Source of the DNA: Mya arenaria
Taxonomy: Eukaryota; Mollusca; Bivalvia; Myida; Myidae
Length of the DNA stretch: 64,000 nt
NCBI RefSeq assembly: GCF_026914265.1
Contig: NC_069123.1
Coordinates: forward strand, 50,352,949 to 50,416,948
Direction of reading: 5' to 3'
How positions within the stretch are numbered: the stretch's first letter is position 1; every line of letters starts with the position of its first letter. The notes below the pieces were generated by a model, which did not search any database, was not told the DNA's origin, and was given only the letters and a program-made list of their open reading frames with translations. The translations under genes and the position numbers were made by a program. Shown here piece by piece: positions 1 through 64,000 of the stretch.

Positions 1-1385
1 TAACACAAGCCCACAAGCCCTGCTCTGATAAAATATTTTTCAGGCTTGCTCAAATTCTGAATTTTATAAAGCAGGGCTTGTTCAAAAATTTGATGCCAAG
101 CTAAAGTATATGAATTCGGGCTTGTTCATCCGAAAATCTAATTTCAATGACTGCGTTACACATCTAAAACCACTTTGAAGTATGTACAATAATCCCTGTT
201 TGACAAGAACAGGCATAAAGAGGAATACAGAAAAAGACATGGGTCAAAGAAATACCTGAAATATGTTATATTGCCAAATGATTTGATGACAACAAAAGTA
301 AACAAACACCTGTCAAAAAATATTGAAAATTTGACCTGTCAAAAAGCCGACGAATCACTTACGTGTCAGCTCGAGTCCAATATCAGTAATAACGTGGTGT
401 ATCAATGCACTATATGTAATTGAATTTTGTTTTGTCAGTATTCAAATTAAATACGTTGAAAGTATTGAATTATTGCCATATAATTTGTGTAAGTGCAACA
501 AATCCAAACGTGGCAGAGAAACATATCCCACAATGCACTATTTTAACTGATATAATGATGGCATGTAAAATTCGCACTAAGGGTCAAGAAGCAGGAAATC
601 TACTCAGAGGTTACACACCACCATTGCAACAGTGCCCGTACACACATCCGGTGGAGCTGTGCGTATCCGCACACCGTTATTTTGTGGCATTTCGTTGGTT
701 AAACAAAACAGAGACGAGAAAATTGTCAAACCTTTTTTAGATTTTTTTTCAATTGGTGATGATAATCTACAAACGTTTTGAACAATGGAGAATTATGTAA
801 TGCACGACAGCTGACCGAGTCAGGATTACTAGTCACAAGGTACAATGTATATTTCATCGCAGAACTTAAAATAACAATTTCAATTATTTTTTTGTTCAAA
901 AAATAGTCAGCGACTAAGCGTTTTATGAAATATGAAATGGTTAAAAATTGAATAATTCCCTATTTTTTTTTCGGTTCAAACTTTTTATACCAACTAGACA
1001 CTATTGAACCATGCTGTAATTCCCAGCACATAATGTTGCTTACAACTTTGCTGTTTAAAATGTATACTATTATTATCTTGAACATTTATTCTTTGGAGGA
1101 CTAACAATTATACACTGGTATGTCAACTAGCGGTAACGCGCGCGTGTAAATTGGCCGTCCAGCCGGGAAAACTATTTGATGTTATCATTGTATATAGTGC
1201 TCTAATCCATCTTACTTTTTGTAATAGTCTGCAAGAATATAAACTATATGCTTTTATTTCCAGGCTGCCAGTTCATTATTGTGCATTGTTATGTTATGTA
1301 TGTGTGTTGTTCATGTCGGAAAACAACTCATTAAACTAATGTTGTTGTTTTTCCATATACCCGACATTAAATTAAGATTATTGTT
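1..1385. other. AT-rich non-genic stretch
   Basis: I see no supportable gene here. The open frames are short, use non-ATG starts and have no recognisable protein similarity. The first 120 bases contain a few diverged copies of a short phrase resembling 'caagccctg/gggcttgttca', possibly the edge of a repeat that begins outside the window. Confidence 0.5.
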
Positions 1386-1545
1386 TCTCCCACCTCAGAT
1401 AAGTAGATCCAATAATTTAACCATGCTAGATATTCTTTTCTCCCACCTCAGATAAGTAGATCCACTAATTTAACCATGCTAGAAATTCTTTTCTCCCACC
1501 TCAGATAAGTAGATCCAATAATTTAACCATGCTAGATATTCTTAT
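1386..1545. repeat. 53-bp tandem repeat, three copies
   Basis: Three consecutive near-identical copies of a 53-bp unit start near 1388, 1441 and 1494. Each opens with TCCCACCTCAGATAAGTAG and ends with a copy of ACCATGCTAGA. The unit's leading phrase returns in inverted form (CTGAGGTGGGAGAA) near 1920 and 2338, so the array is probably one end of the foldback repeat that follows. Confidence 0.85.
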
Positions 1546-2475
1546 CTTGCCCACGGGCGAAGATAAAATGCCCGTATGGAACTCCTTTTTTAATGGTCAC
1601 AACATTGTAATTACCTCTCTTGTTGAAGACTGTCGTCAGTAGCATCAAGGAAATCTTGTCTTATGGTAATATTTAGAACGCTAATTAATTATTTCTCGCT
1701 TCAAATGTCATCATAAAACAGTTTTCAAGCAGCATTCAAGAAATAATGCTTCATTCTCCTTAGAACTATTTAAAAAGACCGATTTGACTATTAACATTAA
1801 CTGGATCACTGCGCGCATATCCATGACAACCACGTGCTATCGCATACCCATACGCAATTATTTTCACTAAGCAATAAAGAGTTCCAGCCAAAAAATACAT
1901 TTTTACTAAATTTTGTTTAACTGAGGTGGGAGAAAAAGCATCTACCATAGCCGCTCGTGTAAGATAGGTTCATCCCGACCCTCGCGCTCGGGTCGGAATG
2001 AACTTGAATCTTACACTCTCGGCCATGGAAGATACTTATAATCTTGCCCAGGGCGAATATAAAATGCCCGTATGGAACTCCTTTTTAATGGTCACCACAT
2101 TGTAATTACCTCCCTTGTTGAAGACTGTCGTCAGTAGCATCAAGGAAATCTTGTCTTATGGTAATATTTAGAATGCTGATTAATTATTGCTCGCTTCAAA
2201 TGTCACCATAAAACAGTTTTCACGCACCATTCAAGAAATAATGCTTCATTATCCTAAGAACTATTTAAAAATACCGATTTGACTATTAACATTAACTGGA
2301 AACTAACAAAAAATACATTTTTACTTAATTTTGTTTAACTGAGGTGGGAGAAAAAGCATCTACCATAGCCACTCGTGTAAGATAGGTTCATCCCGGTAAA
2401 TCTCGTTTCCGGAAAACACCCTTCGCTCGGGTCAGAATGAACCTATCTTACACTCTCGGCCATGGAAGATACTTA
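1541..2475. repeat. Direct duplication carrying hairpin ends
   Basis: About 400 bp starting near 1541 (AAAATGCCCGTATGGAACTC) recur in the same orientation near 2041, with an indel of some 70 bp between the copies (extra bases about 1805-1880 in the first). Each copy ends in an imperfect hairpin: in the first, arms of about 33 bp at roughly 1952-1982 and 1994-2028, both containing GTGTAAGAT and TTCAT; in the second, arms around 2363-2388 and 2434-2462. Inverted ends on a non-coding unit suggest a MITE or foldback transposon, duplicated locally. No transposase is visible. Confidence 0.75.
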
Positions 2476-3554
2476 TATATCTTGTGAGGAGGAAACGGTT
2501 TCCGGCACGGGCGTTCATAACATTTCCATATGACATTTAAATGGCAATAACTTTTTTATTTGCTTTTTTAACGCCATGAAATATAAAAGTGACATGATTG
2601 ACATATTTTAGAGGCAACAAAGGAGTACTTGAGCACAATTGTCACGATGTGTAAATTGAATAGTCGATACTTGTTCGATATTCATTTATGCCGTGTGTGC
2701 GCTGTTGATATTGACGTGTAAACTTTCACTGGTCTGTGCAACGTCTCGAACATACGTATTAATATTAAACGTCAAACATACAATACAGAGGATAATTGTT
2801 TGTATCATTGCGCGCTACGCCACTTGTGAAATATTTACCTTTGTCACCTTTGAATCTGTACACGTGTCTCCTAAATCTGACCGCTTATTTGGACTCACCC
2901 TTTGTCATATGCTACTGGTAGAATATTTTCTATAAGCTTTTCAAGCTGTCTAATGAAAACAATGTTGGCTGATTCTTGATCTGTCATGGTGGTTCTAACA
3001 TAACTAATTGGAATAATTCATCATGGATGGTGGCTGCACCCTTTTGCCAACCTCAGATAGGCCTGTTTACAAGAATGTCCCAATTTTACTTGTTATTTGG
3101 AAACCTTGGCAATGTTTAGGAAATGTTTAAGTTACATCATAATGCAGAGTGTTGCGTTGAACCATCCTCTAGCAGCTTTGCTGCAACATACTTCACCTCT
3201 TAGAATATTATTATACTTCCAACCCCTTGGTAAACAAGACAGGGTCATCCTAGCTATAATTTTAAAACTAGCTACATTGTAATTCCGTGACTGATTTGAC
3301 CATTTTCACATTATAAGGCTCTGTATAATTATTCCTCAGGCCTAATTACCGCGAAAACACTGATGAAACAAGAGCCTGCTAGTAGCTATAGAATGTAAAA
3401 GGTGATAATTACTGATTTCATTTCAATGTTGATGTATTGTTTTAACGTGTTTTGGGCTATGATAAATTACAAATGCATAATTTATAAATGACAATACTGC
3501 ATGGTTAGTTTATCAAATTAAAGCTTGGACCTATATTTTGTGCTGCTTCATTGT
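2476..3554. other. Non-genic stretch
   Basis: AT-rich sequence without a gene I can support. The 80-codon frame at 2693-2935 has no recognisable domain and its composition matches the flanks. Confidence 0.45.
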
Positions 3555-3875
3555 GTGCATTCTGAACCCCTCGGCTATTTTATCGAAAATAACCTCGGAT
3601 GTATGCCTGTACATCAATAGAAGTAGTTCGTAAAATTTTGAATAATATCATTAATTAAATGTAGTGCTTTGGCTTGTATTTATTGATCTAAGTTTAAATT
3701 GATTGCGAGTGAAGTGTATTATTACAAACATAATTATTTAGTTAAACAGCTAAATTAAACTACTACGCGATCTACTTGCAGCGTAGTTAAAGTGTACCGA
3801 TTTCTGACAGTAAACCGTCCATATACATCCGAGGTTGATTTCGATAAAAATGGCCGAAGAGCTCCGAATGCGTTT
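3555..3875. mobile_element. MITE-like element with ~50-bp inverted ends
   Basis: The left arm (3555-3608, containing TTTTATCGAAAATAACCTCG) matches in reverse complement the right arm (3822-3875, containing GAGGTTGATTTCGATAAAAA), including GCATTC, CTCGGC and ACCTCGGATGTAT. Between them are about 210 bp of AT-rich non-coding DNA. Size, long terminal inverted repeats and lack of coding fit a miniature inverted-repeat element. No clean target-site duplication was identified, so the superfamily is unknown. Confidence 0.65.
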
Positions 3876-4435
3876 TGCGTTCATTTCCGGATCCGTACAG
3901 TATAACTGAAAACGAAAGTAGTCCTGAAAACAGAACAAAAATGTTGTAAGTAATCAATATAGCTTTAGCATACTTCGTTGTTATGTCAACAATGTACCGT
4001 AGATATTATTTATTCTGGTCATTCGGGGTCAATCAATTTCGCTTCAGTTCACGAATATGTAGAATGTCAACTGGTGTAATACTTATTAAGGACTGAAGAA
4101 ATTAATTTCATTGAATGTTTTTGTTTATGAACGCAAATTTATGTACTGCAAGAATGGAATACTTATACGTGCCAAAATGTTCAAAACTTTCTTAAAAACT
4201 ACAAATAGCAAGTCCTTTTTTGGCAATGGGTTCTATTTTAGGCAGGTATTGAACAAGGAAGTAAATTGAAGTCATTTTAAGATATGGAACATTGTATCTC
4301 TACCTGTATCTTGTGTATTATGTGTCACGAAAAGCGCAGGGTATTTGACATTGTTCACTTATAATTAGAAAGTTTTATGTAATTATTTATTCCTTCATAA
4401 TTTATCCATTTGTTCGTTCGTTTGTTTGTTCGCTT
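3876..4435. other. Non-genic stretch before the pyrimidine tract
   Basis: No coding region is recognisable. If the downstream ROC-COR gene has a 5' untranslated exon, it could lie here or further left; I cannot place it. Confidence 0.4.
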
Positions 4436-5238
4436 ATTCCCTCCCTCCATCCATCCATCCTTCCGCCTTCATTCTTTCCTTCCCTCTCCCCCATCCCTCC
4501 CTCCCCCTAATCATCCCCTCCCCTCAATCCCTTCCTCCCCCTTCCTTCCCCCCTTCCTTCCCCACTTCCTTCCTTCCTTCCTTCCTTCCTTCCTTCCTTC
4601 CTTCCTTCCTTCCTTCCTTCCTTCCTTCCTTCCTTCCTTCCTTCCTTCCTTCCTTCCTTCCTTCCTTCCTCCCTGCCTCCCTGCCTCCCTCCCTGCCTTC
4701 CTTCCTTCCTTCCTCCCTCCCTCCCTGCCTTCCTTCCTTCCTTCCTGCCTCCCTCCCTGCCTTCCTTCCTTCCTTCCTGCCTCCCTCCCTGCCTTCCTTC
4801 CTTCCTTCCTTCCTTCCTTCCTTCCTTCCTTCCTTCCTTCCTTCCTTCCTTCCTTCCTTCCTTCCTTCCTTCCTTCCTTCCTTCCTTCCTTCCTTCCTTC
4901 CTTCCTTCCTTCCTTCCTTCCTTCCTCCCTCCCTGCCTCCCTTCCTTCCTGCCTTCCTTCCTCCCTCCCTCCCTCCCTCCCTCCCTCCCTCCCTCCCTCC
5001 CTCCCTCCCTCCCTCCCTCCCTCCCTCCCTCCCTCCCTCCCTCCCTCCCTCCCTCCCTCCTTCCTTCCTCCCTCCCTCCCTCCCTCCCTCCCTCCCTCCC
5101 CTCCCCTCCCCTCCCCTCCCTCCCCTCCCCTCCCCTCCTTCCATCCTTCCCCTCCCCTCCTCCCCTCCCCCTCCCCTCCCCTCCCCTCCGTCCCTCCCTC
5201 CGTCCCTCCCCTCCCCTCACCTCCCCTCCCTCCCTCTC
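4436..5238. repeat. (TTCC)n / (TCCC)n microsatellite, ~800 bp
   Basis: An almost uninterrupted pyrimidine tract on the plus strand: mostly TTCC up to about 4930, mostly TCCC from about 4960 to 5100, then CTCCC variants. Sparse G and A interruptions appear, as in the GCCTCCC blocks at about 4671-4800. Its 4-bp period makes long open frames in several phases (Leu-Pro-Ser-Phe on plus, Gly-Arg-Glu-Lys on minus); these are artefacts. The tract ends at CTCTCAG (5234-5240), a good 3' splice-site shape, 67 bp before the ATG of the next gene. Long purine-pyrimidine mirror repeats can form triplex DNA. Confidence 0.97.
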
Positions 5239-5307
5239 AGCACTGTACTAACAGCAAGATATAAATTTATATATTTATTGAAGGTAATAATACCCACGAT
5301 ATCAAGT

Positions 5308-8121
5308 ATGGCGGAACAGGACGTAGAAGGGGAAATAAGTGGGGGTGACATTGAAGAGGGCGTCAACGTGATAAACTATGTCCGAGGAATCATTGCTTCA
5401 CAAAACAAAGAACATTTTGACAAAATTGTCAAAGCAGTTGCAAAAGAAGCTACACAAGAAAGACGATACAAACATCTGACGGAACTTATGAAAAGTTTTG
5501 TCAATGTGGTTGCTTTGAACCTTGGGTTAGGTCTTAAAGATAAAAAGCAAGTTATACGCGTATTTCTGCGAATGTGGAATACACCAGAGCTCGCTTCTCT
5601 GATAATGAAAAACATTTATGACGAAGACAACGATGAAATGGACGAAGACAACGTTCCTTCTGAAGTGCATGAGCAAGGTAAAGATGCTGTCGATCTGTAT
5701 GTTAAAGCCCTCCGCGATGGAAAGGAGAAGATAAATAGAATCCGTCTGATGGTTGTTGGGATGTACGATGTTGGCAAGACATCACTCGTAAACAACCTTA
5801 TCAAAGATTTTCGAGGTAAAAGACCGCCAAACTATCCAGACGGAGAACAATACCCCCCAAGCACTGAGGGCATTGAAATGCATCGTTGCAGGATAAATAA
5901 TAAAGGCGATTGGGTGCTTGACAAACAGGAACCAAAACTCGAGAAACGTATTGAAGTAATTGTTGAAAGCTTTTTTCCCAGTAACGAAACTTCAAAAGGC
6001 GAAGCGATGGACGTAGGTCAGCCCGACCAACGAACTATATATGAACGTCGACATGATGAAAAAATACCAGAGCCATATGATGCTGGAGATATCACAGAAG
6101 AGGAAGTCAAGAAAAACATTGAAGAAAATAGGCATTTACATGAAACCTTCCTTGATGTCATTGATAAAAGAGAGAACAACAAGCAAAAACAAAAGGAATT
6201 GCCCTTGGAAGAGGAATTCGATTCTGAAAAAAAATATGTATACATTTGGGATTTTGCTGGGCAGAATATTTACTACACAACACATCACTTCTTCCTCAAC
6301 AAAAGATCAATTTATCTGCTATTGATGGACATGACAAAGGACCTGGACAGTCGTGTAGAAGAAAGTGATAATTTCTCGGGCTTGATGCATAAAGGGTTTA
6401 CCTGCTTGGACGCATTTAAATTCTGGCTGAATTCTATACATTTGTACAGCTCGATGCAAGATCAAGGAGAGGTCGAACCAACAGTTATATTGGTTGGAAC
6501 TCGAAAGGATGAAATGAATTGCAAAGATGATGAAAAAGAACAACGGAAAGATGAACTATTTGAGAAAGCTCTAGAGTCGTTTAAAGAAACGCCAGCTATA
6601 CTGGCACATATCCACGACCGAAAATTTCTTATTAACAATCGAGACAGCAACAGCGAGGATATACAGAAATTGCAAACAGAGATCAAAAGGTTAACAGAAA
6701 AGCAAACGTCGTGGGAAGAAACAATTCCCGCAAAATGGATTCAAATAGAACAAGCTCTAAATAAAATGCGCGATGATAAAATGGAACTGGTGTATATGAA
6801 AGATGTGGAAGAGGCATCCAAACAGAATGCAGTGCATATAGATAAAGAAGGACTTGAGCTTTTTCTAGGCACCCAACACATGCTTGGAAACATTTTGTTC
6901 TTCAATGAACCGACGATGAAGGATTCGATCATACTTTCTCCAGAGTGGCTAATCGATGTTTTCAAATGTTTCATTTCCCACATCAGCAACAAGAGCGTCC
7001 GGAATACAGCAGAGTGGGCTGATTATAAAGAGTTTGCTATACTGCATCCAGCTGTACTGAATGAAATCTTTGAAAACAGTCAAGTCAAGATAAAGCAGCA
7101 TAGAGATGATGTTCTTAAGTACATGGAATACTTGGACATCATGGCCAAACCGTTTTTATTTGAGCAAATTCCTGAACAAGATTGTATGGATGCCTATTCA
7201 GAAGTGGATAATCTTGCGGGTGCCAAAGAGGTTTTCATTCATAGTGATTTGAATACGAAAATAAAGGGCTGTTATATTGTCCCATGCAGGCTTCAAGCAA
7301 AGCCAGAAAACCGCCAGAAGCTTGTCTGTCGTGAAGGGAAAAACACTCCCGTACTGTGCTTTCGTTTTAAAGATAAGTTTATGCCACCAGCTTTCTTTCA
7401 CCGGTTGTTAGCCATCTGTATTCAGTCGTATGAAGTAACGACAGAGGGAGGAAGGTTTCTGCTATTCAATGGCCTTGCTGTGTTCAATGTAAGCGATTCC
7501 GCTGTTTTGACAATCTGGTATGAAGAATACGTGATATACAGTAGAATGACATTTATTGCCAATACTGGTATCGAAAAGACACTTTGTACGCAAATCAGGC
7601 ACCGATTGCACAAAGAATTGATGGCAATCCTCGGACTTTTACCACGCTCCGAGAAAATTGCGATGTCGAAACCATTTGAAGAATTTATCCAGTGTCGCAA
7701 TGTTTCAGAGCACAACAAAGGTCTTCTGCGAGTGAGTCAATTTATTTACAACAAGAGCATAACTTGCTCAGGGTGTTCCACTTTGCATGACATTGACAGA
7801 AAAACCGCTTTAAACGAATGGTATGCAGAGACGTACCAGCTGTTACATGACAAGGAGTGGGGACAGCTTGAACACGTGCCAAGCGATAGAGAATTGCTTA
7901 AAATGTCAGAAGAAATTGGGAGCGAGTTTTGGCTTGTTGGCATTGAGCTTGGGATTTCACATGTGGACATGGACAGGCTGCGTTCACAACCCGAGTGTAA
8001 ACACACACAAACCTTCATTTTCAAGTTTCTCATGAAATGGAAAAACGATGGTGAAAGGAAAGGGCAAAATCCCACGCTCGCTTTCCTTCAAAAGGTCCTT
8101 TTGGCTGTCCGAAACAAATAA
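5308..8121 (+). CDS. ROC-COR GTPase with C-terminal death domain (ROCO family)
   Basis: A 937-aa intact single-exon coding region. The frame is open further upstream only because of the microsatellite; I chose the ATG at 5308 (CAAGTATGG) because it starts unique sequence. Residues about 15-95 are helical and not assigned. The ROC GTPase spans about 145-420: P-loop GMYDVGKTS at 151-159, Walker B/G3 DFAGQ at 315-319, G4-type TRKD at 398-401, with a charged insertion between P-loop and G3. A COR region follows (about 480-800; FLGTQHMLGNILFF near 519-532). A death domain is likely at about 862-932. The order ROC-COR-DD matches the tail of DAPK1, but there is no kinase, ankyrin or leucine-rich repeat. 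By family analogy, an intracellular nucleotide-regulated adaptor in cell-death or immune signalling; partner unknown. Upstream non-coding exons are possible. Confidence 0.88.
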   Translation: MAEQDVEGEISGGDIEEGVNVINYVRGIIASQNKEHFDKIVKAVAKEATQERRYKHLTELMKSFVNVVALNLGLGLKDKKQVIRVFLRMWNTPELASLIMKNIYDEDNDEMDEDNVPSEVHEQGKDAVDLYVKALRDGKEKINRIRLMVVGMYDVGKTSLVNNLIKDFRGKRPPNYPDGEQYPPSTEGIEMHRCRINNKGDWVLDKQEPKLEKRIEVIVESFFPSNETSKGEAMDVGQPDQRTIYERRHDEKIPEPYDAGDITEEEVKKNIEENRHLHETFLDVIDKRENNKQKQKELPLEEEFDSEKKYVYIWDFAGQNIYYTTHHFFLNKRSIYLLLMDMTKDLDSRVEESDNFSGLMHKGFTCLDAFKFWLNSIHLYSSMQDQGEVEPTVILVGTRKDEMNCKDDEKEQRKDELFEKALESFKETPAILAHIHDRKFLINNRDSNSEDIQKLQTEIKRLTEKQTSWEETIPAKWIQIEQALNKMRDDKMELVYMKDVEEASKQNAVHIDKEGLELFLGTQHMLGNILFFNEPTMKDSIILSPEWLIDVFKCFISHISNKSVRNTAEWADYKEFAILHPAVLNEIFENSQVKIKQHRDDVLKYMEYLDIMAKPFLFEQIPEQDCMDAYSEVDNLAGAKEVFIHSDLNTKIKGCYIVPCRLQAKPENRQKLVCREGKNTPVLCFRFKDKFMPPAFFHRLLAICIQSYEVTTEGGRFLLFNGLAVFNVSDSAVLTIWYEEYVIYSRMTFIANTGIEKTLCTQIRHRLHKELMAILGLLPRSEKIAMSKPFEEFIQCRNVSEHNKGLLRVSQFIYNKSITCSGCSTLHDIDRKTALNEWYAETYQLLHDKEWGQLEHVPSDRELLKMSEEIGSEFWLVGIELGISHVDMDRLRSQPECKHTQTFIFKFLMKWKNDGERKGQNPTLAFLQKVLLAVRNK

Positions 8122-8215
8122 ACACATTTAAGTAGGTATACAATATGAATGTTATTAAGAACAATCAAGTTGTAAAATATCTCGATAGTATAATTGGAAA
8201 GTTGCACTCAATAAA
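8117..8215 (+). terminator. Polyadenylation signals of the ROC-COR gene
   Basis: AATAAA occurs at 8117-8122, overlapping the TAA stop (8119-8121), and again at 8210-8215. The second is the more usual distance from a stop codon. Read directly from sequence; use of either is inference. Confidence 0.45.
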
Positions 8216-8763
8216 TTGTGGAAATACGACATAAAATGAAACGTGAATACATATTTGAACTTCTAGCACTGTGAATTATTTCAATTATTGTCATAATTAT
8301 TTGTTTTCCAGTGTCGAGGTCCCCCCTCAGCTTACCCGGCGGAACAAAGAAGGATACTTCGAGCGAATAATTATGAAAAGCTGCCTTGTTCACATATAAA
8401 CTCAACATTTATGACAATCGACATTAATTGCGTAATAGAAATATGGATTAGTTGTCTAACGTGTAACTTTAAATTAACTTAATAATACTTGGGCTTTTGA
8501 GCATTATGAGCACACTTAACGCATGGAAAATATATAGCAAATGTAAAAACATGTGTTATATAGTGTTAAATATTTTATTTCATTGTATTCTGTAAAAAAC
8601 AATCGACGCTTTTATAAAGTTTAAGACAGCGTGATAGTCTTTATGTTGAATAATGGTATTTCAAGTGAATTTTAAATAAAACATATCCTTGTCGAGTTCA
8701 CACGTGATCTGCTTGGGTATATTCGGCACAACTGCTTTGCCCAGCCCACAATGTCAAAAAACC
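8216..8763. other. Non-genic stretch
   Basis: AT-rich intergenic DNA with no supportable coding region or clear repeat. Confidence 0.4.
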
Positions 8764-9085
8764 TGGGCCCAATATCACGAAAATACTCCAGTCAAATCTC
8801 AATCTCTACTCATTTTTCCACAATACAGTGTTACATTATTATGTTTTACTGTTTGAAAGCTCTTTCTCTTGCGCAATATGTTGATTAAAATCATTGCTCA
8901 ATATTCTTCAAATATTTTTTTATCTATATAGCACAAAATGTACTTGAGTAAAACTCAAAAATAATAAATTAGACTAAAAGTACAGTTTTTGCTCTCAATT
9001 TTTTTAAATATATATAAAGCTGTTATGAGATAAAATGAGACTTAGATTAAGATTTGACTTGAGTATTTTGGTGATATTGGGGTCA
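8764..9085. mobile_element. MITE-like element with ~45-bp inverted ends
   Basis: Left end 8764-8812 (CCAATATCACGAAAATACTC, then GTCAAATCT) pairs in reverse complement with right end 9036-9085 (GAGTATTTTGGTGATATTGG preceded by AGATTTGAC). The arms agree at roughly nine of ten positions over about 45 bp. The 220-bp interior is AT-rich and non-coding. No convincing target-site duplication was found, so the superfamily is open. Confidence 0.75.
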
Positions 9086-9749
9086 TGAATCATGCATAAA
9101 TGGATGAAAGTAGGTCATACAACTAGTTCTAAATGGTGTAGGCTTATGTACAACATGTTTAGAAACGTTACTGTTATAGGTCTGTTGTAGCATAATCATG
9201 TTACCGTGACAAAATAAATGTGTGTGCGTGCGTGGGTGCGCGATTGTGTGACCGATGCAAGACCATGAGGCTCCAGCTTGAAGTTCAAGGTCACACACTA
9301 ATGACGGATATCACGAAAACCTTGATGAATATAACGTAGTGTTGAACATAGGGTACAGACAAGTGTGAGTTCAACTGAATTTGGTATACATCACCATAAA
9401 GAACTATAATAAGAACTCTTATGTTCTAAATCAGCCACTATACATGTATGCTCGTGATGCGATTCAAATATAAGTGATCGTATCTTTGCTGTTATTTGTA
9501 TGCCAGAAGTCAATTTCAATGTTTCATTGTATCCCAATTGTTTCACAGACATGTTCAAATTTGCATTTCTAAACTAGTATGTTATGTATTATGTGTTTTA
9601 TAATTGTCTTCAACGGTTGGAATAATGATTGCAGTGGTTATTTTGCGGTTAGTTATTTAAGTTCAGTATTTTGAAGATTTTTATCTTATAACTAAGGTGG
9701 CATAGAGGTGCCATACGTGTTATATTTTATCTCATTGACACGACTTACG
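9086..9749. other. Non-genic stretch
   Basis: No gene. A short phrase AAGTTCAAGGTCACAC near 9280 resembles the nuclear-receptor-half-site core repeats seen elsewhere in the window and may be a diverged remnant of one. Confidence 0.35.
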
Positions 9750-10450
9750 TATATTGTAAAACCACTTTGGAACTCATTTAAACAACTTTGTAAATCGTTT
9801 TTAGACTACTGACGTACCTCGTTTAAATGAGCAAATATTTCAGCACATATGTATAAATATACAAAAGTGTTGGGCCACAAGTTATTACAACGTTAGAAAT
9901 CGGCCCTCCCCGTATCTCGTTAAAACGACTTAGTAAATCTTTGAAACAATTTGGTATCCTTTAAAACGACATGCGTATCTCGTTAAAGCAATTGTTTTCT
10001 TGTTTAAATGACGTGCGTATGTAGTTAAAACGACATGCGTATCTCGTTAAAGCAATTGTTTTCTTGTTTAAATGACGTGTGTATGTAGTTAAAACGACAT
10101 GCGTATCTCGTTAAAGCAATTTTTATCTCGTTTAAACGACTTGCGTATGTAGATAAAACGATTGACATATCTCATTATGGCCAATCGGAATGATAATACT
10201 CGCGACCAGGCATTATGCGACCAGGCATTATGCGCGGTAAATGGGCGATTATGTCGTTTAAACAAGATATGGAAGGCGTTTAAAAAGATACTTAGTGGTT
10301 TAACAGTATACTTAGGCTGTTCAAATCGTCAGTTTAAGTCGATTTAACGAGAAACTCAAGTTGTTCGCATACAATACACAAGTCTTTTTAACGAATTACA
10401 GTCGTTTTAACGCGAAACATTTTCGGTCATTTTAACGAGATAAGTAAACC
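9750..10450. repeat. TTTAAACGA-rich repeat with a 64-bp tandem core
   Basis: From about 9960 to 10170 a 64-bp unit (ATGCGTATCTCGTTAAAGC and flanks) is repeated about three times, with starts at 9971, 10035 and 10099. On both sides, from about 9750 to 10450, diverged phrases built on CGTTTAAACG or GTTAAAACGA recur every 20-40 bp, many self-complementary. No coding capacity. Confidence 0.8.
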
Positions 10451-10544
10451 CCACATGTCAACATTCTTTTTATATTGGTCATCTAACAATGATTATACAT
10501 TTCATTTGTCTAGTATCAGTGTTTATGGGTATGGGTTGTGCAAA

Positions 10545-10665
10545 AATAAAAGGGGAGCCCCGGCACGGCGGCGTCCCCGGTGCCCGGCGCGAGCGCGCTG
10601 ATGATCGTAGCGCGCGCAAACTCGGGTCGGTTCGGCCGCCGCGCGGAGCTCCCAATTTTCAACTT
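10545..10665. other. GC-rich island of unknown origin
   Basis: About 120 bp with GC content far above the AT-rich surroundings, including GCGCGAGCGCGCTGATGATC and CGGCCGCCGCGCGGAGCTCC. Both strands are open across it, but I recognise no protein. It could be a piece of a GC-rich ribosomal spacer, a CpG-island promoter or a transferred fragment. Composition is the only evidence. Confidence 0.4.
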
Positions 10666-10789
10666 TCCAAAGACCCATTCAGCTACAACCTGTTTTGTGA
10701 AATCGAACAACTGATATGCTCGAGCGGTTGGCGGCCGTTTTATTAGCGCTGCATTGTGTGACCTTGCCGCCCAGTGCGTCACTTGAACT

Positions 10790-12433
10790 TCTCACATGGC
10801 CAGTCGACTTCACGACTTTTTATTGTTTTCAAGTACTTTAGAAAATGCCTTTCAGATCATTGCTATTTAGCGGAACATGTAGACTCATGGGTGTTAAGGT
10901 TTTCAAACATTTGACACCGTGACCATCTTTTTGAACAAATATCACCCATATGATCTTTATGACCGCATAACGACCTGTAAACTTTCTATATTGGACGAGT
11001 GATTATTCTTATGAAGTTAATGCAAATCAAAGCAAGATTGTTTGTATTATTATTTATTTTCACATTATTTATGTACATACTAACTAAGATGTTTGCACAT
11101 AATCGGAATAAAAACTCTGACATCATGTACCCTATGATACGAGGTTATTTCTGCCACAGAACAAAAATTCTTAACATCATTATATGCCATATACATGTAA
11201 ATGATATTTCGAATGGCCTAAATTCTCACTACAGCAGTCTTTAAAGATCTAAAGAGCAATCACCTGTCTTTTTTCCACTTTAAAACAAAAAGCATGACCA
11301 AAAAATTACAAAGAAAAACTAAACAGTAAAGTCAGAGATAAGGGCATTAGTAGAAAGGTGAGTATTGTCTTGATCTAGTAAGTTTAATTTCATGCGAGTA
11401 AAAAGTTTCAAATTACAGATTAGTTGAAGTGGTACCGGTAAATGACCAATTAAGTGTTTATATAAAAAATACCCCTGGCAAGCAATGAGACCTAAACAAA
11501 GAGTGTATGGAAGAGTCTGCATTCTCTTAACTTTAATTGTTATAAAACTGAAGTCATTTAGTTTTCACTTTCTTTACACACTTTGTGCATATCAACCATT
11601 AGCTCTATTGGGTGTAAAGATTCTACTAGACGACAGTGTCAATTAAAAAACAAGTATATAATTGTGTCAAACAGTAAATAATAATTCACATTATAATGAT
11701 TAGTTTTATTCCTAAATATCACTTTGAAATAAAGTATGCTTTGAACTCATTTCATAACAAGGAGTTCCAGTTTCAGACAGTCTGTTGATAGAAATAACCC
11801 CATAACAGCAGTCAACACGAACCATATTGCACATCAAACACAGTCATAACAATCACCTACAACAATCATTAACCTGTAAAGCCAGCTTCTACATTGAAAA
11901 GTACAGAATGCATAAGAACAATGATATACATGTACATTTATTCGTAAAATGTTATGTATTAACTACTGAGCAATATGGTTTTATTATTATCTAGGTGCAT
12001 ATAACAATACACCTTATATCCAAGTTCTCCAAAACAATCGACTGTCCCCATGAAGTATCAAATTAACAACTTAATACATGAGCTTACAAATTATTCCACA
12101 ACTGAATGTATGTTATGGATAATTATTAAGTCATAAACTTTAAAATAGAGTACTATTTAAATACAATTTAGTACATATGAGAATGCTCTGATTAAAAATT
12201 TATAGATGAAAGTAAAGGTAGGTATCAGGGGTACCGGTAAGTTTATTCACAAGGTCACTCAAAACCTTTGCATACATAAAATTTAAGCTGTCCAAAGACG
12301 GCCAGCTTGACATTTCAGAAGCCGTATTGGAAGAATAGCACTGAGTAGGAAAAAATATCAAATTGCCTGTTTATGCTGTTTTGTTAATGAAAGAGTGTAC
12401 ATAACCTTATTAAGAAATATTACACACAACTGA
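10790..12433. other. Non-genic stretch
   Basis: AT-rich sequence with no supportable gene. The short frames here (for example 10999-11244 and 11319-11522) lack recognisable motifs. Confidence 0.4.
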
Positions 12434-12792
12434 GGGTCATATGACATTATAAGGACCGGTCAGTCTGCCAACGAAGGTGTATATGGACCGAGGCGTAAGC
12501 CGAGGTCCATTCACCTTCGGGGCTGACTGGCCGGTACTTATAATGCCATATGGCCCGAAGTGGTGTGTAAATATTTCTTATATTATACCGAACATTTTAT
12601 ATAACCATTCGTTAATTTTAAAGCACTTTGGATGTGATTTATTGTACATAGCTTATGTTGCGACAATTTTTGCCGTTGTGACAAAAGCAGGTCACGCGTT
12701 CCAGTTGTATGACCTCAGCGGTCCATATTACATTTTGGCGAGGTCCGGACCGGCCAAAAATATGATATGGACCGCTGACGTCATAAAACTGG
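12434..12792. mobile_element. Foldback element with two long hairpins
   Basis: Hairpin 1: arms 12434-12493 and 12501-12556, about 55 bp each with a loop of a few bases; both arms carry ATTATAAG.ACCGG, the CGAAGGTG core and GGTCCAT or its complement. Hairpin 2: arms 12701-12738 and 12755-12792, with TATGACCTCAGCGGTCCATAT on one side and its near reverse complement on the other. The open frames found on both strands (12477-12884 and 12639-12854) are a by-product of the palindromes. Looks like a non-autonomous foldback or MITE unit. Confidence 0.75.
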
Positions 12793-13032
12793 ATTTTAAT
12801 CAAAATACAGTGATATACGGATCGATCGATTTTATATATACACAGAAAGGACACATTTATGTAAGGTATAATATTTGCAAATAGTCAAACAAAGGCCTTG
12901 AATTGAATTTCACTTAATAAAACAGCTTTTTAATACTAAAACATGTCTTATTTAGTTACATATATGTATTTTGTTATATTTGATTTGCATTGTAACATGT
13001 ATTATGGGCTGGAGGCCTTTTAGTGAATAAAA

Positions 13033-13038
13033 TTTATT
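13033..13038 (-). terminator. Possible LIN54 polyadenylation signal
   Basis: First AATAAA on the minus strand below the LIN54 stop codon (13902), implying a 3' untranslated region of roughly 0.9 kb. The region 13600-13900 inside it contains a short hairpin around AGAGCTACACATGGGCTCT. Placement is inference. Confidence 0.35.
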
Positions 13039-13901
13039 TCGAAAAACTCAAGAATGCAGAGGGGTACTTTGATATCTGCCGTGGCTACTGAAATCAGGAC
13101 TTGTTAAACTCAAGCTCTATACTCTTAGAAAGATCACAGTAGACTATAATCTGATCCATATCCTTGATATATAAGCAAGATATAGTATTCTTCTTTTTTG
13201 TTCTAAAAATGAATTTAAATATTTCAATATATCTTTGCAACTGAGGTGCACCATAAACAGTAAATACACACATTTCTCTATTTGCCATAAAAGTCAACTT
13301 TGTGCCACACAACCAAAATGTGTAAGCTGAAAAATGTAGCAGAACTATTTTAGCCATACATTGCACAGGATTTAAAGACTATGTCTTCACAAAAAAAAAA
13401 AAAAATGAAATAGGAACAATATTGTAAAGGAAATAGCACTTTTAACATAAATCATAATAGTGATATTACACTATTTTTACAGTTCTATATTCCTTTCAAG
13501 TCAACTGCTAGAATATAATAATGATAAAACTCTTAATGGATTTCCAGATAATATAATTGTGTATACAAAAATTTAAATAAGTTACATATATGTCTTCAAT
13601 AATGAGCATGTTCAATTATTAAACACAATGAAAAGTGTTGTGTCCCCGGTGTATAAAGATGGGTTGAGGCAAGGGAAAACCAGCCCGGCCCTCACAACTA
13701 GAGCTACACATGGGCTCTTGTTGCGCAGTTTGTTGCAACTCGGCCTATGTACGTTGTGTTCCCTGAACGAAGCTAGCAGCTGGCCCCTTTCATACACACA
13801 GATGAGCGATTGCTGTGCGGTGACAGACGAGGAAGAGGGGAAAGCTCAACAGTTCACAGAAAGCTGCCTATGGTGATGAACATCAGACTGTGATAAGACT
13901 G

Positions 13902-16900
13902 TCAACCAGTGTCATCTGGGTCTGGTGCTGAAGGTGGACAGAAAAATCAGATATATTTTCTTGCGGGTACAACTAATGGACTGTCAATTTTCATAACAAA
14001 TACATATTCCCTTCATGTTATATCTTAAATCCATGGCTATCATACTGAACTCGTTGAAACACTTAAATTTTATCATAAATAAGTAGCAGAAAAATCCCAG
14101 ATGTCTGCACTCCAGCCCTTACCATTCAGGAATTAACACTTTCAAAACTATTCAAAGACAGATAACCCCATAACTGTTTTGAAGTGTTCACAACCAACCC
14201 AATCAGCACAAAAAGATTTACTTGGATAATAATTCAAAGAACTATGCTTAGTTTGTATTGAGCATTGCGAAACAAAACATCCTCATCTTTATCAAAGTAA
14301 AAAAGGGGCGTTACTTGAAATTATTATTAAGCCAGAGTAATGGGCCTTTTTTTATTGACGTCTGTTGATTATCTGTTGCAACATGTGAAGTTTCATTTGA
14401 ATATCTTAAAACGTTTTGAGTAAGTGACCCAGTTTCAAACTTGCTATAAATTTCAGGAAAACATTCTGATAAAGTTTCAAAGATATTGGACCAATTTTAT
14501 TGCCTCTAGTATGTTCCAATTTATTTATTTTTTTGACCCCATATGTCCCACTTAAAAAATGGGGTGAGATTTCATCAAGAGAAACATTCTGTCCAAGTTT
14601 GACATAATCTGACCAATCATTTCATATGGTTCCAGACACAAACAAAATATCTGAGATTTGACCTAATGACCTACCGTAAGTATTTATCATGTGACCCAGT
14701 TGAAAGTTTTTCCTTTTATTTATACTTAATTCAACTGATGGTTTTGATAAAATATGCCACAATAAGTATATTAATAATTGAATGAAGTTGACAATGTGTA
14801 CCATTCAATTTCAAGCATACCCTCCAATAACGTTTTATTTCAGCCATTTTCTCCCATCTTTCACAGATTTTGTCAACTTCAGAGAACCATTCCGACCTCC
14901 ACTTGTGCTAAGATTCTTTTCCTTAATCATTCTTACAATGTCCATAGAATGCCAATTTTCACTGCTTGACGCAGAAGCTTACCTTTGGTCCGGTTTGCTG
15001 ACTCTATGATCTGCAGGAGGCATCTTCCAAACTCCTCAATGACCATGCGTTCCTGGACAACATGGGGCATCTTCTGGCGCTCGCCTTCCTCTGCCTGGGC
15101 CAGGAGGCATGCGCAGGTCGCCTCCACCACCTCAGACGTCACAAACGAGAATGGCAATCTAAAAATACATTTCAATATCTCATTCTTCAATCTTAAAATA
15201 TCCTCCTTTTATAAAATGGAACGTTCCAAGATATAGCTGTTATATCTGAAAAATAATGCAAACTCAGTCTGTACGAAAGTCATTATCACATTGCAGGAAA
15301 TGAGGTCCTGCAATACAGCCTACATTGCAGGACCGGACCAGTTTTTGCAGGACCAAACATTTTTTGTATATTTATTGAAAGTCAGCGCTTCTAACATTGT
15401 CTTAAACCCAAGAGTAAATGACTCTTGAGATCTGATTTTCAAGAGTCAAAATCTGATCTTCAAGTGTCAGTGTCCGTGTTTTTCTAAGTACTTGGTCTTT
15501 CTTTATAAATTATAGTTCTCATCTGTCATAAGATGGCAAGGTACATGCTTATCTATACTTCCAAAACTTAAATGAAAAAATATTACAATTCCAGTGTTTT
15601 ATTAGGATCAGCTGTATTAATTCACTTTTTATTCAAGAAAAATCTCAAGAAAGAGAAAAAATATATCAATATAACTTAATAGTATACCCGTGCTCCAGTC
15701 AGTATTTGAAAAGGGTAGGGTGCTACGCCATTAAAAGGCAATTTTGATGTACATTGAATGACCCTTCATGAAGCATTATTGCAAGGGCCAATGATAAATT
15801 CTTATTGTGTATGTGTATTAACTACTTTCATGCTATGGACACCTTAGCTGTTATCTTTACTTTAATTAGTGTCAAAATTAGGTATATTTTTTATACTTTA
15901 ATTTCTGAAATACTGCTCTGTCAAACAAAAGGGCACTGAAGGGTGTGGTAAAAAGGCAGCAGAAGGCTGGAAAAGACCAGCAGGTTACCACACCCTGCTA
16001 TTTAGGTCTACATGTAGCCTGAGCACTGGACTATACCTTGTTGTCTTATTTCCTGCTCTTAGGTGGTTAAAAAAATCCCAGGGTCAAAACTTGGACATTT
16101 ATGTTTTGACTCGTATGAACGTATTATTTATTTACTGCATCTTCAGTAAAACAGGAATTATGCATTTACTATTCTTTATGTAACCCTATGCATCCTTGTC
16201 AGAATCCTACATGCAACAGCGATTGTTGAGTTGCACTGACATCTCTCATTTCTACTTTCAGTTTCACTTTCATGTTTTTCATTTTTTCCGGAAGTAAACT
16301 AAAACATTCAACGTTCCTATTGTCAATATTGCAACACTGTTTTTATTTTTTCATAAATGGCATAACAATAAAATTATTATATTATATAACTTTACTCTAC
16401 ACTGGCAACGTTTTACGCAGTTCTCCATTCACTATTATCAAATTGACAGAAGGTAAGCGCGCACCTGCTTCCCGCGCTTTTTAGACCATTTGCTTTGAAA
16501 AATGTTTATTTTTATCTGTTACACATTAAAATCTTATACAAATATACTTTTAAATTGATATAGACATGGTATAAAAAACTTAAAAAATATATTTAAGCAT
16601 TGTTGTTTTTTAAACCATCATACTAAGCGAAAAAAGCCGAAGGTATCCGTTATTTTGCATAATGGGCGGAGTTATCACATCATTGAGTTCGAGTGCTGCT
16701 AATTGACATGGAAACCGTATAGATTCCAGATCGATAATAATTTGTCACTTCGGATGATAATTGCTCTTGACTTTAATTGATTAAAAAGGCATTTAGAGCA
16801 TGCCTTGCGGCTCCTTTTAAATGTTAATAATACAAATTAAAAATAGTATTACAAATTTATTATGCATCATTTTCGGGTCATTTATGATTTCTATTCGTCA

Positions 16901-19900
16901 AAACCCAAGGAGCTCTGGTTACGTTGGTTTGATCAAGTAAACATAGGTTAGTTAATAAAATTAACAAGTTAAACGTTTGACACATATTTATTAAATCCTT
17001 TTGCCCCAAAAATTATTGCCGGACACGCGGGCCTACAATATAGCTGTGATTATCGGACCTCGCCACTTTCTCATGACCTTTACTTGCAAAAAGTCTTGGT
17101 AATACCGTAATCATATACTCAAGTTTTATGAAAAATCCCAAAGCAGTGAAGTGCAGTTAGAGTCTATGAAAGACATTAACTTTTGAATTATTACCAAAAC
17201 ATTACCTCTTTGAAATGGAATAATAGACCAATTTTTACACGTTTTTTTACCATTAAAGCCTGCCAAGTGCATTCAGATCACTAACTATACAGCATTTTTT
17301 TTACAACAATACAGAATAACTGAAAATCAGACTTAACTTAAATTTCTGAGTCTGAATTCAGTCCTTAGTGATGTTGAAATTATAGATCAGATATTCCTAA
17401 AACTAAAATCAGTGCGAACCCTGTCAATCCTGATTTCAGGGTTAATCAAGAATTTTGCAATACCTGAAAAGGGACAACAACTTTAAGACATAATTCCTTA
17501 CTTAATACCTTTGACACATATTATTATAACAGATCATTGATGTATGCTCATGGGACAAAAGCCTTTATGCATTTGTAACAAACTATGACGGAAATTGTTG
17601 TATGGTCATAACAAACTCTTCAACAAATTTGGAATGTTGCGATAAATTTGTTATAAGTGGAGTCAACTGTATGGTACCTCTCTCCTGAGCCGGAGGGTGG
17701 TGGTCGTGTGGGGAGGTCAGAGATCTGGGACGACAGTTTTGACTTGGCTGCAGTCTGCTGCTGCACACGCACCTCTGCCGCATCCGCCAGGTGCATCAAC
17801 GTCTTCCGCTCGGGGCTTTCTTCAAAGTTCTTACACCCAACACATTTACACGAGGAGTTACACATGATCTTTGCCTGTGAAAAAAAGGTGACATAATACA
17901 TGTAGCTACATTTTCTTTGCTATTGACGTTAACTAGACCAACTCTGACATGAGAGAAAAATATATATTAAAAATTCAGGTTTTATCAGCTCATGAGAAAA
18001 GATATAATTAAACAAAAACTTTCATTTCAGTGATGAATTTCACCCAAAGTGCCAGACTTCATGGAATATACCTACATTTAGAAACAGCTTACATAAACTA
18101 TGAGCATTAATCATGACCCCATGAAGGTTACCTTCAAGTGTAAAGGGGAGGGATCAATTAAGATGTAAGGATCTGGGACTTGCTTGCAACACATACAGAG
18201 ATATTGATATGAGTGACATGGGTCCTGCAAACAAAATGTTGCTAAGCATCTGTGTCACGTTTCAAAGTCCCACTATGCATGACAAACTTACAGCTTGGAT
18301 GCTACAGCCTATTCTCTGTAGGCATATATGAGGCATTCCATAATGTTAAACCTGTAAGTGTGGCCTTCACCTTGCAGGTAAAGATGTGGGTCTTGCGTGC
18401 AAACTATTGCCTTTGTGTGCCTTGCATCTGTGCCAGGTGATTTCAAATTTGCACAATGCATGACGAACATACCATCCAGACAAGAGCAGAAAACAGATGA
18501 AAGGACAGAGGAACAAACACACAAACAATGTAATATTTATATGCACACCTTTTGAAGCATAAAAATTGAAACAATGACATCTTCCACTATTTTCAAGAAA
18601 AATCTATCATCAGTTATTTCATGCAGTCAAGAACATTATAAACCTTGGGTCAAATAACATCTTTGTAATACTTAGCTGAAGCTGTTGACATGTTGACAAC
18701 ATTTACGTAAAATTCCCTAACATTTAGCAATTGCTGTTGCTTTTACACTTCCCAACCATGGAGAGCTACATCTGGATTGTTATTAGCGTTATTTTATTGT
18801 TTATGTACATGTGTCGTTCTATTTAATAACCTTTGACATTTTCATGATTCAATAACATTTATGTAAACAGTTATGGTTGCTGCTGATTTTGACATCTGTG
18901 TGTGCTGTATCTATGGTATTAAGGTTTTTAAACCGATTTTTCACATATTTTTTTTGACCCCTAAATTCATATGGGTCATCTTCTGACCATAACAAATGTG
19001 AATGAAAATTTGAGGGATCTACAACAAATCATCCATAATTCATGATCAGAAACCATTTTCCTTATAAAAATCACCACAACCTTGACCTCAGACATAATGA
19101 CCCTTAATTAACAGGGGTCATTTTCTGACCATGACCAATGTGCATACAAAGTTTGGGAATTGTACAGAGGCGTTTATAAGTTATTGATTAACAACCAAGT
19201 TTAGCGCCAAAGATGGCGCGTAACAGATTAATTCTGTGTTTTATATGCTTCACACACGAAACAAAAACTGACGAGTTAAAAACTAACATTTACCTCATAA
19301 CATTCACAGTAGTTCTTTAGACATCCAGAGCGTTTGCAGTTACAACCTTTGTTATGTCGACGGTCCTTCTCGCCAGCTCTACCCTTGCCTGATGACAACA
19401 AAAGTTTTCTTTTAAAACAATCCATTGTGTATATTATATTCAATAACTTACACAGTCATAACTATTTACCTTCGTTTTGTTACGAACAACAATACAATAT
19501 TTTGTTGTAAATTGCAATCCAGATCATAATATTATAATTGCATACTTTAAGGTTGGGAATGGTGCTCAATTTTTAACCAAAATTTGGCGCAGGATTCACA
19601 AGCCATGCGGAGCAATCAGTTAAGTTTCAGCAAAGAGCACAGAGAACATAAGCCATGATGAGTATCTGCATACCTATTTTAGGGTGGAAGGCGAGGGGGT
19701 TTCTCTCAAGGCACTGTTTGATGGCTCGTGACCGGTCCTCCTCATGGTCAAGATTGTTGGCACAGTTGTTACAGTTACAGTTGTGACAAAACTCTCCATT
19801 AGCAAAACAATCACAATACCTGTAAATAACAAGTGATGTTTATCAAACATTATGCCCCCATGAGCGCCATGTTGTCAAGAATATTTGAGGCAGTTTTAAG

Positions 19901-22900
19901 ATTATGACCATTCAAAGTGGGGGTATAGAAGGTACAGTTTAAAATCATGTTCAAATGATGACTGATATTTGCAGATAAACATGTATTATCTTAGCAGCAG
20001 GGAATAAGTAAATAAGATGAAGTTTTTAATGAACAATATGAGTTGTGATCTTGACCTTTGACTATATGACTTCAAGATCCATAGGGGTTATCTTCTGGTC
20101 ACTCACTCCCAACCTAAATGTCAACTTTGAGGGCCATGGGTGCAGGCATTGTCGAGCTATCACAGACTAGATTTTTGTGTTCAAGTTCACTGTGACCTTG
20201 ACCTTTGACCTGATGACCCAATCAATAGGGGTCATTGACTGGTCAGGCCCAACCTTCATGTCAAGTTTGATGACCAAAGGTTCATGAATTGTAAAGTTTG
20301 TGTTAAAGGTCACCATGACCCTGTCCCTTGACACGATGACCCCTAAAATCAATAGGGTTCATCTACTGGTTAGGCCAAACCTCGAAGTCAAGTATGATGA
20401 CCATAGGTCCAGATATTGTGGAGTTTGCCTTCAAGGTCACTATGACTCTGTCCCTTGACCCAAGACCCCTAAAATCAATGGGGTTGATCTACTGATTAGG
20501 CCAAACCTCGAAGTCATGTTTGAGGGCCATGAGTGCAGGCATTGTCGAGTTATCACTTGGACAACCTTTTAGCATTCTCAATGTGACCTTGACCTTTAAC
20601 CCATTGACCCCTAAAATCAATAGGGATCATCTACTGGCCAGACTCAGCCTCAATGTCAAGTTTTAAGGCCATAGGTCCAGGCATTGTTGAGACAGGCTTT
20701 GACAATTTTTACAAATTAAAGGTCACTGTGACCTTGACCTTTGACCCCATGATCCCTAAAATCAATAGGGGTCATCTACTAGACAGGCCCAACCTTCATG
20801 TCAAGTTTGCTGACAATAGGCCCAGGAATTGTTGAGTTATCACTCGCACAAGCTTTGGTCTACCGACCTACCAATCGACATGTGAATAGCAATGTTCCCC
20901 CCCCTTCTTCGAAGGGGGGCCTAATAAAGGAAAATATATGTATATGTATAAAATGTACTTCAATATATTTTTTTCGATAAAGATATACTTCATGACAGCC
21001 AATGAAGCTGTATACAAAATGAATATGAAAAGAGCCTGAAAAAACAGAGTTCTTCCGCAAAATCATTAACAAATGTATAAGTGAAAAAGTGATTCACTGG
21101 GTTAACTTCAAATTCAATGTGTCAGTTTTAATTTGATGGGTCAAATTACATTTTCAATTCAATAGGTCTGTTTTACTTCAATGGGTCAACTTACAGTTAA
21201 AATTCAATGAACCAGCTTACAGTTCTATTCAATAAGTCAACTTACAGTTTTAATTAAATGGACCAACTTATAAAACTTTTCAATTCAATGGACAAACCAG
21301 GGATTGAACTGGCAGATGAAAGACAGAAACCATTTGGGCGCTGATTTTGGGGACACTTCAAGCTCAAAATGGGAGTCAAAATGAGTGAGACACCCTGCCA
21401 TAGAATTAAAACTGGTTTTAGGAAGCTCATGTGAGGGCTATCCTGAAGCAAACTGGATAGTCAATACTAACAACAAAAACAGTAACAACCAAAAGTATCG
21501 GATCTGTCGGAATCCACAGACAAATCCCATCCCTGTCAGCTTACAGTTTCAATATAATGAGTCAACTTACAGTTTCAATCTAATGAGTCAACTTACAGTT
21601 TCAGTTCAATGAGTCAACTTACAGCTTCAATACACTGAGTCAACTTGCAGTCTTAGTTCAATCGGTCATTTTACTTTTTTATTCAATTACAATTAAATTT
21701 TCCAACTCACACTTTCAACAAGAGTTGTTTGTCAAACATTATGCCCCCCTGAGCACCATGTTGTCAGGATTATTTGGACAATTGAATGAAATATGATTGG
21801 ACCAAAATGACAGCTTACTTGTCATTGACATTGGAAGCCTTTGAGGCAGTTTTAAGACTATGACCATTCAAAGTGTGAGGATAGTAGGTATAGTTTTTAA
21901 TCATGTTCAGATGATGACTGATATTTGCAGATAAAAATGTATCCTCTTAGCTTCTAGCAGCAGGGAATAAGTAAATATGACAAAAAAAATTATGATGAAT
22001 ATGAGTTATGACCATGACCTCAAAATCCATAGGAGTCATCATCTGGTCACCCAAAATTTAAATGTCAAGTTTGAGGGCCATGGGTGCAGGCATTGTCAAG
22101 TTATCACACAGACATGCTTTTTGTGTTCAAGGTCACTGTGACCTTAACCTTTGACCCAATGACCCCTAAAATCAAAAGTGGTCATCTACTGGTCAGGCCC
22201 GACCTCCAAATCAAGTTTGAGGGCCATGGGTGCATACATTGTCCATTTATCACTCGGACAATATTTTAACATTCAAGGTCTAGGCATTGTTGAGTTATCA
22301 CTTGGACCAGCTTTAAAATCCTTTTACCATTAAAGGTCAGTGACCTTTGACCCGATGTCAAGTTATCACTCGGACAAGCTTTGGTCTACCAACGGACAGA
22401 CAGACAGACCGACAGACATGTGCAAAGTAATATACACCTCTTCTATGAAGACCGACATGTGCAAAGCAATATACACCTCTTCTATGAAGAGGGGCATAAT
22501 AATAATATGGGTCAACTTACAGTTTCAATTCAATGAGTGAACACATTGAGTCAACTTACAGTTTTAAGCACTGAGATTTGGTACAATTACATGGCTTCCT
22601 CTGTCTGGCACCACCACTTGCATCCGCTGACGGCCTGAAAACAGGGCAATACACAAATATTTACATGTCCATGGTTGGTCAATGTCAATCATTTTCATCG
22701 TACCATAAAAAAAGAGCATTCATTAGAGTACATAAATTGTATATACAGGGTTGACATTATGTTTTTCACAAACCGATTTTTTTAATAATCTAACAGATCT
22801 GGCCAGGGGTCAAGGGGGCCGGCTAGGCCCCCTTGTTAGGTCTAGGGCAACGCCCTGGTCGGGGGTTCAGGGGGGCGAAGCCCCCCGAGAAAAAAACGAA

Positions 22901-25900
22901 TTTTAGACATTCCTGAGGGTCTAAAACCTGTTTTCCTGAAAGCAAAATTGACTGTTTGGAAAACATTTATTCAGACTATTCTACCTAACAAAACACATTT
23001 CACACATCTTGCAAACAGGACACACCTTTGACTGTGTCCTAAATATCCTGTTTGCAAGAGGTGTAAAGAAGTCTGTATGCCAAAAAATAATAAAGGTAAC
23101 ACAACCATATTTTCATCAAAAAATTAAAATGAAAAACCAGTATTCACGGACAAGCCTAGATCTGAATTTTTCCAAAATTACTGAGAGGGTAAAGAGCATT
23201 GTCCTTCAATAAGAATTTATTAGAATTGAAGAGGAATGCACTTAACTTGTCAACTAAATTTAATTTATTTTTTTTAAATTGGATAACTGATCGAATTGAA
23301 TCAAAACTGCATTGAATGTATTAATAAATATGAGTAGTACCTTTCAGATGAACTTATATTAAGTTATTTTCATGTTTTAAATGTTAATAAAATCAAACTT
23401 TGAAAACAATATAAATGGGCCGAAATATCCAATTTTGGATTATGTGGCTACACATCTGGCTCTAGAATCTCTTGTCATCTCCTGCAAATCAAATTGTTCT
23501 AAATAGTAATCAGAGCTAGATGACTGATGATGTCGGTCTATTTTAGTTTGGCGAAACTATGGGCCCAGACTCAATCATTAATGGAATGGAAATAATTTAC
23601 ATTAACACTTAGATTCTACATAGATTGAATAATAAATCATTTGTCTTACCTTGATAACAGCTAACAACAGAATGAACTTGAAGCAATGAAATCACCTCCT
23701 ACCTGGAGATCGCCGAGAAAAAAAAAAAGTGGGAAGAATCTAGCTTAGCGGCTGAAATCGCCGACCATAATATCTTACATTTTGTTTCAGAAAGTTCGCT
23801 AGCTTTTCATATTGAGTAATCTTAGCGGGGGTTTGAAGGTATCAGCACCAGACATATCAGAAACGACACATTGATTTTATCGCGATCCGCTAGACTAGAT
23901 TTGTTCCGTAACAGAAAACAAACACATTTTATTCAACAAAATGAACATTTCAAGCAGGCGCCATGCATCGATCGTAACTTAAAAAGAACAACAAAAACAA
24001 TATCGTAACTTAAAAAGAACAACAAACAATGTGTTTCCAGTTTGCATTTTCGTTCTCACCGGTTCTTTGTTGGAACCCAAAATCAAATAGACTTTTAAAC
24101 TTTTTTGATTTCGGCTGCGCCATTGTGCATGTGTTGTTTGTTTTTTGTATCGCGGCACATCATTGGTCGCTCAAAACTGGAATAATCAATCAAACGCTGA
24201 CTTATTTTTTTCAAGCGTTTGTACTACAAGGAACAGTGTCGCTATACAGTGTTCATCGGCAATTAGTACGGCGATTTTCTTCGACTTTTTCGGCCATTTT
24301 GTTTTCGATCTCAATTTTAAAATTCCTGAAAAAGTAACCGATTTTTTCACGATTTTAAACGATGGATTCGATCGGCAATCGGTTCATAATGACAACCCTG
24401 TATATATATCCATGCAAAGCAACTGTGAACTATGAGAAGCAAGCAGTAACTTTCAATCATCATTTGATGATCATATTTCTTTGACATTGACTGGATGTGC
24501 CCTAAGTTTCAACTTAAGTATGTTAACAAATCATTGAGCACAGAAAGACTACATTAGGTTTGAATGTACGTACACTTGTGTCTTAGTCTGCCCAGAGGGA
24601 GCTATTGGTTGGTAGCTTGCTGAGGAGGACTTCTCGAGCCGTGAGGATGCCTGATTTGCCAGTGTCTGAGAGGCAGGGGGTGTGGCCACAGTGGCTGGCT
24701 TCAGCTGTAGCTGCCCTTGTAACTGATATAAAACGCAACACAATATACAAAAAACGTCTTCAAGTGTGCCACTTAAAAAAGAGACATCTTTTGAAGCCCC
24801 TTAGTCTGCATTTAGGAATATGGAAAAAGAAAAATCATTCACTGATAAAATGTGACATAAGCTTCTTCAACCAGTAACTGATTTTTATAAGCACATTCTA
24901 TTCAAACTGCAATAATACTAGGCATGATTTTCATATATTTTTTATTATAATATTCCAGTTTTTGATAAATGTTTTAGACAAATGGACATAGGAAATTACT
25001 ATACTGATTTATTCATGTATTACGTTTATACGAGGTGCAGTCAAAAAGTTCCCGGACTGGTTATATATTGCACACTTTTGACTTCTGACTATGCCGATAC
25101 TTGTCACACATAAATCTTAACAACATGTTAACATTTTGTAAGCAGAAATAATTACATAGCATCCATATTTTGATAGAAAAATATGTTCATTGTAGTATGT
25201 AACCTACGCTACGGATCACTTTGAATTATTAACGATTACGAAATTGTTTTCTCTGTTATAAACGCTAGGTATACATTATTTTGGCATCGTTTTATCATGT
25301 AAATTTACATGACGTCTCACTAACGTCATTTCTAAACATACGTCCAAAACAAACATCATCACTTAAAAATCATTTAATTAGTATGCATTGTCTGAAGCCA
25401 TGGAAGATATCGCCGGTGAAAAAACGTCAACGTCATCCGAGCGAATGGAGCAACGGACAGTCATTAACTACTCTGCGAGAGTGGGAATGACACTAAAGGA
25501 CGCATGGAAATTTATAAATCTGGTCGATGGTTTACGTAAATGTTCCCGGACACTCATATTGGATTGGCACAAGCATTTCCGGAACGGTCGTGACGACATA
25601 ACTGACAGTAATGGAACAGGATAGTGGCAGTTCCGACAAAATGCAGCGTGTCATTTCGGTAGATCGGCGGAAATCGTCAACGAAATAGCTGATGTGTCGG
25701 ATTTAGCCATGGGAATATGAGGATTTTTGTATGATTCTTTGAAATACCAAGTACGACCATTATAAAACCTCATTTCAGTGAAAATGGTGTTTTTGAAATT
25801 TAATTAAATTCAATAGGAAACTGTCCCAGCCTGGTGGATGATGTAATGTTACCTGTGAGAGGTAGGATGCTGGGACAAGAGCGAAACCCTGCACACCCTG

Positions 25901-28900
25901 GGGCCCCGTGCTTCCGGTAGACAAAAATGTAGTAGCTCCACCCGTAGATATCTGCTGTAAACCAGTACCTGCAATCATACATAAAAAAACTCAAAGTTCA
26001 TGACATTTCATGAGAACCTTATAGCTGTCACTTTGGTACTTAGGACATATACCTTAATTAAAAAACAAAATCAATGTCAAAACAAAATAAATCACCAGTA
26101 CTGATAAAAAAAATTAATTTCCTTTCAACAATAAGAAAACTAGAAGCGCCGCAATACGACGAAACCAGGTTTTTGTTATGGGCAATCAGAAATTATAGCC
26201 AATTAATTTGTTGTATGACTTTATCTTTACTTTTATCAAAAAGAGACGCCCCCCTCAAAAGCAATCCCAAGCTAGCTCTTTACATAAGCTACCCACACAC
26301 CAAGTTTAATCAATATCTATCAATGCTATCAAAAGTTATTTGGCAAAAAACATTTTTCTATTTAAAGTAACATTGACATTGACCGTAGCCCCTCCCCACT
26401 CAAAAGCAATCCCAAGCTAGCTCTTCACATGCTACCTAAACACCAAGTTTCATCAATATCTGTCAATCCTAACTAAAGTTATTGGGTGGAAACCATTTTT
26501 CTATTTTTAGTAATAGTGACCTTGACCATAGCCCCTCCCCACTCAAATGCAATTCCAAGCTAGCTCTTCACATAAGCTACCTACACACTAAGTTTCATCA
26601 ATATCTATCAATTCTAACTTATGTTATTGGGCAGAAACCATTTTTCTATTTTTAGTAACAGGCGACCTTGACCTTAGCCCCAACCCCCTCAAAAGCAATC
26701 CCAAGCTAGCTCTGTACATAAGCTACCTACACATCAAGTTTCATCAATATCGGTCAATGCTAACTAAAGTTATTAGGCAGAAACCATTTTTCTATTTTAA
26801 GTAACAGTGACCTTGACCATTTTTCTATTTTAAGTAATAATGACCTTGACCTTAGCCCCTCCCCACTCAAAAGCAATCCCAAGCTAGCTCTTCACATAAG
26901 CAACGTACACACCAAGTTTCATCAATATCGGTCAATGTTAACTAAAGTTATTGGGTGGAAACCATTTTTCTATTTTAAGTAACAGTGACCTTGACCTTAG
27001 CCCCTCCCCACTCAAAAGCAATCCCAAGCTAGCTCTTCACATAAGCTACCTACACACCAACTTTCGTCATTATCTATCAATCCTAACTAAAGTTATTGGG
27101 CAGAAACCATTTTTCTATTTTTAGTAACAGGCGACCTTGACCTTAGACCCTACCCCCTCAAAAGCAATCCCAAGCTAGCTCCTCACATAAGCTACCTACA
27201 CACTAAGTTTCATCAATATCAGTCAATGCTAACTAAAGTTATTGGGCAGAAACCATTTTTCTATTTTAAGTAACAGTGACCTTGACCACTTTTCTATTTT
27301 AAGTAATAGTGACCTTGACCTTAGCCCCTCCCCACTCAAAAGCAATCCCAAGCTAGCTCTTCACATGCTACCTAAACACCAAGTTTCATCAATATCTGTC
27401 AATCCTAACTAAAGTTATTGGGCAGAAACCATTTTTCTATTTTTAGTAACAGGCGACCTTGACCTTAGACCCTACCCCCTCAAAAGCAATCCCAAGCTAG
27501 CTCTTCACATAAGCTACCTACACACTAAGTTTCATCAATATCTATCAATTCTAACTTATGTTATTGGGCAGAAACCATTTTTCTATTTTTAGTAACAGGC
27601 GACCTTGACCTTAGCCCCAACCCCCTCAAAAGCAATCCCAAGCTAGCTCTGTACCTAAGCTACCTACACATCAAGTTTCATCAATATCGGTCGATGCTAA
27701 CTAAAGTTATTAGGCGATAACCATTTTTCTATTTTAAGTAACAGTGACCTTGACCATTTTTCTATTTTAAGTAATAATGACCTTGACCTTAGCCCCTCCC
27801 CACTCAAAAGCAATCCCAAGCTAGCTCTTCACATAAGCAACGTACACACCAAGTTTCATCAATATCGGTCAATGTTAACTAAAGTTATTGGGTGGAAACC
27901 ATTTTTCTATTTTAAGTAACAGTGACCTTGACCTTAGCCCCTCCCCACTCAAAAGCAATCCCAAGCTAGCTCTTCACATAAGCTACCTACACACCAACTT
28001 TCGTCATTATCTATCAATCCTAACTAAAGTTATTGGGCAGAAACCATTTTTCTATTTTTAGTAACAGGCGACCTTGACCTTAGACCCTACCCCCTCAAAA
28101 GCAATCCCAAGCTAGCTCTTCACATAAGCTACCTACACACTAAGTTTCATCAATATCTGTCAATGCTAACTAAAGTTATTGGGCAGAAACCATTTTTCTA
28201 TTTTAAGTAACAGTGACCTTGACCACTTTTCTATTTTAAGTAATAGTGACCTTGACCTTAGCCCCTCCCCACTCAAAAGCAATCCCAAGCTAGCTCTTCA
28301 CATACGCAACTTACACACCAAGTTTCGTCAATATCTATCAATGCTAACTAAAGTTATTGGGCAGAAACCATTTTTCTATTTTTAGTAACAGTTACCTTGA
28401 CCTTAGCCACACCCCCCTTAAAAGCAATCCCAAGCTAGCTCTTCCCATAAGCTACCTACACACCAAGTTTCATCAATATCTATCAATGCTAACTAAAGTT
28501 ATTGAACAGAAACCAATGTTTGACGCACGCCCGCTTGTCCGTCCGCCCAATGACAACCTCATTCTAATAACCCGGTTTTCGTTGAAAACCTAGTTAATAA
28601 CCTGATGGACAGCATCAGGCAAGTTTCCACTCCCTGCAATTATTATTTTAGAGCTTGTCTTCGTTGTTTCTACTTTCTACCTTTCCTATTGCCATAATTT
28701 CTGTCCCCTTGTCGTAATTTGAGCTGATGTCACCTTAAATTACCCCTCCCATTGTTTTTATTCCATGCCTTAACTATAATGTCTCTAACTCCCATGGTCA
28801 GGGTTACAATTCCTGTTACCAGGGTTCGAATTTAGACTCGCATACTCGCAAAATGCCAGCGACATTTACAAATTGCGAGTGACTTTTATTCAAGCTCCAC

Positions 28901-31900
28901 ACTGTAACATTATATTCAATGCTCACAAATTTTCTTCAGGATGTCAGATGACATGCTAATAAGTGATATGTTGACAATGAGCTCATATAAAGTAAAGGTG
29001 ATTTGCAAATTCACATCATAATATGAAAATATTTATTTCCTATTTAAAAAATAAATACGAAAACATAAGTGCCAGTTATTCCATATGTTTTTGACGGTAC
29101 CGTCAGTAGTTTCAGTAAGTGGGTGTACACGTATATTACATCTGTAAAAATACAATTTAAAAAACCTACTCTTTGTATTTAAACCCGACATTTAATCCAA
29201 AAGTGTAATATTTTCTAGCAATGTATTTCGAAATCTATCTTAAAAGTTGTCGGTGTCAGATATCAGTGTAAGTAAGAAATAACAATTTTTCAATGAAACC
29301 TCACATGTTAATGTGACCATCAAATGTATAACCAGCCTGTATTTTTTTTAAACTTCCTGTTTTATTAATAAACATTCTTGTGCATTTAAAATGACCTGTG
29401 TTGGCGAAATGTTACATTATTTTTACAGAATTTGAAAAAAATTCCCAAAATAGGCTTTAAAAATATATCCTGATTTTATTTCTTATTGATACCCTTGAAC
29501 TTTTGAGACTTTTTATTAAAACAAGAGATGATTGCCAAACATTTAAAAGTCAATAGGGGTCATCTACTTTTCACACCCACAACCATCATGTCAACTTTGA
29601 GGGCCATGGCTGCAGGCACCTTGTTCAAGGTAACTGTGACCTTTGCCTTTGATCTGATAACCTCAAAATTAATAAAGGTCATAAAGGTCATCTACTGGTC
29701 ATGCCCAACATTCATGTAAAGTTTGAGGCCCATGGGTTCAGGCATTGTCAAGTTATAAGTTGGACAAGCTTTTCACGATCAGTGTGACCGTGACCTCAAC
29801 ATTTGACCTCTTAATCTATCATCTACTGTTCAGCCCAGTCTCCATGTCCAGTTTAGGGACCATAGGTCGAGGCATTGTGGTGATATCACTTGGAAAAGAT
29901 TTTCGCATTCAAGGCAATATGACCCGATGACCTCAAAATCAATAGAATCTGGTCAGACCCAGCCTCGAAGTCAAGTTTGAGAACAATAGGTCCAGACATT
30001 GAAGTTATCGCGTGATGAACCTTTCGCTTTTAAGTTCACTTTGACCTAAAAGCATTAATGGACAATCCTTTGTATGATGGTTGTCTAATAGGAAAATGAT
30101 GGAACTCGTTTGACTGTAACCTGTCATTGCTACTTTTGGAATTAAGAATAACCCCGCCCACCATCCCCCAATATGATATGGAAAAAATACCTCTATGAAG
30201 GTTGAAAATATGAGTCTTGTCTGCTAACAGAAACTTTCACCCATGTATCTTACAAAAAGACAAGCACTAGGACTTATTTTTGTAAAGAGGAAAGACTGCT
30301 GGACTTTATATGGAGCACAGGTGTCATTTACCTGTTGGTGCCAACGTGGTTCGGATGAGCTGGGCCCCTGGAAGAGTGTTGCCTGGTGCAGGCCTAATGG
30401 AGACCTGATTCGGTGCTGCAGGCAGAATGATCCGCTGTAATGCTGTACCTCCTGGTCGAGATGTCACCTGGTAAAAAATCTTCACATGACCAACAAGCAT
30501 AATGTTCAAGTGGCATGTACAAATGACAAGATAAAAAGACAAGGATTGCTCTGCAAAAGTTACTTGTCAAAGGTGTTTTAGTAAATCTTAAAAATCAAAG
30601 ATGCAGTTTCATTAGAAATACATACAGTCATAAATTTCAAGTGTAGTTTTTAAGGGATTTTAACTGCTGACAACTGTCAATCCTGATAAGAAAACTGGGG
30701 GTCTGAGAATGAAGGATTGACTCCGAATCATGCCCCAAGTACGGCAAAGGGGCTAAGACTCCTAATGAAATTGTTTCAAATCATTTATATTCATTTCAAG
30801 GTACTTACTATTTTTTTTAATGCAAATTTACAAACAAAAACAACCTTGACAACTTTACAATAGTCTGAATTTAAAAAAGCTCTCAATCCTGATTCTAGAA
30901 TTAATCTTAAACTTAATAAATCCTGAACTTAAGAACCCCTGGTATTTATTAATTAAATATAAGAAAGTATGTATACCAGTTGAGGCACTGAGTGTGCAGG
31001 CAAGGTGATCTTCATTGGCTGAGCTCCCGGTTGTCCGCTAGTTCCAGCTGTTACTGCAATCAGCTGTCCTCGTGCCACTTAAATACAGCAAACTCAATGA
31101 AATTCCCCTTCCATTGCATTGAATAACTACAGGTAGTTACTTTAAAACATAGAATGTGAAAAATGGATCAATACCACAACCAAACATAAATTAGATAATA
31201 TCTTATCTATTCACTTTTGATACCTGGTGCTGAGCTCGCAGGATTAGCAAGGCGAATGTAGTGGAACTTATTTCCTGCTGCCACTGGTTGCCGAACTCCT
31301 GCCTGAGCTGATGCTGGTCTCGGTATCGTCACCACTGTCGCCCCACTTATGCTGGGTTGAACTGGCTTTTGTATCTTAAGAGAAAAACATGATGATGTAT
31401 TATAATACAATAAAAAAAGTGTACCCACAAACAGTTCTGAAGTACTAATTTGTGAATTAAAATGAAAAAAATCTTAAGGCCAAGTGATGTATTTGATTGA
31501 TGTTTATTACCCAGTTTCATAAAAAATAAATAATATTCAGGTATTCAACCGCGACCGTTGACATTTGTTTTGTAAACAACTAAACTGGTCTTACCACAGT
31601 TACCGTTCCTGGTTGTTTTATAATTTTTGATGGAGAGAGTGTTATGGTTGAAGATGATGAGCCAACGCTGTTATTGTTCAGAAGTGTCTGGGCAATGTTG
31701 GCTGGAGCTATGCGCTGAGGAGAGCGTGGAATCATCGTTATCTTGGTTGGAGTTTTTGCTGGTGATAGAGGAAGCTTGCTGATGGGAACTTTTGGTGCTC
31801 CTGCAACCTGAGCCATACTCACACCTTTCAGCGGTGATACAATTCCATGCTGAGAAAGAGTAATTGTTTTGGTTGGTGTATGAGGATTGGTTGAAACTAC

Positions 31901-32391
31901 ACTCGTTCCTTGTAAAATATTAGCACTCTGTGAAGCTATCACTGTTTGCACTTGACTAGAATTTGGAAGTTTGGTTATTATAATTTTGTTTGTTACAGAT
32001 GGCTGATTACCATTGCCAGATATAGGTCTTTTTCCAAGTAATGAATTTCTATTATTAGCATCCACTACTATCACTTGTGGACTAGCTAAATTCAAAGTTG
32101 AGCTTGCTACTATTTCTTGAAATTGATGAGGGTTAAGCTGCACTACACTGTCACCGGTAACTGTATCATTTGTGGAAGATATGACTGGAGATATTTCATC
32201 AATCACATCATCACCTATATTCATCTGTAATGAATTATTTTGCTTCTGTTCAAATGTGTCTGTATCTAATGGTAAATTTCCATCAATGGAATCTGCTGCA
32301 GATGAGCCATCAGAATGGTGAACACTTGTCAAAACAGCTCCAGTAACTGAGTCAACTGCCAAAACTTTTACATGTCTATCATCTTTGGAAG
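13902..32391 (-). CDS. LIN54: Protein lin-54 homologue, DNA-binding subunit of DREAM/MuvB
   Basis: Twelve coding exons on the minus strand, joined in phase: 32391-31595, 31374-31224, 31077-30977, 30467-30332, 25968-25853, 24722-24574, 22634-22560, 19819-19674, 19388-19294, 17874-17678, 15158-14983, 13927-13902 (TGA at 13904-13902). They encode about 721 residues; human LIN54 is about 749, so a short first coding exon with the ATG is missing. The N-terminal part is Ser/Thr/Pro-rich with [10 protein letters not shown] and [10 protein letters not shown], as in the human protein. Two cysteine-rich CXC repeats follow: [18 protein letters not shown] and [18 protein letters not shown], with the two tyrosines known to enter the minor groove of CHR promoter sites. 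The C-terminal helical segment ([29 protein letters not shown]) matches the part that joins MuvB. Nuclear; represses or activates cell-cycle genes with LIN9, LIN37, LIN52 and RBBP4. Introns hold hAT-like, mariner and core-repeat elements. Confidence 0.95.
14340..14760. repeat. Diverged intergenic/intronic 'GACCCAGTTT' repeat
   Basis: Several weakly similar phrases of the type GTGACCCAGTTTCAAAC and TTTGACCCCATATG recur in the LIN54 intron between exons 13927 and 14983. They resemble the core-repeat elements at 19.8-22.5 kb but are too diverged for me to set unit borders. Confidence 0.35.
18120..18490. repeat. Two diverged copies of a ~230-bp repeat in a LIN54 intron
   Basis: Sequence around 18128-18290 and around 18360-18475 shares an order of phrases: ACCTTCAAGTG/ACCTTGCAGGT, GGACTTGCTTGCAA/GGTCTTGCGTGCAA, CATCTGTG, then ATGCATGAC and AACATACC. 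Non-coding, intronic. Confidence 0.5.
18930..19220. repeat. Diverged core-repeat fragment (GGGTCAT...TCTGACCAT)
   Basis: Two units of about 150 bp carry TTGACCCCTAAATTCATATG, GGGTCATCTTCTGACCAT and GACCATGACCAATGTG. They are related to the units at 19.85-20.9 kb. Intronic in LIN54, between exons 17874 and 19294. Confidence 0.45.
19846..20925 (+). repeat. Core-repeat element, ATTATGCCCCC termini, ~145-bp units
   Basis: The left edge reads TCAAACATTATGCCCCCATG; the right edge reads GGGGGGCCTAATAA, roughly the inverse of the left. Between them, five or so units of about 145 bp each contain TGTGACCTTGACCTTTGACC, CCTAAAATCAATAGGGGTCA and a phrase ending GGCATTGTCGAGTTATCAC. Two further copies of the family lie at 21719-22505 and 29521-30070. 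The element sits in the LIN54 intron upstream of exon 19819-19674. Architecture (inverted ends around a tandem core) resembles bivalve non-autonomous elements with core repeats. Confidence 0.75.
21090..21720 (-). repeat. ~27-bp minisatellite carrying a 5' splice-site motif
   Basis: Units of about 26-28 bp, in two blocks (about 21090-21310 and 21535-21720), read on the minus strand ACTGTAAGTTGACTCATTGA with variants. The core CTGTAAGT is a strong 5' splice site. The same unit recurs at 22504-22566, where it contains the genuine donor of the LIN54 exon 22634-22560. The blocks are therefore downstream copies of that donor inside the following intron. Confidence 0.8.
21719..22505 (+). repeat. Core-repeat element, second copy
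   Basis: Starts with GTTTGTCAAACATTATGCCC and ends with TATGAAGAGGGGCATAATAA, giving inverted ends. It contains units with AAGGTCACTGTGACCTTAAC and GGGCCATGGGTGCAGGCATT, and an internal duplication of a 50-bp phrase at 22418-22500 (GACATGTGCAAAG twice). Same family as 19846-20925. Confidence 0.7.
22504..22566 (-). repeat. Splice-site minisatellite units at the LIN54 donor
   Basis: Two units of the minisatellite described at 21090-21720 directly abut exon 22634-22560. The donor CT|GTAAGTTGAC at 22561-22550 is identical over about 12 bp to the next downstream unit at 22524-22512. This places the functional splice site within the array. Confidence 0.8.
22746..24400. mobile_element. hAT-like non-autonomous DNA transposon
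   Basis: The left end CAGGGTTGACATTATG (22746-22761) and right end CATAATGACAACCCTG (24385-24400) are inverted repeats with one mismatch in 16. Flanking octamers are TGTATATA (22738-22745) and TATATATA (24401-24408), seven of eight identical, as expected for the 8-bp duplication of hAT elements. Length 1655 bp. I see no transposase; frames at 24029-24435 are unrecognised. Inside, 22800-22890 forms strong GC hairpins, and a 30-bp phrase (TCGTAACTTAAAAAGAACAA) is repeated near 23970 and 24003. It lies in a LIN54 intron. Confidence 0.7.
25031..25740 (+). mobile_element. Truncated mariner-like transposon
   Basis: The left end CGAGGTGCAGTCAAAAAGTT at about 25031 is mariner-like. An ORF from ATG 25445 encodes the N-terminal helix-turn-helix part of a mariner transposase: MEQRTVINY, then [12 protein letters not shown] (the W-H-x-x-F phrase typical of the family). 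It stops at TAG 25622-25624; weak similarity continues (SVDRRKSST) in a shifted frame to about 25700. The catalytic DD(34)D part and the right inverted repeat are absent. It sits 110 bp beyond LIN54 exon 25968-25853, in the intron. Confidence 0.8.
26130..28610 (+). repeat. Large core-repeat element, ~146-bp units, ERR/NR5A-like motifs
   Basis: The left flank (26130-26215) contains AGAAGCGCCGCAATACGACG; the right flank (28505-28600) contains CCGGTTTTCGTTGAAAACC. In between are about 15 units of roughly 146 bp, each with CAATCCCAAGCTAGCTCTTC, a phrase near CCAAGTTTCATCAATATC and CTAACTAAAGTTATTGGGCA. GACCTTGACC occurs 16 times by my count. A higher-order repeat of 937 bp is visible: 26.54-27.45 kb recurs at 27.48-28.39 kb almost unchanged. 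The same element in opposite orientation lies at 36345-37920. It occupies the LIN54 intron between exons 30332 and 25968. Confidence 0.88.
29521..30070 (+). repeat. Core-repeat element, third copy, edge lost
   Basis: Begins near AACAAGAGATGATTGCCAAA and carries three or four units with GTCATCTACTGGTCATGCCC and GGCATTGTCAAGTTATAAGT, in the same orientation as 19846-20925. The right ATTATGCCCCC-type end is not recognisable, so this copy is older or truncated. Confidence 0.6.
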
Positions 32392-33427
32392 CTGAAAATA
32401 GATTTAATTGTGCTTTAAAAGTTATCTTTTATAAATTTTAAATTTTATCTGAGCCAAAATTTGATATTTTAAATTCAGGATTGACTGCACAACTATAAGT
32501 AGTTTGAATTTATTCACAAATTGGTGAATTATTATTTCAGACAAATCACACATTGATACAAGAAGCTAGTCCTCATGAATAAGCTGCATTTTCCATTCAA
32601 TGACTTTCACAGGATGATTTATTCGTGGATGGAATTATGACCAATGACTTAAATCATGCTTACAACACATTCAATCATTAATGTCAATAATAATATTTAC
32701 TTCCGAAATACAAGCCAAAATGAGATATATCAGTAGTATGGCTTGTCATTCAAATAATGTAGCCGGACCAGATAATTCGTTCAAACTTAATTACATTACA
32801 CATTTAAAAAATCTAAATGATTTTCCCTGAACAACTTAACAGGGTCTCCACATGACATGTTAGTTTTTTGGACTTAAGTATCCTCTACATGTATTGGGAA
32901 TTTGTTCATAATAGCAATTTGCAACATCTCTTAAGAAAAATCACCTTTTAACTTAATGTCAAAATGAAAGACTTCTTTTTCGCCAAATTACCAAAAAATA
33001 TTTCAGGATGTAAGTTTATAATATCAAATATGGCGCCACGAAGCTTCCATTTCTGCAGGGAAATTCAAACGTCACCAAATTTCAGAGGCTTTGCACTGGC
33101 AAAATAAACAAACGCCGCGTCATGTTTAATTAAAACATACATAATAAGTGTTTAATGTCTTAACAGTTTAGTGACAAACGTTCATTGAAATGACAACATA
33201 GATGTAAACACGGCGATCGCCCTTCCGTCGTGTTTGACATGTCAGTTTTTGCCACACACCAGTGCTAGAAAAGTTAAAAATTGCCGTGAAAACGATGCAT
33301 AGCTAGCAGTGAACGCTAGGACAGTTAGCTAAAACATTGTTCTATCTGATTTTAAGGCCGATCCGATCATATGAAGGAGTATATGACAAATATTGTACCA
33401 AGTTCTTGAGTAGGCATTATGTGTTTG

Positions 33428-33444
33428 TTCAAAATCACGCGCCC
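33428..33444 (-). promoter_or_regulatory. CDE/CHR-like module upstream of LIN54
   Basis: On the LIN54 strand the sequence reads GGGCGCG-TGAT-TTTGAA: a CDE-like GC element, a four-base spacer, and the canonical CHR TTTGAA. This is the arrangement of sites bound by DREAM through LIN54 in vertebrate cell-cycle promoters. It lies about 1.04 kb upstream of the first placed coding exon. TTTGAA alone is common by chance; the spacing is what attracts notice. Confidence 0.35.
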
Positions 33445-35400
33445 ACCATTGCGATCCCATAATGCAACATCAACATGTTCTGCGAAGCTGCAAAATATAT
33501 AAACAAGCGAAAAAGGAAGACATTCGAACTGTGCAACTCAGTCAACAATAAACAGAATAAAAGGTTGCCATTGAATGTACATCTTAATTAAAATTATCGA
33601 AAGCATATACTTTTTTATTCACTGCGGCAAAATATAGGTTACAAACCACTTTCAGGAGCACACAACATAGTCATAGTCAAGTTGACTTGGGGTATATATT
33701 CTTAAGCAATCTAAACCGAAATACTTATCACTAAACATTCTTCAGGACTACCAATATGACAAGACAATAGCTTTTATATTATATTTATTATAATAACACA
33801 AACTTATCAGTTAAGGAAAAAAGTAATTGGACAGTTGTAGAACGTTTTCTACTTTAAACTACATTTTCATTGAAATTATTTATACTTGAATTTAAGTTAA
33901 ATTTGGAAGCATACAAATGAGTATATGTGATGTATACTTGCATGTTTGTTTCTTTCTTTTCTTTTTTTCCTTAGTTTATAATCATGGATATTTGTACAGT
34001 TTTAAAACGATACAATAGAGCACGCATGAACGTAACTTTTCATGATTGTATATACTGTTGTACCTAAATATTGTACCTATTTGTTTTAATAAACGAAAGT
34101 TTATATTAGGTGACAGCTATATCTCAAGACTTGGAAAGCACTGTAAATTCGATTTACTCCTTAGTATGAGTCTGGGACCAATAACAAATCCTACTCCCAG
34201 GTATGAGTATACTGTTACAAGCACTATTAAAAAGTATTTAACCATTTTATGTCTATTTAATTTGCAATGTATTTTTTCCCTGCACGTTGACTTTATTATA
34301 CTTTTTATCTTATTGTATTTTCCAGGTTATTGGTCAAGTCTGCTTGGGCACTCATATTGGTATTACAACAGTTAGAGCTGAAATAAGAAGGTGAAAATTA
34401 ATATACAAGATTTAGCTCTCCGTTACATTGATTTTGCTCTTGCATGTTGTTGTTTTTCGACGAACACCATGTCTTATGCATCGAATACTGTTCAAAATGT
34501 GTATTTAAAAGACGTGAAATAAATATATAAATAAGTGAAGAATACAATGTGCAAATTATTTCAAAATTTAAAAAAATGTTAAATTATATCTTCTTTATGT
34601 TCCTTTAATTTTAATGCGTAATCAATATTAAAAGAAAGAAAAACACTAAAAACTTATGGCTTAGAAACATTTATAATGAAGATTTGATATATAATTTATA
34701 AGTAATATTTTAAAACGTTTGTTATCTTACTTGGTTAAATTGTCAAATTTATCAATATACAAATAATGTTGGTTGCACTTCATTTGGTAAAATTAAAGGT
34801 TTAAAATGTTTTGGAATGACATGATAAGTATGCATACATAGATATAAAAAGTGGGGGCGTTATGGGAGTGCTATTTGACCAATTTTAAAATGTAAGTGGG
34901 GCTAGTTGACCAAAATGGGGGCTATTTGACTAGGAAGCACACTTTCTCTTGGTAGCAGATTTCTGCTTGTTGTCTGCGTAGGTTTCAAGTTTAATTAAAA
35001 AATGAAGCCATAATGTACGTATGCATGTGATATGTACAAAAAAAAACGGACAAACTTTTGTAAACAAACTATAGTTTAAACATATACACGAGTCGGTCAT
35101 GAAACAAAGTGAAAAAAATAACAAAAATAAAATAATTTGATAATGAGTAAAATATGTTAGGGAGAATGAGGTTAATTAAATTTAGCTGAGTACAGTTCTA
35201 TCACTAGAGTTCATCAACATTCAAAATTTATACATATTTGAATGTTTAATATAGAATTGGTTAATACATATTTTTCTGTCATTGTTAGAGAAATTACATT
35301 CCATTAAATAATGATATTCGTCATCCAACGAGCTATTATAACATAAAGTACAAACGCGGTAACTTTACAAAAAATGTAAGCTAAATTTAATGAAGGAGAT

Positions 35401-35435
35401 TGACGTCGTCCAGGAAAACTGTTGCCTGTTTCGCG
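35401..35435 (+). promoter_or_regulatory. Candidate COPS4 proximal promoter motifs
   Basis: TGACGTCG (CRE-like) at 35401-35408 and TTTCGCG (E2F-like half) at 35429-35435 lie 45-80 bp upstream of the COPS4 ATG (35481). No TATA box at the usual distance. Suggestive only. Confidence 0.3.
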
Positions 35436-35480
35436 TTCAGCGTTGAATGTAACCTAATCAATGTTAGGAGACACTTGGAA

Positions 35481-45937
<10,457 letters not shown>

Positions 45938-46533
45938 ACACTGACACAGTCTGGTCTGTTGTCTGATCTGAACACTGGGACATAGCAAGCCGTCAGGACC
46001 TGGTGATAATATGACAAACTTAGTGCTGTATTATGGTCCAAATTCACACAGATTTGAAAGAGAATATATCATATACTATGTGATTTAAGCAGCTGTGTAG
46101 ACTGCAGATAGCATGGCTGATTATGGTAGAATCAAGTGTATGCTCATATAAAGCTGTTAAAATAGAGAATAATCTTCTAGATATGGTGTTGCAGATTTTC
46201 AAAAATCTTAATGTATTTAAAGAGTTTTTTGAATACAGCTGTAATGTTTTGGTCAGGCATAAAAGTACTGTGTTATGAATGATTTAATGAAAATGTATGG
46301 CACAATGTGGAGCAAAGCCTTTTCTTCTCTTTATATTAGATTTACGCTTTGTTTGTAAAACAAATGATAATCACTTTCAAGAACAACATGGCATTCTTTG
46401 TTTTGATACATCTTTTTTATTGCAAAGTGAGTGTACTTTTGATTGTCACTTTCATTCATATCCATGAACATTTAAAGTGTTTGTTGTCTTTTTATGAAAT
46501 CTGTGTTCATTATTGATAATGTCAGAAATGTTA

Positions 46534-46539
46534 AATAAA
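46534..46539 (+). terminator. COPS4: COPS4 polyadenylation signal
   Basis: AATAAA 597 nt after the COPS4 stop, followed by T-rich sequence. It is the first canonical hexamer downstream in a plausible position. Confidence 0.6.
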
Positions 46540-46559
46540 GCAGTAATCTTCGTTCAAAA

Positions 46560-47165
46560 ACTTAATCTTGTGTTAAAATTCTGTTTGATGAATATTCTTA
46601 GAAATGTACATTTTTTTGGCTCACTTCTAAGCATACATTAAAGTACTCATAGATATTGTGATCAGTTTCTATATGATAAGTGCTTGCATCCATAAACAAT
46701 TTATTATGAACGCTATGCAGTCTTATGTATATCAATCAAACTTATAATGTAGTTAGATATCCATTAGAGCTCTGTTTCTTTCTTTAACCAACAAGATCTA
46801 TCCATGCATGACTGGATTACGGTTCACAAAATGCTGCAGCCCAATCAGATATGTTCTCCTTTCCACTTATTTGATTTGATCGATTATACCCAGGTATTGG
46901 ACTCTTTGCACTATTCTATAAGGGACAAAACATTGTACAGAGAGCTGTGTATTAAAGTAGCATTTCCCTCCCTTTGTAAAACACACGGTTCGCTGATTGC
47001 TTCCCTTGGGTTGTACTAAAAAGTCATGCAAGTAAAAGGTCCTCATGGGCCGCTTGTTTCTACCAGCATCATGCTCCATTGAAATTCCTGTATGATTTGT
47101 TTAGAAAATACCTGAAAACAGTATTGTATAGAAACCGAAATTGAAAAAAGTCATATGTTATAATA
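46560..47165. other. Non-genic stretch
   Basis: AT-rich intergenic sequence past the COPS4 3' end; the short frames at 46804-47079 are open on both strands and match no family I know. Confidence 0.4.
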
Positions 47166-47169
47166 ACGT

Positions 47170-47795
47170 TCTGGTGTATTGGTGGATAAAAATTACCCAC
47201 CGTTACTGTACCTCGGTTTCACAAAGTGGGGCTATATCCTAATCACGCTCGTCGTCACGTCCGTCCGTCCTTCATGTTATTTGCCCATCCATATCTTTTT
47301 CATTCATGGTTGAATTTTAAAATAATAAAGGTATAGGTGGCCACCATAGCAATGAGCATGAGGATGTGTTACGCACAAGACACACGTCCCTACCTTTAAG
47401 GTCAAGGTCACAGCAACCTTCTGGACCGGGTATGATCCGTTAGTCCGACCCGTTTTTGTCCGGTCCATATCTTTCTCATTCATGGTCGGATTTCAAATTA
47501 TTTGGCAAAAGTAACTTCAATTGTATGAGGACGTGTCGTGCACAAGAACCGTGTCCCTACCTTCGAGGTGAAGGTCAAAGCAATCATTTTTACTAAGTAT
47601 GTTTTTCTATATAAGCCCTACTAGTGATGGGTTGTGTCATATAACAGTACCAATATTTTCCCATCTTCCTCATATCTCTACATAAATCACAATTCACGTA
47701 CAACCTGATTTCTTTAATAGTTCGATCCATGCAATGTTTCCGACACTTGGGCGCGCGGGGATATTAATGACATTTTGCGAAAGTTCTAGTTTGTA
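47170..47795 (+). repeat. Core-repeat element with ~190-bp units
   Basis: The left part carries ACAAAGTGGGGCTATATCCT and a CGTCCGTCCGTCC run; two units follow with CCATATCTTT.TCATTCATGGT, GAGGATGTGTTACGCACAAG or GAGGACGTGTCGTGCACAAG, and AAGGTCAAGGTCACAGCAAC. It ends near GGGGATATTAATGACATTTT. Again contains TCAAGGTCA. Similar structure to the other families but distinct sequence. Confidence 0.65.
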
Positions 47796-47814
47796 TAACT
47801 AGTGAATGCATTCT

Positions 47815-49615
47815 GAGGGTGAGAGTGGTATTGCGGTAAAGGTGCCCTCCGCTCAATTTGGTAGATCCCGGACGCCTGACTTACTGATAATACTTCGTGT
47901 CCGGTCCATATACATCTTTGTCATAAAATGTTAGATTACACCCCCCCCCCCCCACATTCGCCCTTAATCAGTTAGTTGTTACCTCAAGGGGTCAGGGATC
48001 AAGCCGCATCAGAGACATGTTCTCTATTCAACTTAAAACTCATTGATTATATCACGGTATTGGTCTCTTTGCACTTCTTACATGATTTGCACTCCACTCA
48101 AACAATTTGTGCAAGAAATTCTGCAAACATTGCATGTAATTTTCTTCTATCATTCCTTTATCATGTAAAATAGAACAACCGTAAAGGCTATACAAATCAG
48201 GCTATCATTTCGCCTACCTTTTGTTTTGCACGTTTGACAACCTAAGATTATTTCCAAAGCCTATTAGGTTTATTCATTGTCGTCATTGCGAAAGTTATGC
48301 AAATAGGTGCATGAACGATAATCTGAAAATAATCCTTTCGTACTTGTTACGTACCCGAACAGAAAAGATTGGATGTACGACCTTGGCAGATCTGCAGTGA
48401 TAAGCATGTTCTGGTGTTCGAATCAAGCTTTCCTCTCAGCATATGGAAGCGTTCTGCCGGACACGCCGGGTGATATCAATTAGCATTGAGCGGCCTTGGT
48501 AATTATTAGGTTAATTAACAACTAATTATGGGTTAATTGTTCTTGTTGCGCACGGTCAACGCTGCACGTTGTAGGATGTCCGAAAGGGGTCAGAAGGAAA
48601 GTTATGGGGAAAAAAAGATTTGCGGTCTGAACTTAAGACTGGAAACCGTTTTTTCAACATTGGCACACAAGGGACCTGGAAACTAACTTCTTTTCCGATG
48701 TACACTTTCTATCAAGAAACTTATCCAAAGTATCCACTCTTGGGTATCTTTGTATCAAAGATCTTATCACAGACTAGCCAAAATAATGCGCGCTAGTGGA
48801 AAGTTTTTTAATATTCGGACGTTATCACAATCAAGCTTAAAAAATATCGCTTAAATTTTGTAAGTCGTTAAACAACTTCTACTGGTCCTCTTGTTTGCCA
48901 TATAAATCGCACATAAACTAAACTTGGAATATTTATTAAAATTCAAACATTAGTTAAACACAGCAAAACATGATCATTCACAAACATGTAACAATGTGGT
49001 AAAATCATTAAAAATAAATTAACAAAACATAAGAAAACAAACAGGTTTTAACTAACAATTGGCATTAACCATTTGAGGTAAAATATTTATACGCTTTTTA
49101 CTTCAAATATGCATGTATAAATATTAATTATGTAACCTTTTGTATGTAAATGAAAGACACTATGGTAAACTTCCGTATACTTGTTTCAAATGTACATCAC
49201 TATGTATCAAGAACAAACAAAACGATATAATATATTCGTTATTGGCAAATACCAGTTGACATTGTAAGTTCGGTGTCATTTAAACATTAATGTCTCAATA
49301 TTTCTTATCGTATGAAAAAGATTTGTTACTGATAAGATCTTGAAACGATCAATTAGTTTCAATGAACACACAAAGTCATGTTCGTACTTATTCCAAAGAA
49401 ATCGGTACGTTGAATTGATTATGTGTGCTGTATTTAAATGTATACGTGGTCGCACAGCTCGCGTTCTGAAGTTTGTTGGCTGTCTACAGAAATTCAGCAA
49501 ATATTTTCGTGAAGCACCTGTTGTATCAGCCAATCTTAAACTTTTAATAGCATCTCTGGAATTGCTCTGAACTGTTTCTAGTGTAGGAGAGATCGCAATG
49601 TCACTACATTAGTTA
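47815..49615. other. Non-genic stretch with possible SINE head
   Basis: Near 47828 GTGGTATTGCGGTAAAGGTG followed by GGTAGATCCCGG could be a decayed tRNA-like promoter. A run of 14 C lies at 47940-47953. Nothing else in the stretch is recognisable; frames at 49276-49570 are open on both strands without known motifs. Confidence 0.35.
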
Positions 49616-49619
49616 CAAT

Positions 49620-50478
49620 TCATACACGAAAGTTGTTTGGCACATTTTCATGAATCGGATTTACCTGGCGTCTCTGGACGAGAAACAGAGAAATATGTAT
49701 AAAAACTAACACCCACAATAACATAACTGCTGCCAATATTATTATAAACTCATCTAGGTACGTCAATGTGTAGGCGGTTGTGTACATATATTCTGAACGT
49801 GACATGATGGCGATGGGTGACGCTAAGACCGCCCTATAGTTAGTCTCTGAAATGAAGTCCTTCCTCAAACGGGACGGCGATGTCGTTGATGATGATGTCA
49901 TCGTCGTAGTTGACGCAATGGGAAAGGATCATGGACGCTTTGACAGTGATGTCGCCAAACACTGCTTGGGACTGCTTCATAAGGCTGTCCCGCAGCGCCC
50001 GCTTGCTCTCCTCAGCGTCCTCCTCGTACATAGGCACGGAGATGAACGTGTGCAGCCGGGTGCCGCCTTCGATGTACCTCCACCGGATACTGTCTATCTG
50101 GTCCCGAGCCATTACGCCGGGACCCAGCGGAATGCCGTTTAGAAGCCGGGGGATCTTCTTCAGGCACGTGTTTGGGATCGCAGAGTCACTGTACACTGAC
50201 TGGAAAGACACTTGTAGTAGAAAACAGTACTTGTCATCGTCACGTTTGCGCTGGTTTCGCACAAGTTTTGCAGCTTCGCTCGAGCTGATTGTGAATAATG
50301 ATGCAGACATGGTCGCTGGTGTCGCTTGCTCTTGTTCTGGGACAGGTAAGGGATTCTGGTGGGACGTCACAGGTCTAGAAGCCCGGGACTCAGGAGGTTG
50401 GAAGGCAGAAAAGCTGTGCAGCTCAACTTCGCCCCAACCGGCCAGTTTGCCGGGTAAAAAATCCACGTAGCGAATCAC
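49620..50478 (-). pseudogene. Unrecognised membrane-anchored protein, frameshifted or mis-sequenced
   Basis: A minus-strand frame with coding-like composition runs from before 50478 to TAA 49842-49840; its first ATG is at 50310 (MSASLFTIS...). It includes DSIRWRYIEGGTRLHTFISV and VNYDDDIIINDIAVPFEEG. At about 49845 the reading that continues to look coding moves to another frame: ETNYRAVLAS, then a hydrophobic segment (FIIILAAVMLLWVLVF) followed by RRQ, ending at a stop at 49622-49620. The pattern (soluble domain, one membrane helix, basic short tail) is that of a single-pass membrane protein. Either a one-base frameshift has broken it, or the assembly has an error, or the first frame simply ends at 49840. 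I do not recognise the family. There is no signal peptide before the ATG, so upstream exons may exist. Confidence 0.5.
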
Positions 50479-50499
50479 AGAAAAATCACATCACATCCT

Positions 50500-51480
50500 C
50501 ATCTATATGAACGCGTTGATACATCGAAACACTTCTGATATTTTGCTTGTATATGCATTTCTGTCCCTGGTATATTTAATTCCTTCTTCACGCGGTGTTT
50601 TAAGTATTAATGCTTGACTGTTCTCTTAAGGTTAACTGCTTTCAAACGCCATAAGTGGAAGGTCATATTTTCTAAAAGTCTCCTGATCCACTTACCTAGA
50701 TATACATGTACTGTCAAAGATTGTCCATTATTATTATTACAAACGCTTAATCATGAACCTATCAGCTATCAATGTGCACACTGCTTTATCTGGGCCAATA
50801 CGCGAGCCTGATAGTATGTATAGGTATTGCGTTCAAACTATACAGGTAAGCGCCAATGTGTTTTGGCATTGTTCCTCCTATGAATGGTAGATAGGTAATC
50901 GCTCCAGCCGGTGTTGCGTCATACACCTAGCAAAGCACAGTGTTTGTTATTTACACTGCGTATTTACATAAAGCCAATCTTGTAAGCTTATTATATGTTA
51001 GACTAGTAGAATGTATACACTTTCAAAGGACCATTTAGTTGCAAATGTCGGACAAGTTTCGTCCTTAAATGAAAAGGAATAACAAATTATTTAAGTCGAT
51101 TACATAGTTCTTAACAAATTACCAGTCTGATACTAGTATTTGGATTATAAGATATGCATCGATATTGATCAACGCACTTTGGGTCGGATTTTAAATACAT
51201 AAATTATGTATATAATTCGTTTTTTGTTGGTTTATGAATATGAATGAGGAATTAATCAAATACAGTGAAATATTTTTTGCGCCATTTTTTTCTCCATATT
51301 TATAGCTTTTGAATATTAATGTTATATGAAACTAACTTTTCGAAAGCTAAAATAGAACTATTGTATCTGATACGAAGTCTGCTATGAAAACAAATGGTCA
51401 CGCCTGAAATTTTGTTTTGTAATATTGTACTAAACTACTGTACAGATTATATTCCGAGTATTGGTCAGGGGACTGGTGCG
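50500..51480. other. Non-genic stretch
   Basis: AT-rich sequence without recognisable genes or repeats. Confidence 0.4.
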
Positions 51481-51484
51481 AACT

Positions 51485-51552
51485 TTTCCAATCAATCAAC
51501 CAACCAATCAATCAACCAACCAACCAACCAATCAACAAATCAATCAATAACT
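51485..51552. repeat. (CAAY)n simple repeat
   Basis: CAAT/CAAC tetranucleotides in tandem; they encode the short Asn-Gln-Ser run of a spurious frame. Confidence 0.9.
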
Positions 51553-52039
51553 TGTACGATGCTGTTTAGCTCGAAAATACGGTACTTTTTCTTTTGAAAT
51601 ATCAATATTTTCAAAAGAGTGACATTTGTATTATATTGTCATGTATACAATTTATTTGAAAGAACATGAATTTAAATTGTATGTATGTATGCAATTTCAC
51701 ATTTTTTTACTTTATAGTGTACCAGAACACAGACTCTTGTTTGTGGTAAAATATTTTATTGTGTAGCAAAATATAATGTAAATGTATATAAACAGTAAAC
51801 GAGTATAATCTTTAAAATCATTAAAATATCTGATTAATAATAAGGTGACCGTATACAATTTAGTTCCTAGTCACACTTAATAATAATAGTGTCAATAGTG
51901 TCATATATATACATGCACATAGTAATATAACAAAAAAACTAACCTAAATAGTGGATAATAGTAATGCGGATAAAAACAATAACGTTAAAAACAAAACCAA
52001 GTCCTTCCTTGTCTTTCTATCCCTGTGTAGCACGACGAA

Positions 52040-53840
52040 ATGATACCATTAAACAAACGTGTCCGATATGTTACCATTTAAAAAAACGTCCGATATGTTT
52101 CAATTAAACAAACATGCCCGATATGTCACCATTAAGCAAACATTTCCGATATATTACCATTAAACACGCATGTCCGATATGTAACCATTAAACACATGTA
52201 TCCATTTAACAAACATGTCCGACATCAAACCATTAAACAAACCAATCCGATATGTCACCATTAAACAAACATGTCCGATATGTCACAATTAAACAAGCAT
52301 GCCCGATATGTTACCATTAAACAAACATGTCCGATGTGTTACTATTAAACAATCATGTCCAATATGTTACATTTTACCAAACATGTCCGATATGTTACTA
52401 TTAAACAAACGTGTCCGATATGTTACCATTAAACCATCATGTCCGATTTGTTACTTTTAATCAAACAAGTCCTACATGTTGCCATTGAAAAAACACGTCC
52501 GATACATTACCATTAAACATACATGTCCGACATGTGACCATTGAACAAACATTTCCGATATGTTACCATTACACACACATGTCCGATGTGTAACCATTTA
52601 ACAAACATGTCCGATTTTACACCATTAAACAAGCATGCCCGATATGTTACCATAAAACAAACATGTCCAACATGTCACCATAAAACTTGTTACCATAAAA
52701 CAAACATGTCCGATATGTTACCATAAAACAAACCTGTCCAATATGTTACCATTAAACAAACATGTCCGATATGTTACCATTAAACAAACATGTCCATTAT
52801 GTTATCATTAAACAAACACGTCCGATATGTTACCATTAAACACGCATGTCCGATATGTTACCATTAAACAAACATTTCCAATATGTTACCATAAAACAAG
52901 CATGTCCAATATGTTACCTTTCAGCAAACATGTCCAATATGTTACCATTAAACAAACATGTAACATATTACCATGTCCAATACGTTACCATAAAACAAAT
53001 ATGTCCGATATGTTACCATTAAACAAACATGTCCGACTTGTTACCATTAAACAAACATGTCCAATATGTTACCATTAAACAAACATGTCCAATATGTTAC
53101 CATAAAACAAATATGTCCGATATGTTACCATTAAACAAACATGTCTAATATGTTTCCATTGAACCAACATGTTCGATAAGTTACCATCAAACAAATATGT
53201 CCGACATGTGACCATTAAACAAACATGTCCAATATGTTACCATTGAACCAACATGTTCGATGTGTTACCATCAAACAAACATGTCCAATATGTTACAATT
53301 AAACACGCATGTCCAATATGTTACCATAAAACAAACATGTCCGATATGTTACAATTAAGCAAACATGTCCAATATGTTACCATTACACAAACATGTAAAA
53401 TATTAACATGTCCAATATGTTATCATAAAACAAATATGTCCGATATGTTACCATTAAACAAACATGTCCAATATGTTACCATTAAACAAACATGTCCATT
53501 ATGTTACCATAAAACAAATATGTCCGAAATGTTACAATTAAACAAACATGTCCAATATTTTACCATTGAACCAAAATGTTCGATATCTTACCATTAAACA
53601 AACATGTCCGATATGTTACCATTACACACACATGTCCGATGTGACACCATAAAATAAACATATCCGATATGTTACTATATAACAAACATGTCCGACATGT
53701 TACTATTCAACAAACATGTCCGACTTATTTCCATTAAACAAACATGTCCGATATGCTACCATTAAACAAGCATGTCCGATATGTTAGCATTAAACAAATA
53801 TGTCCGATATGTTACCATTTAACAAACATGTTCATATTTC
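52040..53840. repeat. 28-bp minisatellite, ~64 units
   Basis: Unit ATGTTACCATTAAACAAACATGTCCGAT, here stated as ATGTTACCATTAAACA plus AACATGTCCGAT, repeats with point variation and some indels over 1.8 kb. Because 28 is not a multiple of three, a frame cycles through three phases per 84 bp and gives 28-residue periodic ORFs that are not genes. Contiguous without spacers, so not CRISPR-like. Confidence 0.95.
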
Positions 53841-53904
53841 TCCATTTACAAACATTTAACATTTGATGATTACGTTGTTTGTAACGCTCACAAAAAGAAC
53901 GACA

Positions 53905-55110
53905 TGTACAAATTCAGCGACTTTTGCTACATTCGCAACATTCGCAACATACGCGACAATTCCCATATTTGCAACATTCGCGACATTTCCAATATTTGCG
54001 ACATTTGCAACATTCGCGACATTCACATTATTCCCGACAGTCACATTATTCGCGACACTCACAACATTCGCGACATTCCCAACATTCGCAAAATTCCCAA
54101 CATTCGTAATGGCATTCCCGACATTCCCAACATTCGCGACATTCCCAACAATCGCGACAATCCCGACATTCGCGACATTCCTAACATTCGCGACATACTT
54201 ACCTTTCGCAACATTCGCAACATTCGCGGCATTCCCAACCTTCGCGACATTCCCATCATTCGCAACATACCCGGTATTCACATCATTTCCAACATTAGCG
54301 ACATTCACAACATTCTCTATATTCATCGTATGTACAACATTCGAAACATTCAAAACATTTACCGTATTCACAACATTTGCGATATTTACAACATTCGACA
54401 CATTCAAGGTAATTCAGGACATTCACAACATTCGCGAAATTCGCAACATTCACGACATAAGCAATATTCACCGCTTGTACAACATTGATGGCATTCGAAA
54501 CATTTACCGTATTCACAACATTTGCGACAATCGACACTTTCACGATTCCCAAGATTCGCAACATTCACGACATTCCCAACAATCGCGACAATCCCGACAT
54601 TCGCGACATTCCTAACATTCGCGACATACTTACCTTTCGCAACATTCGCAACATTCGCGGCATTCCCAACCTTCGCGACATTCCCATCATTCGCAACATA
54701 CCCGGTATTCACATCATTTCCAACATTAGCGACATTCACAACATTCTCTATATTCATCGTATGTACAACATTCGAAACATTCAAAACATTTACCGTATTC
54801 ACAACATTTGCGATATTTACAACATTCGACACATTCAAGGTAATTCAGGACATTCACAACATTCGCGAAATTCGCAACATTCACGACATAAGCAATATTC
54901 ACCGCTTGTACAACATTGATGGCATTCGAAACATTTACCGTATTCACAACATTTGCGACAATCGACACTTTCACGATTCCCAAGATTCGCAACATTCACG
55001 ACATTTGACCCATTCAAAATAATCATAACATTCAGGATCTTCACAGAATTTGCGACTATCACAACATTCTGGAATCTGGACATTCACAATATTCGGGACA
55101 TTTATAACAG
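53905..55110. repeat. 9-bp minisatellite with a recent 431-bp duplication
   Basis: Units of 9 bp close to ACATTCGCR fill the stretch, producing Thr-Phe-Ala or Asn-Val-Ala periodic frames on the two strands. A block of 431 bp (about 54145-54575) is followed by a second copy (54576-55006) that looks identical over long reaches, for example around 54301 versus 54732. The near-identity against the diverged 9-mers indicates a recent tandem duplication. Confidence 0.92.
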
Positions 55111-55285
55111 GTGTTGTATAGACGACCATCCAAAGTAAGGCCACTCCTGGTACTGCAACTTTACCATTTAAAAAAAGTAGTTATACCAATGCTAAAATGT
55201 CGTCATGTCGTCAATTCATAATTCGACAGACATTAAAACTCCTGATAATACGAAGTCAAACACATGCAGTTTTATCCACCAGGGG

Positions 55286-58200
55286 CTACAGATGTGTCTG
55301 TTGAGGCGGGTCGTAGGCTCTGTTGTCCACTCCGGCCGCTTTGGAGCCGTTGGCAGTGACAACGGGGATAGCCTCGTTCACGGTGAGGCTGTTGATCCGC
55401 TCCTTCCGCTCGGCCAGGCTGTCGAACTCCGGCAGATACTGGAAACAACCGACACACATGATAAGATCACCTAGTGTCATAGTTTCAAATGCATAAAATA
55501 AGAATCAATTTTACTTCCGAATTACCAACAACAAAATACTGCTTGGTCCAACATTCATTTTCTTGCGTAAAAAATATATATTGGAAACGATCTGATTTAG
55601 TTACCTCCCCATGTCGCACTCCAAACCTTAGCGGTTTCCGGATCTTCTCGGGTAAATACGGAAAGAATATGTCAAACGCCGGACATATTAGTTTTGGATT
55701 TAGCTTCTTTGTATCTTCAATACCTGGAACAAGGATTTTCAAGTTTCGCTAATACATTTGTAGGCTTTTTTGAAAAAGTAAATGCTTAATAAGTACAGTG
55801 CTACTCCAAGCATCACGAACTTTTCAACAGAATGTTAGTTCATTTAGAATTCAAGAAAAAAATCTTGGACTTATTTCAGTCCAATGCTTGAGGCAAGGAG
55901 TTACCTGTGATTAAGCTGACGAAGAGGCCTACAACGACGCACACGAGAACGGCAATAGGGCTGTACCACAAGTACGATACCGTATATAGCCGCTCTATAC
56001 CGCTGCAAGAAATGCGGACAATACAGTGTAACACACGCGTACAGTTAATGCCTGAATTTCATTTTTGGAAACACTGATATGAATTACATGCTAAACGCCA
56101 CCATCAGTTGAAAGAGCAAAACGGGATATAAAATCACAGACACAAACATAGAAGGAAATCGTATGCCTGCGTCGATAACGTACGTGTATTTGTCAAAAGC
56201 AGAGGTGACGGGATGGGCGAAGTCAATGGTTGTAGTGGGGCCGGGGGCTGCGGTGACGTTGATGGGAGTCTCTGCCCTGGAGAAGCCGGTGGCGTTCCAG
56301 TTACAGCCAACGGTCTCAACGGGCGGCTTAATAACAACACTGGTTCCAGTGATGGACTGGCCAAGCCCGATCCATAACAACAGCGCTAAGCTCGTGGCAA
56401 GGCCGATTCCGCCGCCCTGCAGGTAAGAGAATCATATAGGTGTAGCGCCGATGGTTGAAACAGCTTGCTATCAAAACTTAAGTTATCATGGTCGCGTACA
56501 AAGAAGCCTATACACAATACCCACATTGCCACTTAAATAAGAGGGAACCGCTCATACTCACCCACTTGTTGGCCCAGGGGAAAAGCATGCCCAGTGAGAA
56601 CATCCCCAGCAAAGGGCCGCCAAGCACTCCAAACAACACATACGCGAGCTGAAAAAAACACACGACCGGTCCTTGTCATCATCAAATTACATGTACTAAC
56701 GTTTGACACAGCTTCTTGTCTGGTTAAGAATAGTTGAACATGCACACGGTATACGGAATGTATTGGTTTAAAATGCGACTTAGATTCCTGACTATCATAA
56801 TGAATAGGATCATATTGTCCTATACAGTGTCATATAATAGTATTACTTGTATGTATCGTTTGAAGGTTAAAAATTGAATAAGACCGACTTATATCAAGAC
56901 GCGAAAGCTCTTTGACGCTCGACGATACACCTCGGGTAGAAACAGTGACCTATACATGTCAGAAAATGCCGCACAATAAGACCAAGCCTCAGCTCTTAAT
57001 CTCTGTGCGAAGACCCAACAGTAAAGACGAGCATTAAGCGATATACTAACATTTGAAGCAAACTGACTGAACATTTTAAAGTGACACTCTTATTCAAAAT
57101 CAGTACATACACATGTATAACCAACATAAAATTTAGAGATAAATATTTAATTACTTACTAAATAATGCATTTATGGAAAATATTCTTTACTGATAACACA
57201 ATTGTAATAGCTGATCACGCAAAAATATTAAATGATTGGTGAATGCTAAAAGATTTATTGTGATTAACAATCGTCTCATAAGGTAAAATACTGTGTTTTC
57301 AGCACCTTTCTTTCAAATAAAACTCGGTATCTTTCATAAGAATCATTATTTTCGACATTTATTCATCCTTTTTGGTAAATTAACACATTTGTTTTAATGG
57401 TGGTAAATCTTATTTCAGAGTAAGAGTGCATCTTAAAGCAAGAGATCTAAACATAAGGCGACAGGACTTAGCATTTTTAAGCAATTAGAGGACGGAATGC
57501 TAGGCGACAGGACTGAACATTTTAGGCAACATGATGGACTATTAAGCGAAAGGACTGGACATTTTAAGCAAAATGTCGGAATATAAGGCAACATGACATA
57601 ATATTTTAAGCATGAGGACGGAGTATTAGGAGACAGCACTGAACAATATGAGCCTACGGTCGGATTAGTAGGAGACAGCACTGAACAATATGGACATAAG
57701 GTCGGATTAGTAGGAGACAGGACTGAACAATATGAGCATAAGGTCGGATTAGTAGGAGACAGCACTGAACAATATGAGCATAAGGTCGGATAAGTAGGAG
57801 ACAGCACTGAACAATATGAGCATAAGGTCGGATTAGTAGGAGACAGGACTGAACAATATGAGCATAAGGTCGGATTAGTAGGAGACAGGACTGAACAATA
57901 TGAGCATAAGGTCGGATTAGTAGGAGACAGCACTGAACAATATGGACATAAGGTCGGATTAGTAGGAGACAGGACTGAACAATATGAGCCTAAGGTCGGA
58001 TTAGTAGGAGACAGCACTGAATAATATGAGCATTAGGTCGGATTAGTAGGAGACAGCACTGAACAATATGAGCATAAGGTCGGATTAGTAGGAGACAGCA
58101 CTGAACAATATGAGCATAAGGTCGGATTAGTAGGAGACAGCACTGAACAATATGAGCATAAGGTCGGATTAGTAGGAGACAGCACTGAACAATATGAGCA

Positions 58201-61200
58201 TAAGGTCGGATTAGTAGGAGACAGGACTGAACAATATGAGCATAAGGTCGGATTAGTAGGAGACAGGACTGAACAATATGAGCCTACGGTCGGATTAGTA
58301 GGAGACAGCACTGAACAATATGGACATAAGGTCGGATTAGTAGGAGACAGCACTGAACAATATGAGCATAAGGTCGGATTAGTAGGAGACAGCACTGAAC
58401 AATATGAGCATAAGGTCGGATTAGTAGGAGACAGGACTGAACAATATGAGCCTAAGGTCGGATTAGTAGGAGACAGCACTGAATAATATGATCATAAGGT
58501 CGGATTAGTAGGAGACAGCACTGAACAATATGAGCATAAGGTCGGATTAGTAGGAGACAGCACTGAACAATATGAGCATAAGGTCGGATTAGTAGGAGAC
58601 AGCACTGAACAATATGAGCATAAGGTCGGATTAGTAGGAGACAGGACTGAACAATATGAGCATAAGGTCGGATTAGTAGGAGACAGGACTGAACAATATG
58701 AGCATAAGGTCGGATTAATAGGAGACAGGACTGCACAATATGGACATAAGGTTGGATTAGTAGGAGACAGGACCGAACAATATGAGCAAGGGGTCCGTTC
58801 ATTAAGCGACAGTACTGACCATTTTAAGCAATGTGTCGGAAAATAAGGCGACAAGCCTGAACGCTTTTGTGACATTACCTATAAGGCGGATGGCGAACCA
58901 TCATTTTATTCAAGCGAGATGACCAAAAAGTACGCATAAGCAAGATGTTCAAAAAGCAATCATGAGAAAGGAAAGCCAACTTAAATCCTGAATAGTTTCA
59001 GTATATTGTATCGGTGTACACACCGTGAGAATCATGGTGCCGAGCTGGGACACGAGGAATGCGAATGCCAGTGACACAAATCCGAACACGATCACTGAAA
59101 ATCACACACAGATGACAGTATTGGTTCAGTTTTTTCTCGGAGAATCCAACTTCTTTAGATGTTATATTAGTATAATTATGTTAGTAGGTAATATTTTTTA
59201 CTCTGATGTTGTTTTTAATGTGTATAATAACATACATTTCGAACAAAACATAAGTTGCAACATCAATTTATGTTCGCATGTTGAGTTACTGTAAGTCAGT
59301 TTTTATGTGTATCTTATCTTTATGTGTACACCCCTCCCCCAAGTTTCCATTGCGCCATGAATTGCAATAGAGATGATGACCAAAACGTAGATGCCGACCT
59401 GGGGACATAATCCTAAAGCCAAACACAGAAAATGATATTTGTTCTTTTTTTTGCTTACCGAATATCTTGGACATAATGGTTGCCCTGAAAGGTGAGATGC
59501 CCTTGCAGCACATAGGCTTGACGAAGTCTTCAAGCATCACTGCCGCCACCGCGTTTAGACCAGAGGATATCGTGCTGAAACAACATGAACCGCCATACAA
59601 TTTACATTAGATTTATTATTTGACAAGTGACTTTGCATTGAAGTTAGCGGCCTAGCGGCGTGAAGTTGGCGGCCTAGCGGCGTGAAGTTGTTTTTTTCTT
59701 GGAATCTTGCTGGATTCTGAGCTCATGGAGCTTCGCATCACCCAAGAAAGGATATACGAGATCCGCAACCTACTTCCGGTTTGGTGCAACTTAAATACGT
59801 CTCTAAGTGCCAACTACAATCTTTGTTAGGATAATTACAATTCGTCGGTAAAAGTGTCATGCCTAGTCTTGTGTTTATTTCACGTATTTTGATGCTTCTT
59901 GAGACGTAGTCTCAACATGAAAAATCATATAGTGAGATTAAATTCGGAATTCAGAAAGGAAATAGTGTGTTGGATAAATTTCTTTAATTGTGGTCGAATA
60001 AATTGATAGGTAGAAAGATTTCTATCTTTTGTGATAATGAAGCAGTGTGTTGTGGGCTAACTTCTGCTAAAACCAAAGATGTGGTGTTACTTCAATGTTT
60101 GCGAGGTGGTTTTCCTCGCGTGTACTCGCGAGTTCGAGATTCGCGCCATCCACCTGACTTCCGCGGACAACAGACTCGCGGATCTACTAACCCGTTGGCA
60201 TAGTGATGCTCTATAGAGTCATTTTATTAAAGTAACTTCAACATTGAATACACAGGAGATTAACGTGGATGAATCATTGTTCATGTTTAAGAATAAATGG
60301 TGATGCGCGTATCTTCATTTTTAGACACTTTTCACTTGTACAGGTGTTTGAGGCAACTATTGATTTTAGTCTGTTTACATTATCAGTAATGCTTATTTCT
60401 ATTTGAAAACTTATATTTGTTAATATCAGCTGTATTTCTTTTGATAGACTTAATTCATTTCTCGCTTCTAGTTTTCTGCGTATAATTAAAAAAAATGTTT
60501 GTTTTATTTTGTTCCGTTTGAATACCACACAGTATTAAGTTTCATTAAAAGTTTTTGTGTGTGTTTTCTTTCACTATTAGATGTTGCTAACGAAGATTCT
60601 AGTGGGCTTTATTGTCTCCGTTGTCAGTTATAACTTACTCAGAAATCAGCCTTCTCTTGTAACTTACAAATATCTTGAGACGCAAATTTGTTCCTTTTTA
60701 TTATTTTGTGAACACTACGACCAAAAAGACCGTCCTGTTTCTGTAAAACATTGTGTTTGTACGCTCAGTTTTTAAGTAGAAGTATGAAGTCTGTTCAATC
60801 TATCAATAACTATAACAATGGTGTACGTTTATATCACATTTTCAGAGGAGTTGTATTTCCCGTCATTTCTAATACTAGTATTTCTTTGCAGATGACTTTT
60901 AGAGGCCTAGCTAAGGTTTTGTTTCATTCTCCGCTTCAGACACCTCCGATTACGCCTGGGATATTGCTAAATATCAGAGACGTTATTGATATAGAAATTC
61001 TTTTTTACGTCACTGTTTGGTATGTTCTTGTATTTGCTTTGTATATGATGTGTAGAAAATCGACTATTGTGCCTCCTACGAAATTGTCTTTTGATGACAC
61101 TAAATATTTATGTCGCAATGATGTGACCTTGTCCGATTTTGGTAATTTTGTTAACCTTAAATACGCGTAGACAAATCAATTTGGAGACAATAATGTTGTT

Positions 61201-62827
61201 TTACCTATGTATAAGAATGACACATCTCCGCTATGTCCAGTTGTCGCATATAGTAATATGTGTAATCTAATCCAGCAAACTCATTAGATCCTCGGTTTAG
61301 TGTCGAAAAGTCTCATTCTTTAGATCCGCTTGAAGCTTGACAGAACTTTTAAATGCATCATGAAACTTACTTCTGTATATGGAGCCTCTGAGTATACTTC
61401 ACATTCTTTTACAAGAGGAGGTGAATCTTATTCGTTAAGTGTGAAGTTCCAGGTGAACTTGTTCATTTATTTGGCAACTGGGAGTCAGACTGCTATTTAC
61501 GTTATTAACATTTATCTAACGAATGTTTGATTCAGGCCGCTAGACATGTAGCTCTGTCAATTTATTTATTGTTTTGGCCGAGTTTTTGTTTTGGGGGATT
61601 TGGCTGCTATTGTTCTGTATCATATGTGTGTAATAATTATGCAGCCTTTTTTCGGCCAAAATAAGATATATATTCATTTGTTGTATTTATTCCCGAAATA
61701 ATTTGCATTTTTTGCTTCAAAAATCATAATTATAAGAGAAATAACTCTTGTACCTCTAGTACCTTTAATTCCTTTTCGGTAATTCTTCGCTTTATTTCCT
61801 TAATTTCGCTCTCATTCATTGTTAGAATTTAAGTCGCGGAAACGGTCGTCGAATATTTTTACCCTCCCTCCCGTCCTTCATGCACTGTTTTATATTGTAA
61901 TTTTATCTTTTATTTGTAATTAAATGTATTGTGTTTTAATTAATATTTCCCCGATTTAAGGGTGATTTGGCTGCTATTGTTCTGTATCATATGTGTGAAA
62001 TAATTATGCAGCCTTTTTTCGGCCAAAATAAAATATATATTCATATCATTTGTTTTATTTATTCCCGAAATAATTATGCAAGAAATCATTTCCAATGAGT
62101 AATTGCATACAACTTAAATAATCCACCACCTATGTAACTGAGAGACAAGTTGTATCGGGTCATACTGAACAACAAAGATTTATGCCGTAAAACATATACC
62201 ATTACAATTTCTTCACCAAACCATGCATAAACGATTTAACGATTGACTGGTCCATCCTGCGAAACGGAGAACGTAAAACTGCAATGAGTCTCACCTTAAA
62301 CTGCCACTGAAGATGGTAGAGAGGAGAAGGCCAGGCAGACCATGGTACTCATTCATGATGTCCATCGTGTACAGAGGAACCAGCTGTAACACAGTTAATA
62401 GTCATGTGACAGCCAACGTTAACACTCACATGATCATCTGTGTCTACAGAAGTTTGGATGAGCTTTGAATGACACCGTATTACTTTAGCAATAACACGAC
62501 CATGGCTTGAAATCATTTCAATTCTAAATTTCCACTGATTAGGCTATTTAAAGTAATGTACTGAACAGTACAAGACGTGTATCACTATTTGTATTTTATC
62601 AAGTTTATAGAAGCATTTACGCGTGTCTGAGTTTAAAGCAGCACATTTGACCACGCTAGAGCAGTTCATTAGTAGCGTGGTTTTTGCTCACCTGGTCTGC
62701 CTTTGAGATAATGCCGAAAGAGACCGGGTCACAACGGGCCTTGGCGTAGAAGGAGAAGATGACAAGCCCGACCAGACAGCTGATCGTGATGATGGACGCC
62801 ATTCCAGGCAGGTTCAACCAGATCGCC
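55286..62827 (-). CDS. SLC5-family sodium-coupled transporter, 3' part
   Basis: Nine exons in phase on the minus strand: 62827-62692, 62383-62295, 59574-59459, 59094-59024, 56648-56562, 56416-56184, 56002-55905, 55723-55605, 55438-55286 (stop at 55288-55286). They give about 367 C-terminal residues; a full SLC5A8/A6-type protein has about 600, so roughly 230-250 N-terminal residues are outside the window. Recognisable order: WLNLPGMASIITISCLVGLV, LPGLLLSTIFSG then STISSGLNAVAAVMLEDFV (the family's GTLSTVSSGLNA-type helix), VLGGPLLGMFSLGMLFPWAN, an extracellular loop with two N-glycosylation sequons (NAT, NVT), then YLWYSPIAVLVCVVVGLFVS. The cytoplasmic tail ends in THL, a class I PDZ ligand like the TRL of human SLC5A8. 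Substrate cannot be fixed; monocarboxylates or vitamins are likely. Introns contain the 42-bp minisatellite and a retroelement fossil. Confidence 0.92.
57450..58880 (-). repeat. 42-bp minisatellite in an SLC5 intron, ~30 units
   Basis: About 28 well-conserved units (57614-58797), each with AGGTCGGATTAGTAGGAGAC, AGCACTGAACAATATGAGCA and TA, flanked by diverged units on both sides (for example GCGACAGGACTGAACATTTT near 57505). As 42 is a multiple of three, minus-strand frames stay open with a 14-residue period (SYCSVLSPTNPTLC). It lies wholly in the intron between exons 59024 and 56648 of the transporter, transcribed in the same direction as those frames; no splice evidence for exon use. Confidence 0.93.
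59640..59690. repeat. Short tandem repeat, two units
   Basis: GCGGCCTAGCGGCGTGAAGTT occurs twice in tandem, 25 bp apart, beside exon 59574-59459. Confidence 0.7.
59980..61555 (+). mobile_element. Decayed YR retroelement (DIRS/Ngaro-like), fossil
   Basis: Two recognisable parts in order on the plus strand: a segment resembling the RNase H tail of a DIRS-type polymerase at about 59.98-60.20 kb, and a segment resembling the catalytic end of a tyrosine recombinase at about 61.05-61.55 kb, with AT-rich sequence between. The upstream gag-like and reverse-transcriptase parts are missing. It is clearly broken, with several breaks at least, so the insertion is old. It lies in an SLC5 intron, opposite to the gene's direction. 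The family call rests on partial similarity. Confidence 0.55.
61596..62082 (+). repeat. Two direct ~110-bp repeats after the YR fossil
   Basis: GATTTGGCTGCTATTGTTCT through TTTATTTATTCCCGAAATAATT occurs at about 61598-61703 and again at about 61966-62072, nearly identical. The unit includes TTATGCAGCCTTTTTTCGGC. YR retroelements of the Ngaro type carry split direct repeats in this position, so these may be its terminal repeats; alternatively a simple local duplication. Confidence 0.6.
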
Positions 62828-63860
62828 CTGTGGAAAAAGACACTCATGGTAACTGCAGGAATGGATTTGGATATATATTTCCTGCACAACGTTAAAACGA
62901 ATATGTGTGTAGCCGTTTTACTTGTTATATGTTTTAAAGTTACGGAGATGATAGACTAAGGCGACTATAAATTGATTGATAGATTTGCACCCCCGCCCGC
63001 CCCCTCTTTTGTCCGCCGCCCCTTAGATTTATTGACTCAAAGACTCAAATAAAAATGTTGAACTACGTAGGTTCTTTATTATTACATATCGGTCTGGTTA
63101 TGTCCGGGAACGGCGTTTATTCATACCTACGGTGTCGATGTGTTACGATCGTGTTCGTGGTTTGTCTAAAACAGTGTAAATAGTCCTTTATGCAATAAGA
63201 AAGAACATGAATTTTTAATACAAATTCAACGGTGAAACAGTCATCTAAGAAAATAAAAAAATAAAATAAAATAATGTCACCCGAAAAGAATGGATGAAAA
63301 ATCAAGCAATTACTTTATATTGGCCTAAATGTTAGCCTATCGCTATGTTATTGTTCGGCCACCAATGAGTCAGTACTCATTAATGCAGGCGTCAAACTGT
63401 CCCGAAATTGACATCAGATGGACTCTCGAAAAAGAAAATGTTAAAATTCGGCTCTGACCGTAAAACCATCGGGCTATTCGTGAGGGCATCTTAAGCCATC
63501 GTATGACTGTCGGTGGAGTTTCTCAAGCTCCGGCAGCAACTTCATGAGCGGTTGAAAAATATTAAGCATGCCAAAACATTCCCAGGTGACCGACTTTGCG
63601 AAGGTTCATTTTCGTGTTGAATTCATGTGTCAATGTTCCCCTTCGTAAGGCCATCGTGAGGGCATCTGGTCAAATCGTGTCATCTTCGTCATTACCACGT
63701 GTGGTCATCGGTGTCATCGGGCATTTTCGTCTCACGAACACAATACGACGTAAACAAAAAGCGGCCAAACTATCTAAGGAAGGCAACACAAAGCAGAACT
63801 TCTCTACTTGAAGCCCTCTCAATGCCGTCGTGTAGACGTCATGTATCCATCGTGTTATTA
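62828..63860. other. SLC5 intron, 5' side, no exon recognised
   Basis: The intron upstream of exon 62827-62692 continues to the window edge. A purine-poor run CACCCCCGCCCGCCCCCTCT lies at about 62990, and GTGAGGGCATCT occurs twice (63481 and 63656). I see no further transporter exon and no other gene. Confidence 0.45.
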
Positions 63861-63863
63861 TAA

Positions 63864-63963
63864 GTTACGGGGTTAGTAGGTGTACCGATATGGGATATAC
63901 GGGGCAAAGAAACCACATGGTTTTCCGTATATCCCATGTCGGGTCATCTACTAACCCCGTAAC
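63864..63963. mobile_element. Near-perfect 39-bp-arm hairpin (foldback/MITE)
   Basis: Arms 63864-63902 and 63925-63963 (GTTACGGGGTTAGTAG and CTACTAACCCCGTAAC at the outer ends; GGGATATACGG and CCGTATATCCC at the inner ends) match at about 35 of 39 positions around a 22-nt loop. Such compact palindromes are typical of foldback elements; flanks ATAA and GTATA give no clear target duplication. Confidence 0.7.
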
Positions 63964-64000
63964 GTATATATCACGTCGAAATCCTGTTTACATGTTCAAA

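Follow-up and report, generated by a model that had tools for sequence, protein, structure and literature searches.

LIN54 and its genuine splice

The gene on the minus strand of the 64-kb window, i.e. the whole stretch of DNA analyzed in this study, is LIN54. The product of three joined exons of the window, which ends in YCECYE, matched the human Protein lin-54 homolog (PDB 5fd3) with an E-value of 2.9e-49 over 94/94 residues, and the Pfam family TCR/CXC with an E-value of 4.3e-19. A segment at 17874-17758, which we take to be a further part of LIN54, has 92% identity to the human residues. From the 5fd3 and Pfam matches and this segment, the CXC repeats and the linker of the LIN54 / tesmin-TSO1 CXC family are present.

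The exon at 22560-22634 (minus strand, 75 nt) had been assigned to LIN54 as the start of the first CXC repeat in the initial annotation, and both the 5fd3 and the Pfam match confirm this. Its 5′ edge (TTTTCAG/G; slashes mark exon-intron borders) was taken from the sequence alone. The genuine donor GT lies at 22559-22558 and the acceptor AG at 19821-19820, after which the next LIN54 exon begins at 19819 (19674-19819, minus strand; assigned by sequence and 5fd3 match). This splice joins CT/G into a leucine codon followed by YCDCF, and the intron between the two exons has a length of 2.74 kb. Scored with a human donor PWM, which gives rough absolute values in a mollusc, the genuine donor is weak (PWM 1.93, with T at -1; U1 duplex -5.4 kcal/mol), and two other LIN54 donors reach 2.83 and 2.98.

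Further repetitive sequence was observed elsewhere in the window. At 26249-28515, 5′ of exon 22634-22560 on the gene strand, there is a large array resembling a satellite, in which periods of about 145, 178, 324, and 469 bp are nested. At 53908-54894 (minus strand) the sequence is repetitive as well, and its translations are rich in cysteine and glutamate (CREC and CECRE types) and broken by stops.

An array of 26-bp units with donor-like sites

The intron contains a minisatellite, i.e. head-to-tail units repeated well beyond chance, as seen by TRF and by wrap-around alignment to one circular 26-mer. TRF reported a period of 26 with 4.5 copies and 87% matches at 21535-21651; the unit is therefore 26 bp according to both methods and not about 27 bp as initially annotated. 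All parts of the array lie on the minus strand. The exon-intron junction is itself the first repeat unit (22551-22574; nhmmer E 0.0035; exact matches of 18-19 nt with the units at 21601 and 21253) and carries the genuine donor ACT/GTAAGT at 22559. The nearest intronic unit at 22512-22537 is identical to the consensus 26-mer by alignment and profile, and holds a twin donor at 22520, 39 nt or 1.5 units downstream of the genuine one. This exon-side piece reached a wrap-around score of 58 versus a maximum of 24 in 100 shuffles. Block b (21535-21716; score 226, with 18 as the highest value among 100 shuffles) consists of about 7 units, which become degenerate towards the dispersed element described below, and its donors are at 21710, 21648, 21622, 21596, 21570, and 21544. 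Block c (21092-21292; score 180, with 22 as the highest value among 100 shuffles) comprises about 7.7 units with donors at 21245, 21220, and 21194. Summed by length, the three pieces downstream of the donor amount to about 17 units.

When the 64 kb were searched for CTGTAAGTTGA with at most one mismatch, 10 matches were obtained, while 1.59 were expected and none of 100 shuffles reached 10. Nine of them, the genuine donor included, are on the minus strand at 21186-22561 and one is at 11408. These counts support the initial annotation in that the genuine LIN54 donor lies inside a repeat unit and that more units follow in two intron blocks. A profile built from eight intronic units, with the exon end held out, gave nine matches above its inclusion threshold in the 64 kb, namely the eight model units and the LIN54 exon end; a further copy of the unit above this threshold was not found in the window. 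The motif GTAAG is kept in eight downstream units (22520, 21622, 21596, 21570, 21544, 21245, 21220, and 21194). The "about ten decoys" counted initially thus correspond to ten array sites, of which only these eight carry GTAAG, plus one GTGAG (21710) and one GCAAG (21648).

An exact 21-mer of the unit had no match in viral contigs. For an 18-mer, a single match was obtained, in an archaeal MAG; by chance alone, several would be expected in 257 Gb. The Rfam search of 19000-23500 returned a single sub-threshold match to MIR394, which was dismissed as chance (22.3 bits versus a gathering score of 60).

Decoys with a core identical to that of the genuine donor equal it in PWM score and in U1 duplex energy. 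On the same human PWM, six array sites (22520, 21710, 21596, 21570, 21245, and 21194) equal or exceed the genuine donor; the latter is itself weak, and four intron sites outside the array (22203, 21818, 20871, and 20106) reach its score, too. On the whole minus strand this score is reached at 139 sites (2.17 per kb), and on the antisense strand of the intron at 7. The array is locally dense in donors, and the intron is not exceptional. In local RNA folding, the probability of being unpaired was 0.056 for the twin donor at 22520 versus 0.004 for the genuine donor. By accessibility, the genuine donor was at the 20th percentile, while the array sites, ten in number, spanned the 11th to the 67th; no simple rule hiding the decoys was found among these ten sites.

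Origin and later history of the array

The junction and the unit at 21253 share an exact match of 19 nt, 8 of them coding, which reads TTAAAACT on the exon side and GTAAGTTGACT on the intron side; with the unit at 21601 the junction shares 18 nt, AAACT and GTAAGTTGACTCA. The repeat units hence contain the exon's own donor, as in human IFI6, and identical cores have equal PWM scores. The coding part of the shared junction encodes L-K-L, which is identical in human LIN54 (5fd3), and the array should therefore be younger than the coding side. Since the 18-19 shared nt include coding bases, the array most likely grew from the LIN54 exon-intron junction, and we infer that copying proceeded from exon to intron.

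Homology reaching deeper into the exon was considered and dropped. Aligned to the unit, 21/24 bases of the exon end agree, which is no better than random synonymous codons: synonymous recodings reached the alignment of the actual exon end in 2557/20000 cases with CT fixed, in 4441/20000 with AAACT fixed, and in 4404/20000 with AAACT left out. Among 20000 sampled 20-mers of the window, 17 aligned as well as the exon end, and among those ending in AAACT 19/276 did. As the recoding test was not significant, the coding part that was copied may comprise 5-8 nt only. As a control for the junction matches, 406/3298 of the 51-mers of the window had an 18-nt exact match in the next 1.5 kb, a high rate that we take to stem from other tandem arrays in the window; an 18-nt match therefore marks tandem repetition and by itself is not unusual. 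The initial description of a minisatellite built from the LIN54 donor is thus upheld by the shared junction with its coding bases, and is not carried further by homology deeper in the exon, which is not significant against recoding.

Alternatively, the minisatellite could be of other origin, i.e. a dispersed repeat or born within the intron, and the match to the junction could be due to chance or later capture. An array born within the intron could conceivably match the junction by chance; the outcome of the recoding test agrees with another origin, as does the first spacing, which is 39 nt and not 26. Such an origin leaves the exact matches of 18-19 nt across the junction to coincidence or capture, on a coding side whose residues are identical in human LIN54, and for a unit that has no other copy above the inclusion threshold in the 64-kb window, and we consider it unlikely.

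Two stretches of other sequence interrupt the array. A dispersed element (copy A, minus strand, about 22495-21717, left edge approximate) lies between the exon-side units and block b; it was recognized by blastn and by alignment with a second copy in the same intron (copy B, 19828-20920, minus strand, right edge 20920 approximate). On the right of copy A, the adjoining 51 nt score as degenerate units, at a level matched by 1/500 shuffles and by 4/500 random minus-strand windows. By eye, GAAAGTGTGAGTTGG and GAAACTGTAAGTTGA agree there at 12/15 positions, in a register differing from the one chosen by the wrap-around alignment. In the 16 nt at the left edge of copy A, unit-like sequence was not found (480/500 shuffles were equally good), and nhmmer on the site rejoined across copy A gave weak matches only. 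Blocks b and c are separated by a spacer of 242 bp (21293-21534, minus strand; defined by alignment register and blastn), of which a second copy was not found within the 64-kb window. In the wrap-around alignment, with block edges set by eye, the last position of block b falls on unit column 0 and the first of block c on column 1. As the unit register is unbroken across it, the spacer looks like a second insertion. The array was probably once one block touching the exon, later split by copy A and the spacer; the units themselves argue for this original continuity more firmly at the spacer than at copy A.

Only 6 nt separate the end of copy B from the acceptor AG that precedes the next LIN54 exon; most of the pyrimidine tract of the genuine acceptor, and perhaps the branch site of the genuine splice, thus seem to come from this end of the element. 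This copy is internally repetitive at 20044-20836 (minus strand), with a TRF period of 127 at 20174-20523 and many internal blastn matches, which is a possible reason for its exceeding copy A in length.

Predicted effects of the decoys and interpretation

Across the junction the reading frame is AAA CTG TAA, so that any extension past 22560 meets TAA at once. Direct use of a decoy gives CLKL followed by a stop in 9/9 GT decoys tested (the GC site at 21648 was outside this test). Frame-shifted variants of the DNA-binding domain, which had been envisaged in the initial annotation, therefore fail for direct decoy use and were ruled out. Instead, decoy use could give a truncated protein or RNA decay; an alternative product with a premature stop, as predicted here, is also a mark of regulated unproductive splicing. 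Pseudo-exons of 30-350 nt, formed by combining five chosen acceptor-like sites with eight array donors, contained a stop in 12/12 cases. The top-scoring acceptor-like AG of the intron is located in the 242-bp spacer with its G at 21309 (21309-21330, minus strand; GTTTCTGTCTTTCATCTGCCAG). Its score is 18 versus 14 for the genuine acceptor by a crude pyrimidine count, and together with the array donor at 21245 it would delimit a pseudo-exon of 63 nt. Among the 26 rotations of the unit, the GTAAGT columns ranked 8 and ACTGTAAGT ranked 7 in conservation, in a comparison within this one array of 20 rows, many of them partial. In these rows conservation of the donor columns does not exceed that of the other unit positions, and thus selection keeping the decoys was not seen.

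Two functional explanations were weighed against these data. The array could control LIN54 dosage if a regulated share of the transcripts were spliced at the twin donor 22520, or took up pseudo-exons with an array donor at their end, and so met an early stop within the first half of the first CXC repeat or shortly behind it. The twin donor would be the best candidate for a real effect: it equals the genuine donor in score at a distance of 39 nt, it is more accessible in local folding, and of two equal competing donors the intron-proximal one is often favored. The pseudo-exons, all 12 with a stop, and among them the 63-nt exon from 21309 to 21245, point in the same direction. Set against this are the lack of extra conservation of the donor columns, the four comparable donor-like sites elsewhere in the intron at a strand-wide frequency of 2.17 per kb, the fact that stops are expected in any intronic sequence, and an acceptor score that is a crude pyrimidine count only; regulated diversion appears improbable to us. 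Less credible still is a reading in which a self-seeded donor minisatellite would tune the LIN54 dose, with array length determining what fraction of the transcripts carries a stop within the first CXC repeat. The other explanation is telescripting, with the array acting as a sink for U1 and thereby protecting the pre-mRNA against cleavage and polyadenylation that come too early. It could draw on the many U1 sites on the sense strand and on an AATAAA at 21683 flanked by the array donors at 21710 and 21622. This AATAAA is itself inside block b, though, and it is the only one in an intron of just 2.74 kb, accompanied by four ATTAAA, two of which (21254 and 21132) also lie within array blocks. 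In addition, U1 pairing of the units is modest (-5.4 kcal/mol), and one intronic site outside the array pairs at -8.8 kcal/mol. The polyadenylation shield proposed initially would consequently have little basis at this locus, and we regard it as very improbable.

Related features are known from other systems. The repeat unit of human IFI6 (6-16) is 12 bp, whereas that at LIN54 is 26 bp and its array is interrupted by insertions. Predicted products with early stops recall poison exons and unproductive splicing, from which LIN54 differs in that the donor columns within the array are without extra conservation. AGGT has a role in intron gain by tandem genomic duplication. That process, as outlined for example in PMC4974935, and the LIN54 array are alike in that a duplication copies splice-site sequence, whereas at LIN54 no new intron is implied and the copies sit inside an intron. 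With targets of U1 telescripting, as these are characterized in the abstracts consulted, the locus has extra U1-binding sites in the intron in common, but it appears unlike them in its short intron and few polyadenylation signals. A precedent is IFI6, where according to the cited passages tandem units each carry a splice donor, with several donors in series as at LIN54, and where a 1995 study reported that two downstream repeat units are used as donors and encode different isoforms (PMC4526556; the 1995 reference is cited also in PMC2572611 and PMC2915984). Unlike these used donors, a LIN54 decoy used directly is predicted to lead to an immediate stop. No report of a splice-donor array at LIN54 was seen in the titles and abstract openings covered by literature searches, of which only a small part were directed at LIN54 by name. 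The array looks like a kind of feature already known from human IFI6 and like no new kind of control.

We consider it likely that the locus holds a neutral or nearly neutral intronic minisatellite that was seeded by the LIN54 donor and would now and then lead to unproductive splicing. A segment of about 26 bp across the border of exon and intron in LIN54 would have been duplicated in tandem, expanded to about 17 units, and later interrupted by two insertions. With the donor contained in this seed, every intact unit would have inherited a copy of equal local strength. As the first donor after the 75-nt exon, the genuine one is presumably still selected by exon definition, and decoy use is probably low. 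Occasional use of a downstream copy, mainly of the twin 39 nt further on, would lead to an in-frame stop and an unproductive transcript.

The locus looks like a fossil of a splice junction growing into a tandem array, with equally strong local donors behind an exon of a gene that is conserved. Should splicing still rely almost entirely on the genuine donor, the locus would show in nature whether exon definition outweighs the local strength of donors; otherwise, the array would be a repeat-length switch on LIN54. Should the improbable dose-tuning hold true, copy-number differences among individuals would alter the level of a core cell-cycle regulator.
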